This document shows, piece by piece, positions 1 through 55,520 of a DNA stretch of 55,520 bases. Origin of the DNA: Luteibaculum oceani (GTDB taxonomy: Bacteria > Bacteroidota > Bacteroidia > Flavobacteriales_D > Luteibaculaceae); NCBI RefSeq assembly GCF_007995015.1, contig NZ_VORB01000012.1, positions 1-55,520 of the forward strand. Reading direction: 5' to 3'. The notes beneath the pieces are model-generated. The model was not told the origin of the DNA, ran no database searches, and worked only from the letters and a program-made list of their open reading frames with translations. The first letter of the stretch is position 1. Each line of letters opens with the position of its first letter. A program made the translations under genes and the position numbers.

Positions 1-136
1 TTGGCGAATTGGCTTATTGGCTAATTAGCACGCCCGCGGCCTTGGCTTTTTACGTTGTAATCAAGGCGGTCATCCCGATTGCAGCGAAGCGGAAAGAGGG
101 ATCCCGTAAGCCATATTCGAATTCAGGGAAAAACCC

Positions 137-236
137 TTCATCAATTTATCTTTCATCAGTTCATCCATTCATCCTTCATCACTTCATCCATTCACCCCCC
201 TACACCACCTATGAACTATGAGCTACGAGCTATGAA
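137..236. repeat. Degenerate short direct repeats (TTCATC and CTATGAA types)
   Basis: About ten copies of TTCATC/TTCATCC-like hexamers to heptamers lie between 137 and 200. They are followed at 208-236 by four imperfect CTATGAA / CTATGAG / CTACGAG / CTATGAA units. Neither is in a credible reading frame. Dispersed-repeat status cannot be tested with one window. Confidence 0.5.
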
Positions 237-308
237 CAAAATAAAACCACCCAAATAAGATTCCGACCATACAGGCATTTATGCGCTTCTTTATCCTTAG
301 TGTTGGTC

Positions 309-316
309 TATATTTG
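309..316 (+). promoter_or_regulatory. Putative -7 box of S46 peptidase gene
   Basis: TATATTTG matches the Bacteroidota sigma-A -7 consensus TAnnTTTG exactly and lies 26 bases upstream of the ATG. No clear TTTG-type -33 box is visible at the usual spacing. Confidence 0.45.
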
Positions 317-342
317 CGGCCAAACAATACAATTACCATTTC

Positions 343-2553
343 ATGAAAAGAATATTAGTTGTTCTACTAGCAACACTATTTATCGCTCCGGCTGTTAAGG
401 CCGATGAAGGTATGTGGTTACCGCTACTTATTAAGCGACTTAACTATGCCGATATGAAAGCCAAAGGGCTTCAATTAACTGCAGAAGAAATTTACTCAGT
501 TAACAATTCAAGTTTAAAAGATGCCATTGTTATGCTTTCTGGCGGTTCATGTACTGCCGAGGCTATCTCTCCAAATGGTTTATTACTTACAAACCACCAC
601 TGTGCATACGGTGCGGTTCAGGCACAATCATCTACCGAAAATAATTACCTAGAGGAAGGATTTTGGGCCAAGTCTTACGACGAAGAGCTTCCAAATGCTG
701 GTATGACTGCATCTTTCCTTGTTCGTATGGAAGATGTTACCAACCAAATTTTAAGTGAACTTACCGATGATATGACCGAAGCTGAACGCGATGCTAAAAT
801 TGCTGAGGTATCTAAAGGAATTCAAGAAAAAGCAATTGAAGGTACAGTATACGATGCTAGAGTGAAATCTTTTTTCAACGGAAATGAATTTTACCTTTTC
901 GTTTATACCACATACCGCGACGTACGCTTAGCAGGTATTCCACCAGAAGCAATAGGAAAATTTGGTGGTGATACTGACAACTGGATGTGGCCTCGTCACA
1001 CGGGTGACTTTGCTCTTCTTCGTGTGTATGGAGATGCAGAAGGAAACCCATCTGATTTCAGTAAAGAGAACCAGCCTATCCAACCAAAGCACTTCCTACC
1101 TATTTCTATTAAAGGTGTTAAAGAAGGTGACTATGCGATGGTAATGGGTTACCCGGGTTCTACCGACAGATACCTTTCATCTTATGGAGTACAAATGGAG
1201 CTGGACTACAGACAGCCAACCATTGTAGAAATTAGAGATACCAAGCTTAACACCATGAAAAAATTCATGGATCAAGATAAAGCGGTTAGAATTCAGTACG
1301 CTTCGAAGTATGCTTCAATTTCTAACTATTGGAAATATTTTATCGGACAACAAAAGCAGTTGAAACAAAATAATGTTTACGACAAAAAGGTTGCACTTGA
1401 GAATGAATTTAAGGCTTGGTTGGATAAGAATCCTGAGAAAAATGCTAAGTATGGTGAGGCACTTAAGTTAATGGAAGAGGGAATTAACGAACTTTCTAAG
1501 ACTGCCATTGCAGGAACCTACCTTATTGAAGCTGGAATTACTGGGGCAAACCCAATTCTTTTTGCTTTCCGTGCACAACGTATGTTGGAGCCAGTTATTA
1601 ACGATGCATCTATGATGGAGTCGGTTAAACCAAAACTTGAGCAACTTGCAGAAGGTAATTTCAAAGATTTCCACGGTCCACTTGAAAAAGAGTTATACAG
1701 GCAAATGCTTGAAATGTACATCGCTAATGTTCCTGCAGACCAACTTCCTGACTACATCAAAGAAGTTGTAGTTGGAAAATACAAAGGAGATGTAGACAAG
1801 TACATAAGCAAAACATGGGATAAATCTATTTACACCAGTAAAGCTCGATTTGAAGCCTTCTTAAAATCTCCAAGTCAAAAGGTACTTGACGCAGATGAAA
1901 TCGGAAAAGCTTCTTCAAACTTCCTTAGCCTTTATTTCGCTAGCAACGAAATGAATAAGGAAGCTAATGCAAAGCTGGATAAAGGAAACCGTCTTTTTGT
2001 AGCTGGATTAAGAGAAATGAATCCAAACAAAAAATACTACCCAGATGCTAACTCAACCATGCGTTTAACTTATGGAACGGTTGGTTCTTACGAGCCTGCT
2101 GATGGAGTTAAATACAACTATTACACTACTCTAGAAGGGGTAATGCAGAAAGAAGATGCTACCAATCCAGAATTTATTGTACCAGCAAAGCTTTCTTCGC
2201 TATACGGGAAAAAAGATTTTGGAAGATATGCTAACGAAAAAGGAGAGCTTGTGACTTGTTTCATCACCAACAACGATATTACAGGTGGAAACTCAGGATC
2301 TCCAGTAATTAACGCCAACGGAGAGCTTATTGGTTGTGCATTCGATGGCAACTGGGAAGCAATGTCTGGAGACATTTCTTTTGAAACAGAAATTCAGAGA
2401 ACCATTTGTGTGGATGCCAGATATATCCTTTTCGTAATCGATAAGATGGCTGGAGCTCAAAACATTATCAATGAATTAAATATTGTTGAAAGACCAGCCA
2501 AAACTGCGATTCCTCAACCTATGGAGGAAGTAGAAATGGGAATGGCTGAATAA
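343..2553 (+). CDS. S46 family dipeptidyl-peptidase, DPP7-like
   Basis: Serine exopeptidase that removes dipeptides from peptide N-termini, expected in the periplasm or at the outer membrane, feeding amino-acid catabolism. At 736 aa it has the normal family length. An N-terminal signal peptide (about residues 1-20, ending VKA) is followed by the catalytic triad motifs: TNHHC with His85/His86, DNWMWPRHTGD ending at Asp222, and GGNSGSP with Ser651. Eighteen residues after the serine the motif reads FDGNW. In the characterised family this position is Gly in DPP7 (hydrophobic P1) and Arg in DPP11 (acidic P1), so the sequence indicates DPP7-type specificity. A hairpin terminator follows, so it is probably monocistronic. 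Family call is firm; subtype rests on one residue. Confidence 0.95.
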   Translation: MKRILVVLLATLFIAPAVKADEGMWLPLLIKRLNYADMKAKGLQLTAEEIYSVNNSSLKDAIVMLSGGSCTAEAISPNGLLLTNHHCAYGAVQAQSSTENNYLEEGFWAKSYDEELPNAGMTASFLVRMEDVTNQILSELTDDMTEAERDAKIAEVSKGIQEKAIEGTVYDARVKSFFNGNEFYLFVYTTYRDVRLAGIPPEAIGKFGGDTDNWMWPRHTGDFALLRVYGDAEGNPSDFSKENQPIQPKHFLPISIKGVKEGDYAMVMGYPGSTDRYLSSYGVQMELDYRQPTIVEIRDTKLNTMKKFMDQDKAVRIQYASKYASISNYWKYFIGQQKQLKQNNVYDKKVALENEFKAWLDKNPEKNAKYGEALKLMEEGINELSKTAIAGTYLIEAGITGANPILFAFRAQRMLEPVINDASMMESVKPKLEQLAEGNFKDFHGPLEKELYRQMLEMYIANVPADQLPDYIKEVVVGKYKGDVDKYISKTWDKSIYTSKARFEAFLKSPSQKVLDADEIGKASSNFLSLYFASNEMNKEANAKLDKGNRLFVAGLREMNPNKKYYPDANSTMRLTYGTVGSYEPADGVKYNYYTTLEGVMQKEDATNPEFIVPAKLSSLYGKKDFGRYANEKGELVTCFITNNDITGGNSGSPVINANGELIGCAFDGNWEAMSGDISFETEIQRTICVDARYILFVIDKMAGAQNIINELNIVERPAKTAIPQPMEEVEMGMAE

Positions 2554-2574
2554 AATTTCCTCAATCCATTTTTT

Positions 2575-2606
2575 AAACCCCGTGCTACTGTAGTACGGGG
2601 TTTTTT
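2575..2606 (+). terminator. Rho-independent terminator after S46 peptidase
   Basis: AAACCCCGT (2575-2583) pairs perfectly with ACGGGGTTT (2595-2603); the stem continues through G-T, C-G, T-A and A-T pairs to a 3-base loop and ends in a run of T. Confidence 0.85.
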
Positions 2607-2760
2607 ATTTCCTTAGTTATTATTGGGTAGCTAATTTTCTCCCCAAAATAGAAATTGAGAAAATTAACACCCACTACACTCCTACCAATTCTTTCTTATT
2701 GAGACTCCCTTTTCATTTCAACCATTCTTGTAGTGTATATTTAGCCTTCAATTTGAGGAA

Positions 2761-4155
2761 ATGGCTAGTAGAAAAAACATCTGGAAAGCGCTTAAAGACG
2801 CCATTAAAGGCAGTGAAGTAGACTATACAAAAATCGACTTAAAAAAAGCCATTTTTCTTCTTGCTGTGCCCATGATACTCGAGTTGGTAATGGAGTCCAC
2901 ATTTGCCGTGGTGGACATATATTTTGTGGGAAAGCTTGGGGCTGAGGCAGTGGCAACCGTTGGCTTAACCGAGACCTATCTTTTCCTACTCTACTCCGTT
3001 GCAATGGGTTTATCAATGGGAGTTACTGCTATAATTGCCAGAAGAGTTGGCGAGAAGAGGCAAAGCGAAGCAGGTATAGCTGCCAACCAGGCCATAATTA
3101 TAGGTCTTCTATGCTCAATTCCTTTCGCCATTGCTGGATTATTTTTCTCCAAAGAGTTACTAGCACTTATGGGGGCTAGCCAATGGACGCTAAATCAAGG
3201 CTATACCTATGCCCAGTGGATGCTTGGTGGAAACGTGGTAATTATGTTGCTATTCGTTATAAATGCCATTTTTCGTGGAGCTGGTGATGCAGCAATCGCC
3301 ATGCGTGTGTTATGGCTATCAAACGGATTAAACATTATCCTCGATCCTGTTCTCATTTTTGGTTTGGGTCCCATTCCGGCCTTTGGAATTGAGGGAGCAG
3401 CCATAGCGACTAATTTAGGAAGAGGAATAGGGGTACTTTTCCAATTGTACGTTCTATTCAAAGGAAGCAAACATCTTAAGCCGCGTTTAGACCAGTTAAA
3501 ATGGAAGAGCTCCGTTGCCCTAAACATCTTAAAAACTTCAATTGGCGGAATAGGGCAAATGATAATATCTATGACATCGTGGATATTCTTGATGCGAATA
3601 CTGGCAGATGTTGGAGAAGCTGCCGTTGCGGGAGCTACCATTTCCATCCGACTTATGATGTTTACACTTATGCCTGCCTGGGGATTATCTAACGCAGCAG
3701 CAACTTTGGTGGGGCAAAATCTTGGGGCAAAACAACCCGATAGAGCAGAAACTACCGTTTGGAAAATAGGCTATTACAATATGGGATTTCTCATTTTGGT
3801 ATCCATCGTATTCTACTTCTTCAGGGAAAATTTAATCGGAATATTCACCACGGATACGGAAGTTATTCGAATAGGATCTGAGTGGTTGAAAATTCTTTCC
3901 TACTCCTATTTTATTTATGGATGGTGGATGGTGGCGGTACAGGCATTCAATGGAGCCGGTGACACCAAGACGCCTACAAAAATTAACGTGGTTTTCTTCT
4001 GGCTAATACAAATACCACTGGCTTATTTATTGGCAATTTATTTCGATTGGAAATCGAGCGGTGTATTCTGGGCGGTATTTTTCTCCGAAGCGGGAGTTGG
4101 TCTGTTTACCTTATGGCTTTTTAGCAAAGGAAAATGGAAAAGTACAAGCGTATAG
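2761..4155 (+). CDS. MATE family multidrug/Na+ antiporter
   Basis: Inner-membrane cation-coupled exporter of the MATE (NorM/DinF-like) superfamily, predicted to expel organic cations or drugs. The 464 aa length and two homologous halves of about six hydrophobic segments each fit the family. The N-terminal stretch with FLLAVPMILELVMESTFAVV and the following GKLGAEAVATVGL, and the second-half equivalent around GQMIISMTSWIFLMRI, are typical MATE repeats. A -7-like box (TATATTTA, 2736-2743) precedes the ATG. The next gene is convergent with only about 43 bases between them. Substrate cannot be told from sequence. Confidence 0.93.
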   Translation: MASRKNIWKALKDAIKGSEVDYTKIDLKKAIFLLAVPMILELVMESTFAVVDIYFVGKLGAEAVATVGLTETYLFLLYSVAMGLSMGVTAIIARRVGEKRQSEAGIAANQAIIIGLLCSIPFAIAGLFFSKELLALMGASQWTLNQGYTYAQWMLGGNVVIMLLFVINAIFRGAGDAAIAMRVLWLSNGLNIILDPVLIFGLGPIPAFGIEGAAIATNLGRGIGVLFQLYVLFKGSKHLKPRLDQLKWKSSVALNILKTSIGGIGQMIISMTSWIFLMRILADVGEAAVAGATISIRLMMFTLMPAWGLSNAAATLVGQNLGAKQPDRAETTVWKIGYYNMGFLILVSIVFYFFRENLIGIFTTDTEVIRIGSEWLKILSYSYFIYGWWMVAVQAFNGAGDTKTPTKINVVFFWLIQIPLAYLLAIYFDWKSSGVFWAVFFSEAGVGLFTLWLFSKGKWKSTSV

Positions 4156-4198
4156 CACAGGGAAGGGGTGGTAAACTATAATCTTAATTAAATGCCTT

Positions 4199-4495
4199 TC
4201 AACTTCCCGCAATAACACTTCCAAAAATCCCTACCGCCAATTCTAGCCATAGCAATATAAATGTAAAAAGAACTAGGGCAATAATTATAAGTCGTTTACC
4301 CTTGTTTGTTATCCCATTGCGAATAATTGCAAGTGACATACCTAAGCCCGAAACTAAAATTCCTGCCACTAAGAAATCCATCCCCGACCAATTTACCTGA
4401 TCCGAAATTCCCATTGCAATGAATGGAATTACCAAAATAAAAAGGGTAAATCCTGCTACGGTAAGAAGTTGTTTTAACGTAATCTGAATCATCAT
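4199..4495 (-). CDS. Small three-helix membrane protein, unknown
   Basis: Unrecognised 98-aa protein with three hydrophobic segments and short charged loops, expected in the inner membrane. The frame extends upstream to 4546, but only through a TTG and residues that do not look like a protein N-terminus. The tandem ATG ATG at 4495/4492 directly before the first hydrophobic helix is the better start. It lies 54 bases downstream of the ABC-type permease gene on the same strand and may be co-transcribed with it. No function can be inferred. Confidence 0.6.
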   Translation of the reverse strand: MMIQITLKQLLTVAGFTLFILVIPFIAMGISDQVNWSGMDFLVAGILVSGLGMSLAIIRNGITNKGKRLIIIALVLFTFILLWLELAVGIFGSVIAGS

Positions 4496-4549
4496 TTTAG
4501 GCTTTATCCAATAAAACGAAAGAATCCGCCAAATGGTACAAACCAAGAA

Positions 4550-5797
4550 TTAATTGCTTCGAATGGCGATTACGGGATCAAGCCTAGAAGCAAAGAACGC
4601 AGGTACAATACCAGACAACACTCCGATGGTGGCAGAAATTCCCACTCCAAGCAAAATATTCTTAAAACTTAATGCCAACTCAAAGTCAGTAAAGGTGCTA
4701 ACGGTTACGGTCATTAAGAAAATCACAAACAAGCCTATTAATCCACCTACAACGGCTAGGAAAGCGGCCTCGAATAGAAATTGCAGCAGGATAAAATAAT
4801 TCTTCGCGCCTAATGCTTTTTGAATACCTATTAGGTTTGTGCGCTCTTTTACCGACACAAACATAATGTTGGCTATGGAAAATCCACCTACAATAATAGA
4901 CAGGAACCCAATTAAGAAACCTGCCATATTTACTACCCCAAAGAATTCATCGAGTTGATTATTAATCAAGGAGGATTCATTTAATGCAAAATCGCTTTCC
5001 TCTTTGGGTTTTATTCTCCGGATAGCACGCATGGTGCCTTCCAACTCATCTTTTAATTGGTCGTTAGAAATTCCAGCAGCCGCTTTAACCATAATGGCCG
5101 CATCAACATTTCTAACATTGGTTAAGGATTTTGCAAAGTTTACGGGTACAACAACGGTCTCGTCTGCAGAGTTTCCAAAAATGCCATCTCCCTCTTTCTC
5201 CAGTACACCTATTATGGTAACTCTTAAGCCGGCTATTTTAATTTCCTTTAGCAGGGCTAATTCTGAATCCCCAAAAAAGTTCTCGGCAATTCCGTATCCT
5301 ACTATTGCCAACGGGCTTCCCCCTCTAATTTCTTTATCGGTAAAGTATCTTCCAGAGCTAATACTCAAATTTTTAACCTTGTCGTAGCCAGTGGAAACCG
5401 CATTAACACTAACCCCTTGTAGGGTAGCCTTTCCGTACTCTACCTTTCTTCTAAATTCACCAGTGTATGCTATTCCGAGTACAGGAAGATCGTAAGCTTC
5501 GAGTAATCTAACCTCCGAAGGAAGCGGTTGAGGGCGCTTAAAAAACTTCCACCACTCATAGTTAGGCCCTCCACCCCAAGGCCATTTTTGGATAAAAATT
5601 ACATCATCACCCAATGTTGCAACTCCATCTCTAATTCCTTTTTCCAGAGAATCTACTAGGGTTAAAACACTTATAATGGCAAAAATACCAATGGTTATCC
5701 CCAATAGCGACAACAGAGAACGCAACTTATTTAACACCAATCCCTGATATGCAAATACCCAACTTTCCTTGAGAAGCTTCAGTAAAATCATGCCCAA
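4550..5797 (-). CDS. MacB/FtsX-type ABC transporter permease
   Basis: Inner-membrane permease of the MacB-like ABC family (415 aa). One N-terminal transmembrane helix (about residues 25-50) is followed by a periplasmic MacB_PCD domain (about 50-270) and a C-terminal FtsX domain with three helices (about 285-410). The start of the FtsX core, IIVGGFSIANIMFVSVKER, is characteristic. Such proteins work with a MacB-type ATPase in mechanotransmission or lipoprotein/peptide export. No ATPase gene adjoins it, so the partner must be elsewhere. Divergent from purH. Confidence 0.9.
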   Translation of the reverse strand: MGMILLKLLKESWVFAYQGLVLNKLRSLLSLLGITIGIFAIISVLTLVDSLEKGIRDGVATLGDDVIFIQKWPWGGGPNYEWWKFFKRPQPLPSEVRLLEAYDLPVLGIAYTGEFRRKVEYGKATLQGVSVNAVSTGYDKVKNLSISSGRYFTDKEIRGGSPLAIVGYGIAENFFGDSELALLKEIKIAGLRVTIIGVLEKEGDGIFGNSADETVVVPVNFAKSLTNVRNVDAAIMVKAAAGISNDQLKDELEGTMRAIRRIKPKEESDFALNESSLINNQLDEFFGVVNMAGFLIGFLSIIVGGFSIANIMFVSVKERTNLIGIQKALGAKNYFILLQFLFEAAFLAVVGGLIGLFVIFLMTVTVSTFTDFELALSFKNILLGVGISATIGVLSGIVPAFFASRLDPVIAIRSN

Positions 5798-5906
5798 ATA
5801 TCCATTAAAAGCATCAAAAATCGCTACCGATTATCACAACTATTTTCCTCCCAGGAAAAAATGCAGCAAAATCTTTGCTATCGAACGCAAAACGGGGCCT
5901 TACAAA

Positions 5907-5938
5907 TTGGTAATTAAGGAACTAAAGCAGTAATATTG
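5907..5938 (+). promoter_or_regulatory. Putative purH promoter
   Basis: TTG at 5907-5909 and TAATATTG at 5931-5938 (7 of 8 to TAnnTTTG counting the two free positions) with a 21-base spacer, 19 bases before the purH ATG. Confidence 0.45.
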
Positions 5939-5957
5939 CACTATTTTTCAGAGATTC

Positions 5958-7490
5958 ATGTCAAAAGTAAAGCCAGTTAGATCCGCACTCATTTCTGTTT
6001 TTAACAAAGAAGGATTAGAACCCATCTTAGATGAGTTAAGAGCTCATGATGTTGCGATATACTCTACCGGAGGAACTCAAAAATTTATTGAAGATTACGG
6101 TTGTGAGGTAATTCCTGTGGAAGCTTTAACCGCGTATCCATCTATTTTAGGGGGGAGAGTAAAAACTTTACATCCAAAAATATTCGGTGGGATATTAGGT
6201 AGACGTGAAAACGATAGTGATATCCAGGAGATGCAGGAATACCAAATTCCTGAAATTGATTTGGTAATTGTAGATCTATATCCATTCGAAGATACCGTTG
6301 CTCAAGGGTTGAGTCATCAGGAAATCATTGAAAAAATTGACATCGGTGGAATTTCTCTTATTCGCGGTGCAGCAAAGAACTTTAACGATGTAGCCATTGT
6401 TGCTTCGAAACAGCAATACGGCGATCTTCTTGATAGTTTGAAAGCCCATCAAGGGGGTACAACCGAGGAAGTAAGAAGAAATCTAGCCACTTCGGCATTT
6501 AATGTTTCTTCGCACTACGATACTGCAATATTCAACTGGTTCAACCAAGGAAATAACGGATCGAGTTTAAAGCTTAGCGAAACCTATTCTACCCCACTTC
6601 GCTATGGAGAAAACCCACACCAAGCAGCAGCTTATTACGGGAATTTAGATGCTTGTTTCGAGCAATTAAATGGTAAAGAACTTTCTTACAATAACTTATT
6701 AGATCTAGATGCTGCCCTTGCACTTGTTGAGGATTTTGGCACCGAAAAACCAGTTTTTGCGGTGATAAAACACAACAATGCCTGTGGTTTTGCACAAAGA
6801 AACAGCGTATTAGAGGCATGGAAAGATGCCCTTGCAGGTGATCCAGTTTCTGCTTTTGGTGGAATTTTAGCCTGTAATCAAAAAATTGATAAAGCCACCG
6901 CCGAGGAGGTAAACAAACTATTCTTCGAGATTTTGGTAGCACCTGATTTTGATGCAGACGCATTAGAAATTCTCGCTGCAAAGAAAAATCGCAGGATTTT
7001 AAAACTTAAGGACTTTACTAGAAACCCTAAACACGTAAGAACTGTGTTAAATGGGTACTTAGTTCAGGATATCGACAACATTGCAGACCGCAAAGAGTCG
7101 TTTGAATTAAAAACTAAAAAAGCTGCAACCGAACAAGAGTTGTTGGATATGGAGTTTGCAAACAAACTTGTAAAACACACCAAGTCTAACGCAATTGTAT
7201 TAGTTAAAAACGGGCAGCTTTTGGCTAGCGGAACCGGCCAAACAAGTCGTGTAGATGCGCTACAACAAGCTATACACAAGGCTGGAACGTTTAATTTTTC
7301 ATTAGAAGGTGCTGTTATGGCATCCGATGCCTTCTTCCCTTTCCCCGACTGTGTTGAAATTGCTCACAAAGCAGGAATAACAGCGGTTATACAACCGGGA
7401 GGAAGTATTAAAGACGAACTTTCTATTAAATTTTGTGACGATAACGGTATGGCTATGGTCTTTACTGGTAACCGTCACTTTAAACATTGA
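5958..7490 (+). CDS. purH: Bifunctional AICAR transformylase / IMP cyclohydrolase
   Basis: Catalyses the last two steps of de novo purine synthesis: formylation of AICAR by 10-formyl-THF, then ring closure to IMP. The N-terminal MGS-like cyclohydrolase domain (about 1-150) has YSTGGT, GGRVKTLHPK and a DLYPF motif. The C-terminal AICARFT domain has the RYGENPHQ motif and the catalytic Lys271-His272 pair in KHNNACGFA. The 510 aa length is normal. It sits 15 bases upstream of mreB on the same strand, so purine synthesis and the rod-shape genes may share a transcript. Confidence 0.97.
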   Translation: MSKVKPVRSALISVFNKEGLEPILDELRAHDVAIYSTGGTQKFIEDYGCEVIPVEALTAYPSILGGRVKTLHPKIFGGILGRRENDSDIQEMQEYQIPEIDLVIVDLYPFEDTVAQGLSHQEIIEKIDIGGISLIRGAAKNFNDVAIVASKQQYGDLLDSLKAHQGGTTEEVRRNLATSAFNVSSHYDTAIFNWFNQGNNGSSLKLSETYSTPLRYGENPHQAAAYYGNLDACFEQLNGKELSYNNLLDLDAALALVEDFGTEKPVFAVIKHNNACGFAQRNSVLEAWKDALAGDPVSAFGGILACNQKIDKATAEEVNKLFFEILVAPDFDADALEILAAKKNRRILKLKDFTRNPKHVRTVLNGYLVQDIDNIADRKESFELKTKKAATEQELLDMEFANKLVKHTKSNAIVLVKNGQLLASGTGQTSRVDALQQAIHKAGTFNFSLEGAVMASDAFFPFPDCVEIAHKAGITAVIQPGGSIKDELSIKFCDDNGMAMVFTGNRHFKH

Positions 7491-7505
7491 TATCACCATT
7501 AAGCA

Positions 7506-8531
7506 ATGGGTTGGAAAAACTTATTTACGCAGGAAATTGCCATTGACCTTGGTACCGCGAACACATTAATTATTTACAACGACAAAGTTGTTGTAGACGA
7601 ACCATCAATTGTTGCTCAAGACCGTGCAACGTCTAAGGTGATTGCCATTGGAAGGCAAGCACAAAAGATGCATGGTAAAACGCACGAAAACATTAAAACC
7701 ATCCGCCCACTTAAAGACGGTGTAATTGCAGATTTTTATGCTGCAGAGCACATGATTCGTGGATTCATTAAAATGATCTATTCGGGAAGCAGAGTTTTTA
7801 CTCCAGCCCTAAGAATGGTGATTTGTATTCCATCTGGAATTACTGAGGTGGAAAAAAGAGCGGTAAAGGATTCTGCAGAGCACGCCGGTGCTAAGGAAGT
7901 GTACTTGATTCACGAGCCTATGGCAGCAGCAATAGGTATTGGAATTGATGTGGAAGAACCTATGGGTAACATGATTATCGATATAGGTGGAGGTACATCA
8001 GAAATTGCTGTAATTGCGCTGGGTGGTATCGTTTGTGATAAATCTATCCGTGTTGCTGGAGATGAATTTACCAACGACATTGAAGAATATATGCGTCGCC
8101 AACACAACATCTTAATTGGTGAGCGTACTGCGGAGAAAATTAAAATTGAAGTAGGTGCTGCGCTAGACCAACTAGACAATCCACCAGAAGACTACGCGGT
8201 TAGAGGTAGAGACCTTATGACTGGGGTTCCCAAAGAAATAATGGTAACCTACTCCGAAATTGCACACGCACTAGATAAGAGTATTGCAAAAATTGAGGAG
8301 GCTATTCTTACCGCATTAGAAATGACTCCACCTGAACTTTCAGCTGATATCTACAAAACGGGTATCTATTTAGCAGGAGGTGGTTCCATGCTAAGAGGAT
8401 TAGACAAAAGAATTTCTCAAAAGACTAAATTACCAGTTCACATTGCCGACGACCCTCTTAGAGCCGTTGCACGTGGTACAGGTATAGCCCTTAAAAATAT
8501 CGATAAGTTCAAGTTCTTAATTAGAGACTAG
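7506..8531 (+). CDS. mreB: Rod shape-determining actin homologue MreB
   Basis: Bacterial actin that forms membrane-associated filaments directing lateral cell-wall synthesis. The 341 aa protein has phosphate-1 motif IDLGTANTLI, the phosphate-2 region DIGGGTSEIAVI and the adenosine motif YLAGGGSML. First gene of the shape operon mreB-mreC-mreD-pbp2-rodA, with 15-17 base gaps on both sides and the same strand throughout. Rod-shaped cells are implied. Confidence 0.98.
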   Translation: MGWKNLFTQEIAIDLGTANTLIIYNDKVVVDEPSIVAQDRATSKVIAIGRQAQKMHGKTHENIKTIRPLKDGVIADFYAAEHMIRGFIKMIYSGSRVFTPALRMVICIPSGITEVEKRAVKDSAEHAGAKEVYLIHEPMAAAIGIGIDVEEPMGNMIIDIGGGTSEIAVIALGGIVCDKSIRVAGDEFTNDIEEYMRRQHNILIGERTAEKIKIEVGAALDQLDNPPEDYAVRGRDLMTGVPKEIMVTYSEIAHALDKSIAKIEEAILTALEMTPPELSADIYKTGIYLAGGGSMLRGLDKRISQKTKLPVHIADDPLRAVARGTGIALKNIDKFKFLIRD

Positions 8532-8548
8532 CAACTTAGGAAGAAAAT

Positions 8549-9364
8549 ATGCGTAACGTTTTTGCATTCTTCTACAGAATTAGAGCAGAACTACTTCTTG
8601 TGGTGCTGCTCTTTTTTTGTTTGGGAGGGTTATACCGTTCAGGATCCATGCAACAAGCTGTATTTGCAAAAAATACAGCTGAGGTTTCAGGCTATTTCTA
8701 CGGTCTTAAAAACAACGTAAGTGGATATTTTAATCTGAGAGAGCAAAACCGAAAATTGAACGAGCAAATAGAGCGATTAAAAAATCAATCTAAGGATGCT
8801 TTCGAGGTAATTCCCTCTGAACAATTTGAACAAAACGATACACTTTACAGACAAATCTATATTTACCAAGACGCAGAGGTAATTAATAGCACAGTATCGA
8901 AACCCAGAAACAATCTAACTATAAACCGAGGTCGTTTACACGGGGTAACTGTAGGCCAGGGTGTAATCGCTTCTGAGGGGTTGGTAGGGGTAATAACCAA
9001 GGTCTCGGATAACTATGCAATAGCCATGCCTATTATCAATAATAGGTTTACAGCAAGTGTTGAAATTAAAAATCAAAACTTCTTTGGACTGCTTAGATGG
9101 AATGGAAATGACATTCGCCACGCCAATCTATATGATATGGCAGATTATGCCGATGTTACCGAAGGTGATACGGTTGTTACTCGTGGGGCGTCTGCAATTT
9201 TCCCAAGGGGCATTATGGTTGGAACCATTGAGGAAATAAATAGGAAACCCGAACTAGGCAAATTAGATATTACTGTTAATCTTTCCGTTGATTTTGCTAA
9301 ACTCAGAAATGTGATTTTAGTAAAACATGTGTATAAAGAAGAATTAGAAAACTTAGAAGATTAA
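8549..9364 (+). CDS. mreC: Rod shape-determining protein MreC
   Basis: Bitopic elongasome protein that links MreB/MreD to PBP2. The 271 aa protein has one N-terminal transmembrane helix (about residues 12-30), a coiled coil (about 60-85) and the periplasmic beta-barrel MreC domain, with VTVGQGVIASEGLVGVI and the GDTVVTRGASAIFPRGIMVG stretch typical of the family. Lies 17 bases after mreB and 3 bases before mreD. Confidence 0.95.
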   Translation: MRNVFAFFYRIRAELLLVVLLFFCLGGLYRSGSMQQAVFAKNTAEVSGYFYGLKNNVSGYFNLREQNRKLNEQIERLKNQSKDAFEVIPSEQFEQNDTLYRQIYIYQDAEVINSTVSKPRNNLTINRGRLHGVTVGQGVIASEGLVGVITKVSDNYAIAMPIINNRFTASVEIKNQNFFGLLRWNGNDIRHANLYDMADYADVTEGDTVVTRGASAIFPRGIMVGTIEEINRKPELGKLDITVNLSVDFAKLRNVILVKHVYKEELENLED

Positions 9365-9367
9365 ACC

Positions 9368-9883
9368 TTGGGAAAACTAGCTAAAATACTACTCAGAACC
9401 CTTTTAATTGTTCTTATCCAAGTATGGATTTTAGACCAAGTAAATATTATGGGTACTTGGGTTGTGCTTTTTATTTACCCACTGGCCATTATAAAGCTTC
9501 CTGTTAAAATCCCAACTATTCCATCCATGCTAATTGGTTTGGCCATTGGATTATTGGTGGATGTATTTACTGGCACCTATGGATTAAACGCATCATGCGG
9601 GTTAATCCTCGGTTATTTAAAACCGAAAATAATCGCTCTTATTAGTGGTAGAGAAGAATTAGAGGAGATTCAGGAACCTGGATTGTTTAGACCAGGATTA
9701 CAATGGTTTCTTACCCTAACCTTATTCATTCTGCTGGCCCACTCACTTTGGTATTTTAATCTTTCGCAATTCCAATTGAGCAGCTTTTTTAAAATACAGG
9801 GAAGAGCCCTTCTGAGTACGTTATTTAGTTTTTTACTGATAATTTTGGCCGAAGTCCTATTCGCTAACCAAAAAAGAAAATAA
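9368..9883 (+). CDS. mreD: Rod shape-determining protein MreD
   Basis: Polytopic inner-membrane elongasome component of 171 aa with about five hydrophobic helices. Sequence conservation in MreD is low, and the call leans on position between mreC and pbp2, length and hydrophobic pattern, including the IGLAIGLLVDVFTGTYGLNA segment typical of Bacteroidota MreD. The start used is TTG at 9368, 3 bases after the mreC stop; no ATG occurs nearby in frame before the first helix. Confidence 0.88.
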   Translation: MGKLAKILLRTLLIVLIQVWILDQVNIMGTWVVLFIYPLAIIKLPVKIPTIPSMLIGLAIGLLVDVFTGTYGLNASCGLILGYLKPKIIALISGREELEEIQEPGLFRPGLQWFLTLTLFILLAHSLWYFNLSQFQLSSFFKIQGRALLSTLFSFLLIILAEVLFANQKRK

Positions 9884-9887
9884 TTCC

Positions 9888-11690
9888 ATGTCCAATTATT
9901 CCAGAAGACCGGTACTGCTGGTACTCTTTGTGTTAATTGGATTTATTTTTCTAGTTCGTTTATTTTTCCTCCAAGTAGTTGACAATTCCTGGAAAGCCCA
10001 GGCGGCGAGCATGTCGGAGAGAAGAATCATCCAGTATCCTGCCCGGGGTATTGTCTTCGACCGAAATGGCGAAGAATTAGTCACAAACATCCCCGTTTAC
10101 GACTTAATGGTACTTCCAAGGGATCTGGAACCTATGGATACTGCCCTTTTTTGCGATTTGGTGGGTGTGAGTAAAGAAGATTTTATCAAGCGCATCAAAG
10201 CTGCCAAGGCTTATTCATACCGTAAAGCATCAATCTTCGAGAAACAAATACCGGCCGGGGATTACGGGAAAATAGCCGAGCAACTCTATCAATTTCCTGG
10301 GTTTTATGGTCAAAGTAGAACCTTAAGAACCTATCCACAAAGAACTGCGGCTCACGTACTAGGTTACATTGGCGAAGTTTCTGGTCCACAGATAGAACGA
10401 AATCCTTATTACAAAAAGGGCGATTACGTTGGCTACAATGGAATAGAGAAATACTACGAAGAGGTTTTACGTGGAGAAAGGGGAGTAAACTACGTTGTTG
10501 TAGATGTTCACAACAATACCCAAGGATCGTACAAAGATGGATTGTATGACACCTTACCCCGAGCTGGAGAAAACATTTATTTAAGCCTAGACGCCGAATT
10601 ACAGCAATACACAGAAAAATTGCTTCAGGGTAAAAGAGGAGCGGTTGTTGCCATCGAACCCTCAACGGGCGAAATCTTAGCACTAGCCAATAACCCAAAA
10701 TACGACCCCAACCTGTTAATAGGACGCGTAAGAAGTAAAAACTACAACAAACTACTCCGCGATACCCTTAAACCTCTTTTTAACCGTGCTTTAATGTCGA
10801 GGTATCCTCCTGGGTCTACTTTCAAATTGATCAATGGGCTTATTGGTCTACAAGAGGGGGTAATCGATCCCAATACCTCTTTTAGATGTCGGGGTGGTTA
10901 TTTTTATCCGGGCGGCAAAGTAGGTTGCCACGACCACAGCAGTCCAGTGCGTCTTAATTATTCAATCACCACCAGCTGTAACGCCTATTACTGCAATGTT
11001 TTTAAGAATTTAATGGACAATGGTGGTGACACCGAAGCGAATTATAAAAAATGGAGAACCTATCTAAGTGATTTTGGATTAGGTAAATCTCTGGGAATAG
11101 ATCTTCCATCTGAAAACAGCGGTTTTATACCCGAAACAACGTACTACGATAAATTCTACGGACGCAATAGATGGAAAGGTCTTACCATCATATCGCTAGC
11201 TATAGGACAAGGGGAAATTGGAATTTCTCCAGTGCAAATGGCGAATATGTGTGCAACCATTGCCAATAGAGGGTACTATATAACCCCACATTTCATTAAA
11301 AAATTCGAGAATAATCCAGATTCACTACCAGAAATATATACCCAGAAAAATAAAATAGACATAGATTCTACGTACTGGGAATTGGTGGTAGACGGAATGG
11401 AAAACGTGGTCTTAAATGGTACCGGACGAAGAGCACATTTCTCCGATAGCATTTCGGTATGTGGAAAAACAGGAACTGCACAAAACCCACACGGGAAAGA
11501 TCACTCAATTTTTATTGCATTCGCCCCAAAAGGCAATCCTAAAATTGCGGTGGCGGTTTACGTAGAAAATGTTGGATTTGGAAGTACCTGGGCTGCCCCT
11601 ATTGCCAGTTTAACTATTGAGAAATATCTAACCCGAAAAATTACCAGGAAGACTTTAGAAGACCGAATGTTTAATGCCGATTTACTTTGA
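9888..11690 (+). CDS. mrdA: Penicillin-binding protein 2 (elongasome transpeptidase)
   Basis: Class B penicillin-binding protein that cross-links peptidoglycan during elongation together with RodA. The 600 aa protein has an N-terminal membrane anchor (about 9-29), a PBP dimerisation/pedestal domain (about 50-220) and a C-terminal transpeptidase domain. Active-site motifs are SxxK at Ser310-Thr-Phe-Lys313 (PPGSTFK), SxN in TTSCNAYY, and KTG in CGKTGTAQNPHG. Follows mreD by 4 bases, and its TGA overlaps the TTG start of rodA. Confidence 0.96.
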   Translation: MSNYSRRPVLLVLFVLIGFIFLVRLFFLQVVDNSWKAQAASMSERRIIQYPARGIVFDRNGEELVTNIPVYDLMVLPRDLEPMDTALFCDLVGVSKEDFIKRIKAAKAYSYRKASIFEKQIPAGDYGKIAEQLYQFPGFYGQSRTLRTYPQRTAAHVLGYIGEVSGPQIERNPYYKKGDYVGYNGIEKYYEEVLRGERGVNYVVVDVHNNTQGSYKDGLYDTLPRAGENIYLSLDAELQQYTEKLLQGKRGAVVAIEPSTGEILALANNPKYDPNLLIGRVRSKNYNKLLRDTLKPLFNRALMSRYPPGSTFKLINGLIGLQEGVIDPNTSFRCRGGYFYPGGKVGCHDHSSPVRLNYSITTSCNAYYCNVFKNLMDNGGDTEANYKKWRTYLSDFGLGKSLGIDLPSENSGFIPETTYYDKFYGRNRWKGLTIISLAIGQGEIGISPVQMANMCATIANRGYYITPHFIKKFENNPDSLPEIYTQKNKIDIDSTYWELVVDGMENVVLNGTGRRAHFSDSISVCGKTGTAQNPHGKDHSIFIAFAPKGNPKIAVAVYVENVGFGSTWAAPIASLTIEKYLTRKITRKTLEDRMFNADLL

Positions 11691-13015
11691 TAGATAACCG
11701 TAGAAATAAAATTTGGAGCAACATAGATTGGCTATTGGTGGCCATAGTAGTTTTATTGGCGCTTTTCGGTTGGATTAATATTTATGCGGCCAATTTTAAT
11801 GAGTCCTATCCCAATATTTTTTCTCTTAATCAGGAATATGGAAAACAAGGGATGTGGATGGTTATTGCGGTTGTGGCGGGCTTTATAATTTTACTTACCG
11901 ATGGTTTCCTTTTCCTCAGGATTGCCCCTGTTATCTACATCATATTTACTTTACTACTGGTACTTGTACTCTTGGTCGGAAAAGAGGTAAATGGAGCAAA
12001 ATCTTGGTTCGGTATCGGCTCTTTTGGTATACAACCTGCTGAATTCGCCAAGCTCGCAACTTGTTTATTTATCGCCAATATTTTAAGAGATACGAGTAAA
12101 AATATTTCTGCCTCTCTTTACTTTAAAATTGCCCTGTGCATTGGTTTTCCAGCTCTTTTAATTCTTCTTCAGCCCGATACGGGAACAGCAATTGTTTTCT
12201 CTGCTTTTTTTCTGGTGTTGTACAGAGAAGAGTTAGTAGGAAACATAATTTTTTCGGCTATTCTGGCCCTTTTTATAGCGGTTTTAGTGCTTATCATGCA
12301 AAACAACAGCTATGCCCTTCCCTTTTCAGACATTGTTGTAAATGGGAAATATTATTTCATGGGGATACTCTTTTCACTTGGAACAATTTCCTTTCTCATT
12401 GCTAAGCGATTTGTTTTAAAGAGAAGTAGAAAGAAGTTTATGTGGATTATAGCGGCATTAACCGTAGCATCCATGCTTTTTAGTGGGGCGGTGGATTTTG
12501 TATTTAACAAAGGATTAAGCCCTCATCAAAAGAAGAGAGTCGAGATTTTACTGGGATTAGACGACGATCCCCAAGGTGCGGGATACAACGTAAGGCAAAG
12601 TAAAATCGCTATAGGCTCCGGTGGATTTGCGGGGAAAGGATTTTTACAAGGGTCTTTAACTCGATTTAAATTCGTTCCCATGCAGAGTACAGACTTTATT
12701 TTCTGTACCGTTGGAGAAGAGTGGGGATTCTTAGGAACCGCCTTTGTAATAATCTTATACATAGCATTATTAATTAGGCTTACGGCCATAGCCGAGCGGC
12801 AGCGAAGTAGCTTCTCTAGGATATTCACGTATAGTGTCGCTTGTATTCTATTCCTACACTTTACCATAAACATTGGTATGGCTATTGGACTGGCTCCGGT
12901 AATTGGAATTCCCCTTCCATTTTTTAGCTACGGAGGTAGCTCCCTGCTATCCTTTTTTGTTATGATAGCCATAGTGCTTAGACTAGACTCCCAGCGATTG
13001 GATATTTTAAGATAA
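11687..13015 (+). CDS. rodA: Peptidoglycan glycosyltransferase RodA (SEDS)
   Basis: SEDS-family glycan polymerase of the elongasome. The 442 aa protein has about ten transmembrane segments. The large loop contains DPQGAGYNVRQSKIAIGSGG, followed by GFLQGSLTRFKFVPMQSTDFI and the C-terminal GIPLPFFSYGGSSLL signature. The TTG start at 11687 overlaps the pbp2 stop as TTGA, indicating translational coupling and a stoichiometric PBP2-RodA pair. A short loop region around residues 215-245 is somewhat longer than in Escherichia coli RodA, as is common in Bacteroidota. Confidence 0.95.
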   Translation: MIDNRRNKIWSNIDWLLVAIVVLLALFGWINIYAANFNESYPNIFSLNQEYGKQGMWMVIAVVAGFIILLTDGFLFLRIAPVIYIIFTLLLVLVLLVGKEVNGAKSWFGIGSFGIQPAEFAKLATCLFIANILRDTSKNISASLYFKIALCIGFPALLILLQPDTGTAIVFSAFFLVLYREELVGNIIFSAILALFIAVLVLIMQNNSYALPFSDIVVNGKYYFMGILFSLGTISFLIAKRFVLKRSRKKFMWIIAALTVASMLFSGAVDFVFNKGLSPHQKKRVEILLGLDDDPQGAGYNVRQSKIAIGSGGFAGKGFLQGSLTRFKFVPMQSTDFIFCTVGEEWGFLGTAFVIILYIALLIRLTAIAERQRSSFSRIFTYSVACILFLHFTINIGMAIGLAPVIGIPLPFFSYGGSSLLSFFVMIAIVLRLDSQRLDILR

Positions 13016-13082
13016 GTATCGGATAATCAGGGGAATTAACAGAATTTCTTCCGAAATAATCGTTAAGCCCAATAAGAGTCCC

Positions 13083-13090
13083 TACCTTTG
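13083..13090 (+). promoter_or_regulatory. Putative -7 box of FKBP gene
   Basis: TACCTTTG is an exact TAnnTTTG match 23 bases before the ATG at 13114. The -33 region shows only a weak GTTA at 13062-13065. Confidence 0.5.
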
Positions 13091-13113
13091 CATGGAATTT
13101 AGAAAAAAGTAAC

Positions 13114-13542
13114 ATGAGTAAAGTAAAAGCGAATGACACTATTAAGGTGCATTACACTGGTAAATTAAACGACGGACAAGTATTTGATAGCTCATTGCAG
13201 CGCGATCCGTTAGAAGTTACTTTAGGACAAGGCGCTTTAATCCCAGGATTCGAAAAGGGATTGATTGATATGGAAGTAAACGAGAGTAAAACCATTACCA
13301 TTCCTAAAGAAGAAGCTTACGGAGAGGTAAGAGAAGAATTGTTTCAAAAGGTACCTAAATCTAACCTTCCACAAGATATGCAACCAGAGGTTGGTATGGG
13401 ATTAGTTGCTACTACTCAAGATGGTGGTGAGCAACAACTTCGCATTGCTGAGGTATTAGATAACGATATCGTAGTGGATGCAAATCACCCACTTGCTGGA
13501 CAAGATTTAACCTTCGAACTTAAGCTTGTAGAGATCAAGTAA
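13114..13542 (+). CDS. FKBP-type peptidyl-prolyl isomerase, SlyD-like
   Basis: Cytoplasmic proline isomerase and chaperone. The 142 aa protein has a split FKBP domain: an N-terminal part with VHYTGKLNDGQVFDSS and LIPGFEKGL, an inserted IF (chaperone flap) domain at about residues 70-120, and C-terminal HPLAGQDLTFELKLVEI. This is the SlyD/FkpB arrangement, but the His/Cys-rich metal-binding tail of E. coli SlyD is absent. Own promoter and terminator, so probably monocistronic. Confidence 0.93.
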   Translation: MSKVKANDTIKVHYTGKLNDGQVFDSSLQRDPLEVTLGQGALIPGFEKGLIDMEVNESKTITIPKEEAYGEVREELFQKVPKSNLPQDMQPEVGMGLVATTQDGGEQQLRIAEVLDNDIVVDANHPLAGQDLTFELKLVEIK

Positions 13543-13562
13543 TATCTATTTAGCTACTATGG

Positions 13563-13599
13563 AAAGCCATCAATCTTAAGGTTGATGGCTTTTTTTTTG
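13563..13599 (+). terminator. Rho-independent terminator after FKBP gene
   Basis: An 11-bp perfect stem (AAAGCCATCAA, 13563-13573, with TTGATGGCTTT, 13582-13592) with an 8-base loop, running into nine T. Confidence 0.9.
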
Positions 13600-13668
13600 T
13601 CAATATTTCAAGCAACACTTGTCAATATTTTTATCCCCATTTTTAAAATTGACTATGTTCCCCCTATT

Positions 13669-14136
13669 ATGCCACTAACTCCCCTACTAAATAGGTTAAT
13701 ATGGCTTCCTAGATGCTTTTTAGGAGCTTGGCAAGACAGTACCGGAAGGCAATTGCACTTGTGGAGAAATAAGGGCAATAAACTGCTTGTAAGCATACAC
13801 GGAGCCGATAAGCAGCCTTTTACTTTGTCTGACCTAGACGAAAATACTTGGCCCTCCATAGACCTTGAAGGCACACTTAAATACAATAAAAGCAACGATA
13901 CTTCCTACATTTCTATAGAAGCGGGACAATCTGGCCTGGGACCAACATATGAACTGTATTTATGTCTATGGAATAAAAGAGGACTAACCCCTTATTCGTG
14001 GTTAAATAAAAAGGGGATTCCCATAATAAAACCCAATATTGGATTAGGCCTTTACGACGATTGGGAAGATCATCTTGGAGTACCGTGGGCCTGGCCTCTC
14101 GAAGATTTTCACAAAAAAATACCCCGACCAAAATAG
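13669..14136 (+). CDS. Hypothetical protein, unrecognised
   Basis: The frame opens at a TTG inside the preceding terminator (13582), so that start is implausible. The ATG at 13669 gives 155 aa. The protein is soluble by composition, rich in Trp and Pro, with no signal peptide, transmembrane segment or motif that I recognise. Codon pattern resembles a real gene, and the CDS runs directly into a terminator hairpin that uses its last bases. Convergent with the PPIase gene. Function unknown. Confidence 0.6.
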   Translation: MPLTPLLNRLIWLPRCFLGAWQDSTGRQLHLWRNKGNKLLVSIHGADKQPFTLSDLDENTWPSIDLEGTLKYNKSNDTSYISIEAGQSGLGPTYELYLCLWNKRGLTPYSWLNKKGIPIIKPNIGLGLYDDWEDHLGVPWAWPLEDFHKKIPRPK

Positions 14137-14147
14137 CCGGGGTATTT
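14117..14147. terminator. Bidirectional terminator between convergent genes
   Basis: AAATACCCCG (14117-14126) pairs with CGGGGTATTT (14138-14147), 11-base loop. The stem overlaps the last codons of the upstream CDS. Flanking A/T runs on both sides allow it to serve the convergent PPIase gene too. Confidence 0.7.
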
Positions 14148-14187
14148 ACAAGCTGTGAGTTATTTATTAATTAATTCGAGCTCTAAT

Positions 14188-16260
14188 TTAATAGAAGTAT
14201 TTGTAACGCTCATCCTTAATGTCTGCTTTATCTACTAAAGCTTGGTATGCGCTATTTTGAGTTCGTTGAACTAATTTTCTTCTTTCAGAGATAATATTAG
14301 ATGCATAGCTAGTGGTTTCGGCTGGCTCAGTTACAGATGTAACCTTAACAACATAAACTCCAAGTTCTCCTTTTAAAGGTACAGAAACACTTCCCTCAGG
14401 TAGGGTAGCTATTTGTCCAACAACTTTTGGCTCTCTTCCAGCTCCAGCAATTGTTACCGAGCTAAAAGTAGAGGTTGCTTGTTTTACAGTTGATTCAACA
14501 GCAGTTGCAATTTCCTGTAAGTCTGAACCTTTCATTTCAGCCATTAGCTTTTCTGCCTTTTTCTCTCTTAACAACTCGCGTTGCATTTGAGCACGAACTT
14601 TCTCTAAAGACGGCTCTCCTTCTTCAGAAATATCGGTTAGAATGGCTACTACAAACTGGTTGTCTAATTCAAGTGGCTCAGACACCTGACCTAATTCAGC
14701 ACCAATCATCCATCTAGCTACCTTTTGAGCGTTAGCACCTAAACCTGGAAGGAAAGTAGATCCAGGGGCTACGTCATTTGCTTCTCGTACTTGGTATCCC
14801 TTCTCTTCTGCTGCAGCATAAAATGCTTCCTCGTTATCGTTGCTGATACTAAATTCAGAGGCAGTGTTGTAAACCTCTTCAATTGTTTCGGTAGATGCCT
14901 GAATAGCACGGCTGATAGTAGCTAATTGTACTTGCTCTACTTCTCTTCTATCCAATACCTCGATAACGTGTACACCAAACTGAGATGTAGCTTTGGTTAA
15001 TTCACCCTTTTTAGCGTCGAATGCAGCTTTTTCGAATGGAGCAACCATTTGACCTTTGCCAAACCAATCAAGATTTCCACCATTAGCAGCTGACCCTCGG
15101 TCTTCAGAAATTTGAGCAGCTAATGCTTCGAAATTCTTGTTCTTCTTAATTACACGAATTAAAGAATCTGCTTTAGCCTCGATATCCTCTATGGTTTCCG
15201 TTCCAGTAGGCTTAAGTAAAATGTGTCTTGCGTTTACTTCAGGAACTTTACCATTAACTACAACCTTAGAAATTTTCATCGCTCCGGCTTGCTCGTATGG
15301 CCCCACAACCGAACCAACAGAAGCATTAAGAATTAATGAATCGGTAGTTGCATCAGTACTTCCTTCAGTATAAACAAGTGGACGGTAAAATTGAACATCA
15401 CCGTTTAACATTACAAAATCAGTATCGTTATCGGTTTGAGCGAACTCATTCTTAAGATCTACTAACTCGCGACGAATAGCATCTCTATCTTCTTGAGTAG
15501 CCGTTTTTTGGAAAACGATAAAATCAATAGATCTACTTTCAGCTTGCTTAAATCTAGCCTCAGATTTGTGCTCGTTGTAGTAATCTTCTAATTCGTCTTC
15601 AGTAAAGGATATCAATGAATCGCTAACCGCATTGTAATTTTTCATCACATAATCGAAAGCAAATTGCTTGTTAAGTGCTACGTAATTGTGCTTTCCTTGC
15701 ACTTGGTTTACGTAAATTCCTTTTTCGATTAGGTTGAAATACTTTTGATTTAATCGAGTTTCAATCACATTTTCCTTTTGCAGCTTCCAATACATAGGAT
15801 ATTGCTCCTGGATAACCGCAAAGAATTGTCTTACGTTATTGGGTTCAAATTGCCCAGTTTCTGGATTTTGGAATTGCTGATTGGTACGAATAAATTCTAG
15901 GATGTTAGAACCAAATCTAACATCATCGTACTCTTCTCTAGGAACACTTAGTCCAAGTGCTTCGATTTCTTTTGAGATGGTATTCTCGCGAATGAATTGA
16001 TTCCAAACTTGTTCACGCAGTTGTTGTTTGGTGTTCTCATTTACAGTAGCTCCAACACTTTTTTGAGCTTCTGCAATCTCCTCCACGCGATATTCAAATT
16101 CGCGGGTATCAATTTCATTTCCGTCGATTTCTCCAACTATTATTTCTTGGCGGCCTCCACCCCCACTAAAGAAGTCTCCTAAAATAAAGGCGGCCATTGC
16201 CCCTCCGATTACTATAAGTAGTAATCCCGATCTTTTTCTGATTTTTCCGATTGTAGCCAT
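14188..16260 (-). CDS. PpiD/SurA-like membrane-anchored peptidyl-prolyl isomerase
   Basis: Periplasmic chaperone/isomerase probably assisting outer-membrane and secreted protein folding. The 690 aa protein starts with a cytoplasmic basic stretch and a single membrane anchor (about residues 11-31), followed by a SurA_N-type helical domain. A parvulin (rotamase) domain lies at about 340-440, with ARHILLK, the LAAQISEDRGSAANGGNLDWFG motif and FGVHVIEVLDRR. A second, poorly conserved parvulin-like region may follow. Architecture and length match PpiD more than soluble SurA. Last gene of the minus-strand envelope cluster. Confidence 0.92.
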   Translation of the reverse strand: MATIGKIRKRSGLLLIVIGGAMAAFILGDFFSGGGGRQEIIVGEIDGNEIDTREFEYRVEEIAEAQKSVGATVNENTKQQLREQVWNQFIRENTISKEIEALGLSVPREEYDDVRFGSNILEFIRTNQQFQNPETGQFEPNNVRQFFAVIQEQYPMYWKLQKENVIETRLNQKYFNLIEKGIYVNQVQGKHNYVALNKQFAFDYVMKNYNAVSDSLISFTEDELEDYYNEHKSEARFKQAESRSIDFIVFQKTATQEDRDAIRRELVDLKNEFAQTDNDTDFVMLNGDVQFYRPLVYTEGSTDATTDSLILNASVGSVVGPYEQAGAMKISKVVVNGKVPEVNARHILLKPTGTETIEDIEAKADSLIRVIKKNKNFEALAAQISEDRGSAANGGNLDWFGKGQMVAPFEKAAFDAKKGELTKATSQFGVHVIEVLDRREVEQVQLATISRAIQASTETIEEVYNTASEFSISNDNEEAFYAAAEEKGYQVREANDVAPGSTFLPGLGANAQKVARWMIGAELGQVSEPLELDNQFVVAILTDISEEGEPSLEKVRAQMQRELLREKKAEKLMAEMKGSDLQEIATAVESTVKQATSTFSSVTIAGAGREPKVVGQIATLPEGSVSVPLKGELGVYVVKVTSVTEPAETTSYASNIISERRKLVQRTQNSAYQALVDKADIKDERYKYFY

Positions 16261-16323
16261 CCAGTGTGATCTTCAATTAAAATTTAAGCTGCGAAAATAG
16301 TGTTGATAGGTGATTTATGAAAG

Positions 16324-17616
16324 TCAAATATCCTGTTTTACTATCACCCTTAGCAATTCTATTTTGGTTTGCGATGCAGACTCCACTGTTAGCAGGTAAT
16401 TCGGAATCTGAATGCGCACTCCTTTTTTTGGAATTTCTCCCAATTGAAATAAAACCAAGCCAGCAAGTGTGTCATATTCTTCACTTTCTGGAAGATTTAA
16501 ACGAAACTTTTCGTTGATTTCATCGATTTCCAATCTCCCAGAGAACAAATATTCGTCGTTTGAAATTTTTATTTCCGTGAGTTCATCGGCATCGTGTTCA
16601 TCTTCAATTTCGCCAACAATTTCTTCAATAACATCCTCTATGGTAAGCATACCAGAGGTTCCACCAAATTCATCTACCACCACCGCAATACCTATTTTGG
16701 TGTCGATAAACTGTTTAAGCGCTTCTTGTATGTTTTTACTTTCTGGAATAATAAATACCTGGCGAAGGATATTTTTTATCGATTCGGGTTTAGCGAATAA
16801 ATCGAAACTGTGCACATAACCAATAACGTTATCTGTATTATCTCGATACACCAGCACCTTACTTAATTTGGTTTCAATAAACTTTTTACGCAGGTTTTCG
16901 AGACTTTCTTCAATATCTATTGCCACAATTTCATTTCTAGGAATCATACAATCCCTAGCTTTAATCTTCGAAAAGTCTAACGCGTTTTGAAAAATCTGGA
17001 TTTCATGACCCACATCTTCCGTATTACTACTTCCCGTTAAAACCTCTTTCACGTAGTGATCTAAATCTACTTTTCCAAAGTTGGGAGTAGATTGGTTGTC
17101 GCTAATAGAAAACCCGAGTACCCTTTTCAATACAAATTCACTAATCCCCACAGTTATAATCATTGGGATCCACAAAAGGAAAAACACAATTACTAGGGGA
17201 AAGGCAAAAATGCTTAACGCATTGTTTGGCTGCACGGAAAACAAAACTTTAGGTAGAAACTCTGCGGTAACCAAAATTATCAATGTAGAAATCAGGGTTT
17301 CGCAAATAAGCGCTTGATAAGAGCCCTCGCCGAACCCAAACCAATGGGTTAAAAAAGGCGTTAGCACCGCCCCCATTTGTATACCAAATATTACCAGGGC
17401 AATGTTGTTTCCCACCAGCATTGCTCCTATGAACTGCGATGGGCGTTTAAATAAAAATCCTAGAATTTTTCCTTGAAAAGTACCCTGCTTATTATCCAAC
17501 TCTATCTTGAGGCGGTTGGCCGATACAAAAGCAATCTCCGACCCTGAGAAAAAGGCCGAAGCTAATATGGTAGCTAGAATAATTAATATACTGACCAGCG
17601 GGTCGTCTGTATCCAT
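16324..17616 (-). CDS. CNNM/CorC (hemolysin C-like) CBS-domain membrane protein
   Basis: Inner-membrane protein of the CNNM/CorC family, linked in studied members to Mg2+ efflux. The 430 aa protein has an N-terminal DUF21 domain with four helices (about 1-190, including FFSGSEIAFVSANR), a CBS pair (about 205-330, with RDCMIPRNEIVAID and VVVDEFGGTSGMLTIEDVIEEIVGEI split across it) and a C-terminal CorC_HlyC domain. Bacteroidota carry a related gliding protein, GldE. The neighbours here (LptC-like, PPIase) rather than gldD/ssb favour the general CorC-like paralogue. Ion specificity is not known. Confidence 0.9.
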   Translation of the reverse strand: MDTDDPLVSILIILATILASAFFSGSEIAFVSANRLKIELDNKQGTFQGKILGFLFKRPSQFIGAMLVGNNIALVIFGIQMGAVLTPFLTHWFGFGEGSYQALICETLISTLIILVTAEFLPKVLFSVQPNNALSIFAFPLVIVFFLLWIPMIITVGISEFVLKRVLGFSISDNQSTPNFGKVDLDHYVKEVLTGSSNTEDVGHEIQIFQNALDFSKIKARDCMIPRNEIVAIDIEESLENLRKKFIETKLSKVLVYRDNTDNVIGYVHSFDLFAKPESIKNILRQVFIIPESKNIQEALKQFIDTKIGIAVVVDEFGGTSGMLTIEDVIEEIVGEIEDEHDADELTEIKISNDEYLFSGRLEIDEINEKFRLNLPESEEYDTLAGLVLFQLGEIPKKGVRIQIPNYLLTVESASQTKIELLRVIVKQDI

Positions 17617-17653
17617 TCAGGGAATCTTAGTGCTGTAAAATTACAATTTAGAT

Positions 17654-17839
17654 TTAGAAATTTCGCTTTCGATAATTTCTTCGCATCCAAAATAAAAAAC
17701 CCGTGAAAACCGAGAAAATCAGCATAATCCAATCCAGTCTATCCAACTTTAACCATTGGTAAAAGAAATTGGCCAGTGTAAGTATGGATAACGCCATCAT
17801 AAAGCGCTCCATAATAAGGTGGTAATGTTTTGCTTTCAT
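17654..17839 (-). CDS. Small two-helix membrane protein
   Basis: A 61-aa protein with two hydrophobic segments (about residues 12-30 and 36-51) and a basic C-terminus, RRNYRKRNF. It begins one base after the stop of the LptC-like gene and precedes the CorC-like gene on the same strand, so it is very likely translated as part of this operon. No family recognised with confidence. Confidence 0.65.
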   Translation of the reverse strand: MKAKHYHLIMERFMMALSILTLANFFYQWLKLDRLDWIMLIFSVFTGFLFWMRRNYRKRNF

Positions 17840-17840
17840 A

Positions 17841-18392
17841 CTATTCTTCTACGGCTATATTTCCCGTAATTTCCATGATTTCGTACTCCTCGAAATTTTG
17901 TTTGGCACGCAATCCATTTCCATAAATCACCCCCGTAGGCTGGGTTATTTTCACAAATTCTCGTGTAACAAATATCCCCGAATCCTGATACCAGGTTAAT
18001 TTTTCAGTATTTAGCTGTTCCCCCTTAACGTTGGTGATAATAACATCTTTTTCGGCATAAACCGTACCCCTCTCTTCCAACCACAACCCGTAATCTGCCT
18101 TCATGGTAGATTCTAACCTACCAATAGAATCGTAGAAATAGGCCTGCAGCCCTTTGGGCATTTCCGTCCAAACTGTATCGCCAGCGTTAAATCTTTGTAT
18201 GTGCTCCGACAACAATCGAGAATTCTTCTTTCCCTTTTCGGAATAAATGATTTCGGTATCAAAAGATTCAGCGTAAGGTTGCAGTTCATTCCCCGAAACC
18301 TTGTTAACCTCCTCATAAGAATTTTGACAAGAAAAAAGCATGACCATGCCGAGGCTGATCATGCTTAATTTATGTTTAAACTCGAAGTTCAT
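17841..18392 (-). CDS. lptC: LptC-like LPS export periplasmic lipoprotein
   Basis: Predicted component of the lipopolysaccharide transport bridge. The 183 aa protein has a lipoprotein signal with the lipid-attachment Cys at residue 22 (MLFSC). Then come beta strands with repeated patterns around TVWTEMPKGLQAYFYDSIG, AEKDVIITNVKGEQLNTEKL and GVIYGNGLRAKQNFEEYEI, which fit the LptC/OstA beta-jellyroll. Bacteroidota LptC is often lipidated and sits in this gene neighbourhood. Starts with no gap after the TPR gene. Specific function inferred from fold pattern and context. Confidence 0.8.
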   Translation of the reverse strand: MNFEFKHKLSMISLGMVMLFSCQNSYEEVNKVSGNELQPYAESFDTEIIYSEKGKKNSRLLSEHIQRFNAGDTVWTEMPKGLQAYFYDSIGRLESTMKADYGLWLEERGTVYAEKDVIITNVKGEQLNTEKLTWYQDSGIFVTREFVKITQPTGVIYGNGLRAKQNFEEYEIMEITGNIAVEE

Positions 18393-19724
18393 TTACAAAC
18401 GTGGCGTAACACTTTGGTTAATCCAGCATCCAATCTGTACTGGATCTTTCTTAACGTTACCAGCGTTATCAATTTGTCCATATTGGAACATCATAGTCTT
18501 ATCTGGGAAACGACCTGAATACGCACTGATTTTAGAGTTTGCTACTCCCGAAATTGAGCTATCCACAGATTTTGCTTTGCTGTAATAATCGACCGCTAAC
18601 CAATACACTGCAGCCTTTTCGAATTCGTTAGACCCACAACTTGGTGCACTTGCAGCAATCGCATCTCCAATAATAATGTATGCTTTTCCATTGTTGCCGT
18701 TAATTCCTAGTGCTTTTCTAGCTAGGTTGTTTGCAGTTGAATATGCACCTGTTCCTATCGCTGCACTAGCAGCTGCTACGTAGTAGTTCTCTAAATCTGC
18801 CAATCCAGCAGGAGCTAACTCTATCGCCTTGTTTAGAGAAGACAATGCTTCGCTGTACTTCGACTTCTTTAGTAAAGCAACTCCAAGTGCGTATGAAGAT
18901 TCGTGCGAAGGCTCCAATTCGTTTAGCTTTTTGGCCACCTTTACAAAGGTTTCGCTTTCAGTACACTCTCTCTTAGTCATAATCTTAGCCAACTTCTTAA
19001 CGTTGTCTAGATCGTTAGGCGCTTCCTGGAATTTTTTCGCAGCAAGTGCATTGATGTCATCACACTGAGCAACTAGGATAAAGTACTCATTGATGTTATC
19101 CTTAGCCTTATCGTAGTATGTGTGATACTTTTCTTTAGCACCCGCTTTACCTTTATCCAGGTACTCAGTAATAGACAAGTACTCGGTAAGCAAATCTTCT
19201 CTTGCTACTTCTTCCTTTTTAAAGGCCTCGAACATAGAACGATAGTATAAATCTAACACCCCTGGTTGAGACTTAGCCTCTTGAAGTTCTACTGATTTTT
19301 TGAATACTTTATATGCTTTTAAAGGCTCATCGCTTCTGTATTTATACATATCGATACCCTTTAAACCAAGCACATAACCCTCTTGTCCAAAGTGCTTAAT
19401 TCTAGCGTCATATACCGCCAACATAGAGTCGATTAAGGCCTCCTTTTCAGTAGCATCCTTAGCATTTTTAATTTTATACTCATAAAAATTAACGCCATCT
19501 ATGTAAAGGGTTTTAGCCGCTTTTGGACAAAGCTTACACGCCTTTTTCCATGGTTCAAATGCGTCCGCAACATTTTTCTGATCACGAAACTCGCGATACA
19601 GTGAAATATTCTGCTTACACTTTTCTTGGATTTCTGGAGTAGCACCATACTTGTTTGCATCTTGCGCATCAACACTAAACGCTCCTACTACCAATACACT
19701 CAATAATGCAATTGACTTTTTCAT
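18393..19724 (-). CDS. Secreted/periplasmic tetratricopeptide-repeat protein
   Basis: The 443 aa protein has a signal peptide (about 1-20, SVDAQ cleavage region). Its largely helical body contains recognisable TPR units, clearest around residues 275-330 (SSYALGVALLKKSKYSEALS, then NKAIELAP). It lies between an outer-membrane protein gene and lptC with 8- and 0-base gaps. A scaffold role in envelope assembly is plausible but not shown. No catalytic motifs are visible. Confidence 0.8.
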   Translation of the reverse strand: MKKSIALLSVLVVGAFSVDAQDANKYGATPEIQEKCKQNISLYREFRDQKNVADAFEPWKKACKLCPKAAKTLYIDGVNFYEYKIKNAKDATEKEALIDSMLAVYDARIKHFGQEGYVLGLKGIDMYKYRSDEPLKAYKVFKKSVELQEAKSQPGVLDLYYRSMFEAFKKEEVAREDLLTEYLSITEYLDKGKAGAKEKYHTYYDKAKDNINEYFILVAQCDDINALAAKKFQEAPNDLDNVKKLAKIMTKRECTESETFVKVAKKLNELEPSHESSYALGVALLKKSKYSEALSSLNKAIELAPAGLADLENYYVAAASAAIGTGAYSTANNLARKALGINGNNGKAYIIIGDAIAASAPSCGSNEFEKAAVYWLAVDYYSKAKSVDSSISGVANSKISAYSGRFPDKTMMFQYGQIDNAGNVKKDPVQIGCWINQSVTPRL

Positions 19725-19732
19725 AACCGATT

Positions 19733-21055
19733 TTAATCGTATTTCCTTTTATAAAACCACCTGTCGATAAAGTTGGGACTTAAACTAAGTCCGAAAATGA
19801 TCCGGTTGGATTTTTCTTGTATTAAATTGTCTGCAACACTTCCTCTTACCACATATTGGTATCCAATCTGCAAAGCAGAGGTAGATCTGCTTCTTCTAAA
19901 CGGTAACCTAAGACCAAAACTCGTGCCAAACTCGTTAATGGCAGCCCCGTTATAGTCTACATAACCCGTTGCCGACCATAAACCAGCGCTATAGCTAATG
20001 TAATTCCAGATTGGCTCATTAAATAAAATATTACGGCTGGGGGTATATTGAATTCCAAAAGATACTTTGGAGTAATCTCTAAAAGTTCCGTCCAATGCAT
20101 CTACCTCAAAGTCCTGATTAAATGTAGACCAAGACTGCTTGGTATAGTCTACACCAAAGTATAGTTTGTCTTTAACCTCAAATCCAATTCCTAGTCCTAG
20201 CTTGGAAGGAATAGAAGCCGAATTATTATCCGCCCTTAGATATTGGATGGTATCCTTACCCAACTCATTTCCACCAAAGTTTCTTAGGAAGGTAAAAGCA
20301 AATACTTCCTGACGTCCTTTTACGGTGATTTCTGGTTGGTAAACCAAACCTAGATTAATCTTAAAATTCTTGTCTTTAATTGGGAAAAATCGGTATGACA
20401 ACGCTGCCGAAAGTGCCGAACCCTGCATGTTTGCAATACGACGCTCTTTTATTCCATATCCATTATCCAATACATCTGTGTAAAGAGTACGCTCTTGTTG
20501 CAATGGACCAAAATAATGGTCGAACTGAAGTGCTACAGCAAAAATATTAGAGTCGGCTTTGTTGTACAAATTATAGGCAACAGCCAAATATGCGTCTTTT
20601 AATCCACCCGATCCGGCGTAGTTAGCATCGATGGTATTGGTATCCATCTGCACCTTGGTATCTAGGCTATAATTGATAGCGCTAAAGGGTCTTAACCCGA
20701 ACTGAAAAAAGAAAGTTTTTTTAACTGGAAAAGCCATCGCCACCGAGTTAAGGTTTGAGTAGCTTTGCTTGTACTCAAAATTATCCCCACTGATGCTGGT
20801 AAAATTTCCAGCTCCATTTACATTAAAAATGGGAAAGTCTAAATCGGTTCCAAAGGCAGGGTTTAAAAGGTTTATTTGCTGATACCCGCTAATTCCATAC
20901 CCAGTACCACCAAGAGCCCATTGAGCTGCAGCTCCACCATCTCTTAAATTTCCATAGCCCAACCTACTAAAAGGAGATTGGTTGCTATTCTGGGCCTGCA
21001 CCGTTAAACAAATTAGACTTAAAATAAGGCCTGCAAGCCACCTTGTGTTAGGCAT
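19733..21055 (-). CDS. Predicted outer-membrane beta-barrel protein
   Basis: The 440 aa protein has a signal peptide (about 1-21) and a body made of alternating amphipathic strands with frequent aromatic girdle residues. Its N-terminal NSNQSPFSRLGYGNL resembles a widespread Bacteroidota family of about 400-450 aa outer-membrane proteins encoded next to coaX and the TPR/LptC genes. The ATG at 21055 overlaps the coaX stop by 8 bases, so it is translationally coupled. Substrate unknown. Confidence 0.75.
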   Translation of the reverse strand: MPNTRWLAGLILSLICLTVQAQNSNQSPFSRLGYGNLRDGGAAAQWALGGTGYGISGYQQINLLNPAFGTDLDFPIFNVNGAGNFTSISGDNFEYKQSYSNLNSVAMAFPVKKTFFFQFGLRPFSAINYSLDTKVQMDTNTIDANYAGSGGLKDAYLAVAYNLYNKADSNIFAVALQFDHYFGPLQQERTLYTDVLDNGYGIKERRIANMQGSALSAALSYRFFPIKDKNFKINLGLVYQPEITVKGRQEVFAFTFLRNFGGNELGKDTIQYLRADNNSASIPSKLGLGIGFEVKDKLYFGVDYTKQSWSTFNQDFEVDALDGTFRDYSKVSFGIQYTPSRNILFNEPIWNYISYSAGLWSATGYVDYNGAAINEFGTSFGLRLPFRRSRSTSALQIGYQYVVRGSVADNLIQEKSNRIIFGLSLSPNFIDRWFYKRKYD

Positions 21056-21752
21056 ATTGATGTTTGAATATGTTGAAAATTCCTTTCAAAGTTAGATTTG
21101 GGTCGGCAAAGATGTCACTTTTTAAAGCTTTTTGCAATGCAATTGCGTCACCGCCAGTAATAACCACTTTCCCCGTAGGATATTGTGTTTTAAATATTTG
21201 TATATGTTCAGTAATCTCAGCACAAAGTCCGACAAAGGTTGACCCCTTTAAATTATCATAAGTACTGTTAAATGGAAATTGTGCCGCCACCTCCTCTCTA
21301 TTAACCAGAGGTAACTTACCTGTGAATTCGTGCATGGCTTTCAGTCGCATGGACCATCCTGGAGTTATTCCACCTCCCACAAACACCCCCTTCTCTGTAA
21401 CTACATCGTAGGTTATACAAGACCCAGCATCAATTGCCATGGCCGCCCCAGGATAATCGAAAATTAAACCACAGGCATTAGCTATGCGATCTACTCCAAG
21501 CCTTTCGGGGTTGTTGTAATTAATAAGCACAGGTAATTTGGCGGAGAAATCTATAGGGTGAAGCCTTTCGGAAAGCTTAAAATTAAAGTTGCCACTTACA
21601 TCGGAAACAGCAATTGGATTGGAAAAATCTCGAATCCACGCTTCTCTATCATCAGTAGAATTGAAAGCTCCGTAATCCTCGAGCTTCCCACTTCTAAAAA
21701 TGCCCCATTTAGTTCGGGTATTTCCAATATCTAAAATTCCAACTTCTCGCAT
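21048..21752 (-). CDS. coaX: Type III pantothenate kinase
   Basis: Phosphorylates pantothenate, the first step of coenzyme A synthesis, with ATP and a monovalent cation. The 234 aa protein shows the ASKHA phosphate-1 motif DIGNTRTKWGIF, the substrate motif PERLGVDRIANACGL, the second phosphate motif AIDAGSCITYDVV, and GGGITPGWSMRLKAMHEFT. First gene of the minus-strand cluster running to the PPIase. It is divergent from the tRNA-Phe gene. Confidence 0.95.
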   Translation of the reverse strand: MREVGILDIGNTRTKWGIFRSGKLEDYGAFNSTDDREAWIRDFSNPIAVSDVSGNFNFKLSERLHPIDFSAKLPVLINYNNPERLGVDRIANACGLIFDYPGAAMAIDAGSCITYDVVTEKGVFVGGGITPGWSMRLKAMHEFTGKLPLVNREEVAAQFPFNSTYDNLKGSTFVGLCAEITEHIQIFKTQYPTGKVVITGGDAIALQKALKSDIFADPNLTLKGIFNIFKHQYA

Positions 21753-21797
21753 GCGGAGGCTAATTTATGGGAAGCGAATAAATTTTTTTCAAATTAT

Positions 21798-21827
21798 TTT
21801 GCGGTTTGTAATTTTTTTAGACATTTG
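21798..21827 (+). promoter_or_regulatory. Putative tRNA-Phe promoter
   Basis: TTTG at 21798-21801, an 18-base spacer, and GACATTTG at 21820-21827 (one mismatch to TAnnTTTG). The box ends 28 bases before the mature tRNA 5-prime end. Confidence 0.6.
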
Positions 21828-21855
21828 CACTCCCGTTTTCGAGCGGGAATTGGAA

Positions 21856-21931
21856 GGGACGATAGCTCAGTCGGTAGAGCAAAGGACTGAAAATCCTTGT
21901 GTCGGCGGTTCGATTCCGCCTCGTCCCACCA
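21856..21931 (+). tRNA. tRNA-Phe (GAA)
   Basis: A 76-base cloverleaf: acceptor GGGACGA/TCGTCCC, D arm GCTC-GAGC, anticodon stem AAGGA/TCCTT with loop CTGAAAA (anticodon GAA at 21889-21891), variable GTGTC, T arm GGCGG/CCGCC with loop TTCGATT, discriminator A, and CCA encoded in the genome. Confidence 0.98.
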
Positions 21932-21934
21932 CTG

Positions 21935-21964
21935 AAACCCTGACCACTGTGTCAGGGTTTTTTG
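21935..21964 (+). terminator. Rho-independent terminator of tRNA-Phe
   Basis: AAACCCTGAC (21935-21944) pairs perfectly with GTCAGGGTTT (21951-21960), 6-base loop, followed by T residues. It ends only a few bases before the ATG of the histidine kinase gene. Confidence 0.88.
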
Positions 21965-21968
21965 TTTT

Positions 21969-22895
21969 ATGGAAAAACTTCGTTGGCATAAATCCTTTTA
22001 CCTCTTTGGGCTGCTATTCATTTACGTTTTAGCCCAGTTCATTTGGTGGGCCACTTTGCTGTACCGCCAATCAGTAGAAATCGCACTCCTTAAAAATCCC
22101 AGCAATCTAGATAAAGCTATTTCAGACAGCCAATTTATGATCTTTGGGGAGGGAGCTGTCTTCCTTATTATTCTGTTGGTCATCATTATTTATGCCTTTA
22201 GAAGCCTTAATGCGGAACTAAACCTAGCCCTGCGCCAAAAGAATTTTTTACTCAGCATTTCTCACGAGTTAAAAACCCCAATTGCTTCGATAAAATCCAT
22301 AGTACAAACCTTATTGAAGAGAGAATTGGATAAAGACCAACAGAAAAAACTTCTTTTAGGTCTGGAAAATGAAAACCAACGACTAGGTGGGCTCATAGAA
22401 AATGTTTTTGTGGCTCAGAAAATTACAAACGGAAAATTTTCTGTTCCCACGAAAGACCAGAATCTAGGAGAATTTATTTCTCAAAACTGGGGGCAATGGA
22501 CCAAAGCGTTTAATCAAAAACCCGAATTAGATCTAGTGCCTAATTTAAAGGCCAAAGTAGATTTACACGCCTTTGAACTAGTAATGATAAACCTTGCTAA
22601 CAACGCATTTAAATACGGGGGAAGCGATACCATTTTTAGATGTTCTACCCAAAACAACCCCAAATCCGTTGTTATTAAAGTATCCAACACCGGATCTGAA
22701 ATTCCAGCAAAGGAATTGGATAAAATATTCGATTTGTTTTACCGTGTTGGAAATGAAGAAACACGAAAAACCAAAGGAACTGGGTTGGGACTCTATATTT
22801 GCCGAAGCATAATTAAGGAACACGGAGGAAATATTAAGGTCGAAAACAATCTAAATAGAGGTGTTACCTTTGAAATAACTTTACCAAGCGCATAA
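21969..22895 (+). CDS. Sensor histidine kinase (orphan)
   Basis: Membrane sensor kinase of 308 aa with two transmembrane helices (about residues 10-32 and 57-80), a short periplasmic loop and no HAMP or PAS domain. The phospho-acceptor His99 lies in SISHELKTP; N-box is NLANNAFKYG, F-box IFDLFYRV, and G-box GTGLGLYICRSIIKEHGG. No response-regulator gene adjoins. Its stop overlaps the gpmI ATG by one base, coupling it to a glycolytic gene. The start lies right behind a tRNA terminator with no visible promoter in between, so its transcription is unexplained. Confidence 0.93.
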   Translation: MEKLRWHKSFYLFGLLFIYVLAQFIWWATLLYRQSVEIALLKNPSNLDKAISDSQFMIFGEGAVFLIILLVIIIYAFRSLNAELNLALRQKNFLLSISHELKTPIASIKSIVQTLLKRELDKDQQKKLLLGLENENQRLGGLIENVFVAQKITNGKFSVPTKDQNLGEFISQNWGQWTKAFNQKPELDLVPNLKAKVDLHAFELVMINLANNAFKYGGSDTIFRCSTQNNPKSVVIKVSNTGSEIPAKELDKIFDLFYRVGNEETRKTKGTGLGLYICRSIIKEHGGNIKVENNLNRGVTFEITLPSA

Positions 22896-24394
22896 TGAGC
22901 AATAAATGTCTACTTGTTATTTTGGATGGATGGGGAATAGGAAAGGGAGACCACACCGACGCCATTGCACATGCAAATACATCTTATTTCGACAGTTTAA
23001 TCTCTAGTAAACCCCACGCAAGCCTGCTTACAGATGGAGAAAATGTTGGTTTACCCAACGGACAAATGGGGAATTCTGAGGTGGGACATTTAAATATTGG
23101 TGCCGGAAGAGTTGTTTATCAGGACTTAGTTAAGGTAAATAAGTCGATAAGTGAAGGCGACTTTTTTGAGAACCCCGTTTTATTAGAAGCTTTTAAAACC
23201 GTAAAAGAGCGTGGAAGTAAAATCCACTTTATGGGATTGGTTTCCGAAGGAGGGGTTCACTCCCACCAAAACCACTTAAAAGCGTTATGCCAGGCGGCAG
23301 CCGAACATGAAATTATACCCAACGTACACATTTTTAGTGATGGTAGAGATGCCGACCCTAAAAGTGGTAAGCGGTACTGGGAGAAGCTTTCTCTAGATTT
23401 AAGAGGAATTAAATTCAACGCCTGCTCTCTAATAGGGAGGTACTACTCTATGGATAGAGATAAGCGTTGGGAAAGAATTGCAAAAGCTTACAAGCTTTTA
23501 ACCCAAGGCCAAGGAAAAGAATTCGAAAATGTCGGAGATGCATTTGATTTCCACTACCAAAAAAATGTAACCGACGAATTCATAGACGCCTGTAAATTCC
23601 CTGGATTCCAAGCAATAGAAGACAATGACGTGGTGATTTGTTTCAACTTTAGAACCGATCGCTGCAGGGAAATTACGATGGCTTTAACCCAGCAAGATTT
23701 TCCAGAATTTGATATGCGTAAGCTAAACTTGCACTACACAACTTTTACACGTTACGATGCCACGTTTAAAGAGGTAAATGTGATGTACGAAAAGGACAAC
23801 CTTCGCAATACGCTTGGAGAGGTTGTTTCAAAAGCGGGTAAAACACAATTGCGCATAGCGGAAACTGAGAAATATCCTCACGTTACCTTTTTCTTTTCTG
23901 GCGGAAGGGAAGAACCATTTACTGGAGAGCATAGAATTATGGTGAACTCTCCAAAGGTTGCCACCTACGACCTCCAGCCCGAGATGAGCGCTTTCGAAGT
24001 AAGCGAAAAGGTTTGCAATGCAATGAAAGAGTTAGGTCCCGACTTTGTCTGTTTAAATTTCGCAAATCCAGATATGGTAGGCCATACAGGAGTTTATTCT
24101 GCAGTAGTAAAAGCAGTTGAAGCTACCGATAGATGTCTTGAAGAAGTTTGCCGCACTGCAAAAGACCTGAATTACAACATAGTTGTTATTGCAGATCATG
24201 GGAATGCCGATCAAGCACTAAACGACGATTCCAGTCCGAACACCGCACATTCGTTAAATCCTGTTCCATTTATAGTGGTTTCACCTAAAGTAGAAGAGCT
24301 GAAAAATGGAATATTGGCCGATGTGGCCCCAACCATTTTGGGACTTATGGAAATTGAGCAACCCGAGGACATGACGGGACACAGGTTATTTTAG
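22895..24394 (+). CDS. gpmI: 2,3-bisphosphoglycerate-independent phosphoglycerate mutase
   Basis: Mn2+-dependent glycolytic enzyme that interconverts 3- and 2-phosphoglycerate. The 499 aa protein has the alkaline-phosphatase-fold metal site, with Asp11 in LDGWGIG, the phosphoserine nucleophile Ser61 in GQMGNSEVGH, FSDGRDADPKSG in the phosphotransferase insert, and C-terminal NFANPDMVGHTG plus IADHGNADQ metal ligands. Begins with TAATG overlap to the kinase gene. Its 3-prime end overlaps the convergent lipoprotein gene by 9 bases. Confidence 0.97.
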   Translation: MSNKCLLVILDGWGIGKGDHTDAIAHANTSYFDSLISSKPHASLLTDGENVGLPNGQMGNSEVGHLNIGAGRVVYQDLVKVNKSISEGDFFENPVLLEAFKTVKERGSKIHFMGLVSEGGVHSHQNHLKALCQAAAEHEIIPNVHIFSDGRDADPKSGKRYWEKLSLDLRGIKFNACSLIGRYYSMDRDKRWERIAKAYKLLTQGQGKEFENVGDAFDFHYQKNVTDEFIDACKFPGFQAIEDNDVVICFNFRTDRCREITMALTQQDFPEFDMRKLNLHYTTFTRYDATFKEVNVMYEKDNLRNTLGEVVSKAGKTQLRIAETEKYPHVTFFFSGGREEPFTGEHRIMVNSPKVATYDLQPEMSAFEVSEKVCNAMKELGPDFVCLNFANPDMVGHTGVYSAVVKAVEATDRCLEEVCRTAKDLNYNIVVIADHGNADQALNDDSSPNTAHSLNPVPFIVVSPKVEELKNGILADVAPTILGLMEIEQPEDMTGHRLF

Positions 24395-24823
24395 GTTTCG
24401 AACCGTTGGGTTACCAGATTCGTCTTTTAGAATTAAATATGAATCTGATTTTCCGCCTTTAAATGATGCTGTTTTATCTTTAAATATCTGGTCGGAGTAT
24501 ATAATCTTTGAGATCTTTATCCCTTCCAAACAGGTATAATCCCGATATAACCGATCCTTAAAACTCATCCTAGAATACTTGGTTGAACCAGTCTTTGGTA
24601 CCACAACTACCAGACTTTTAAGGTTTTTCTCTCCTTTATTTTCCTTCTTGTATAACCTACAAAAGTTATACAGAACTTTTGGAGTGCAGTTGATACAATC
24701 GCGAGTGTTCAGAAACAATTGGGCTTTAAAGTCTTCAATGTTGTTTTCTTCATTTGAACAAGAAAGTCCTAATAATTGAAAACTAATTAAAAGGAATGCT
24801 TTCCAGAAAAATACTCTCATCAT
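24386..24823 (-). CDS. Lipoprotein with CxxC motif, possible thioredoxin-like fold
   Basis: The start chosen is the ATG ATG pair at 24823, directly before a lipoprotein signal with Cys22 (GLSC), giving 145 aa. A CxxC motif (Cys43-Ile-Asn-Cys46) follows a predicted strand, and later strands (KSLVVVVP and SYLILKDESGNP) are arranged as in small thioredoxin-like proteins. This is a fold guess only; the usual cis-Pro motif is not obvious. It overlaps the end of the upstream lipoprotein gene by 41 bases in another frame. Third gene of a minus-strand trio. Function unknown. Confidence 0.6.
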   Translation of the reverse strand: MMRVFFWKAFLLISFQLLGLSCSNEENNIEDFKAQLFLNTRDCINCTPKVLYNFCRLYKKENKGEKNLKSLVVVVPKTGSTKYSRMSFKDRLYRDYTCLEGIKISKIIYSDQIFKDKTASFKGGKSDSYLILKDESGNPTVRNLK

Positions 24824-25865
24824 TTTTATATAAAACAAGTGCTGTATCCTTAATCAATTTACAATGCATTGAGCTAATTCCATCGAATTTTCGTTTCAAA
24901 TATTGATTTGTTAATTTCAAGGTACTGCCCTCATTTTTAGAATCAGTAATTGTCAGAACTTTTTCTTTTTTATTGATAAAGGCCAATACGGCACCTAGAG
25001 AAATATCCTCTAGATAAAAAGTCTCAAAGAAATTATCCTCTACCTCAGGTATTGAGATTACGTTTTTTTGAATTGGGGAATATATTATCTCCGAGGTGCT
25101 ATAGAAAACTTCACCATCTTTATTTTGGTAGTAACTATACGGAGGGGAATAGGAATCTTTATAACGACCATTATCCTTTCCATTTAAAAAGAATTCAAAC
25201 TTATTTAAACTGGTATCTAGTTTAAGGAAATAAAAATCTGAAATAAAATTTGGTAGCCCCACTATGTAATGCCCTTTATGCTTTATGAAGAGATCGAAAA
25301 AATCATAGGACATACCATTAGATAGCTGATTTCTAAAGGTTTTTGATTTTGACCATTTCGAATTTGCATTCAATTGAGTTTCTATTATTCTATAGGAATA
25401 CAGGAGTTCAACGCCGGGGTATTCTGGATCTAAATTGGATATCCTTGGGGTTAAGATCTGTTGAGCAACTGATAGGTTTCCATCCTGGTTAACAAAGAAA
25501 TTCTCGAACTTGTAGGGTGGGAGCTTGGTTCTTAATGAGTCTGGGTTAATCGCATTTTCATTAAAAAGAAATTTGGCTTCCAAGTAGGGGTCCACAGGAA
25601 GAATTTCTAATAATGATACTTCTTTAGTCTGAAGATTAGCTGAAATTACCTCAAAATCTGTCAGTATATAAGCTTTATTATAGTAGTACTCAATTCCAAT
25701 AATATCTCCATTAATTGCCCTATTGTATTTGGAGTAAAATTGATTTTCCACATCAATTACAATGGGTTCTTTAGTTGTGGTTTTGCAGGAAATTGTAATT
25801 AGGGTGATAAGTAAAACAAACAGCATGGGGCTAACATGCTGTTTGCTAATTGATAAAGTAGCCAT
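24783..25865 (-). CDS. Lipoprotein, possible beta-propeller, unknown
   Basis: The 360 aa protein has a lipoprotein signal and attachment Cys27 (LITISC). The body is rich in beta-strand patterns with recurring aromatic residues (for example YYYNKAYILTDFEVISA and GHYIVGLPNFISDFYFL), suggestive of the six-bladed propeller lipoproteins common in Bacteroidota. I cannot confirm a named family. The ATG lies 5 bases after the upstream gene and its end overlaps the next gene, so all three are tightly coupled. Confidence 0.6.
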   Translation of the reverse strand: MATLSISKQHVSPMLFVLLITLITISCKTTTKEPIVIDVENQFYSKYNRAINGDIIGIEYYYNKAYILTDFEVISANLQTKEVSLLEILPVDPYLEAKFLFNENAINPDSLRTKLPPYKFENFFVNQDGNLSVAQQILTPRISNLDPEYPGVELLYSYRIIETQLNANSKWSKSKTFRNQLSNGMSYDFFDLFIKHKGHYIVGLPNFISDFYFLKLDTSLNKFEFFLNGKDNGRYKDSYSPPYSYYQNKDGEVFYSTSEIIYSPIQKNVISIPEVEDNFFETFYLEDISLGAVLAFINKKEKVLTITDSKNEGSTLKLTNQYLKRKFDGISSMHCKLIKDTALVLYKNDESIFLESIPFN

Positions 25866-25869
25866 AGAG

Positions 25870-26346
25870 CTAATTTAAATCTTCGTTTAAAAAAATGTGG
25901 GTGGTTGTTGTACCATTTTCATCCTTTTTGGATTCAATTACCGGGGAAACCCCATGGTAATGACCGTTTGGACCAACTGAATTAAAGGTTACCTGTATGG
26001 CTTGATTTGTTTCATCAGGCTGATTTACGTGTGGATCTATAGCAGCTGTTGGATAAATTATCATTGTACAAACGCCAGATTGATTTCTACAAACCGTTTT
26101 CCAACCATTTTCGATTTCCTCAGTTGAAATCCAAATACCACGGATGTACTCGGCAGTTGGCCGCTTTTTGGTGGTATGTTCAACTCCCTGTTCTGCTAAA
26201 TACTTTTCACACATCGCTAAAGCTTGCTGATTGGAAAAGTTGTTGGGAATTTGATTTTCTGGAGTTAGGTGCTTTACTTCTTTAGTACAGGAGGCTACCG
26301 AAAGCCCTAGTACTATGAATGAATTAAGAATTATAGATTTTTTCAT
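25870..26346 (-). CDS. Small lipoprotein, unknown
   Basis: The open frame runs upstream to 26613, but that part is antisense to the T9SS gene and is not protein-like. The ATG at 26346 starts a clear lipoprotein signal, MKKSIILNSFIVLGLSVASC, with Cys20. The mature part of about 138 aa has several Cys residues (in MCEKY, TVCRNQSGVC), no transmembrane segment, and a His/Thr-rich C-terminus. No family recognised. First gene of the three-gene lipoprotein cassette 24386-26346. Confidence 0.65.
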   Translation of the reverse strand: MKKSIILNSFIVLGLSVASCTKEVKHLTPENQIPNNFSNQQALAMCEKYLAEQGVEHTTKKRPTAEYIRGIWISTEEIENGWKTVCRNQSGVCTMIIYPTAAIDPHVNQPDETNQAIQVTFNSVGPNGHYHGVSPVIESKKDENGTTTTHIFLNEDLN

Positions 26347-26443
26347 GTTCGTCAATAATTGAGGGTTTTTAATGAAAATATTGTACGTACATGACCAAAT
26401 ATTCAAAAAAAAAAAATCTAAAAAGCAAATAAAATGAACTAAA
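26347..26443. other. AT-rich intergenic stretch
   Basis: Contains a 12-13 base A run near 26405-26417 and the palindrome TGTACGTACA (26382-26391). On the minus strand AATATTTG lies near the T run and could be a weak -7 box for the lipoprotein trio. Nothing else seen. Confidence 0.4.
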
Positions 26444-28882
26444 CTATTTAAATAAACTAAAATAAAGCTGTTTTTCGTATCGTTCGTTATTCCGTTGAAT
26501 AATAACCCTAGCGACAAAATTACCAGATTGTACCTCGGCTCCGTTTGATGGCACACCGTTCCATCCTTCATGTGGATCTTCGGATGAAAAAACTTCATTA
26601 CCCCAACGATCATAAACGGTAAGCTGGAAGTGATCCACGGGTGGTATTACAATTTTAAATAGGTCGTTAATACCGTCTCCATCAGGCGTAAAAGCATTGG
26701 GAATATATATGGGGATGGGTGGTCCGAAAATTTTTGTCAGGCTATCGCGACACCCAGCCACATCCTCGATCAAAAGCTTTAGGTAGTGGTCTTGATTATC
26801 GGTTAATAAAATGGAAGTGTTTTCTTCGCTTCTATAAAATACATCGTCGATAAACCAACTTGAGGTTAGCTCCCGACCGACAGACAAATTCTCTACCTCA
26901 ACTCGGGTCCCTTTATTTTCAATTTCGAAATTGGCCGTAGGAGCATTTACTTGAACAAAATATTTGGTGGTTACCGAGTTCCCACAACCATCATAAATAT
27001 CTGCCACATAAGATGTATCGACCAAAGGACTAACTAATCTGGAGTTCTGCACCATAGTTATCCCATCGCGCCATTCTGCCCTGTAATTTCCATCCCCACC
27101 ATTCGCTATCCAAACCATTTCTACCTCTTCTCCCCTGCAAATAGAGGTATCCACCCAGTTTTGCATTAGCGATAAAGAGGCATTGGCATCGAGGCCTACC
27201 GATATTTGAACTTGATCGGTTGCACCACATTTATCGGTAACGGTAAGTTGAAGATTTGAATTGGTATTTACCACCCACACCAGGGTATCTCTGTCGCCAA
27301 CTAATGAACCGTCTTCGTCTATCCATTGGTAGCTTAAAGGTTGTGCTCCGCCCCTTACACTATCTGGAAATAAACGAATTGTAGCTCCGGGACAGGCAGC
27401 AGAAGTGTCGGTTGGAATAAATATTTGTGGCGAACCCGATGGAACAAAATCAAATGTCCATTCCTTAGTTACCGTATAATTGGTACACTGGTCTCCAACA
27501 GTTATCCTAAGCACTGAACCCGGGTTGGGTTTTACATATATCGAATCTGTATTTTCATTTAAAACCACCCCATCCAATTCCCAGGTATAAGTGTAAAGTT
27601 CATACCCTTTTATTGGAAGCACACCTACTTTTATTGAATCGTTCTGGCAATTGTAAACCACGGTTTCGTCATTGGGATTACTGAGTTCATGCTCGAAATA
27701 ATCATTTAACCGATAGGAACTGGTAAAGGGTTCGGCACATCCGTTAACCAAGTCCCCACGTAGAATAAGGGTTTCCACACCCTCGGTAAGCCCATCTTTA
27801 AGTACGTTAAACTGTACATTCACTACCTTATCGCCAGGCTCAAAAACCACAAACTGAGGCAGCAGAGAAATATCTGCTAATCCAGCCTCACTAGTCGCAT
27901 CAATAGATAGCGATACAGAATCGGTAAAATTCAACCCTCCCAAACGCTGTATACTTAGCTGCACATTTCCACAGCCTTCTTCAAAAAGATCGGGTTCTTT
28001 TTGGAAACTGGCACTTTGATCTATTTTCCATTTCGCAGTACTAAACCCTTTTGCTTTTATCAGAACACCGCTATCGAAATTATTTTGGAAACCATCTGCA
28101 ATGGCAAATCTGAAATAATGCCGCTGACAAGGAACTAAAGGAAGACTTACTTCTATAGTAGTGGTAAATCCATTGTAATGGGTTGCCCTTCCACCATTTT
28201 GATTATCTATGTAATAAGCACTATTTACCTGATCATTAACCGTACTTACTGTAATCGCTAGATTTTCATTGGGGATTTCGGCAAAATTTTTCGAGCCATT
28301 AGGAAATGCCGCGGGGGCACTATATGCTCCAGAAATATTTGGTCCAGCAACAAAAAACCCGAAAACATCATTGTAAAATGAATTAATGTAATCTGGATAT
28401 TCTTCGGAGCCAAACACGAAAGTTAGCGTAACCGAATCTGTGGTGGGAATAAATTCAAAGGAAATCCAAGCCGCATCGTCCATTTTGGGAGGCGCCTGAA
28501 TGCCAATATCTTGAGCCGTTTTCTGAGCAAGCTTTAATAAATCAGCATCACCCCCACCCTGAGTAGGTGTTTCGGAAAAAGCGAAATCTGCGGTAGTTCC
28601 TCCTCCCAAATCGTAAGAAGAAGCAAAAGCCTCTGCAATACCAGAACTCATGATTATTCCGCTATCCAAACCTATGGTGCTAACCCCATTGGAGAAAAGT
28701 CCAAATTGCTGGTTACTACCGTAACTTTGAACATTGAAGATTTGAACGCCTCGACCCGTTAAAATTTCAGAAATGAGATAATTAGGATCGGAAAAATCCC
28801 CATCACTGCGAACTTGAATCTGGGCATCCAAGCGCAAGAACTGCCCGAGCAGCAATAAGAAAATGAAAATTCCGTATCTCAT
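26444..28882 (-). CDS. T9SS type B cargo, gliding-associated C-terminal domain protein
   Basis: Large secreted protein of 812 aa. Order: signal peptide (about 1-20), a choice-of-anchor L-type domain (about 25-285, with FGSEEYPDYINSFYNDVFGF and DGFQNNFDSGV), a Calx-beta-like segment (about 300-375), PKD/Ig-like repeats, and from about 725 the CHU_C / gliding-motility C-terminal domain, starting IPNAFTPDGDGINDLFKI with YDRWGNEVF and GNFVARVII. This CTD directs secretion by the type IX system. Likely cell-surface adhesin or matrix protein; ligand unknown. Own divergent promoter. Confidence 0.93.
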   Translation of the reverse strand: MRYGIFIFLLLLGQFLRLDAQIQVRSDGDFSDPNYLISEILTGRGVQIFNVQSYGSNQQFGLFSNGVSTIGLDSGIIMSSGIAEAFASSYDLGGGTTADFAFSETPTQGGGDADLLKLAQKTAQDIGIQAPPKMDDAAWISFEFIPTTDSVTLTFVFGSEEYPDYINSFYNDVFGFFVAGPNISGAYSAPAAFPNGSKNFAEIPNENLAITVSTVNDQVNSAYYIDNQNGGRATHYNGFTTTIEVSLPLVPCQRHYFRFAIADGFQNNFDSGVLIKAKGFSTAKWKIDQSASFQKEPDLFEEGCGNVQLSIQRLGGLNFTDSVSLSIDATSEAGLADISLLPQFVVFEPGDKVVNVQFNVLKDGLTEGVETLILRGDLVNGCAEPFTSSYRLNDYFEHELSNPNDETVVYNCQNDSIKVGVLPIKGYELYTYTWELDGVVLNENTDSIYVKPNPGSVLRITVGDQCTNYTVTKEWTFDFVPSGSPQIFIPTDTSAACPGATIRLFPDSVRGGAQPLSYQWIDEDGSLVGDRDTLVWVVNTNSNLQLTVTDKCGATDQVQISVGLDANASLSLMQNWVDTSICRGEEVEMVWIANGGDGNYRAEWRDGITMVQNSRLVSPLVDTSYVADIYDGCGNSVTTKYFVQVNAPTANFEIENKGTRVEVENLSVGRELTSSWFIDDVFYRSEENTSILLTDNQDHYLKLLIEDVAGCRDSLTKIFGPPIPIYIPNAFTPDGDGINDLFKIVIPPVDHFQLTVYDRWGNEVFSSEDPHEGWNGVPSNGAEVQSGNFVARVIIQRNNERYEKQLYFSLFK

Positions 28883-28893
28883 ATACTTGGTGG

Positions 28894-28925
28894 CAAAGTT
28901 CGATGCTTGACCTATGCATTCAAAA
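28894..28925 (-). promoter_or_regulatory. Putative promoter of T9SS type B gene
   Basis: On the minus strand TTTTG (28925-28921), 19-base spacer, GAACTTTG (28901-28894, one mismatch to TAnnTTTG), 12 bases before the ATG. It is back-to-back with the promoter of the M20 dipeptidase. Confidence 0.55.
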
Positions 28926-28949
28926 CCTTTTTACCCTTTTTAATATTAA

Positions 28950-28957
28950 TACCTTTG
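28950..28957 (+). promoter_or_regulatory. Putative -7 box of M20 dipeptidase
   Basis: TACCTTTG is an exact TAnnTTTG match 23 bases before the ATG at 28980. The -33 region is T-rich without a clear TTTG. Confidence 0.5.
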
Positions 28958-28979
28958 CAGCCGATTAAACCAAAGTTGT

Positions 28980-30371
28980 ATGTCTACATTAAACGAATAT
29001 ATCTCTAAAAATTTCGATCGATTCACCGACGAATTAATCGAACTTCTGAAAATTCCTTCTGTAAGTGCAGACCCTGCCTATAAAGACGACGTACATAATT
29101 GCGCAGCGTTTATTAAAGAGTCCTTAGAAAAAGCCGGTGTGGACAAAGCGGAAATCGTTCCAACCAAGGGTTATCCTGTAGTTTATGGAGAAAAAATTAT
29201 CGACCCTAAACTTCCTACTGTATTGGTATATGGACATTATGATGTGCAACCAGCCGACCCAGTGGAGCTTTGGGACAGCCCTGCCTTTGAGCCAGTTATT
29301 AAAAAAACCGAGCTACACCCTGAAGGCGCCATTTTTGCCCGTGGAGCATGCGACGACAAAGGACAAATGTATATGCATGTTAAGGCTTTTGAGACCATGG
29401 TAAAAACCGACACTCTAGCCTGTAACGTGAAATTTATGATTGAAGGAGAGGAAGAGGTTGGAAGTGAAAACCTTGCCCACTTCCTAAAAGCGGAAAAAGA
29501 ACGTTTAGCTGCAGATGTTATTCTGGTATCCGACACGGCCTTGGTATCTAAAGATGTACCATCAATTACAACAGGTCTAAGAGGATTATCATACGTAGAA
29601 GTTGAGGTTACTGGACCTAACAGAGACCTTCACTCTGGAGTATACGGTGGTGCAGTTGCTAATCCTATTAATGTGCTGTGTGATATGATCGCCTCACTCC
29701 AAGATGAAGATGGGCGCATTACTGTTGAGGGATTCTATGACAACGTTCAAATGGTAAGCCACGAGGAACGCAAAGCCATGTCGGAGATTCCTTTTTCTGA
29801 GGAAGACTACAAGAAGAAACTTGGAATAAAAGAGGTTAAGGGTGAAAAAGGCTACAGCACGATAGAGCGAGCTAGCATCCGCCCTACTCTAGATGTAAAT
29901 GGAATTTGGGGAGGATATATTGGAGAAGGAGCTAAAACAGTTCTTCCATCCAAAGCTTACGCAAAAATTAGCATGCGCCTTGTTCCCAACCAAGGGCCCG
30001 ATGAAATTACTGAGAAATTTAAGAAGCATTTCGAAAAAATTGCTCCAGATTATGTTTCGGTAAAGGTAACTCCACACCACGGAGGTGAGCCAGCTGTAAT
30101 TCCGGTAGATTCGGATGAATACCGTGCAGCATCTAAAGCAATGGAAGCGGCCTTTGGCAAGGAACCTGTACCTGCTCGTGGAGGTGGATCTATTCCTATT
30201 GTTTCTTTATTCGAAAAGGTATTGGGCTTAAAAACTGTATTAATGGGCTTTGGTTTAGATACCGACGCCATTCACTCACCAAACGAGCACTACGGTTTGT
30301 TTAATTACCGCAAGGGAATAGAAACTATACCTCAATTCTTTGCAGAATATGCGAAGCTTAAAAATAACTAG
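28980..30371 (+). CDS. M20 family dipeptidase (CPG2/CNDP-like)
   Basis: Di-zinc aminoacyl peptidase of the M20 clan, probably cleaving dipeptides in the cytoplasm; no signal peptide. The 463 aa protein carries the metal ligands and catalytic residues expected: His86 and Asp88 in YGHYDVQPAD, bridging Asp125 in ACDDKGQ, catalytic Glu157 and ligand Glu158 in EGEEEVGS, Asp185 in VSDTA, and His432 in AIHSPNEHY. The dimerisation insert (about 205-330) contains GLRGLSYVEVEVTGPNRDLH. The end overlaps the start region of the following lipoprotein gene by 23 bases. Confidence 0.95.
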   Translation: MSTLNEYISKNFDRFTDELIELLKIPSVSADPAYKDDVHNCAAFIKESLEKAGVDKAEIVPTKGYPVVYGEKIIDPKLPTVLVYGHYDVQPADPVELWDSPAFEPVIKKTELHPEGAIFARGACDDKGQMYMHVKAFETMVKTDTLACNVKFMIEGEEEVGSENLAHFLKAEKERLAADVILVSDTALVSKDVPSITTGLRGLSYVEVEVTGPNRDLHSGVYGGAVANPINVLCDMIASLQDEDGRITVEGFYDNVQMVSHEERKAMSEIPFSEEDYKKKLGIKEVKGEKGYSTIERASIRPTLDVNGIWGGYIGEGAKTVLPSKAYAKISMRLVPNQGPDEITEKFKKHFEKIAPDYVSVKVTPHHGGEPAVIPVDSDEYRAASKAMEAAFGKEPVPARGGGSIPIVSLFEKVLGLKTVLMGFGLDTDAIHSPNEHYGLFNYRKGIETIPQFFAEYAKLKNN

Positions 30372-30801
30372 CATTCTAATCTTATTGTCTTTGTTGAGTT
30401 CCTGTGCTTTTCAACCATTAAAGTTCAGGAACTTCAACATGGATAAGGTGGAAAACAACGGGGAAGTGCGAACCTTTACTGGGAAACTAGTTGTGGACAA
30501 CCCCAACGGCTACCCCATTCAGGTAAAAAGAGGGAATTTTACTGTTAGCAACGACCCGTTAACCCTAGGCGATTGTAAAATCCTAGAGAAAAGAACTCTT
30601 CCAAGAAATGGAGCCGAAACCGTTGACTTTCAGTTAAACGTAAAAAATAAGGCCCTTTTACTAGGGGGATTACAACAGCTTGGCAGCCTTTTAACCGGTG
30701 GAGAAGCTAAGGTCACTATACAGGGGGAAATAAAGGCCTGCACCTATGGTATTTTCTGTAAAAAATATCGAGTTAACGAATCGTTGAAATTAAAACTCTA
30801 G
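30349..30801 (+). CDS. LEA-2-like lipoprotein
   Basis: Starts at the ATG 30349, inside the dipeptidase 3-prime end (a TTG at 30340 is also in frame). The 150 aa protein has a lipoprotein signal with Cys19 (LLSSC). The rest resembles late-embryogenesis-abundant type 2 (WHy) domains: GKLVVDNPNGYPIQVKRGN, LPRNGAETVDFQLNV and a C-terminal VTIQGEIKA strand. Family assignment is by pattern. Its role in bacteria is not established. Confidence 0.7.
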   Translation: MRSLKITSILILLSLLSSCAFQPLKFRNFNMDKVENNGEVRTFTGKLVVDNPNGYPIQVKRGNFTVSNDPLTLGDCKILEKRTLPRNGAETVDFQLNVKNKALLLGGLQQLGSLLTGGEAKVTIQGEIKACTYGIFCKKYRVNESLKLKL

Positions 30802-30808
30802 AAGACCC

Positions 30809-31681
30809 TTGATACGCTTATTAATATGGTCTTTGATATGGATTTCTTCCACCTCCATAGAGCCAACGCACCCATTGGTTTTATTTCCCGACCATGTTGA
30901 GAAATACCCCCATTTTTCCAATGCTTATGCGCAGAAACATGGTATTAAATCCATTACCATTTTTACGAGTAAGAAATTTCCAGATCGACCCATTTACAAA
31001 TTCGGTCAGTACGAAGTTTTAAAATTCAGCACCGACTATAAATTTATAGAGAGGCAAACCATTTTCGAGAGTTTATCAGACACCCTTGAGACGGTGATCT
31101 CATGGCAAGGTCGCGATTATCCCACACGTATTTTTGAAAATACTGGTGCCCAATGGGAATACGGAATTTGGCAATGGAAAGACGGTTTACCGCTGAGAGT
31201 GGATTACGATTTTTATGAGAATAGGGATGCGAGAGCATCGGAGGCCCTACTGTATGTTGGAAACAGAATTTTGGAAACCACCTATTGGCAACAAGATGTA
31301 AAGGGACAGGTGCTTACATTAGTTCAACACAATGGATTAGGCACCGAAAAGGGACGTATTGCTATTAACCCCTACCACAGGCCAAAACAATTTATCGCCA
31401 CTTCTGTCAGCAACAGACGTACTTTTAATTACAATTATGAGCTCGCCGAAGACGGAAGGATAGAGCGAATTCAAAGTGGAGGACGTCTTTCGAAACAAGA
31501 CTACCTCTTTAAATACAACGAAAACGGCAGTATAAAACAGGTTAAGGTCTATCGCTTTGATGAGTTATTTGAGCTAGTAGATTATTTCTACGGCAGCAAC
31601 GGAACCCTGCGAAGTATTTTAATTACCAATCCACAAAGCAAGGAAATGACCATAAAGGAATTTAGGTATTCCTTCTATTAA
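30809..31681 (+). CDS. Hypothetical secreted protein with YD-like strands
   Basis: The 290 aa protein begins at TTG 30809, 7 bases after the upstream stop; no in-frame ATG fits better. A hydrophobic N-terminus (about 1-16) may be a signal peptide. The C-terminal half has repeated Y-x-Y/F strands, such as FNYNYELAEDGRIERIQSGG and YLFKYNENGSIKQVKVYRF, similar in style to RHS/YD repeats but not clearly homologous. Its last 20 bases overlap the convergent tsaB gene. Function unknown. Confidence 0.6.
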   Translation: MIRLLIWSLIWISSTSIEPTHPLVLFPDHVEKYPHFSNAYAQKHGIKSITIFTSKKFPDRPIYKFGQYEVLKFSTDYKFIERQTIFESLSDTLETVISWQGRDYPTRIFENTGAQWEYGIWQWKDGLPLRVDYDFYENRDARASEALLYVGNRILETTYWQQDVKGQVLTLVQHNGLGTEKGRIAINPYHRPKQFIATSVSNRRTFNYNYELAEDGRIERIQSGGRLSKQDYLFKYNENGSIKQVKVYRFDELFELVDYFYGSNGTLRSILITNPQSKEMTIKEFRYSFY

Positions 31682-32360
31682 ACTTTGGTTTCGCTTTGAT
31701 TGCAATGAAATCCTTGAGGTAAAACGGTTCGAAATAGGCCAAGTCGGCGAAATCTTGATTTTCGAATTTTCTAAACGCTATACCTCCCATATACCTGGCT
31801 GAGGGATAGATTCCTTTTATCAGGTTATCTGTGGGAATTTCACTTTCAAACTTGTCAGCTCCAGGTCCAAAAAAGAGTTGATGCTGCTGTTTAAAAATGG
31901 GCTCATTCTCATCCAGTACAATGGCGTCCACCGATGATATTTCCTCACCAAAACCATTATAAGAACTCGCAAAAACTTCCCTTCTTCTTGCGTCGAGGTA
32001 GGCGTGATACGTACAATCCGAATTTAATCCATTACGTTCCTGCTTTACCATTTCTAACATGGCCTGTAATGGGCAAACAGAGATTAGAGGAAGCCCTGTT
32101 GAATAACACAGTCCCTTAGCTGACGCTACACCAATTCTGAGACCGGTATAAGACCCCGGCCCTCTTGACACCGCTACCGCGGCAAGGTCGGGCACACGCA
32201 AACCTTGTTCTTCGAGTAACTCAACAATAAAGGGATTAAGCTTTTCGGCGTGATCGTATTCTTGATCATCGGACTCTTTATATGCGACAAGGTCGCCTTG
32301 ATTCCACAAAGCGACCGAGCAAACTTTTGTACTAGTTTCTAAAGCGAGAATATGTGCCAA
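31662..32360 (-). CDS. tsaB: tRNA t6A biosynthesis protein TsaB
   Basis: Partner of TsaD in threonylcarbamoyladenosine (t6A37) formation on ANN-decoding tRNAs. The 232 aa protein has the ASKHA-type N-terminus LALETSTKVCSVAL and the strongly conserved SRGPGSYTGLRIGVASAKGL segment. It starts at TTG 32360, one base after the membrane-fusion protein gene, and so is co-transcribed with an efflux pair, a functionally unrelated pairing. Convergent 20-base overlap with the preceding gene. Confidence 0.94.
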   Translation of the reverse strand: MAHILALETSTKVCSVALWNQGDLVAYKESDDQEYDHAEKLNPFIVELLEEQGLRVPDLAAVAVSRGPGSYTGLRIGVASAKGLCYSTGLPLISVCPLQAMLEMVKQERNGLNSDCTYHAYLDARRREVFASSYNGFGEEISSVDAIVLDENEPIFKQQHQLFFGPGADKFESEIPTDNLIKGIYPSARYMGGIAFRKFENQDFADLAYFEPFYLKDFIAIKAKPKFNRRNT

Positions 32361-32361
32361 T

Positions 32362-33675
32362 TTATTCTTCTTCTTTCTTAAACAATTCGTTTTTATTCAC
32401 CTTGGTTACCGCTGTCTTATGACTTAATTCTCTGGAAACCGCTGCATAAGGTCCGGTAATAATCTCTTCTCCTAACTCTATCCCCTCTTTGATATAGATG
32501 AATTTACTATCCTGAATTCCAGTAGTAACCGGACGAATCATTGCTTTACCGTTTTCGAAAATGAATACACATTCAAATTCTTCCTTTTCAGAATCATCGG
32601 CCACCTTAGCATAAGAGAACTTCGAAGAGTCGGAACGAGTTGTAACAGCTTCTATTGGAACAGCTATAACGTTTCTTTCGGTTGCAGTAAGAATATCTAC
32701 GTTTGCCGACATTCCTGGGCGGAATGGACTGAATGAAGCTGGTTTTCCTTCTAATAGATCTTTGTACGACTCTGGAAGCAGTGTAATCTTAACCGCAAAA
32801 TTCGTAACCTGATCCGTTCCCATCCCACTACTTGTTGCTGCATTCGCAATTTCGGTTACTAGGCCTTTAAACTTCTTTCCTAAATAGGAATCAACTTCTA
32901 CCTCGGCCGTGTCATTTAGGGAAACGCGAATAATATCATTTTCATTCACATCCACGTGCACTTCCATTTTCGACATATCTGAAATACGCATCATTTCGGT
33001 ACCCGCCATTTGTGCGGTACCTACAACACGCTCACCTTCTTCTACTACTAGGGAAGAAATGGTTCCCGATTGTGGAGCGTAAATTTCAGTTCGGTTTAGA
33101 TTGTCTCTAGCTTCCTTGCGGGTTGCTTCGGCAGATTTAACCGAGTACTGAGCCGCTTTTGCAGCTTGTTCCGAAGCCTCAACATCAGCCTTAGCCACTT
33201 CGTACTGCGATACAGCATTATCGTATTCCGATTGTGAAATTGCATTACTTTGAAATAGCTGACGATTTCTATTAAAGGTTTTCTCAGCGTTAATAAACTG
33301 AGCTCTAGATTGAGCAAGCCTTGCATTGGCAGTAGCCAAATTAGCGCGAGCAGAATTTAAAGAAGCCTCAGCTCTATTTGTTGCCGCGATATATATATCA
33401 GGATTAATTTTCACCAAAAGTTGCCCCTTGGTAACCTGGTCTCCCTCTTTAACCGCAAGCTCAATAATCTCTCCCGAAACGTCGGAACTTATCTTAACAT
33501 CCTGAGCTGGTTGTATTTTTCCATTTGCAGTAACCTTTTCGGTAATAGTAACCTTCTCAGATTTTGCTACCGTTACTTTTTTCGAGGTGTCGCGCGATTT
33601 GTTCATCGCAACTGCGATAACTAAAAGTATTACTACTGCTCCACCAATAATCCACCAAAGCTTTTTGCCTTTCAT
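32362..33675 (-). CDS. Membrane fusion (HlyD/MacA-like) efflux subunit
   Basis: Periplasmic adaptor of a tripartite exporter, 437 aa. N-terminal membrane anchor (about 5-25), barrel-sandwich half GEIIELAVKEGDQVTKGQLL, a long alpha-helical hairpin (about 105-200, Ala/Gln rich), second lipoyl half IYAPQSGTISSLVVEEGERV, beta-barrel and membrane-proximal domains. Nine bases downstream of the TolC gene. The inner-membrane pump is missing from this locus; MacA-like architecture suggests a MacB-type partner encoded elsewhere. Confidence 0.93.
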   Translation of the reverse strand: MKGKKLWWIIGGAVVILLVIAVAMNKSRDTSKKVTVAKSEKVTITEKVTANGKIQPAQDVKISSDVSGEIIELAVKEGDQVTKGQLLVKINPDIYIAATNRAEASLNSARANLATANARLAQSRAQFINAEKTFNRNRQLFQSNAISQSEYDNAVSQYEVAKADVEASEQAAKAAQYSVKSAEATRKEARDNLNRTEIYAPQSGTISSLVVEEGERVVGTAQMAGTEMMRISDMSKMEVHVDVNENDIIRVSLNDTAEVEVDSYLGKKFKGLVTEIANAATSSGMGTDQVTNFAVKITLLPESYKDLLEGKPASFSPFRPGMSANVDILTATERNVIAVPIEAVTTRSDSSKFSYAKVADDSEKEEFECVFIFENGKAMIRPVTTGIQDSKFIYIKEGIELGEEIITGPYAAVSRELSHKTAVTKVNKNELFKKEEE

Positions 33676-33684
33676 AGCTTCTAA

Positions 33685-35115
33685 TTAAAATGAGATTTGC
33701 TCTCCTTTATAAAATTCTAAAACCTTAACCTTGAAAATGAAGTCGAATTTCGACCTCGACAATTCTAACAATGCGTTTGATAATCTCACTTTAGCATTGC
33801 TAAACTCTACCTGATTAATCAAGTTTTGAGTGTATCTGATATCTGCGTATTTAAACGCTTCCTCAGCTGCATCTTTCGACTTTTTAGCCGCCTCGTAACT
33901 CTTTAAACTGGCTTTTGCATCTGCATAAGCACGCTCAATATCCTGTAACAGGGTGTTTTTGGTCTGCTGCAATTGGTAATTGCTAATCTGAGCATTTAAA
34001 CGCTGTTGTTTAACGGCTGTTCTCGCACCGTATCCATTAAATAATGGGATAACTAGGGAAAAGCTAACACTGTAGTTAATGTTATCGTTTAGCTGGTCGC
34101 TAAAATTTTTGGTTCTAAAATCACTGTCCTGAAATTCAATCCTTGGAGCGACAACCTCTTCCATGCTATTCGCTACAATACCGATTGTATCTATAGCCAA
34201 AGTTGGATCTGCATCACTTCTCAATACACGATTATTTCCAGAGTATCCCGAACCATAAGAAGTTCTTGCGGTAATACTTGGAAGTGCAGCACCCTGAGCT
34301 ATATCCAAACTTTTTTCAGCACTCTTAACTTGGAATTCACTGGCTTTAATTTGAGGTAAATTCTCAACAGCTGTTTTGTATATCTCCAGTGGATTCTGAC
34401 TTAGGAATGAAGAAGAAACCTCCAATAACTCAGGTTCCTCCACCTCAATTTTCATGTCAGGTTGAAGTTGTAACACTTGATACAGACTCAAATAAGCCAG
34501 TGCAAGATCGTTCTCGCGCTGAACCATTGTCGCTTCATCCAAAGCTAATTGAGATTCTGCATCTAAAAGGTTGGATTTAGGCAACTGGCCTACCTCAACC
34601 AATTTTTTGATTCTATCTTTCTGCAATTGTGAAATCTCCAACTGGTTTTCCGCTATCTCAAGTAGATCTTGAGCAAACAATACGTTTACATAAAAATTAG
34701 CTATGCTCAATGCAACATCATTCTTTTGTTGGTCGGCCGATGCTTTTGCTGCTTTGTAGTCGTACTCAGACTTCTTTATTTGGTTCAATTTCTGAAACCC
34801 ACCAAATAGGGTAACCTGGCTGGATATTCCTACACTATTGGTTCTAACTCTTCGCGTGGCGAATTGGTTGGTAAAGGGGTCAATGGTTTGTCCCCAGTTA
34901 TAACCGTGCGTACCCGAGGCATTTAAACTAGGCAGTAGATCCAATTTCGCCTGAGTCTTGCTGTACTCACTAATTTGAGTTTGCAGCTCACTGGTTTTAA
35001 TGGCAATATTATTTTTCATAGCGTAGTCTATACATTCTTGTAGACTCCACTTATTGTCTTGGCCAAATACGCTTGCAGCTAGCGCTATAAAAACCAAACT
35101 ATATATGTATCGCAT
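33685..35115 (-). CDS. TolC family outer-membrane efflux protein
   Basis: Outer-membrane channel component of a tripartite exporter. The ATG at 35115 directly precedes a signal peptide (MRYIYSLVFIALAASVFGQ) and gives 476 aa; the frame opens 12 codons earlier without signal features. Two OEP repeats are visible, with long amphipathic helices rich in Ala, Gln and Leu, starting with WSLQECIDYAMKNNIAIK. First gene of a minus-strand operon with the fusion protein and tsaB. An AACATTTG box just upstream is a possible -7 element. Confidence 0.93.
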   Translation of the reverse strand: MRYIYSLVFIALAASVFGQDNKWSLQECIDYAMKNNIAIKTSELQTQISEYSKTQAKLDLLPSLNASGTHGYNWGQTIDPFTNQFATRRVRTNSVGISSQVTLFGGFQKLNQIKKSEYDYKAAKASADQQKNDVALSIANFYVNVLFAQDLLEIAENQLEISQLQKDRIKKLVEVGQLPKSNLLDAESQLALDEATMVQRENDLALAYLSLYQVLQLQPDMKIEVEEPELLEVSSSFLSQNPLEIYKTAVENLPQIKASEFQVKSAEKSLDIAQGAALPSITARTSYGSGYSGNNRVLRSDADPTLAIDTIGIVANSMEEVVAPRIEFQDSDFRTKNFSDQLNDNINYSVSFSLVIPLFNGYGARTAVKQQRLNAQISNYQLQQTKNTLLQDIERAYADAKASLKSYEAAKKSKDAAEEAFKYADIRYTQNLINQVEFSNAKVRLSNALLELSRSKFDFIFKVKVLEFYKGEQISF

Positions 35116-35251
35116 AGTTTCCTTGCAAATGTTCGGTTGCGAATATACCAAATCACATTCTTGAATTTTTACCGATGGTCATCTCATTTCACTGTTTATA
35201 AAAAGTTTCGCAGAATTTTTACTGATTATTTCTCTTGGATTTAAAAAACAA

Positions 35252-35279
35252 AAAAGGCGAGACCGCCGCCTCGCCTTTT
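35252..35279 (-). terminator. Terminator after small T9SS-like gene
   Basis: On the minus strand AAAAGGCGAG (35279-35270) pairs with CTCGCCTTTT (35261-35252), 8-base GC-rich loop, followed by more T. Confidence 0.85.
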
Positions 35280-35299
35280 CATTTTAAGCTATCTTTTTC

Positions 35300-35671
35300 C
35301 TATTTCACGATAACTTTTTGAGCAAATCCGGATTGATTAACCAAAAAGTAAGCTCCCGAATTCAGATCGGATACCCCTACCCTTTTAGCACCAGAAATTT
35401 GCTTTACTAGTTTTCCTTCGGCGTTAAACATTTTATAATCTCCACTTTTTGACAAGGACATCACTGGTTCTGAAACACTCGTGAAAATCGAAAAAGGTTG
35501 CGGTATTACACCAGAACCTACGGCTTCATCGATGCTATCTATACCCGGATGTCCATTAGATTCATTGTGAAGCGCCAGCATATATTTAAGAGAACCCCCT
35601 TCTTGCACCTGGAGTTGGGAGAATGAGTTTTTACAGAGTAAAAAGAAAGTAAAAAGTAGTAGGTTTTTCAT
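35300..35671 (-). CDS. Mini secreted protein with T9SS type A-like C-terminus
   Basis: The 123 aa protein has a signal peptide (about 1-18). The C-terminal 45 residues, with YKMFNAEGKLVKQISG, then LNSGAYFLVNQSGFAQKVIVK-like strands, resemble a type IX sorting domain. The usual CTD start (a YPNP-type motif) is not visible, and only about 60 residues would remain as mature cargo. Could be a very small cargo, a regulator, or a remnant of a larger secreted protein. A clean terminator follows, which argues that it is expressed. Confidence 0.6.
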   Translation of the reverse strand: MKNLLLFTFFLLCKNSFSQLQVQEGGSLKYMLALHNESNGHPGIDSIDEAVGSGVIPQPFSIFTSVSEPVMSLSKSGDYKMFNAEGKLVKQISGAKRVGVSDLNSGAYFLVNQSGFAQKVIVK

Positions 35672-35850
35672 TTCGGTTTGTTTTGGTGCAAATGAAATGA
35701 GAGTGTATTGCTATGGAGTTAAACCCCTAAGAACGAATTGTTAAGCCAAGTAAAGTTTTGGTTAAGCGGGTAATTCACGTTTTTGAAACCACTTTTTCCA
35801 AGTGAGGATATAAATTTTGTCAATTCACCTTAAATAAACGTTAATAAAAC

Positions 35851-35882
35851 TTGATTTAACGGTGAAATGTCTTATTGTTTTG
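35851..35882 (+). promoter_or_regulatory. Putative promoter of CHRD protein gene
   Basis: TTG at 35851-35853, 21-base spacer, TTGTTTTG at 35875-35882 (one mismatch to TAnnTTTG), 28 bases before the ATG. Confidence 0.45.
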
Positions 35883-35910
35883 CAAACCACAAAACGACAA
35901 GAATATACTT

Positions 35911-37767
35911 ATGATGAAACGAATACCTTTTTTATTCGCTTTAATTTTTTGTTTTACCCAAAGCTTCGCCCAAGATCTTAGCGGAAGACTTTTATTTAGC
36001 GCAAGATTAAGCGGTCAGAATAACACACAAGTTACCGACGCTGACGCTATTGGTTTGGGAACATTTTTATTGAATGAGACCAGAGACAGCCTTTACGTGA
36101 GCATCGCAGTTTCAAATTTTGACACCCCCCTAGAATTAGCGCTAATCCAAATTGGAGGACCAGGAGAAAATGGATTTCCAGTTGTTGCGTTCGACTCATC
36201 GGTAGTACGCAATAAAATAAACACGGTAATTACCGATAGCACGCTGGACATTCTCATTCCCGCAATGATGGCAGGAGAATTTTATTTAAACACCTACGAT
36301 GAAAACTTCCCTCCAACTGGTACAGCCCGAGGGCAGATAAAATTGGAGCGCGATTTTGGATTTTTTGCCAATCTAGATACCGCTCAAACAAGACCCGGTT
36401 CTGATGGATCACAAGCTTTTGGATCTGCGAACTTTAAATTAGATCAAAACGGAGACAGCCTAGAAGTTAAACTTGTAACAGTCGGACTAGGTGAGGACAT
36501 TACCGGAGTGCATCTGCATGAAGGAAGAAAGGGACTAACTGGACCGGTTATTTTTGATTTAACCAGTTTAGTGAAAGACGGAACAAGAATTGATTCCATT
36601 ATTACTGTTCCGAGTACAATAAAGGCTACCCTTAAAACTTTAATTGAAAATAACCAGGTATACATTAACGTCCACACTGCAAGTAATCCACAAGGAGAAA
36701 TAAGAGGGCAGGTACAAGCTAGCACCGACTTATATTTTGATGTTTTTGCTTCTAGCGAAAATGTTACGCAAAACCCATTATTTGCATCTAACGTTGCACT
36801 AGCTGGTCATGGATATCTAAACAGCAGCCTAGATACTTTTAGATATTTCATGGCTTATGAACTAGATAGTTTAAGCTCTGATCCAGTATTAGCTTCCTTC
36901 ACATTAAATGGAGTACCCGTGCACAACATCACTCTAGATTCTGGTATGGTATCTGGAATTTGGACGAGTTCAGATCCTCAAGCTTTGAATCCAGCCGCGG
37001 TTAATGGGTTTTTAACGAACCAAATTGGCATTCAAGTTAACACGAGCCTACAGCCATCTGGCGAATTAGCAGGAACCTTTGGAAGAGCCCTTAGAGATGC
37101 TTATGTATTTGATTTGGATACTAATCAGGTAACCACCTTTGTAGATGTTGATGAATTGCCACTTGGACTTGGTATGATTTCCGTTAATACTAGAGGTACA
37201 CAAGCACATTACATGATGGCTTGGGATAATCTAAGTGGAAACGTAATGCAAGGATCAATTAACAGCGGAGCTGCAGGTGAGACCGGACCTATTATGTTTG
37301 CATTAAACAGAGAAGAGGGTGGTGCATTTGGATATTTAACTGCTAACCAAAGCTTCACAACCGAAACTACTGCGTTGTTTAAAAAAGACTCAGCATATGT
37401 TCGCATTAGCACCATGAGAAACCCTAATGCGGAATTAAGAGGAAACATTAACCGCAGCTACAACACCACTAATCCACCGGTAGTAACTAATATCGTTAAT
37501 GAAGCTGGAAATTTTGGAGGAGACATTGTTGCTTATCCTGTACCAGCTACTTCGGAGCTAAATATTAAACTGAATGTTAAAGTTAACGAGCAGGTTAATT
37601 TAGAGGTGTACAATAGCCTAGGAAGTCTTATGCTTAAAAAAGAGCAGGTGCTTAAATCCGGAACCAACGTAATTAGCGTAAGTACGAGTACCCTAGAGAC
37701 TGGAATCTATGTTGCCAGAATTATAGGTGACAACGGGTCTGTAAGAATAAACTTCACTGTGAAGTAA
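35911..37767 (+). CDS. Secreted CHRD-domain protein with T9SS type A sorting domain
   Basis: The ATG at 35911 starts a signal peptide (MMKRIPFLFALIFCFTQSFAQ region); the frame opens 12 codons earlier but that part overlaps the promoter. The 618 aa protein contains four CHRD-like repeats of about 120-130 aa. Repeats 1 and 2 end with ARGQIK and IRGQV, and repeats 3 and 4 with LAGTFG and LRGNI; repeat 2 has GVHLHEGRKGLTGPVIFDL. The last 80 residues form a type IX CTD, starting VAYPVPATSELNIKLN and ending in VRINFTVK. Exported surface protein; CHRD function in bacteria is not settled. Confidence 0.92.
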   Translation: MMKRIPFLFALIFCFTQSFAQDLSGRLLFSARLSGQNNTQVTDADAIGLGTFLLNETRDSLYVSIAVSNFDTPLELALIQIGGPGENGFPVVAFDSSVVRNKINTVITDSTLDILIPAMMAGEFYLNTYDENFPPTGTARGQIKLERDFGFFANLDTAQTRPGSDGSQAFGSANFKLDQNGDSLEVKLVTVGLGEDITGVHLHEGRKGLTGPVIFDLTSLVKDGTRIDSIITVPSTIKATLKTLIENNQVYINVHTASNPQGEIRGQVQASTDLYFDVFASSENVTQNPLFASNVALAGHGYLNSSLDTFRYFMAYELDSLSSDPVLASFTLNGVPVHNITLDSGMVSGIWTSSDPQALNPAAVNGFLTNQIGIQVNTSLQPSGELAGTFGRALRDAYVFDLDTNQVTTFVDVDELPLGLGMISVNTRGTQAHYMMAWDNLSGNVMQGSINSGAAGETGPIMFALNREEGGAFGYLTANQSFTTETTALFKKDSAYVRISTMRNPNAELRGNINRSYNTTNPPVVTNIVNEAGNFGGDIVAYPVPATSELNIKLNVKVNEQVNLEVYNSLGSLMLKKEQVLKSGTNVISVSTSTLETGIYVARIIGDNGSVRINFTVK

Positions 37768-37796
37768 GTCCCCTTTTCTTTACCTGAAGGAAACGG

Positions 37797-37826
37797 AGCC
37801 TCCACTTTTAGTGGAGGCTTTTTTTT
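37797..37826 (+). terminator. Rho-independent terminator after CHRD gene
   Basis: AGCCTCCAC (37797-37805) pairs with GTGGAGGCT (37811-37819), 5-base loop, then an eight-T run. Confidence 0.9.
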
Positions 37827-37894
37827 GCCCTTTTCTTCGCTAAAATCGTCTCAATACATCCCAACATTCCACTAGCATTACCGATTCTTCTTTA

Positions 37895-37965
37895 ACAATC
37901 GAAGCTCGGTTCTCGAGTGATCACGCTGCGGCGGGATTGTATCGAGAGAACGTGAGCAATCCACA
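37895..37965. repeat. GC-richer imperfect inverted repeat in intergenic DNA
   Basis: TTCTCGA (37910-37916) faces TCGAGA/GAGAA (37942-37950), with ATCACGCTGCGGCGGGAT between. It is conspicuously richer in GC than the surrounding intergenic DNA and looks like a REP-type or degraded mobile repeat. It lies between a terminator and a convergent gene and codes for nothing visible. Confidence 0.4.
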
Positions 37966-37976
37966 GTATTCTAACT

Positions 37977-38555
37977 TTATTTTACGCGTTTCTCGATAGA
38001 AAAACCGCTGTTTTTACCGTCGGGGCTATCAATTACAAGATAATAGGTATACCCGGCCTTAACCTGTACCGGACTACTATAGGCATTCGATTTATCCTCG
38101 GTAACAAATTCCTCCTGGCCCAAGCTTGATATCCCTGTAGTTCCAGGGTTCGTGGATAAATTAGAACGAATGGGACTGTCTACGTACTCATGAAAATCAT
38201 TACAGAACCACCTTCCATCTGTAACGTACAAGATAAAATCAAAATTCTCGGATGGTTCTATAGGTGAAATTAAAAGCTCCAACTCACCATCCTTTTCAGG
38301 TGTAAATCGGAACCATACCACATTGTGCTCCCAAGCAAAAATGTATGGATTACGGTGCTCCTGCTTTTTAATCTCGTATTTAAACCCAATTTTGTTGTTC
38401 CCCACAACCGGCCCTAGTTTATCTCCCAATTTTATAGCCCCCAAACAATCTGCTGTTCGAGCCTCCAATTCGTATATATCATCCAAGGGATTATCGCTTT
38501 GAGCAAAGCCATTAAAGCCCAACAATAAGGTGAAAAGAAGAATAGCGTATTTCAT
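37977..38555 (-). CDS. Secreted beta-sandwich protein, pre-peptidase C-terminal-like
   Basis: The 192 aa protein has a signal peptide (about 1-18, GFAQ). The body resembles the beta-sandwich found next to OmpA domains or as PPC domains in Bacteroidota secreted proteins: VVWFRFTPEKDGELELLISP, FDFILYVTDG and a C-terminal AGYTYYLVIDSPDGKNSGFSI. Two Cys residues (in ADCLG and WFCND) could form a disulfide. No catalytic motif. Function unknown; likely extracellular or periplasmic. Confidence 0.65.
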   Translation of the reverse strand: MKYAILLFTLLLGFNGFAQSDNPLDDIYELEARTADCLGAIKLGDKLGPVVGNNKIGFKYEIKKQEHRNPYIFAWEHNVVWFRFTPEKDGELELLISPIEPSENFDFILYVTDGRWFCNDFHEYVDSPIRSNLSTNPGTTGISSLGQEEFVTEDKSNAYSSPVQVKAGYTYYLVIDSPDGKNSGFSIEKRVK

Positions 38556-38646
38556 TTTCGAGAATTAAGTTTGCTTAGCATAACGCAAATTCCATTCCAA
38601 TGGTAATCAACCTGGAGGAAGGAAAATCTCAAAAATTCACAAAAGT

Positions 38647-41600
38647 CTATTTCTTAATAAGCTTTACAATACCGCTTCCCGTTTCGGTGATCAGATGACC
38701 AAAATAGATACCAGGCTTTGCGCTGCGCATACTAAAAGCAATGGTGCCTTTAGAACGTTTTAAGTTGGCGATCTCAATTTTCTTTCCAGCTCCATCTAAA
38801 ACCACAAATTGAGCTGCCTCTGTTCCAGCATAGCTAATTTGAAATTCACCGTCAGATGGGTTTGGTATCACCTTCAGATCGGAAAATTCCCTTTGATTTT
38901 CGAATAAATCTGTATAAACAAAGCGGTAACACCCCAAAGTATCGGCACATGAATTTTTGACAATCCGGACGGCATAATCCCCCGATTTAGTGGGATAAAA
39001 GAATTCACTGTTTTCACCGGGAATTTCTGAATAATTATCGTTGCAATCTAGCCATTGGAAAGCCGCATTTTGCGGAGAAATTTCAAATCCTTTTTCAACG
39101 ATTTCCACGTCAAACTCGGGAAACCTCACCTCTAGGTTTAACACATGAATTGAATCACAACCCCAACGGTTAGTATACTCCAAAGTGTAAATTCCAGTAG
39201 AATCATAGGTTTCTCCGTTAACTGGCCATACATAACTAAAACATGAAACAATAGAATCGACTTGAACCGGAATTACATCCTTTTTCAAAATGATTTTATC
39301 ACTAAATACTTTAACGCAAGTCTCGCTTTTTGCGGATACATAAAGTATCCTCCCCTCATCCTCTAAACCAAATAAATTAAAGTCAATTGGAGAACCAGTC
39401 CCTTTAATTGGACCAGAAAGGATTTCACCAGTAGCACCACGTAAAAAGTAGTTTACCCCTAATTCACTGCCTTCCATTTTAACTTGTGCTGAATCTGTTG
39501 TCTGGCACGAAATAAATAATGTATCAGTAAGTTCCTGCTCGGAAATTGAACAGGGAATAAAATTGTAATTCGCTATAAAATCAGCATATGAGTGCGTATT
39601 TAAAACAAATGGGGTCGTCAATTTTTCTGGATCTGGATTTATGAAATCATAAAAGTCACCGGCTATCCAAAAGCCCCCAGATGTATTTACCTCGATTAAT
39701 CCTTCATTGGTACTTGTAGTAGTCTGATAACCCCATCCACCTATGGACTTTGCCCCTAAAAACAAGCCTAAGGTATCGTAAGATGCTAAAAAAAGACTTG
39801 GTGATTCACCTTCAGCCTTCAACTCAAATCCATCGCCTTCCTTGTCTAGGTATAGGCTTTTATAAAATTCACCTAAAACAACAATGTTGCCATTTGCATC
39901 CTGGCAAACTCCGGTTGCTTTGTGATCAGCATAAAAATCATAGTCTTCAAATTCCCTTGCCCAAGCGTAAGATCCATCCGAATTATATCGGATAAGAACA
40001 TTGTTTTCCACCTCGGTTAAAGGTGTTGCCTTGCCAGTTGGATCGGGATTCAAAGACCCTTCCCCATATCTCACATCCAATAAAACATACAACTCATTGT
40101 TCGAGCCGACAGTAATATCGTATAGCTGTTCATCAGATCCTCCACCATATGCAAAACCCCACTGTATATCGAGTTGTGGACTAAACTTGGCAAAGTAAAA
40201 TTGATTGGGGTTTACAGTTACTGTATTTGCCGATGGATCAAGGTCAAAATTTTTAATTAACTGTTTCGCCGCTAGCAACAAATTCCCTTCCCTATCAAAA
40301 GCGAAATTTTCGGGCCAGACAGGCCCCTCATGAAAATGTGAGTTTATAAAATTACCGTCCGCATCAATGTACATGGTGAAAATACCTTCACCCCTATCGG
40401 GTACATATTTAGCTCCCTCGGTAGGGTCGATATCGATTGGAGATCCATAGGTAGCATAATATCCAGCAATTTGATGGATACCATCTTCATTTTGGTCCAA
40501 TAACTGAAACCTGATAGTACCACTTCCCGGAATTTTCTCCTTTACGACCCATTTAATCTTTCCGTCTAAGGATAGGTTAGCCACAAACCAGCTTTGGTGA
40601 ATGTGAACGGTATCGGATCCAGCTCCCAGGATTAAGGGTGTATCATATCCACCAAAACCATATAGAAAAATTCCATTCTCATTTACCAAGCCCATCCTTA
40701 TATTCCAGAAGGTATTAGCCACCCCGAAAGCCTTATCAAAGGATCCATCGGCATTATAAACCGCAATGTTTAAAGGAATGCTATCTATTAAAACCGTATC
40801 GCTAGAAGGATCCAGGTCAACCTCTCCTCCCTCCCAGTCCATCAATACATAAGCCTTCTGGTTATGCACCTTTAAGCCTAAAACTTCAGAATTGATACTA
40901 TGCCAACCGTATCCCCCAAAGACCTTTGCATAATTAAATGTGTCAAATCCATTAAACCTAGCAAGTAAAACTTCGCTGCTTAATCCTAAGGAATCTGGAT
41001 CAACCTCAACCAGAACAGTTTCTTGCTTATCCACTAATACATCATTAGAGATATTAGCCGTAAGGGCTAAATTCCCCTTTCCATCTATATGCACAAGTGG
41101 ATCAAAACTCCATGAATAAGCACTTATAAAGTGCCCATTACTGGTGTATTGCGCAATAAAAGCATCCCATCTTTCAGCGGGACCTTCGATTAAGGATATA
41201 TTGGGAGAGGGATCCAAATCGGTATCCTCCTCTGCAAGTTCCCCTCTAAGGATGGGGCGGTTTCTTTCCCTGTCTATATGCAGGGATACTTCGGAAACAT
41301 CCTTAAAACTACTAGCCCATGCAAACCCCTTATCCGGCCCATATTTGGCCAAAAACAATCGCCCACTGGTAGGGGCTGTTAATGTTGAATCTCCAACTCC
41401 AGGGTCGAAATCCGTTGCTCCTCTGTATATGCCCTTTACATATATGCTATCCTTACTGTCTATGACCAATTCTTGATCAATTTCAGGATATGCACTACCC
41501 AAACCAAAGGACCAAATGTGATTTAAGTTCTTATCGTACTTCCCAACAAAAACATCGTTGGAACCCTTTGATTGGACGCCATAAAACTCACTGGTTATAT

Positions 41601-42375
41601 CTGGCCTACAGGTCCCTTGAAATGACCCCAAGACATATAAGTTTCCCTGGCTGTCACTTTCTACATTTAGAACATTTAATGTATTACTTGAAATGTTTTC
41701 AGAGACAATCTGCTTAGTGAGAATTGAATCGCCATTTTGGTCGTACAAAGCTAAAAACACAGAATGTTTTCTGGTTTTATAAGCCATAACAAATGTGCTA
41801 TCCTCGTATAATCCATATACAGGATAGTATTCTTTTGAAGGATAATCTGGTTTGAAAGGCAAATCCCATAGGTACTTTCCTGTTGAATCTATCTTTACAA
41901 GATGGAAATCCTCGGTTAACAAAATAGTATCCGAACCAATTTGGGAGAAACCATCTTTTATTTTGTTAAGACGCTTAAGAACAAAGTACAATGCCCCCAA
42001 TGAATCTGTAAATGCTGCAGTTGGCGGACCAACCCCCGACTCACTATTAACAACAATTGCCCAGTCTAAATCTCCATTTTCATGAAACTTTGATATAAAC
42101 ATGGATTCCCCACTGGAACTAATCGTGGGACTATAAAGCTCGTAGGCACTTGAATCTGGATCCGCATCGAAGAACCCATCAAATTCCCCTAGGATAAATG
42201 TATTTCCGTAGTTATCAGAGGTAAGAATAGAAGAGGAATGATATCCTGATTTCTTTATCCCATCAAATGGGACAAACGACTTTAAATCAATGGTCTGAGC
42301 TCGAGTAACAACAGCAAAAAAAACAAATATTGCAGGAAGTAAAGCTCTGCTAATTGCAGAAAAGTTGAAGGTCAT
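38647..42375 (-). CDS. Giant secreted repeat protein with T9SS type A sorting domain
   Basis: The frame reaches 42396, but that TTG lies inside a perfect -7 box; the ATG at 42375 gives 1242 aa beginning with a signal peptide (ending VTRAQ). The body carries about nine beta-propeller-type repeats (SBBP-like), each with an Asp-Pro signature such as DFDPGVGDS, DLDPSPN, DIDPTEG or NPDPEK, usually followed by a strand like LFLAKYG and DGSYAWAREF. Two Ig/PKD-like domains follow and a type A CTD closes it, from about VIPNPSDGEFQISY to IVKLIKK. Probably a surface-exposed or released protein; role unknown. Confidence 0.88.
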   Translation of the reverse strand: MTFNFSAISRALLPAIFVFFAVVTRAQTIDLKSFVPFDGIKKSGYHSSSILTSDNYGNTFILGEFDGFFDADPDSSAYELYSPTISSSGESMFISKFHENGDLDWAIVVNSESGVGPPTAAFTDSLGALYFVLKRLNKIKDGFSQIGSDTILLTEDFHLVKIDSTGKYLWDLPFKPDYPSKEYYPVYGLYEDSTFVMAYKTRKHSVFLALYDQNGDSILTKQIVSENISSNTLNVLNVESDSQGNLYVLGSFQGTCRPDITSEFYGVQSKGSNDVFVGKYDKNLNHIWSFGLGSAYPEIDQELVIDSKDSIYVKGIYRGATDFDPGVGDSTLTAPTSGRLFLAKYGPDKGFAWASSFKDVSEVSLHIDRERNRPILRGELAEEDTDLDPSPNISLIEGPAERWDAFIAQYTSNGHFISAYSWSFDPLVHIDGKGNLALTANISNDVLVDKQETVLVEVDPDSLGLSSEVLLARFNGFDTFNYAKVFGGYGWHSINSEVLGLKVHNQKAYVLMDWEGGEVDLDPSSDTVLIDSIPLNIAVYNADGSFDKAFGVANTFWNIRMGLVNENGIFLYGFGGYDTPLILGAGSDTVHIHQSWFVANLSLDGKIKWVVKEKIPGSGTIRFQLLDQNEDGIHQIAGYYATYGSPIDIDPTEGAKYVPDRGEGIFTMYIDADGNFINSHFHEGPVWPENFAFDREGNLLLAAKQLIKNFDLDPSANTVTVNPNQFYFAKFSPQLDIQWGFAYGGGSDEQLYDITVGSNNELYVLLDVRYGEGSLNPDPTGKATPLTEVENNVLIRYNSDGSYAWAREFEDYDFYADHKATGVCQDANGNIVVLGEFYKSLYLDKEGDGFELKAEGESPSLFLASYDTLGLFLGAKSIGGWGYQTTTSTNEGLIEVNTSGGFWIAGDFYDFINPDPEKLTTPFVLNTHSYADFIANYNFIPCSISEQELTDTLFISCQTTDSAQVKMEGSELGVNYFLRGATGEILSGPIKGTGSPIDFNLFGLEDEGRILYVSAKSETCVKVFSDKIILKKDVIPVQVDSIVSCFSYVWPVNGETYDSTGIYTLEYTNRWGCDSIHVLNLEVRFPEFDVEIVEKGFEISPQNAAFQWLDCNDNYSEIPGENSEFFYPTKSGDYAVRIVKNSCADTLGCYRFVYTDLFENQREFSDLKVIPNPSDGEFQISYAGTEAAQFVVLDGAGKKIEIANLKRSKGTIAFSMRSAKPGIYFGHLITETGSGIVKLIKK

Positions 42376-42393
42376 CGGTTGGTGTAAAAGTTT

Positions 42394-42401
42394 CAAAATT
42401 A
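42394..42401 (-). promoter_or_regulatory. Putative -7 box of giant T9SS gene
   Basis: TAATTTTG on the minus strand (42401-42394) is an exact TAnnTTTG match 18 bases before the ATG at 42375. It decides the start codon, because the longer reading frame would begin within the promoter. Confidence 0.5.
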
Positions 42402-42460
42402 GGGAATTCCTTCAACCGTATTACGCAAGGCTTGGGTGAAGCTAAAAGTCAATTTTTAAA

Positions 42461-45136
42461 TTACAACACCGGCTGCAACCAACGTTCCAAAGTTGCTACA
42501 TCCATTCCCTTTCTTTCTGCAAGGTTCTCAAGCTGGTCTTTTTCTATTTTTCTAATTCCAAAGTATCGGCTTTCAGGATGCGCAAAATACCACCCCGAAA
42601 CCGATGCAGCAGGAGTCATGGCTAGGCTTTCTGTTAAGTCGACACCAATATTCTCCTTAGCCTTTAGCAGTTTAAACAGCTTGGGTTTTTCGGTGTGATC
42701 TGGACAGGCAGGATAGCCTGGGGCAGGTCTTATACCACGGTACTTTTCTTTTATCAAGGCCTCATTGTCTAAAGCCTCATTTGGAGCGTAACCCCAATAT
42801 TCGCGTCTTACTTTTTGATGAAGCAACTCTGCAAAGGCCTCAGCCAAACGATCGGCAAGGGCTTTGATCATAATGGAACTGTAATCATCGTGATCCTTTT
42901 TAAAAGCCTCTGCTTTTTCATCACAACCAAATCCAGTAGTTACTACAAAGGCCCCACAATAATCCTTTTTACCACTTTCTTTTGGAGCAACAAAATCGGC
43001 CAAACTGTAATTAGGCTGCCCTGCAACCTTCTTTATCTGTTGACGCATTTGATTAAATGTGCAGGCAACCCCTCCATCTTCATCATAAATTTCAACATCA
43101 TCTTTATTGCTATTAGCTGGGAAAATTCCAAAAACTGCTTTGGCTTCCAACCACTTTTCCTCTACAATCTGCTTCAACATTTGTTGTGCATCTGCGTAGA
43201 GTTTTTTGGCCTCAACCCCTACAACTTCATCCTCCAAAATATTGGGGAATCTACCGGCCAACTCCCATGTTTGGAAAAATGGAGTCCAGTCTATAAAGGG
43301 CAGTAATTCATTTAAATCTTGCTGCTGGATCACCTGTATTCCATTTACCGATGGAGTTTCAGCTTTAAAATTGGTCCAATCAATATCCACTTTATTAGCT
43401 TGAGCTTCTTCAAGTGAAATAAGCTTTTCCTTTTTCTTCTTTGCATGATGATAAGCTCTCAACTTCTCGTATTCCTCGGCGATATCATCTTTAAATTTCT
43501 TAGCGTCTGAGCCCAACAATTTTGAAGCTGTGGTTACTGCTCTCGAGGCATCTAAAACATGAACTACCCGATTAATGGAATATTCTGGAGCCACTTTTAC
43601 AGCCGTATGAACCCTTGAGGTTGTTGCACCTCCAATAAGCAAGGGAATATTTAGGCCCCTACGTTCCATTTCTTTGGCAACGAAAACCATTTCATCTAAG
43701 GAAGGAGTAATTAATCCAGATAAACCGATGGCGTCCACTTGTTGCTTTTCGGCTTCGTCGAGGATTTTTTCTGCCGGCACCATTACCCCTAAATCCACTA
43801 CATCGAAATTATTGCATGCTAGCACTACACTAACAATGTTTTTTCCAATATCGTGGACATCCCCTTTTACGGTGGCCATCAGAATTTTTCCTTTGGCTTT
43901 TTTACTATCTGGGTTGGGATTGTTCTTCTTTTCTTCCTCTAAATACGGCAGTAAGTAGGCCACGGCCTTCTTCATTACGCGCGCAGATTTCACAACCTGA
44001 GGGAGAAACATTTTTCCAGATCCAAACAAATCTCCTACCACATTCATTCCGTCCATTAAAGGACCTTCAATTACCTGAAGCGAGGTCGGGAATTGCTGTC
44101 TTGCTGTTTCGGTATCTTCCTCAATAAATTCTAGAATCCCCTTTACCAGGGCATGCTCCAAACGCTTTTCTACGGGCGCCTCTCTCCAAGACAAATCCAC
44201 CTTACGTTCCTTCTGAGGACCATCCTTTAATTCTTCCGCCATTTCAAGCAGGCGTTCTTCGGCCTTGGGATCTCGGTTTAAAAGCACATCCTCCACACAG
44301 TTCAGCAGATCCTTAGGAATATCCTCGTACACTTCAAGCATAGAAGGGTTTACAATCCCCATGGTCATACCCGCCTTTATTCCATGGTATAAAAATGCGG
44401 AGTGTATCGCTTCTCTAACCGTATTGTTTCCTCTAAATGAAAACGATACGTTACTTACCCCACCGCTAACATGTGCATGAGGAAGGTTATTTCTGATCCA
44501 CTTGGTAGCCCTAAAAAAATCTAGTGCGTTATTCCTATGCTCCTCCATCCCAGTTGCTACTGGGAAAATGTTAGGGTCGAAAATAATCTCTTGAGGAGGG
44601 AATTTAACTACCTGGGTTAATATGTCGTAGGAGCGTTTACAGATTTCTATTCGTCGCTCGTAGCTATCTGCCTGACCCTCTTCGTCGAAAGCCATTACCA
44701 CTACCGCAGCGCCAAAACGCTTTATATATTTTGCTTGTTCTATAAAGGTCTTTTCACCTTCTTTGAGTGAAATGGAGTTCACAACGGCCTTACCCTGAAC
44801 ACATTTTAATCCTGCTCTGATGATTTCCCATCGAGAGGAATCTATCATAATAGGAATTCGGGCGATATCTGGTTCAGCAGCGATAAGGTTTAGGAACTTT
44901 ACCATTGCTTCTACCCCATCAATCATACCCTCATCCATATTCACATCGAGGATTTGGGCTCCGCCTTCAACTTGATCCCGAGCGATTTCTAAGGCCTCAT
45001 CAAATTTTTCTTCTTTAATAAGGCGTAAAAATTTACGTGAACCAGTTACGTTGGTGCGCTCACCAACATTTACAAAATTGCTTTCTGAGGTTACATATAG
45101 GGGTTCTAATCCCGCTAATTGTAGGTAGGTAGTCAT
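42461..45136 (-). CDS. metH: Cobalamin-dependent methionine synthase, folate/B12/activation part
   Basis: C-terminal part of split MetH, 891 aa. It has a pterin-binding domain (about 10-290, [18 protein letters not shown]), a cobalamin-binding module with cap helices and the B12 ligand His428 in [11 protein letters not shown], and the AdoMet-dependent reactivation domain (about 570-891, with RREYWGY and [15 protein letters not shown]). It starts at ATG 45136, which shares one base with the stop of the homocysteine-domain gene (TAATG); the frame extends upstream to 45238 but is out of context. Together both proteins transfer a methyl group from methyl-THF to homocysteine. Under the SAM-I riboswitch. 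Confidence 0.96.
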
Positions 45137-46149
45137 TATAATACAGTACTTAAAGCTGGGGAAGCCATTTTTCTGGGTTCGTATTTTGCCGCCAATTCCG
45201 CGATGGCCTGAATATGGTCTGGCGTGGTTCCGCAACAACCGCCAATAATATTGATAAGACCTAGGTCTAAAAACTCTTTGATTTGTTTAGCCATAAACTC
45301 TGGAGTTTCATCGTAAGCCCCAAATTCATTTGGCAACCCTGCATTGGGGTGAGCGGATATATAAAAGGGTGCATTTTTAGCCAATACCTGGATATACTGT
45401 CTTAATTGGCTAGCCCCTAAAGCACAATTTAAGCCCACTGAAAAAAGTGGGAAATGGGATATAGAGATTAAAAAAGCTTCTGCCGTTTGGCCAGATAAAG
45501 TTCGCCCACTAGCATCGGTTATCGTTCCTGAAACCATAACGGGAATTTCGCTTCCCATCTCTGTAAAAGCCTCTTCAATTCCGAATAGAGCAGCCTTTGC
45601 ATTCAACGTATCAAAAACAGTTTCCACCAAAAGCAGGTCAACTCCCCCCTTCATAAGTCCAACCGCCTGTTGACGGTAAGCTTCGGCTAGGGTATCAAAA
45701 TCTATTGCACGGTATCCAGGGTCGTTCACATTCGGAGAAATAGATGCCGTTTTGTTGGTCGGGCCCATTGATCCAGCAACATACCTAGGCTTGTCTGGTG
45801 TTAAGGCAGTGTATTTATCTGCCGCCGCTTTTGCAATTTGGGCACTTTTAATATTGATTTCATCAACCAAATGCTCACAAGAGTAATCCTCCTGAGCTAT
45901 GGTAGTACCACTAAAAGTGTTGGTTTCTAATATATCGGCACCAGCCGCAAGGTATTCTTCGTGAATTGCTGCGAGGATTTCAGGTCGAGACAACCCAATT
46001 AAATCATTATTACCCTTTAATGATTTTTCATGATGCTTTAACTCGGGAGTTCTAAAATCCTCTTCCTCTAATTTATAGCGCTGAATCATGGTACCCATCG
46101 CACCGTCTAGCACTAAAATTCGCTGTTTTATAGCCTCTGTAACTTTCAT
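45136..46149 (-). CDS. metH: Methionine synthase, homocysteine-binding subunit
   Basis: Zinc-dependent homocysteine S-methyltransferase domain as a separate 337 aa protein, corresponding to the N-terminal third of E. coli MetH. Motifs: [10 protein letters not shown] near the N-terminus, [21 protein letters not shown], and zinc ligands Cys242 (GLNCALGA), Cys305 and Cys306 ([10 protein letters not shown]). Coupled to the larger MetH gene through a one-base TAATG overlap, which favours 1:1 production. Splitting of MetH at this boundary is frequent in Bacteroidota. Leader carries a SAM-I riboswitch. Confidence 0.96.
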
Positions 46150-46170
46150 TCTACTTTAAAATTTGGGCAT

Positions 46171-46204
46171 AAAAAAACCCTGTTAACATAAGTCAACAGG
46201 GTTT
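46171..46204 (-). terminator. Riboswitch-controlled terminator of metH
   Basis: On the minus strand a 13-bp stem (46204-46192 with 46187-46175, one G-T pair), TTAT loop and seven T (46177-46171), 22 bases before the metH ATG. Segment 46199-46189 can instead pair with 46242-46232, which includes the 3-prime strand of riboswitch stem P1, giving the antiterminator. Confidence 0.88.
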
Positions 46205-46237
46205 GAATATTTTAGGAGGTTAAAATCAAAACTGTCA

Positions 46238-46353
46238 ACTTATCTGTTTTCCGGTATTTCCGGAAACTGGAATTGGCACCTTCGGGTACGCAGCTGCGTA
46301 CTTCGGGTTGCCAAGGCTTCATAGGGCCAGTCCCTCTGCCTTTCTTGATAAGT
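46238..46353 (-). ncRNA. SAM-I (S-box) riboswitch controlling metH
   Basis: The minus strand reads ACTTATC (46353-46347) paired with GATAAGT (46244-46238) as stem P1. Inside are the conserved S-box core GAGGGACTGGCCCTATGAAG (plus-strand span 46317-46336), the GGCAACC pseudoknot strand, and the GGTGCCAATTCC segment with a following hairpin. These are diagnostic for the SAM-I class. Binding S-adenosylmethionine stabilises P1, frees the downstream terminator and turns off methionine synthase. Aptamer, terminator and antiterminator are all intact. Confidence 0.95.
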
Positions 46354-46372
46354 ACTAATTAAAGAACTGGGA

Positions 46373-46380
46373 CAAAGATG
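46373..46380 (-). promoter_or_regulatory. Weak candidate -7 box of metH transcript
   Basis: CATCTTTG on the minus strand (46380-46373), one mismatch to TAnnTTTG, lies 20 bases upstream of the riboswitch. TTG motifs upstream are at sub-optimal spacing and fall at the 3-prime end of the neighbouring regulator gene. Confidence 0.4.
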
Positions 46381-46389
46381 GGTAAAAAA

Positions 46390-47877
46390 TCAATGCAATT
46401 GAGATAGCGCATCTTCGACTTCCATTTTCAGGGATTTTCTTTCTAATATGCTTGGAGGAGCTAACCGATCTTCACAATCCATAGCACAGTTTTCGCAAAG
46501 CACATTCACTTGCTTTTTAGCCAATTTAGGGTCGGATAACCAACGCACTTTACGCTTTAGTTTGGCATTAAGATAAATACCCAAACAAGTACTGGTAGCT
46601 AATCCTGTGGCCTCGCTAATTTTTCGCCCCATGGATATTACCAAGTAGCAATCGCCATTTTCCACGAATTCAGAAATTTGGCCGTGTGCACTAAATTGTT
46701 CTCCCCCCTCATTACCAACAACTTCTTTTAAAGTTTTTAATGCCGACCAGCGCGCACAATAATGTGCTCCCAATTTGGTGGCATGAGGTAAATGCTTTCT
46801 ATTTAGATGGAGTTCGCGTTCTAAATGCGGAAGTTCCTCTTCTGGTTTTTGATTAAACTTTAAGAAGAAAAGTACATCCAAACCAAATGACTGCGGCAAA
46901 ATATTGGTCAGCCGGTGAAACAAGGTTTCAGGAGTACACTTCCATTTATCACTAAGCTTCTTTAAATGGCTGGCGTCAAATGTTTCTTGGTCAAACCATA
47001 GCCCCAAATCTTTTTCTACCTCCTTTTTCGGCAGCAACAAAGCACCGGCAAAGTATGAAGCCTGTAGGTTTATTAAAATTTGCTGAAAGCTCTTAATTCT
47101 TGGCTTCCCGAGTATGGTGTTAACGCGGATGGTCTTTTCTAAATCAAGAACATTAAACCCAAGTTCTTTTGCCAATAAAAATATTTGCTGGGAGGCAGAT
47201 AATTCTGGTTCTATAAAAAGCTTAGGACCCGATTCCTGTGTGTAATAAGATTTTACCCCTTTCAACAAATCATTACTGCCAAGGGTAGACTTGTCGATTT
47301 GGTATGAAAATAAATTGGCTAACAGACGCTCCAATTGCTTATCCGCATCTTTTACAAAGGGATTGAAGTTATGCTGAGCCGCAAATTTCTGGGCTTTTTG
47401 TTCTATATCGGGGAAGTAGTTATTGGCAATTTCCTGATAACTGCGCAAGGCTGCTGTATACACCTCACTTTCAGAAATGTTATAATGCCTGGCAATTTCC
47501 ATAAAAGCACCCAAAAAAGAGGAAGCCTGTGCCGGACTTTTCGACAAGAGCTCCACTATTTGAGTGGTATCTATACCAAACAGACTAAAGGGAATTTGAT
47601 CGAAAATTTTGGAAGACATCAAGTCACCGAGTGGCGCAAGGTCTTGTTTTAGTTTGGTGGATACCAATTCATCGTATTCCACCTCCAGGGCTTGGGCAAG
47701 AGTTATAATCTTCTCGGCCTTCGGATATTTTTTACCCTTCTCAATTTCATTCAAGTAGGAAGCCGACAAACCTGCTTTTTTAGATAAAGCACTTAAGCTA
47801 AGCCCTAAACGAGCACGTTCCTGGGCCACTTTTAGCCCAAAAATCAATCTGATTTTATCCTCCGAAGTCGTTCCCAT
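46390..47877 (-). CDS. RamB/ScfR-type transcriptional regulator
   Basis: The 495 aa protein has an N-terminal XRE helix-turn-helix (about residues 8-65, with SLSALSKKAGLSASYLNEIE). Its long C-terminal region is of the IrrE/DUF2083 type found in RamB of corynebacteria and ScfR proteins that control acetate and short-chain acyl metabolism. The segment around LQASYFAGALLLP corresponds to the IrrE-like part but lacks an HExxH metalloprotease motif. A Cys cluster CENCAMDC lies near the C-terminus. The start at ATG 47877 is preferred because the longer frame (to 47907) contains a perfect -7 box. It is divergent from aceB, so it is likely the regulator of the glyoxylate shunt. Confidence 0.85.
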   Translation of the reverse strand: MGTTSEDKIRLIFGLKVAQERARLGLSLSALSKKAGLSASYLNEIEKGKKYPKAEKIITLAQALEVEYDELVSTKLKQDLAPLGDLMSSKIFDQIPFSLFGIDTTQIVELLSKSPAQASSFLGAFMEIARHYNISESEVYTAALRSYQEIANNYFPDIEQKAQKFAAQHNFNPFVKDADKQLERLLANLFSYQIDKSTLGSNDLLKGVKSYYTQESGPKLFIEPELSASQQIFLLAKELGFNVLDLEKTIRVNTILGKPRIKSFQQILINLQASYFAGALLLPKKEVEKDLGLWFDQETFDASHLKKLSDKWKCTPETLFHRLTNILPQSFGLDVLFFLKFNQKPEEELPHLERELHLNRKHLPHATKLGAHYCARWSALKTLKEVVGNEGGEQFSAHGQISEFVENGDCYLVISMGRKISEATGLATSTCLGIYLNAKLKRKVRWLSDPKLAKKQVNVLCENCAMDCEDRLAPPSILERKSLKMEVEDALSQLH

Positions 47878-47889
47878 TGCGTCGAAATG

Positions 47890-47897
47890 CAAACATA
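47890..47897 (-). promoter_or_regulatory. Putative -7 box of the RamB-like gene
   Basis: TATGTTTG on the minus strand (47897-47890) exactly matches TAnnTTTG, 12 bases before ATG 47877. The predicted leader would be only a few bases long. Confidence 0.5.
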
Positions 47898-47936
47898 GGC
47901 AATGCATCTTAGATTTTCAGCTAATTATTATCATTC

Positions 47937-47985
47937 AGCGAATTGATTTTATTTAGCGAATATTCGCTTGCAAAGATGATTCGCT
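47937..47985. promoter_or_regulatory. Four-copy AGCGAAT operator between regulator and aceB
   Basis: The heptamer AGCGAAT occurs at 47937-47943 and 47955-47961, and in inverted form (ATTCGCT) at 47962-47968 and 47979-47985. The inner two form the perfect 14-base palindrome AGCGAATATTCGCT (47955-47968); the outer two are symmetric about its centre to within one base (spacings 18 and 17). The inner inverted copy touches the candidate -33 box of aceB and the outer one lies within the spacer. This is the expected layout of a repressor or dual regulator site. The adjacent XRE protein is the obvious candidate binder. Confidence 0.7.
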
Positions 47986-47998
47986 TTCTGCATATTTG
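47968..47998 (+). promoter_or_regulatory. Putative aceB promoter
   Basis: TTG at 47968-47970, 20-base spacer, CATATTTG at 47991-47998 (one mismatch to TAnnTTTG), 18 bases before the aceB ATG. It overlaps the AGCGAAT operator repeats. Confidence 0.55.
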
Positions 47999-48015
47999 TG
48001 TAAATCATTCTAACT

Positions 48016-49596
48016 ATGGATACTACAACCCTAGCCATTAAAGTAAAAGAGACCGTAAATGCACGGCAAGAAGAAATTTTATCTCCCTCTGCTTTAGAGT
48101 TTTTAAATGCCCTTCAACAGAAATTCAACCAAAGAAGAATCGATCTTCTAGACTTGCGAAAAGTTCGCAATTTGGAATTCAATAAAGGGTTAACCCCAAC
48201 CTTTTTACCCGAAACCAAGGGCATTAGAGCAAGCGATTGGAAAGTAGCACCGCTGCCCCAAGACCTTCTCGATCGCAGAGTAGAAATCACGGGACCTGTA
48301 GATAGAAAGATGATTATAAACGCCCTCAATTCGGGAGCCAAATGTTTCATGGCCGACTTTGAGGACAGCACCTCACCTACTTGGAAAAACATTGTTGAAG
48401 GCCAAATAAATCTGTATGATGCCATCAGACGTCAGATAGACTTTACCGCTTCAAACGGAAAAGAATACAAGCTTTCTGAAAAACCAGCCACCCTTTTGGT
48501 GCGCCCAAGAGGATGGCACTTAGAAGAAAAAAACCTGTTAGACGAACAGGGAAATCGTTTTTCTGCTTCGCTAGTTGATTTCGGTTTGTACTTTTTCCAC
48601 AACGCTAAACAGCTGATTGAAAACGGAAGCGGACCATATTTCTATTTACCCAAATTAGAAAGCCACAAAGAGGCCGCGCTTTGGAATTCGGTTTTTGTAT
48701 TCGCACAAGATTATTTGGGTATACCTCAGGGTACAATTAAAGCTACGGTGCTTATCGAAACGCTTCCAGCCGCATTTGAAATGGACGAAATTCTATATGA
48801 ACTGCGCGAACATTCAGCCGGTTTAAATTGCGGAAGATGGGACTACATTTTCTCCTTTATTAAGTGCTTTAGATCGCTACCAGAAATGGTGCTTCCAAAT
48901 CGTGACCTAGTGGGAATGACTGCTCCCTTTATGGATGCATACAGCAAACTAGCAGTTAAAACCTGTCACAAAAGAGGGGTACATGCCATGGGCGGCATGT
49001 CGGCTTTTATTCCAGTAAAGAACGATGAAGCTGCCAATACCAATGCCCTTGAAAAAGTTAGAAACGATAAAACCAGAGAAGTATTAAATGGCCACGATGG
49101 TTCCTGGGTTGCTCACCCTGCTTTGGTTGTGCCAGTATTAGAAATTTTCGATCAATTCATGCCCGCCCCAAACCAAATTGGGAAGCAAATTGACCAAGAA
49201 ATAAGCGCCGAAGATTTATTACGCCTTCCCGAAGGTGAAATTACCGAAGAAGGGGTAAGAAAGAATTTAAACGTAGGCCTATTATATGTTGAATCCTGGC
49301 TAAGAGGAAGAGGTGCAGCAGCACTATACAACCTAATGGAAGATGCCGCAACCGCAGAGATTTCCAGAGCCCAGCTTTGGCAGTGGCGCAAACACCAGGT
49401 AAAACTTGCCGATGGAAGAAAATTAACCAAAGAACTTATGGATAAACTCTTTTACGAAGAGCAAATCCATACGAGAAACCAGCTAAACACCATCCTACCC
49501 CACCGTTTAGAGAATGCTGCCCTCCTTTTTAGAGACCTCATTTTCAAAGAACAGTTTCAAGATTTCCTAACCCTAGATGCATACGAACTTATTTAA
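48016..49596 (+). CDS. aceB: Malate synthase A
   Basis: Condenses glyoxylate with acetyl-CoA to malate, the second step of the glyoxylate shunt, in the cytoplasm. The 526 aa length is typical of isoform A (AceB), shorter than GlcB. The MADFEDSTSPTW segment, the LVRPRGWHL motif and the signature EHSAGLNCGRWDYIFS are all present. Followed 20 bases later by aceA. Expression is probably controlled from the AGCGAAT operator by the divergent RamB-like protein, so the shunt would run on acetate, fatty acids or other C2-yielding substrates. Confidence 0.97.
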   Translation: MDTTTLAIKVKETVNARQEEILSPSALEFLNALQQKFNQRRIDLLDLRKVRNLEFNKGLTPTFLPETKGIRASDWKVAPLPQDLLDRRVEITGPVDRKMIINALNSGAKCFMADFEDSTSPTWKNIVEGQINLYDAIRRQIDFTASNGKEYKLSEKPATLLVRPRGWHLEEKNLLDEQGNRFSASLVDFGLYFFHNAKQLIENGSGPYFYLPKLESHKEAALWNSVFVFAQDYLGIPQGTIKATVLIETLPAAFEMDEILYELREHSAGLNCGRWDYIFSFIKCFRSLPEMVLPNRDLVGMTAPFMDAYSKLAVKTCHKRGVHAMGGMSAFIPVKNDEAANTNALEKVRNDKTREVLNGHDGSWVAHPALVVPVLEIFDQFMPAPNQIGKQIDQEISAEDLLRLPEGEITEEGVRKNLNVGLLYVESWLRGRGAAALYNLMEDAATAEISRAQLWQWRKHQVKLADGRKLTKELMDKLFYEEQIHTRNQLNTILPHRLENAALLFRDLIFKEQFQDFLTLDAYELI

Positions 49597-49616
49597 TAAC
49601 CTAAAATCTCCCAGCT

Positions 49617-50906
49617 ATGTCAGCAGTAAGTAAAAAAGTGGCCCTAGCCGCACAATTAAGAAACCAATGGATGCAATTAGACCGTTGGAAAGGAATTAGA
49701 AGACCTTATCAAGCCGAAGAAGTTATAGATCTACAGGGATCTATAGTTCCTGAATGTACCCTAGCCAAAAATGGAGCCCAAAAGTTTTGGCAAATGTTAA
49801 ACAACGGTGAAACCGTAAACGGATTGGGCGCTTTAAGCGGCAACCAAGCCGTGCAAGAAGTTCAAGCTGGATTAAATGCAATTTACTGTTCCGGTTGGCA
49901 GGTAGCTGGAGATGGCAATACAAGTGGAAATATGTATCCAGACCAGAGTTTATACCCGGTAGACTCTGTGCCTAAAATGGTAAAAAGAATTAACGCCGCC
50001 TTACAACGTACCGACCAAATTCATTGGATGGAAGGCAATACAGATATCGATTGGATGGTTCCAGTAATTGCCGATGCCGAAGCTGGATTTGGAGGAAACC
50101 TAAACGCATTTGAACTTACCAAAGCTCTTATTGAAGCAGGTGCAGCTGGTATTCACTTCGAAGACCAACTTTCTTCTGCTAAAAAATGCGGCCACCTTGG
50201 AGGGAAAGTATTAGTATCCACTAGAGAAGCTGTTAACAAATTAGTTTCAGCTCGATTAGCAGCTGATGTGTTAGGGGTGCCTACCCTAATTATCGCCAGA
50301 ACCGATGCAAATGCCGCAGGACTGTTAACCTCGGATATCGACGACAACGACAAAGAATTTATTATACCCGGAGAAAGAACCGTTGAAGGTTTCTTCAAAG
50401 TAAGAGCCGGTTTAGACCAGGCAATTAGTAGAGGTTTAGCATACGCCCCATACGCCGATTTAATTTGGTGTGAAACATCGAAACCAGATCTAGAGGAAGC
50501 AAGAAGGTTTGCTGAAGCAATACACGCTAAGTACCCTGGTAAATTACTTGCATACAACTGCTCACCTTCATTCAACTGGAAACAAAATCTGGATGATAAA
50601 ACCATGAAGGTATTCCGCGAAGAACTTGCAGCAATGGGTTACAAATTCCAATTCATTACCCTAGCAGGATGGCATGTGCTTAACCACAGCATGTTTAACC
50701 TAGCAAAAGCATACAAACAAGACGGAATGTACGCTTATAGTCAACTTCAGCAAGCAGAATTTGCTAATGAGGAGGCTGGATACCGCGCTACTAAACATCA
50801 AGCTTTCGTTGGAACTGGTTATTTCGACCGTGTACAAAACACGATTACCAAAGGCAAAAGCTCTACTACCGCCCTAAAGGGATCGACCGAAGCAGAACAA
50901 TTTTAA
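49617..50906 (+). CDS. aceA: Isocitrate lyase
   Basis: Cleaves isocitrate to glyoxylate and succinate, the entry step of the glyoxylate shunt. The 429 aa protein has Mg-binding and substrate motifs such as [11 protein letters not shown] and the catalytic loop [10 protein letters not shown] with nucleophile Cys191. It also has the NCSPSFNW motif and a C-terminal GYFD segment. Second gene of the aceB-aceA operon, closed by a terminator hairpin at 50929-50970. Confidence 0.97.
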
Positions 50907-50928
50907 AATAAAGACATAAGTTCAGCCG

Positions 50929-50970
50929 AAGCCAGCAGCGCACTGTTTAACATGCATTGCTGGCTTTTTT
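50929..50970 (+). terminator. Terminator after aceA
   Basis: AAGCCAGCA (50929-50937) pairs with TGCTGGCTT (50958-50966), 20-base loop, then six T. The stem overlaps the first codons of the longest version of the next reading frame, which is why a later start is chosen for that gene. Confidence 0.8.
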
Positions 50971-51041
50971 ATTTTGTAATATCTCCTCTAGCCTTATTTT
51001 TAAAGACCGAGGAACATTTTAGGCAACTAAAAACTTTCAGT

Positions 51042-51332
51042 GTGATAAAATATGCATTCTCCAGTACCCTTTGGAAAAGTTCTGAAGCAGGAGCTTGGTA
51101 TTTTGTAAGTCTGCCCGATGAGCTCTCCAAGGAAATCAGGACGCACTCCCAATGGATGGAAGAAGGTTGGGGCCGTCTAAAAGCAGAAGCTAGCATAAAA
51201 GATGTAAAATGGAGTACAGCCATTTGGTTCGATTCTAAAAAGAACACTTATTTACTACCTATTAAAGCTGAGATCCGAAAAAAACTAAACCTTACGGATG
51301 GTGTACATCTGGATATAGAACTTAACCTATAA
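51042..51332 (+). CDS. DUF1905 domain protein
   Basis: Small soluble protein of 96 aa from the GTG at 51042; the frame opens at 50952, but that start lies within the aceA terminator. The pattern YAFSSTLWKSSEAGAWYFVSLP, then VKWSTAIWFDSKKNTYLLPI and IRKKLNLTDGVHLDIEL, matches the DUF1905 beta-barrel family. No enzymatic activity is established for it. The next gene (GNAT remnant) starts 5 bases later, so the two probably formed an operon. Confidence 0.7.
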   Translation: MIKYAFSSTLWKSSEAGAWYFVSLPDELSKEIRTHSQWMEEGWGRLKAEASIKDVKWSTAIWFDSKKNTYLLPIKAEIRKKLNLTDGVHLDIELNL

Positions 51333-51337
51333 AAGCT

Positions 51338-51839
51338 ATGACTAGCACCCTATTTTCTACTGAACGATGTATTGTTAAGCCGTTACAGAAAGAGGATTTC
51401 CCTGAGATTCTTGAAATGTATCAAGAGCTTGATTCCAACAAATATGTTCCACCGCTTAAGGACAAAACACCCGAGGAACACTTGGCTTTCCTTGAACTAA
51501 AAATAGGAAACAACGAAAAGGAATTGGGCTTTTGGACTGCAAGAAAAAAGAGAAAGGCCGTTTGGTAGGCACAGTCAACTTAAATTTTTTCGAGCCCTTA
51601 AATGTTTACCATGTGGGTTGCCATTTAAGTAGAGGTATTTGGAATAAGGGCTTTGCAACCGAACTTTTAAATGGAGTAATTCTTTGGGGGGGCAATGTAA
51701 AGGGCTGCAGGAAATACACGCTCTTGTGGTAGATGGAAATAATGCTTCGCGAAAGCTAATGACCAAATTACATTTCGATTTTATCCGAACGGATACGGTG
51801 CAAAAACGAAAATTACACGTGTACAAAAAAGATATTTAA
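51338..51839 (+). pseudogene. GNAT acetyltransferase, two frameshifts
   Basis: An acetyltransferase of about 166 aa can be rebuilt only by crossing three frames. Frame 1 (51338-51568) gives the N-terminus ERCIVKPLQKEDFPEILEMY. Frame 2 (about 51541-51700) gives GRLVGTVNLNFFEP, then HLSRGIWNKGFATELL, the acetyl-CoA region. Frame 3 (about 51700-51839) gives LQEIHALVVDGNNASRKLM, typical of the GNAT motif B end. Each change equals one missing base, near the A-rich 51541-51551 and near 51698-51704. Both lie next to homopolymers, so either a decaying gene or sequencing/assembly error. Confidence 0.8.
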
Positions 51840-51860
51840 AACTGCCCTGTTGTGAAACAA

Positions 51861-51895
51861 AAAAGCCAGAACAACACGTGTCCTGGCTTTTTTAA
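51861..51895. terminator. Bidirectional terminator between GNAT remnant and cspA
   Basis: AAAAGCCAG (51861-51869) pairs with CTGGCTTTT (51883-51891), with a loop holding the palindrome ACACGTGT; A and T runs flank both sides so it can end both convergent transcripts. Confidence 0.8.
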
Positions 51896-51944
51896 ATGCT
51901 TTTGTTACTCCAAGAAATATTGAAATAACTAGGTAAAAATTGAC

Positions 51945-52139
51945 TTAGTCAATTAGTTTCACATTGATTGCGTTTAACCCTTTTCTACCTTCTTGAGTTT
52001 CAAAAGAAACACGGTCATCCTCACGAATTTCATCAATAAGACCATTTGCATGTACAAAAATATCCTTACCTGAATTGTTTGGTGTGATAAATCCGTACCC
52101 TTTTTCCTCGTTAAAGAATTTTACTACTCCTTCGTTCAT
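51945..52139 (-). CDS. cspA: Cold shock protein (CspA family)
   Basis: A 64-aa single cold-shock domain that binds single-stranded RNA/DNA and melts mRNA structure. The RNP1 motif KGYGFIT and RNP2 motif DIFVHAN are intact. Its start is 38 bases after the stop of the DEAD-box helicase gene on the same strand, so both are likely made from one mRNA under the same cold or growth control, and both act on RNA structure. Confidence 0.96.
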   Translation of the reverse strand: MNEGVVKFFNEEKGYGFITPNNSGKDIFVHANGLIDEIREDDRVSFETQEGRKGLNAINVKLID

Positions 52140-52177
52140 ACTACTTGTTTATTTATTAGTTGAAAAATTTACACTAC

Positions 52178-53338
52178 TTAATTTATAAAGGTATAAGCCA
52201 TACCTGTTTTACCAGCCCTTCCGGTTCTACCTATACGGTGGATATAACTATCCATGGTAAGAGGTAATTGGTAATTAATTACGTGGGTTACCCCATCAAC
52301 ATCTATCCCTCTAGCCGCAACATCTGTAGCTACTAAAACACGCGTTTTACCACTTTTAAATTTGCGGATCGCATTACTACGATAATTCTGCGATTTGTTT
52401 CCGTGGATAACATCCGACATTACTCCAACCTTTTGAAGTTTCACCTGAATTTTATCGACGCTTCGTTTGGTTTCAGCAAACAGAATCACCTTTTCGAAAG
52501 AGGGTTGTAAAAGCAAATTCTTCAGTAGATCGAACTTATTTTCATCCGGTTTCACCTTAATGATATTTTGCTCTACATTATCGCTACTCTCGGTTCCAGA
52601 ACTTACTTTAATTCGAATAGGATCACTAAGCAATTGTTGGATATGCTTTTCCTGATCGCTCTTCAAGGTTGCCGAAAAAAGCATGGTTTGCATCCTCGAT
52701 TTCATGCAGCTCACAATTGACTTCACATCTGGTAAAAACCCCATGTCTAACATGCGATCGAACTCATCTAAAACCAAAATTTCCGTTCCTTTTAATCGAA
52801 GCGCGCCTTGATTTACAAGGTCTAACAACCTTCCAGGGGTTCCTACAATTAAATCTTGTTTCCTGCGGGCGATACCTAAATCTTTACCCACATTGGTTCC
52901 ACCAATAAAACAAGCCGAGGAAAGCCCCATTCCACGGCTTAGTGCTTTAAACTCAATTAATACCTGCTCGGCTAATTCTCTTGTTGGAACTACAACCAAC
53001 GCAGTTTTCCCTTTGTTGCAAAGCATTTGTTCCACAATGGGTATCAAAAAGGCACCGGTTTTTCCGGTTCCCGTAGCTGCAATCCCCACCATATTTCTAC
53101 CAGAAATAAGGCTTGCAATAGCTTTATCTTGTATTTCGGTTGGATGGGTATATCCCTTGGCACTTAAGTTTTTCAGAATTTCTGGTCTTAATGCCATGTC
53201 GGCATAACATTGACTCGGCGTATATGGCTTAACGGTACTTTTTACGGCCGACTTTACCAGCATTTTTGGATTAATGCTAGATACCATTCGCTTTTTAGAT
53301 CGCCTGCGATCTATATTTTTTTTAACTGGTCTTTTCAT
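52178..53338 (-). CDS. DEAD-box RNA helicase with DEFD motif II
   Basis: ATP-dependent RNA helicase of the RhlE type, 386 aa from ATG 53338 (the frame opens at TTG 53362). All core motifs are visible: Q motif PTEIQDKAI, motif I ATGTGKTG, Ia PTRELAEQ, Ib TPGRLLD, motif III SATL, V ATDVAARGID and VI HRIGRTGRAGK. Motif II reads Asp191-Glu-Phe-Asp194 (DEFD) instead of DEAD, keeping both acidic residues. A basic N-terminal extension of about 45 residues may bind RNA. First gene of an operon with cspA, and preceded by a predicted long structured leader. Probably helps unwind RNA in the cold or in ribosome assembly. Confidence 0.95.
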   Translation of the reverse strand: MKRPVKKNIDRRRSKKRMVSSINPKMLVKSAVKSTVKPYTPSQCYADMALRPEILKNLSAKGYTHPTEIQDKAIASLISGRNMVGIAATGTGKTGAFLIPIVEQMLCNKGKTALVVVPTRELAEQVLIEFKALSRGMGLSSACFIGGTNVGKDLGIARRKQDLIVGTPGRLLDLVNQGALRLKGTEILVLDEFDRMLDMGFLPDVKSIVSCMKSRMQTMLFSATLKSDQEKHIQQLLSDPIRIKVSSGTESSDNVEQNIIKVKPDENKFDLLKNLLLQPSFEKVILFAETKRSVDKIQVKLQKVGVMSDVIHGNKSQNYRSNAIRKFKSGKTRVLVATDVAARGIDVDGVTHVINYQLPLTMDSYIHRIGRTGRAGKTGMAYTFIN

Positions 53339-53672
53339 GTTTTTTTGAGTTGCTTGTCGCAACGGAAGCTTGCCTTTGTCTGTAAACCGGACAGTAATAC
53401 TGCTAGCTTTGATGAATTTCGAGGAAAAAGAATGTCGTTAACAAACAACGCTTTCACCTGAAATCACAAAAGATTTCTACTTGAGACTTAAAAGAAAAGG
53501 AAGATTAATACGACAATAATTAGTTAAACAAAACACGTCTAAGTGATTCTTAGACTTTTTAAAAGCATGTTTTGTTACAGGAGAGGCAAAAGTTTAAAGC
53601 TTGCTAGGGCTTACTTGAGTATTCCAATTTGCAAAAGAAACGCACTTTTCTAGAAACACATCTTATGCATTT
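53339..53672 (-). promoter_or_regulatory. Predicted long 5-prime leader of helicase-cspA operon
   Basis: From the predicted start site near 53672 to the ATG at 53338 there are about 335 bases with no convincing reading frame. The leader contains a two-level hairpin: outer arms TGTTTTGTT/AACAAAACA (53576-53568, 53535-53527) and inner arms GTCTAAG/CTTAGAC (53555-53549, 53543-53537). A second hairpin, GTTGC-GACAA-GCAAC (near 53361-53347), stands directly in front of the start codon. Long structured leaders are typical of cold-shock mRNAs. Confidence 0.5.
53527..53576. repeat. Nested inverted repeat upstream of helicase
   Basis: Outer perfect 9-bp arms AACAAAACA (53527-53535) and TGTTTTGTT (53568-53576) enclose perfect 7-bp arms GTCTAAG (53537-53543) and CTTAGAC (53549-53555), which on the plus strand are followed by five T. 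Could be an RNA element of the helicase leader or a plus-strand terminator. Confidence 0.65.
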
Positions 53673-53678
53673 CTGGGA

Positions 53679-53713
53679 CAAAGGTACTGCAAAATATATT
53701 CACAATTACAAAA
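53679..53713 (-). promoter_or_regulatory. Putative promoter of helicase-cspA operon
   Basis: On the minus strand TTTTG (53713-53709), 22-base spacer, TACCTTTG (53686-53679), an exact TAnnTTTG. An ATTG at 53706-53703 is an alternative -33 box. No equally good box lies closer to the ATG. Confidence 0.5.
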
Positions 53714-53874
53714 CCTTTAAAATAAAATCACGCTGACTGTCTAAAAAAGATCAAAAATAGGCACAGAATTTGACGATAAATTAGACCTTATTTGGAAAAT
53801 GAAAAGCAAAAAGTAAAACCTAAAACCCCCTGTTGTAAAGTAAATCCCAACAGCCCCATAAAACGCAAAAAACC
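53714..53874. other. Intergenic remainder before helicase promoter
   Basis: AT-rich, no gene seen. A weak hairpin CTGTTG (53830-53835) / CAACAG (53848-53853) could be part of the terminator of the NTF2-like gene, which ends at 53875 on the minus strand. Confidence 0.35.
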
Positions 53875-54402
53875 TTATAAATCCCGACCTTTGCGCAACT
53901 CTTTCGGAACCTTGCAGCCCTCGTCTTTTCTGGTATCACTTAATTGGAAAACCTTCCAGCTACCATCCACCTGATGCATTACAAAAACATCCATTCCACA
54001 ATGGTGAAATTTCCTTCCTAAATAAAATGCATAATCGCAGCTCATCACTGCTAATTTATCGTCAATACGAATATCAACGTTCCAAATTACCTCGTCCCAA
54101 ACTTGAGATTTCTCCTTACCAACCGAGCCAATAAATTCCTTGAAATTATTCTTTTGAAACCTATCTTTTCCTGTGGCATCCTTATATACAACTGCCAAAT
54201 CGGGGTTGGCGACAAAAGCACTCTTAAAAAGAACGGTATCGGAATTTCGAATTCCCTCTAACAAATTCAGTGCGGTTTGCATTACAGCTTCCTGACTGGA
54301 ATTAAGCTTGGAATCAACAATGTAATTGGACTGTGCGTGGGATTGATTATTCCACATTAACATGCTGATCCCTACTATGAAAATTCGTTTTGGCAAATTC
54401 AT
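53875..54402 (-). CDS. Secreted NTF2-like (SnoaL-type) protein
   Basis: The 175 aa protein has a signal peptide (about 1-23, SHAQ). The mature part fits the NTF2-like cone fold: an N-terminal helix pair SSQEAVMQTALNLLEGIRNSDTVLFKSAFVAN, followed by strands such as VWNVDIRIDDKLAVMSCDYAFYLG (shown here with small gaps) and DVFVMHQVDGSWKVFQLSD. Many Bacteroidota members are annotated as nuclear transport factor 2 family proteins without known ligand. Isolated gene, divergent from the ion channel. Confidence 0.75.
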   Translation of the reverse strand: MNLPKRIFIVGISMLMWNNQSHAQSNYIVDSKLNSSQEAVMQTALNLLEGIRNSDTVLFKSAFVANPDLAVVYKDATGKDRFQKNNFKEFIGSVGKEKSQVWDEVIWNVDIRIDDKLAVMSCDYAFYLGRKFHHCGMDVFVMHQVDGSWKVFQLSDTRKDEGCKVPKELRKGRDL

Positions 54403-54529
54403 GCAATTGGTAATTTTAGTACTAATAAAACTAACTTGATAAGTTTTCTTTAATAATAGGTATTATTACAATCCAGTTTAAACACCCCAAGCTATCAAAC
54501 CAATTTTAAAAATATTCCTGAATGAAAGG

Positions 54530-55300
54530 TTGGTTTTAACCATAATAATTAGCAATATTCTGGTGTTATTTACACAAGGCTACTACCACCCAGGAGAGAA
54601 ATCATACCATATACTCAGTGCGTTAGATTTTTATATCACACTATTCTTTCTTGTAGAATTGATTGCTAAGGTCAATTTATTGGGCATCAGAAAGTACCTT
54701 CAATCAGGATGGAACAAATTAGATTTTCTATTGATAGTTCTAGCTATTCCATCCGGCATAAAATATCTTGGGAATTTAGAAGGACTAGATCTAAGTTTTC
54801 TATTGGCATTGCGAGTACTTAGAGTATTTAAGACCCTTCGTTTATTCAAGTTCATCCCTAATATTGCCCACCTTATTACAGGGTTTAAAAGAGCCATTAA
54901 AGCTTCATTTTTAGTTGCGGTAGCAATGTTTTTGATAATTATCTTAATAGGTATACTATCGTTCTATATGTTCAAATCCTGGGACCACGAAGCTTTTAAA
55001 AACCCCTTAATTTCTATTTACTCAATTTTTAAGGTATTTACTGTTGAAGGATGGTATGAACTACCTGATTCCATGGCTTCCGGAAAATCTAGAATCACTG
55101 AAATCCTAATCCATATTTACTTTTCTGCTATTGTTCTTGGAGGGGGCATCATTGGATTATCAATCGTTAACTCAATTTTTGTTGACACCATGGTAAGCGA
55201 TAACAACGATGACCTTTCAGAAAAAATAAACAATATAGAGACCAAGCTTGATCAACTAATTAAAAACCAATTATCCGATGAAACTAGAGAGAATTCTTGA
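54530..55300 (+). CDS. Voltage-gated ion channel, BacNav-like
   Basis: Single-domain six-helix ion transport protein, 256 aa counted from TTG 54530. S4 carries regularly spaced positive charges Arg95, Arg98, Lys101, Arg104, Lys107 in LRVLRVFKTLRLFK. The pore filter reads Thr171-Val-Glu173-Gly-Trp175, matching the T-x-E-x-W pattern of NaChBac-type sodium channels. A C-terminal coiled coil (about 226-248) matches the BacNav tetramerisation helix. The frame stays open upstream to 54482 with residues that also look native (LKIFLNERLVL), but no ATG, GTG or TTG occurs there, so the true start is uncertain (ATT, ATA or CTG possible). Confidence 0.88.
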   Translation: MVLTIIISNILVLFTQGYYHPGEKSYHILSALDFYITLFFLVELIAKVNLLGIRKYLQSGWNKLDFLLIVLAIPSGIKYLGNLEGLDLSFLLALRVLRVFKTLRLFKFIPNIAHLITGFKRAIKASFLVAVAMFLIIILIGILSFYMFKSWDHEAFKNPLISIYSIFKVFTVEGWYELPDSMASGKSRITEILIHIYFSAIVLGGGIIGLSIVNSIFVDTMVSDNNDDLSEKINNIETKLDQLIKNQLSDETRENS

Positions 55301-55412
55301 CAACTTAAATTCACTGGAAAAAAACTCATTCCTTAAAATCATCGATAATATTCGATCTGCTACTCCTAAAAACCACAAGCAAATAGAGGCTATTGAAGTA
55401 CTCCCCGTTTGA
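55278..55412 (+). pseudogene. Truncated gene, probably cut by insertion sequence
   Basis: ATG 55278 opens a 44-aa frame, MKLERILDNLNSLEKNS onward, overlapping the end of the channel gene by 23 bases. It looks like a genuine N-terminus (helical, charged), but it stops at TGA 55410-55412, exactly where the sequence changes into the insertion-sequence end. The stop is likely supplied by the element. Family of the original protein not recognised. Confidence 0.55.
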
Positions 55413-55520
55413 TGGACCAGTAGTTGCTCAAATATAGTTGATTTAAGCAGCCATATATAAATCAACTGGTTTTCTTCTGTTAATACCTTGATGTTTTCGT
55501 TTGTTGTATTTGAGAATAAA
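55410..55520 (-). mobile_element. Insertion sequence end (IS3/rve-type), continues beyond window
   Basis: The last 110 bases contain the 3-prime end of a DDE transposase gene on the minus strand and about 30 bases of non-coding terminus starting TGATGGACCAG. The outer boundary is estimated from the point where the upstream gene ends; the inverted repeat cannot be verified because the other end is outside the window. Confidence 0.6.
55443..55520 (-). CDS. Transposase C-terminus (partial)
   Basis: Open from the right edge to TAA at 55445-55443. The 25 visible residues end YNKRKHQGINRRKPVDLYM plus AA, which matches the C-terminal H-Q-G-I / P-x-x-L-Y pattern of integrase-core (rve) transposases of IS3 or IS481-like elements. 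The catalytic DDE residues would lie outside the window. Confidence 0.7.
   Translation of the reverse strand, partial: FILKYNKRKHQGINRRKPVDLYMAA

Follow-up and report, generated by a model that had tools for sequence, protein, structure and literature searches.

A predicted long 5′ leader of a cold-shock helicase–csp operon in Luteibaculum oceani and its counterparts in Bacteroidota

The helicase–csp operon and its upstream region

We analyzed a stretch of 55,520 nucleotides from Luteibaculum oceani (contig NZ_VORB01000012.1 of assembly GCF_007995015.1; hereafter, the window), in which a DEAD-box RNA helicase gene is followed, after a gap of 38 nt, by the gene of a cold-shock-domain protein (csp). 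The domain content, strand and start codons of both genes (Table 1) bear out the pair that a first-pass annotation had read from the sequence. In NCBIfam the helicase obtains no name above the cut-offs, with CshA as the best score below them. The upstream gene ends at 53875, and 536 nt of noncoding sequence precede the helicase. Elsewhere in the window, at 51338–51839 on the plus strand, a gene that we take to be acetyltransferase-like is apparently split over three frames (51338–51568, 51532–51732 and 51684–51839), and is either broken or the product of an assembly or sequencing slip.

Table 1. Genes and predicted features of the helicase–csp locus in the window
Feature	Position	Strand	Basis or remark
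DEAD-box RNA helicase, 386 aa	52178–53338, ATG at 53338	minus	Pfam DEAD and Helicase_C
Cold-shock-domain protein (csp), 64 aa	51945–52139, ATG at 52139	minus	CSD domain
Predicted promoter −7 box TACCTTTG, exact TAnnTTTG	53679–53686	minus	sequence and comparative position in orthologues
Predicted 5′ leader RNA, ~335 nt	53339–53675	minus	promoter box position; whole-leader z −1.78
5′-terminal strand AGAAATGCAT (53674–53665) with two mutually exclusive 10-pair partners (53661–53652 and 53645–53636)	53636–53674	minus	post hoc
Nested inverted repeat / extended hairpin, −14.0 kcal/mol	53527–53576	minus	folding
15-nt pyrimidine run TCTTCCTTTTCTTTT, possible single-stranded protein site	53490–53504	minus	shuffle p 0.075
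40-codon GTG frame, stop overlapping the helicase start (ATGA)	53335–53457	minus	weak coding score
Pre-start hairpin GTTGC-GACAA-GCAAC, −5.2 kcal/mol	53349–53363	minus	ends 10 nt before AUG

The predicted promoter box lies 348 nt before the helicase ATG, with a TTG upstream of it at 53705–53703 (spacer 16) or 53711–53709 (spacer 22). The transcription start is estimated at about 4 nt behind this box, near 53675. The annotation had described the box as the only exact one, about 335 bases before the ATG; the box and its distance hold, whereas its uniqueness does not, since a second exact TAnnTTTG box (TATTTTTG) occurs at −421, without a TTG at the usual spacing.

Within the predicted leader, the nested inverted repeat and the small hairpin before the start codon are both present where the annotation had placed them, the former with outer arms at 53527–53535/53568–53576 and inner arms at 53532–53543/53549–53560. 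Among 60 shuffled leaders, 6 contain a 50-mer that matches the nested repeat in stability, the pre-start hairpin is equalled in 52 of 1000 shuffles, and the folding z of the whole leader is −1.29 over 366 nt, some coding sequence included (the tabulated value is for 340 nt). Taken singly and from one sequence, the window structures are only marginally better than chance. The p value of the pyrimidine run refers to the window alone, and such runs are uneven over 30 leaders of orthologous genes; in one of these relatives (L010) a pyrimidine run of 16 nt is placed almost equally far from the ATG, and the window run also resembles the CCUUUCUUUUAA stretch of L074 and L079, similarly distant from the AUG.

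For the window, the start region is predicted to have an accessibility of 0.54, 0.55 and 0.59 at 10, 20 and 37 °C, respectively. No strong temperature effect on this region is seen in the prediction, and its near flatness speaks against a thermometer of the simple kind at the start codon. In relatives where the predicted accessibility moves more, as in L042 (from 0.31 to 0.56 between 10 and 37 °C), it is lower in the cold.

No Rfam match, including the cspA family RF01766, was obtained for the leader region (53300–53760) up to an E-value of 5, and the 22 relatives' loci scanned were likewise unmatched at gathering scores, so that a known Rfam family was set aside as an explanation. At gathering scores the whole window matches SAM and tRNA families only, the former being a SAM riboswitch (RF00162) at 46237–46354 on the minus strand (90.8 bits; gathering score 44.4).

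Long leaders and pre-start hairpins in orthologous genes

Orthologues of the helicase were collected through overlapping searches of 40, 399 and 240 genomes and one scan of 84,980 species genomes (34 loci). The resulting set of 57 comprises the distinct loci scoring at least 345 bits in tblastn plus three that were added later (L087–L089); partial genes (L062, L064) and paralogues (e.g. L012–L031, L065) fall below this cut-off and were left out. Two main arrangements are found, the helicase either lying close behind a desaturase or other open frame, or standing alone with its own promoter.

At least 130 nt of noncoding sequence lie upstream of the helicase in 33 of the 57 distinct orthologues. 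An exact TAnnTTTG box occurs in 31 of these 33, compared to 51 of 143 other genes (Fisher p 3e-10), and in 29 of the 31, compared to 28 of the 51, over 100 nt separate the ATG from the nearest box (Fisher p 1e-4); these p values, and those given below for the hairpin, are too small because orthologues share descent. The window, with an orthologous helicase and an exact box more than 130 nt upstream of it, shows this long-leader arrangement. For reference, reported 5′ untranslated regions have a median of 32 nt and a mean of 52 nt in B. thetaiotaomicron, with 13.5% above 100 nt (PMC7366714), and a mean of 33 nt in F. johnsoniae (PMC6847099).

For the folding, pyrimidine, two-partner and hairpin tests we used 30 hand-picked leaders in which the box is present and no gene intervenes. 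This set includes L073, which is absent from the 33, and omits L083 as well as four members of the 33 (L006, L036, L037 and L084). Against shuffled sequences, the 30 leaders have a mean folding z of −1.91, with 12 of them below −2.

The pre-start hairpin was scored as present when it reached −4 kcal/mol or better and ended 8–15 nt before the AUG, a range within which the window hairpin falls. So defined, it occurs in 18 of the 30 leader-type orthologues, compared to 2 of the 27 remaining orthologues and 10 of 299 other genes; with the spacing left free, the counts are 21 of 30, 11 of 27 and 62 of 299. An independent measure, the folding z of the last 50 nt, averages −1.72 over the 57 orthologues and −0.28 over 163 other genes. 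For the box and hairpin counts, though not for this last measure, we shifted the start codons of L052 and L079 to an ATG further upstream. A single 11-member clade supplies 11 of the 18 hairpins; outside it, the hairpin occurs in 7 of 19 leaders (p 1e-5), or 6 of 18 when the window is also removed (p 8e-5). The tree that delimits this clade was used only for that purpose and to identify the window's neighbours; its context labels are rough, with L011, L069 and L082 called as leaders through boxes inside the upstream gene and desaturase contexts under-called. Sixteen different hairpin sequences are found at one spacing, which indicates that the hairpin itself is kept, and the pre-start hairpin is the most general feature of these leaders.

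A desaturase lies directly ahead of the cold-shock helicase in L033, L034, L066, L067 and L076/L122. Pfam FA_desaturase was found in both upstream desaturases tested (L033 and L076) and also in L123, where the desaturase follows the second of the leader elements described below and no helicase was seen in the fetched stretch. The adjacency of desaturase and helicase suggests a cold-adaptation unit joining membrane and RNA functions. The desaturase frame of L033 (1846–1981) and, as judged by eye, that of L123 (upstream of 1935) continue open ahead of the first ATG into sequence that looks coding, making a non-ATG start of the desaturase possible.

Conserved elements at the 5′ ends of related leaders

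The annotation had proposed a search for covarying stems in orthologous leaders. Leaders of relatives contain two conserved elements, neither of which is matched by the window leader. The first is an 80-nt element that starts right behind the promoter in 15 leaders and was seen before the helicase only. Its carriers include Bacteroidales, Cyclobacteriaceae, a Chitinophagales metagenome-assembled genome (MAG) and a MAG labelled Flavobacteriales, among others, and its consensus reads UUCUUAGC[CA]GAC ... AAGGCAG ... CCCUCUCUUU ... GAUUC[AG]GCUAAG (in short, CUUAGC...GCUAAG). In helix 1, 5 of 9 pairs are invariant. Three pairs of the element are changed on both sides, a count reached by 3 of 500 shuffles; as two of them (columns 15–80 and 31–62) are unpaired in 13 of the 15 sequences, covariation contributes little, and it is sequence conservation that carries the element. 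The ten of the 15 members that were scanned have no match in Rfam 15.

With laxer filters, the covariance model of this element (R1) recovers all nine seed genomes strongly (E 9e-14 or better), two further weak places inside seed genomes, and weakly (E 0.17) the non-seed genome of L061, the most divergent member at 23.7 bits. With stricter filters it matches 5 of 295 genomes of one order, comprising two seeds and three new instances, all of them before the helicase. The same filters yield matches in none of 395 genomes drawn evenly from the phylum, a set without a known positive, and we do not regard the element as widespread.

The second element occurs in family f8 of the window's own order, and also starts behind the promoter, reading CAAG[UC]UAAUUCU ... 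AGAAUU..C.UG. Its initial model (R2) was built from five helicase leaders, and matched in addition a second csp gene of genome G099 (L115, 53.6 bits) and, weakly, the desaturase–helicase operon of L076 (31.5 bits). Both were added to a revised model (R3), which gave ten matches in 240 genomes; among these, one further independent copy precedes a desaturase in genome G300 (L123, 56.3 bits). Two other matches (L124, 34.6 bits; L125, 31.4 bits) were rejected as false, since their open frames point to unrelated places. The independent finds are thus L115 for R2 and L123 alone for R3. Given that R3 is noisy at low score, L076 is assigned mainly by where it lies, between a promoter and a desaturase, and the position of L115 only 4.5 kb from the helicase leader of the same genome makes a local duplication possible. 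In all, the element occupies eight places, preceding the helicase in five, csp in one (L115/L126) and the desaturase in two (L076/L122 and L123), a distribution over csp and desaturase genes that fits cold-shock control.

In an alignment of seven sequences (A4), all 70 cells of the closing stem of this second element are paired, two of its pairs differ on both sides, and its covariation score is reached by 1 of 500 shuffles; this count leans in favour of the stem, as the structure was drawn from the same sequences and two of the rows were found by the model. The five of its eight places that were scanned have no match in Rfam 15. Neither R2 nor R3 matches L010, which shares the genus code of L074 and L079, or the desaturase leaders of L033 and L066, and the helicase leader of L009 gives a noise-level match (16.3 bits, E 4.1). 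As read by eye, the C.UG of the element forms a start–stop (AUG UAA or GUG UAA) in L077, L074 and L079 and frames of other lengths elsewhere, so that a leader peptide is seemingly not kept.

The window leader shares with carriers of the first element the orthologous gene, the start at a TAnnTTTG promoter and the AUG-proximal hairpin, which most of those carriers have, and with carriers of the second the order, the long leader and the gene set; both covariance models nevertheless exclude it. With filters off, R1 scores 9.3 bits on the plus and 7.1 bits on the minus strand, and the R2 and R3 alignments, which skip most of the model, reach 11.2 and 9.1 bits, values that are at noise, and no stem of the window leader could be aligned with any other leader compared. 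The window's family is represented in the comparison set by its own genome alone.

An alternative pairing noticed in the second element led us to look for one in the window, where the 5′-terminal strand AGAAATGCAT can form either of two helices (Table 1). Among 3000 shuffles, 3 reach such a two-partner pairing at 9 or more pairs, and a broader search gives p=0.02. Folding of the whole leader gives the local partner an advantage of 6 kcal/mol at 5 °C and of 1.1 kcal/mol at 37 °C. Tried as a property of the class, the two-partner pairing reaches p<0.05 in 3 of 35 leaders, with a median p of 0.63, and given this lack of enrichment we make no claim of a switch for the class.

Interpretation and alternatives

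On balance, we favour with modest confidence the interpretation that the stretch upstream of the helicase is a long 5′ untranslated leader of a cold-shock helicase–csp operon, acting in cis as a post-transcriptional control element. It builds on what the computations establish at the locus, namely its position, promoter box and gene content, and on the long leaders, pre-start hairpins and conserved elements that recur in relatives. The annotation had gone from the structured leader to a thermosensing or autoregulatory RNA. The long leaders, the folding excess, the hairpin and the elements of orthologous genes favour regulation by a structured leader, while the window's own stems, for which no match was found, and its nearest orthologues, which lack a long leader immediately ahead of the helicase, do not. 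We found no such Bacteroidota leader in Rfam 15 or in the titles of open-licence literature, a body that leaves most subscription papers outside, in keeping with the annotation's remark that an element of this kind was not known for the phylum.

As to where transcription starts, how cold regulates the operon, which partners bind and in which direction control acts, we infer the following course. Transcription would most likely start near 53675, and the leader would fold from its 5′ end, with the hairpin holding the 3′ boundary and keeping the A-rich initiation window before the AUG single-stranded at a fixed spacing. The fold would most likely limit expression at growth temperature. Cold would then alter the fold, its stability or its protein occupancy, with cold-shock protein on the pyrimidine tract or the helicase itself as candidate partners, and the operon would be switched on and later damped by its own products.

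A passive long leader would account for the same arrangement if the promoter were distant by chance and the repeats were chance products or leftovers, for instance of the loss of a desaturase from an ancestral desaturase–helicase–csp operon. The nearest orthologues of the window fit such a history. These genes (Sinomicrobium L032 at 65%, M2408 L033, Allomuricauda L034, L066 and L068) lie directly behind a desaturase or other open frame, with no long leader immediately ahead of the helicase; L033 and L066 instead carry the box in front of the desaturase frame, at 315 and 297 nt from its first ATG. The annotation had named a lack of stem conservation in close relatives as counting against its reading, and the comparison goes half that way, since the nearest orthologues carry no long leader immediately ahead of the helicase. 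The near-chance window structures and the failure of both element models to match also suit a passive leader. Long leaders, folding excess and the AUG-proximal hairpin nonetheless recur across the phylum, and the window has its hairpin at the same spacing, so that we regard a passive leader as rather unlikely. A repeat or mobile element was discarded as a source of the sequence, the leader being single-copy in its genome at the cut-off used. A word-size-7 BLAST of the leader against eight loci, three from its own genome (the desaturase and csp-like loci L116, L110 and L111) and five from relatives (L003, L032, L033, L066, L068), gave chance-level pieces (best E 0.13). In the genome of the window, a box precedes the ATG of the desaturase by 74 nt, and the 500 nt ahead of the second csp gene (L110) contain no exact box.

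A nearer, non-consensus promoter would leave the operon with a short leader, and the box at 53686–53679 serving nothing or an unannotated small RNA. In 41 kb of noncoding upstream sequence (from ~435 kb of genome, the window included), we counted 16 instances of the combined TTG and TAnnTTTG pattern in the right orientation and 7 in the wrong one, and with wrong-orientation boxes at almost half the rate of right-orientation ones, a single exact box is good evidence but not proof. Against a nearer promoter, the stretch between the box and the ATG holds no other candidate that matches at 5 or more of 6 positions and has a suitably spaced TTG, and the box is present in nearly all stand-alone orthologues, far upstream in most of them; we consider this alternative improbable.

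We give as little credence to a transcription attenuator, in which the nested repeat would end transcription early, or to leader-peptide control, in which the GTG frame would be coupled to the helicase start: a terminator-like call exists on both strands at 53537–53555, but the hairpin is followed by a poor U-run (GTGTTTTGTT) that the outer arm consumes, and the GTG frame, for all its ATGA overlap and the 155-codon open frame that reaches the start in the sister gene L032, has no comparable kept counterpart noticed by eye in those leaders of relatives that were inspected. The codon score of this frame (0.007) is among the highest in the leader, with 8 of 422 windows as high, and lies below the 5th percentile of real-gene stretches (0.04); the frame is thus probably non-coding. 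The annotation's statement that the region contains no reading frame is therefore inexact as to the presence of a frame and probably right as to coding.

Structured leaders that control cold-shock genes are understood in detail for a few Proteobacteria and have also been studied in cyanobacteria. The cspA family and csdA/deaD of E. coli have long cold-shock leaders, with a leader motif common to several cold-shock genes. These are the same two kinds of gene as in the window, and the sharing of a motif parallels that of the second element; the leaders described here differ in having no Rfam match (RF01766 for cspA) in the window or the 22 loci scanned, Bacteroidota promoters and initiation without a Shine–Dalgarno sequence. 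By analogy, the closest worked case is rhlE of Caulobacter crescentus, where a 186-nt 5′ untranslated region is reported as needed for full expression and RhlE is suggested by the authors to influence its own mRNA level (PMC5472812). Going by its published description, rhlE resembles the window in having a long, predicted-structured 5′ untranslated region on a cold-shock DEAD-box helicase gene, and differs in belonging to another phylum. The crhR gene of Synechocystis likewise encodes a temperature-controlled, self-regulated cold-shock RNA helicase (PMC3485376); unlike here, the part of that account drawn on describes transcript and protein half-life rather than a conserved leader element. Within Bacteroidota, Rfam-assigned RNA thermometers are mentioned in the map of B. 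thetaiotaomicron (PMC7366714), and mRNAs of the phylum are reported to be without Shine–Dalgarno sequences (PMC6847099). A hairpin kept at a fixed spacing from the AUG bears on how ribosomes are placed on such mRNAs.

Beyond the favoured interpretation of the window leader as a cis-acting control element, a broader proposal is possible and we make it tentatively: Bacteroidota may have a cold-shock leader regulon of their own, in which elements at the 5′ ends of helicase, csp and desaturase mRNAs would sense cold or RNA-melting proteins, with the window leader as a fast-evolving member whose 5′ strand would switch between two helices. The elements found before these genes offer targets for testing RNA-based sensing of cold in the phylum.

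The surroundings of several leaders showed further features. In three loci of Bacteroidales type (L047, L053 and L055), the opposite strand upstream of the leader resembles, as judged by eye, the start of a second DEAD-box helicase, and in another of this type (L063) a long divergent frame lies upstream of the leader. Downstream of the helicase in L046, where other loci have csp, we find a sequence (RGFGFVEM) that we take to be RRM-like.
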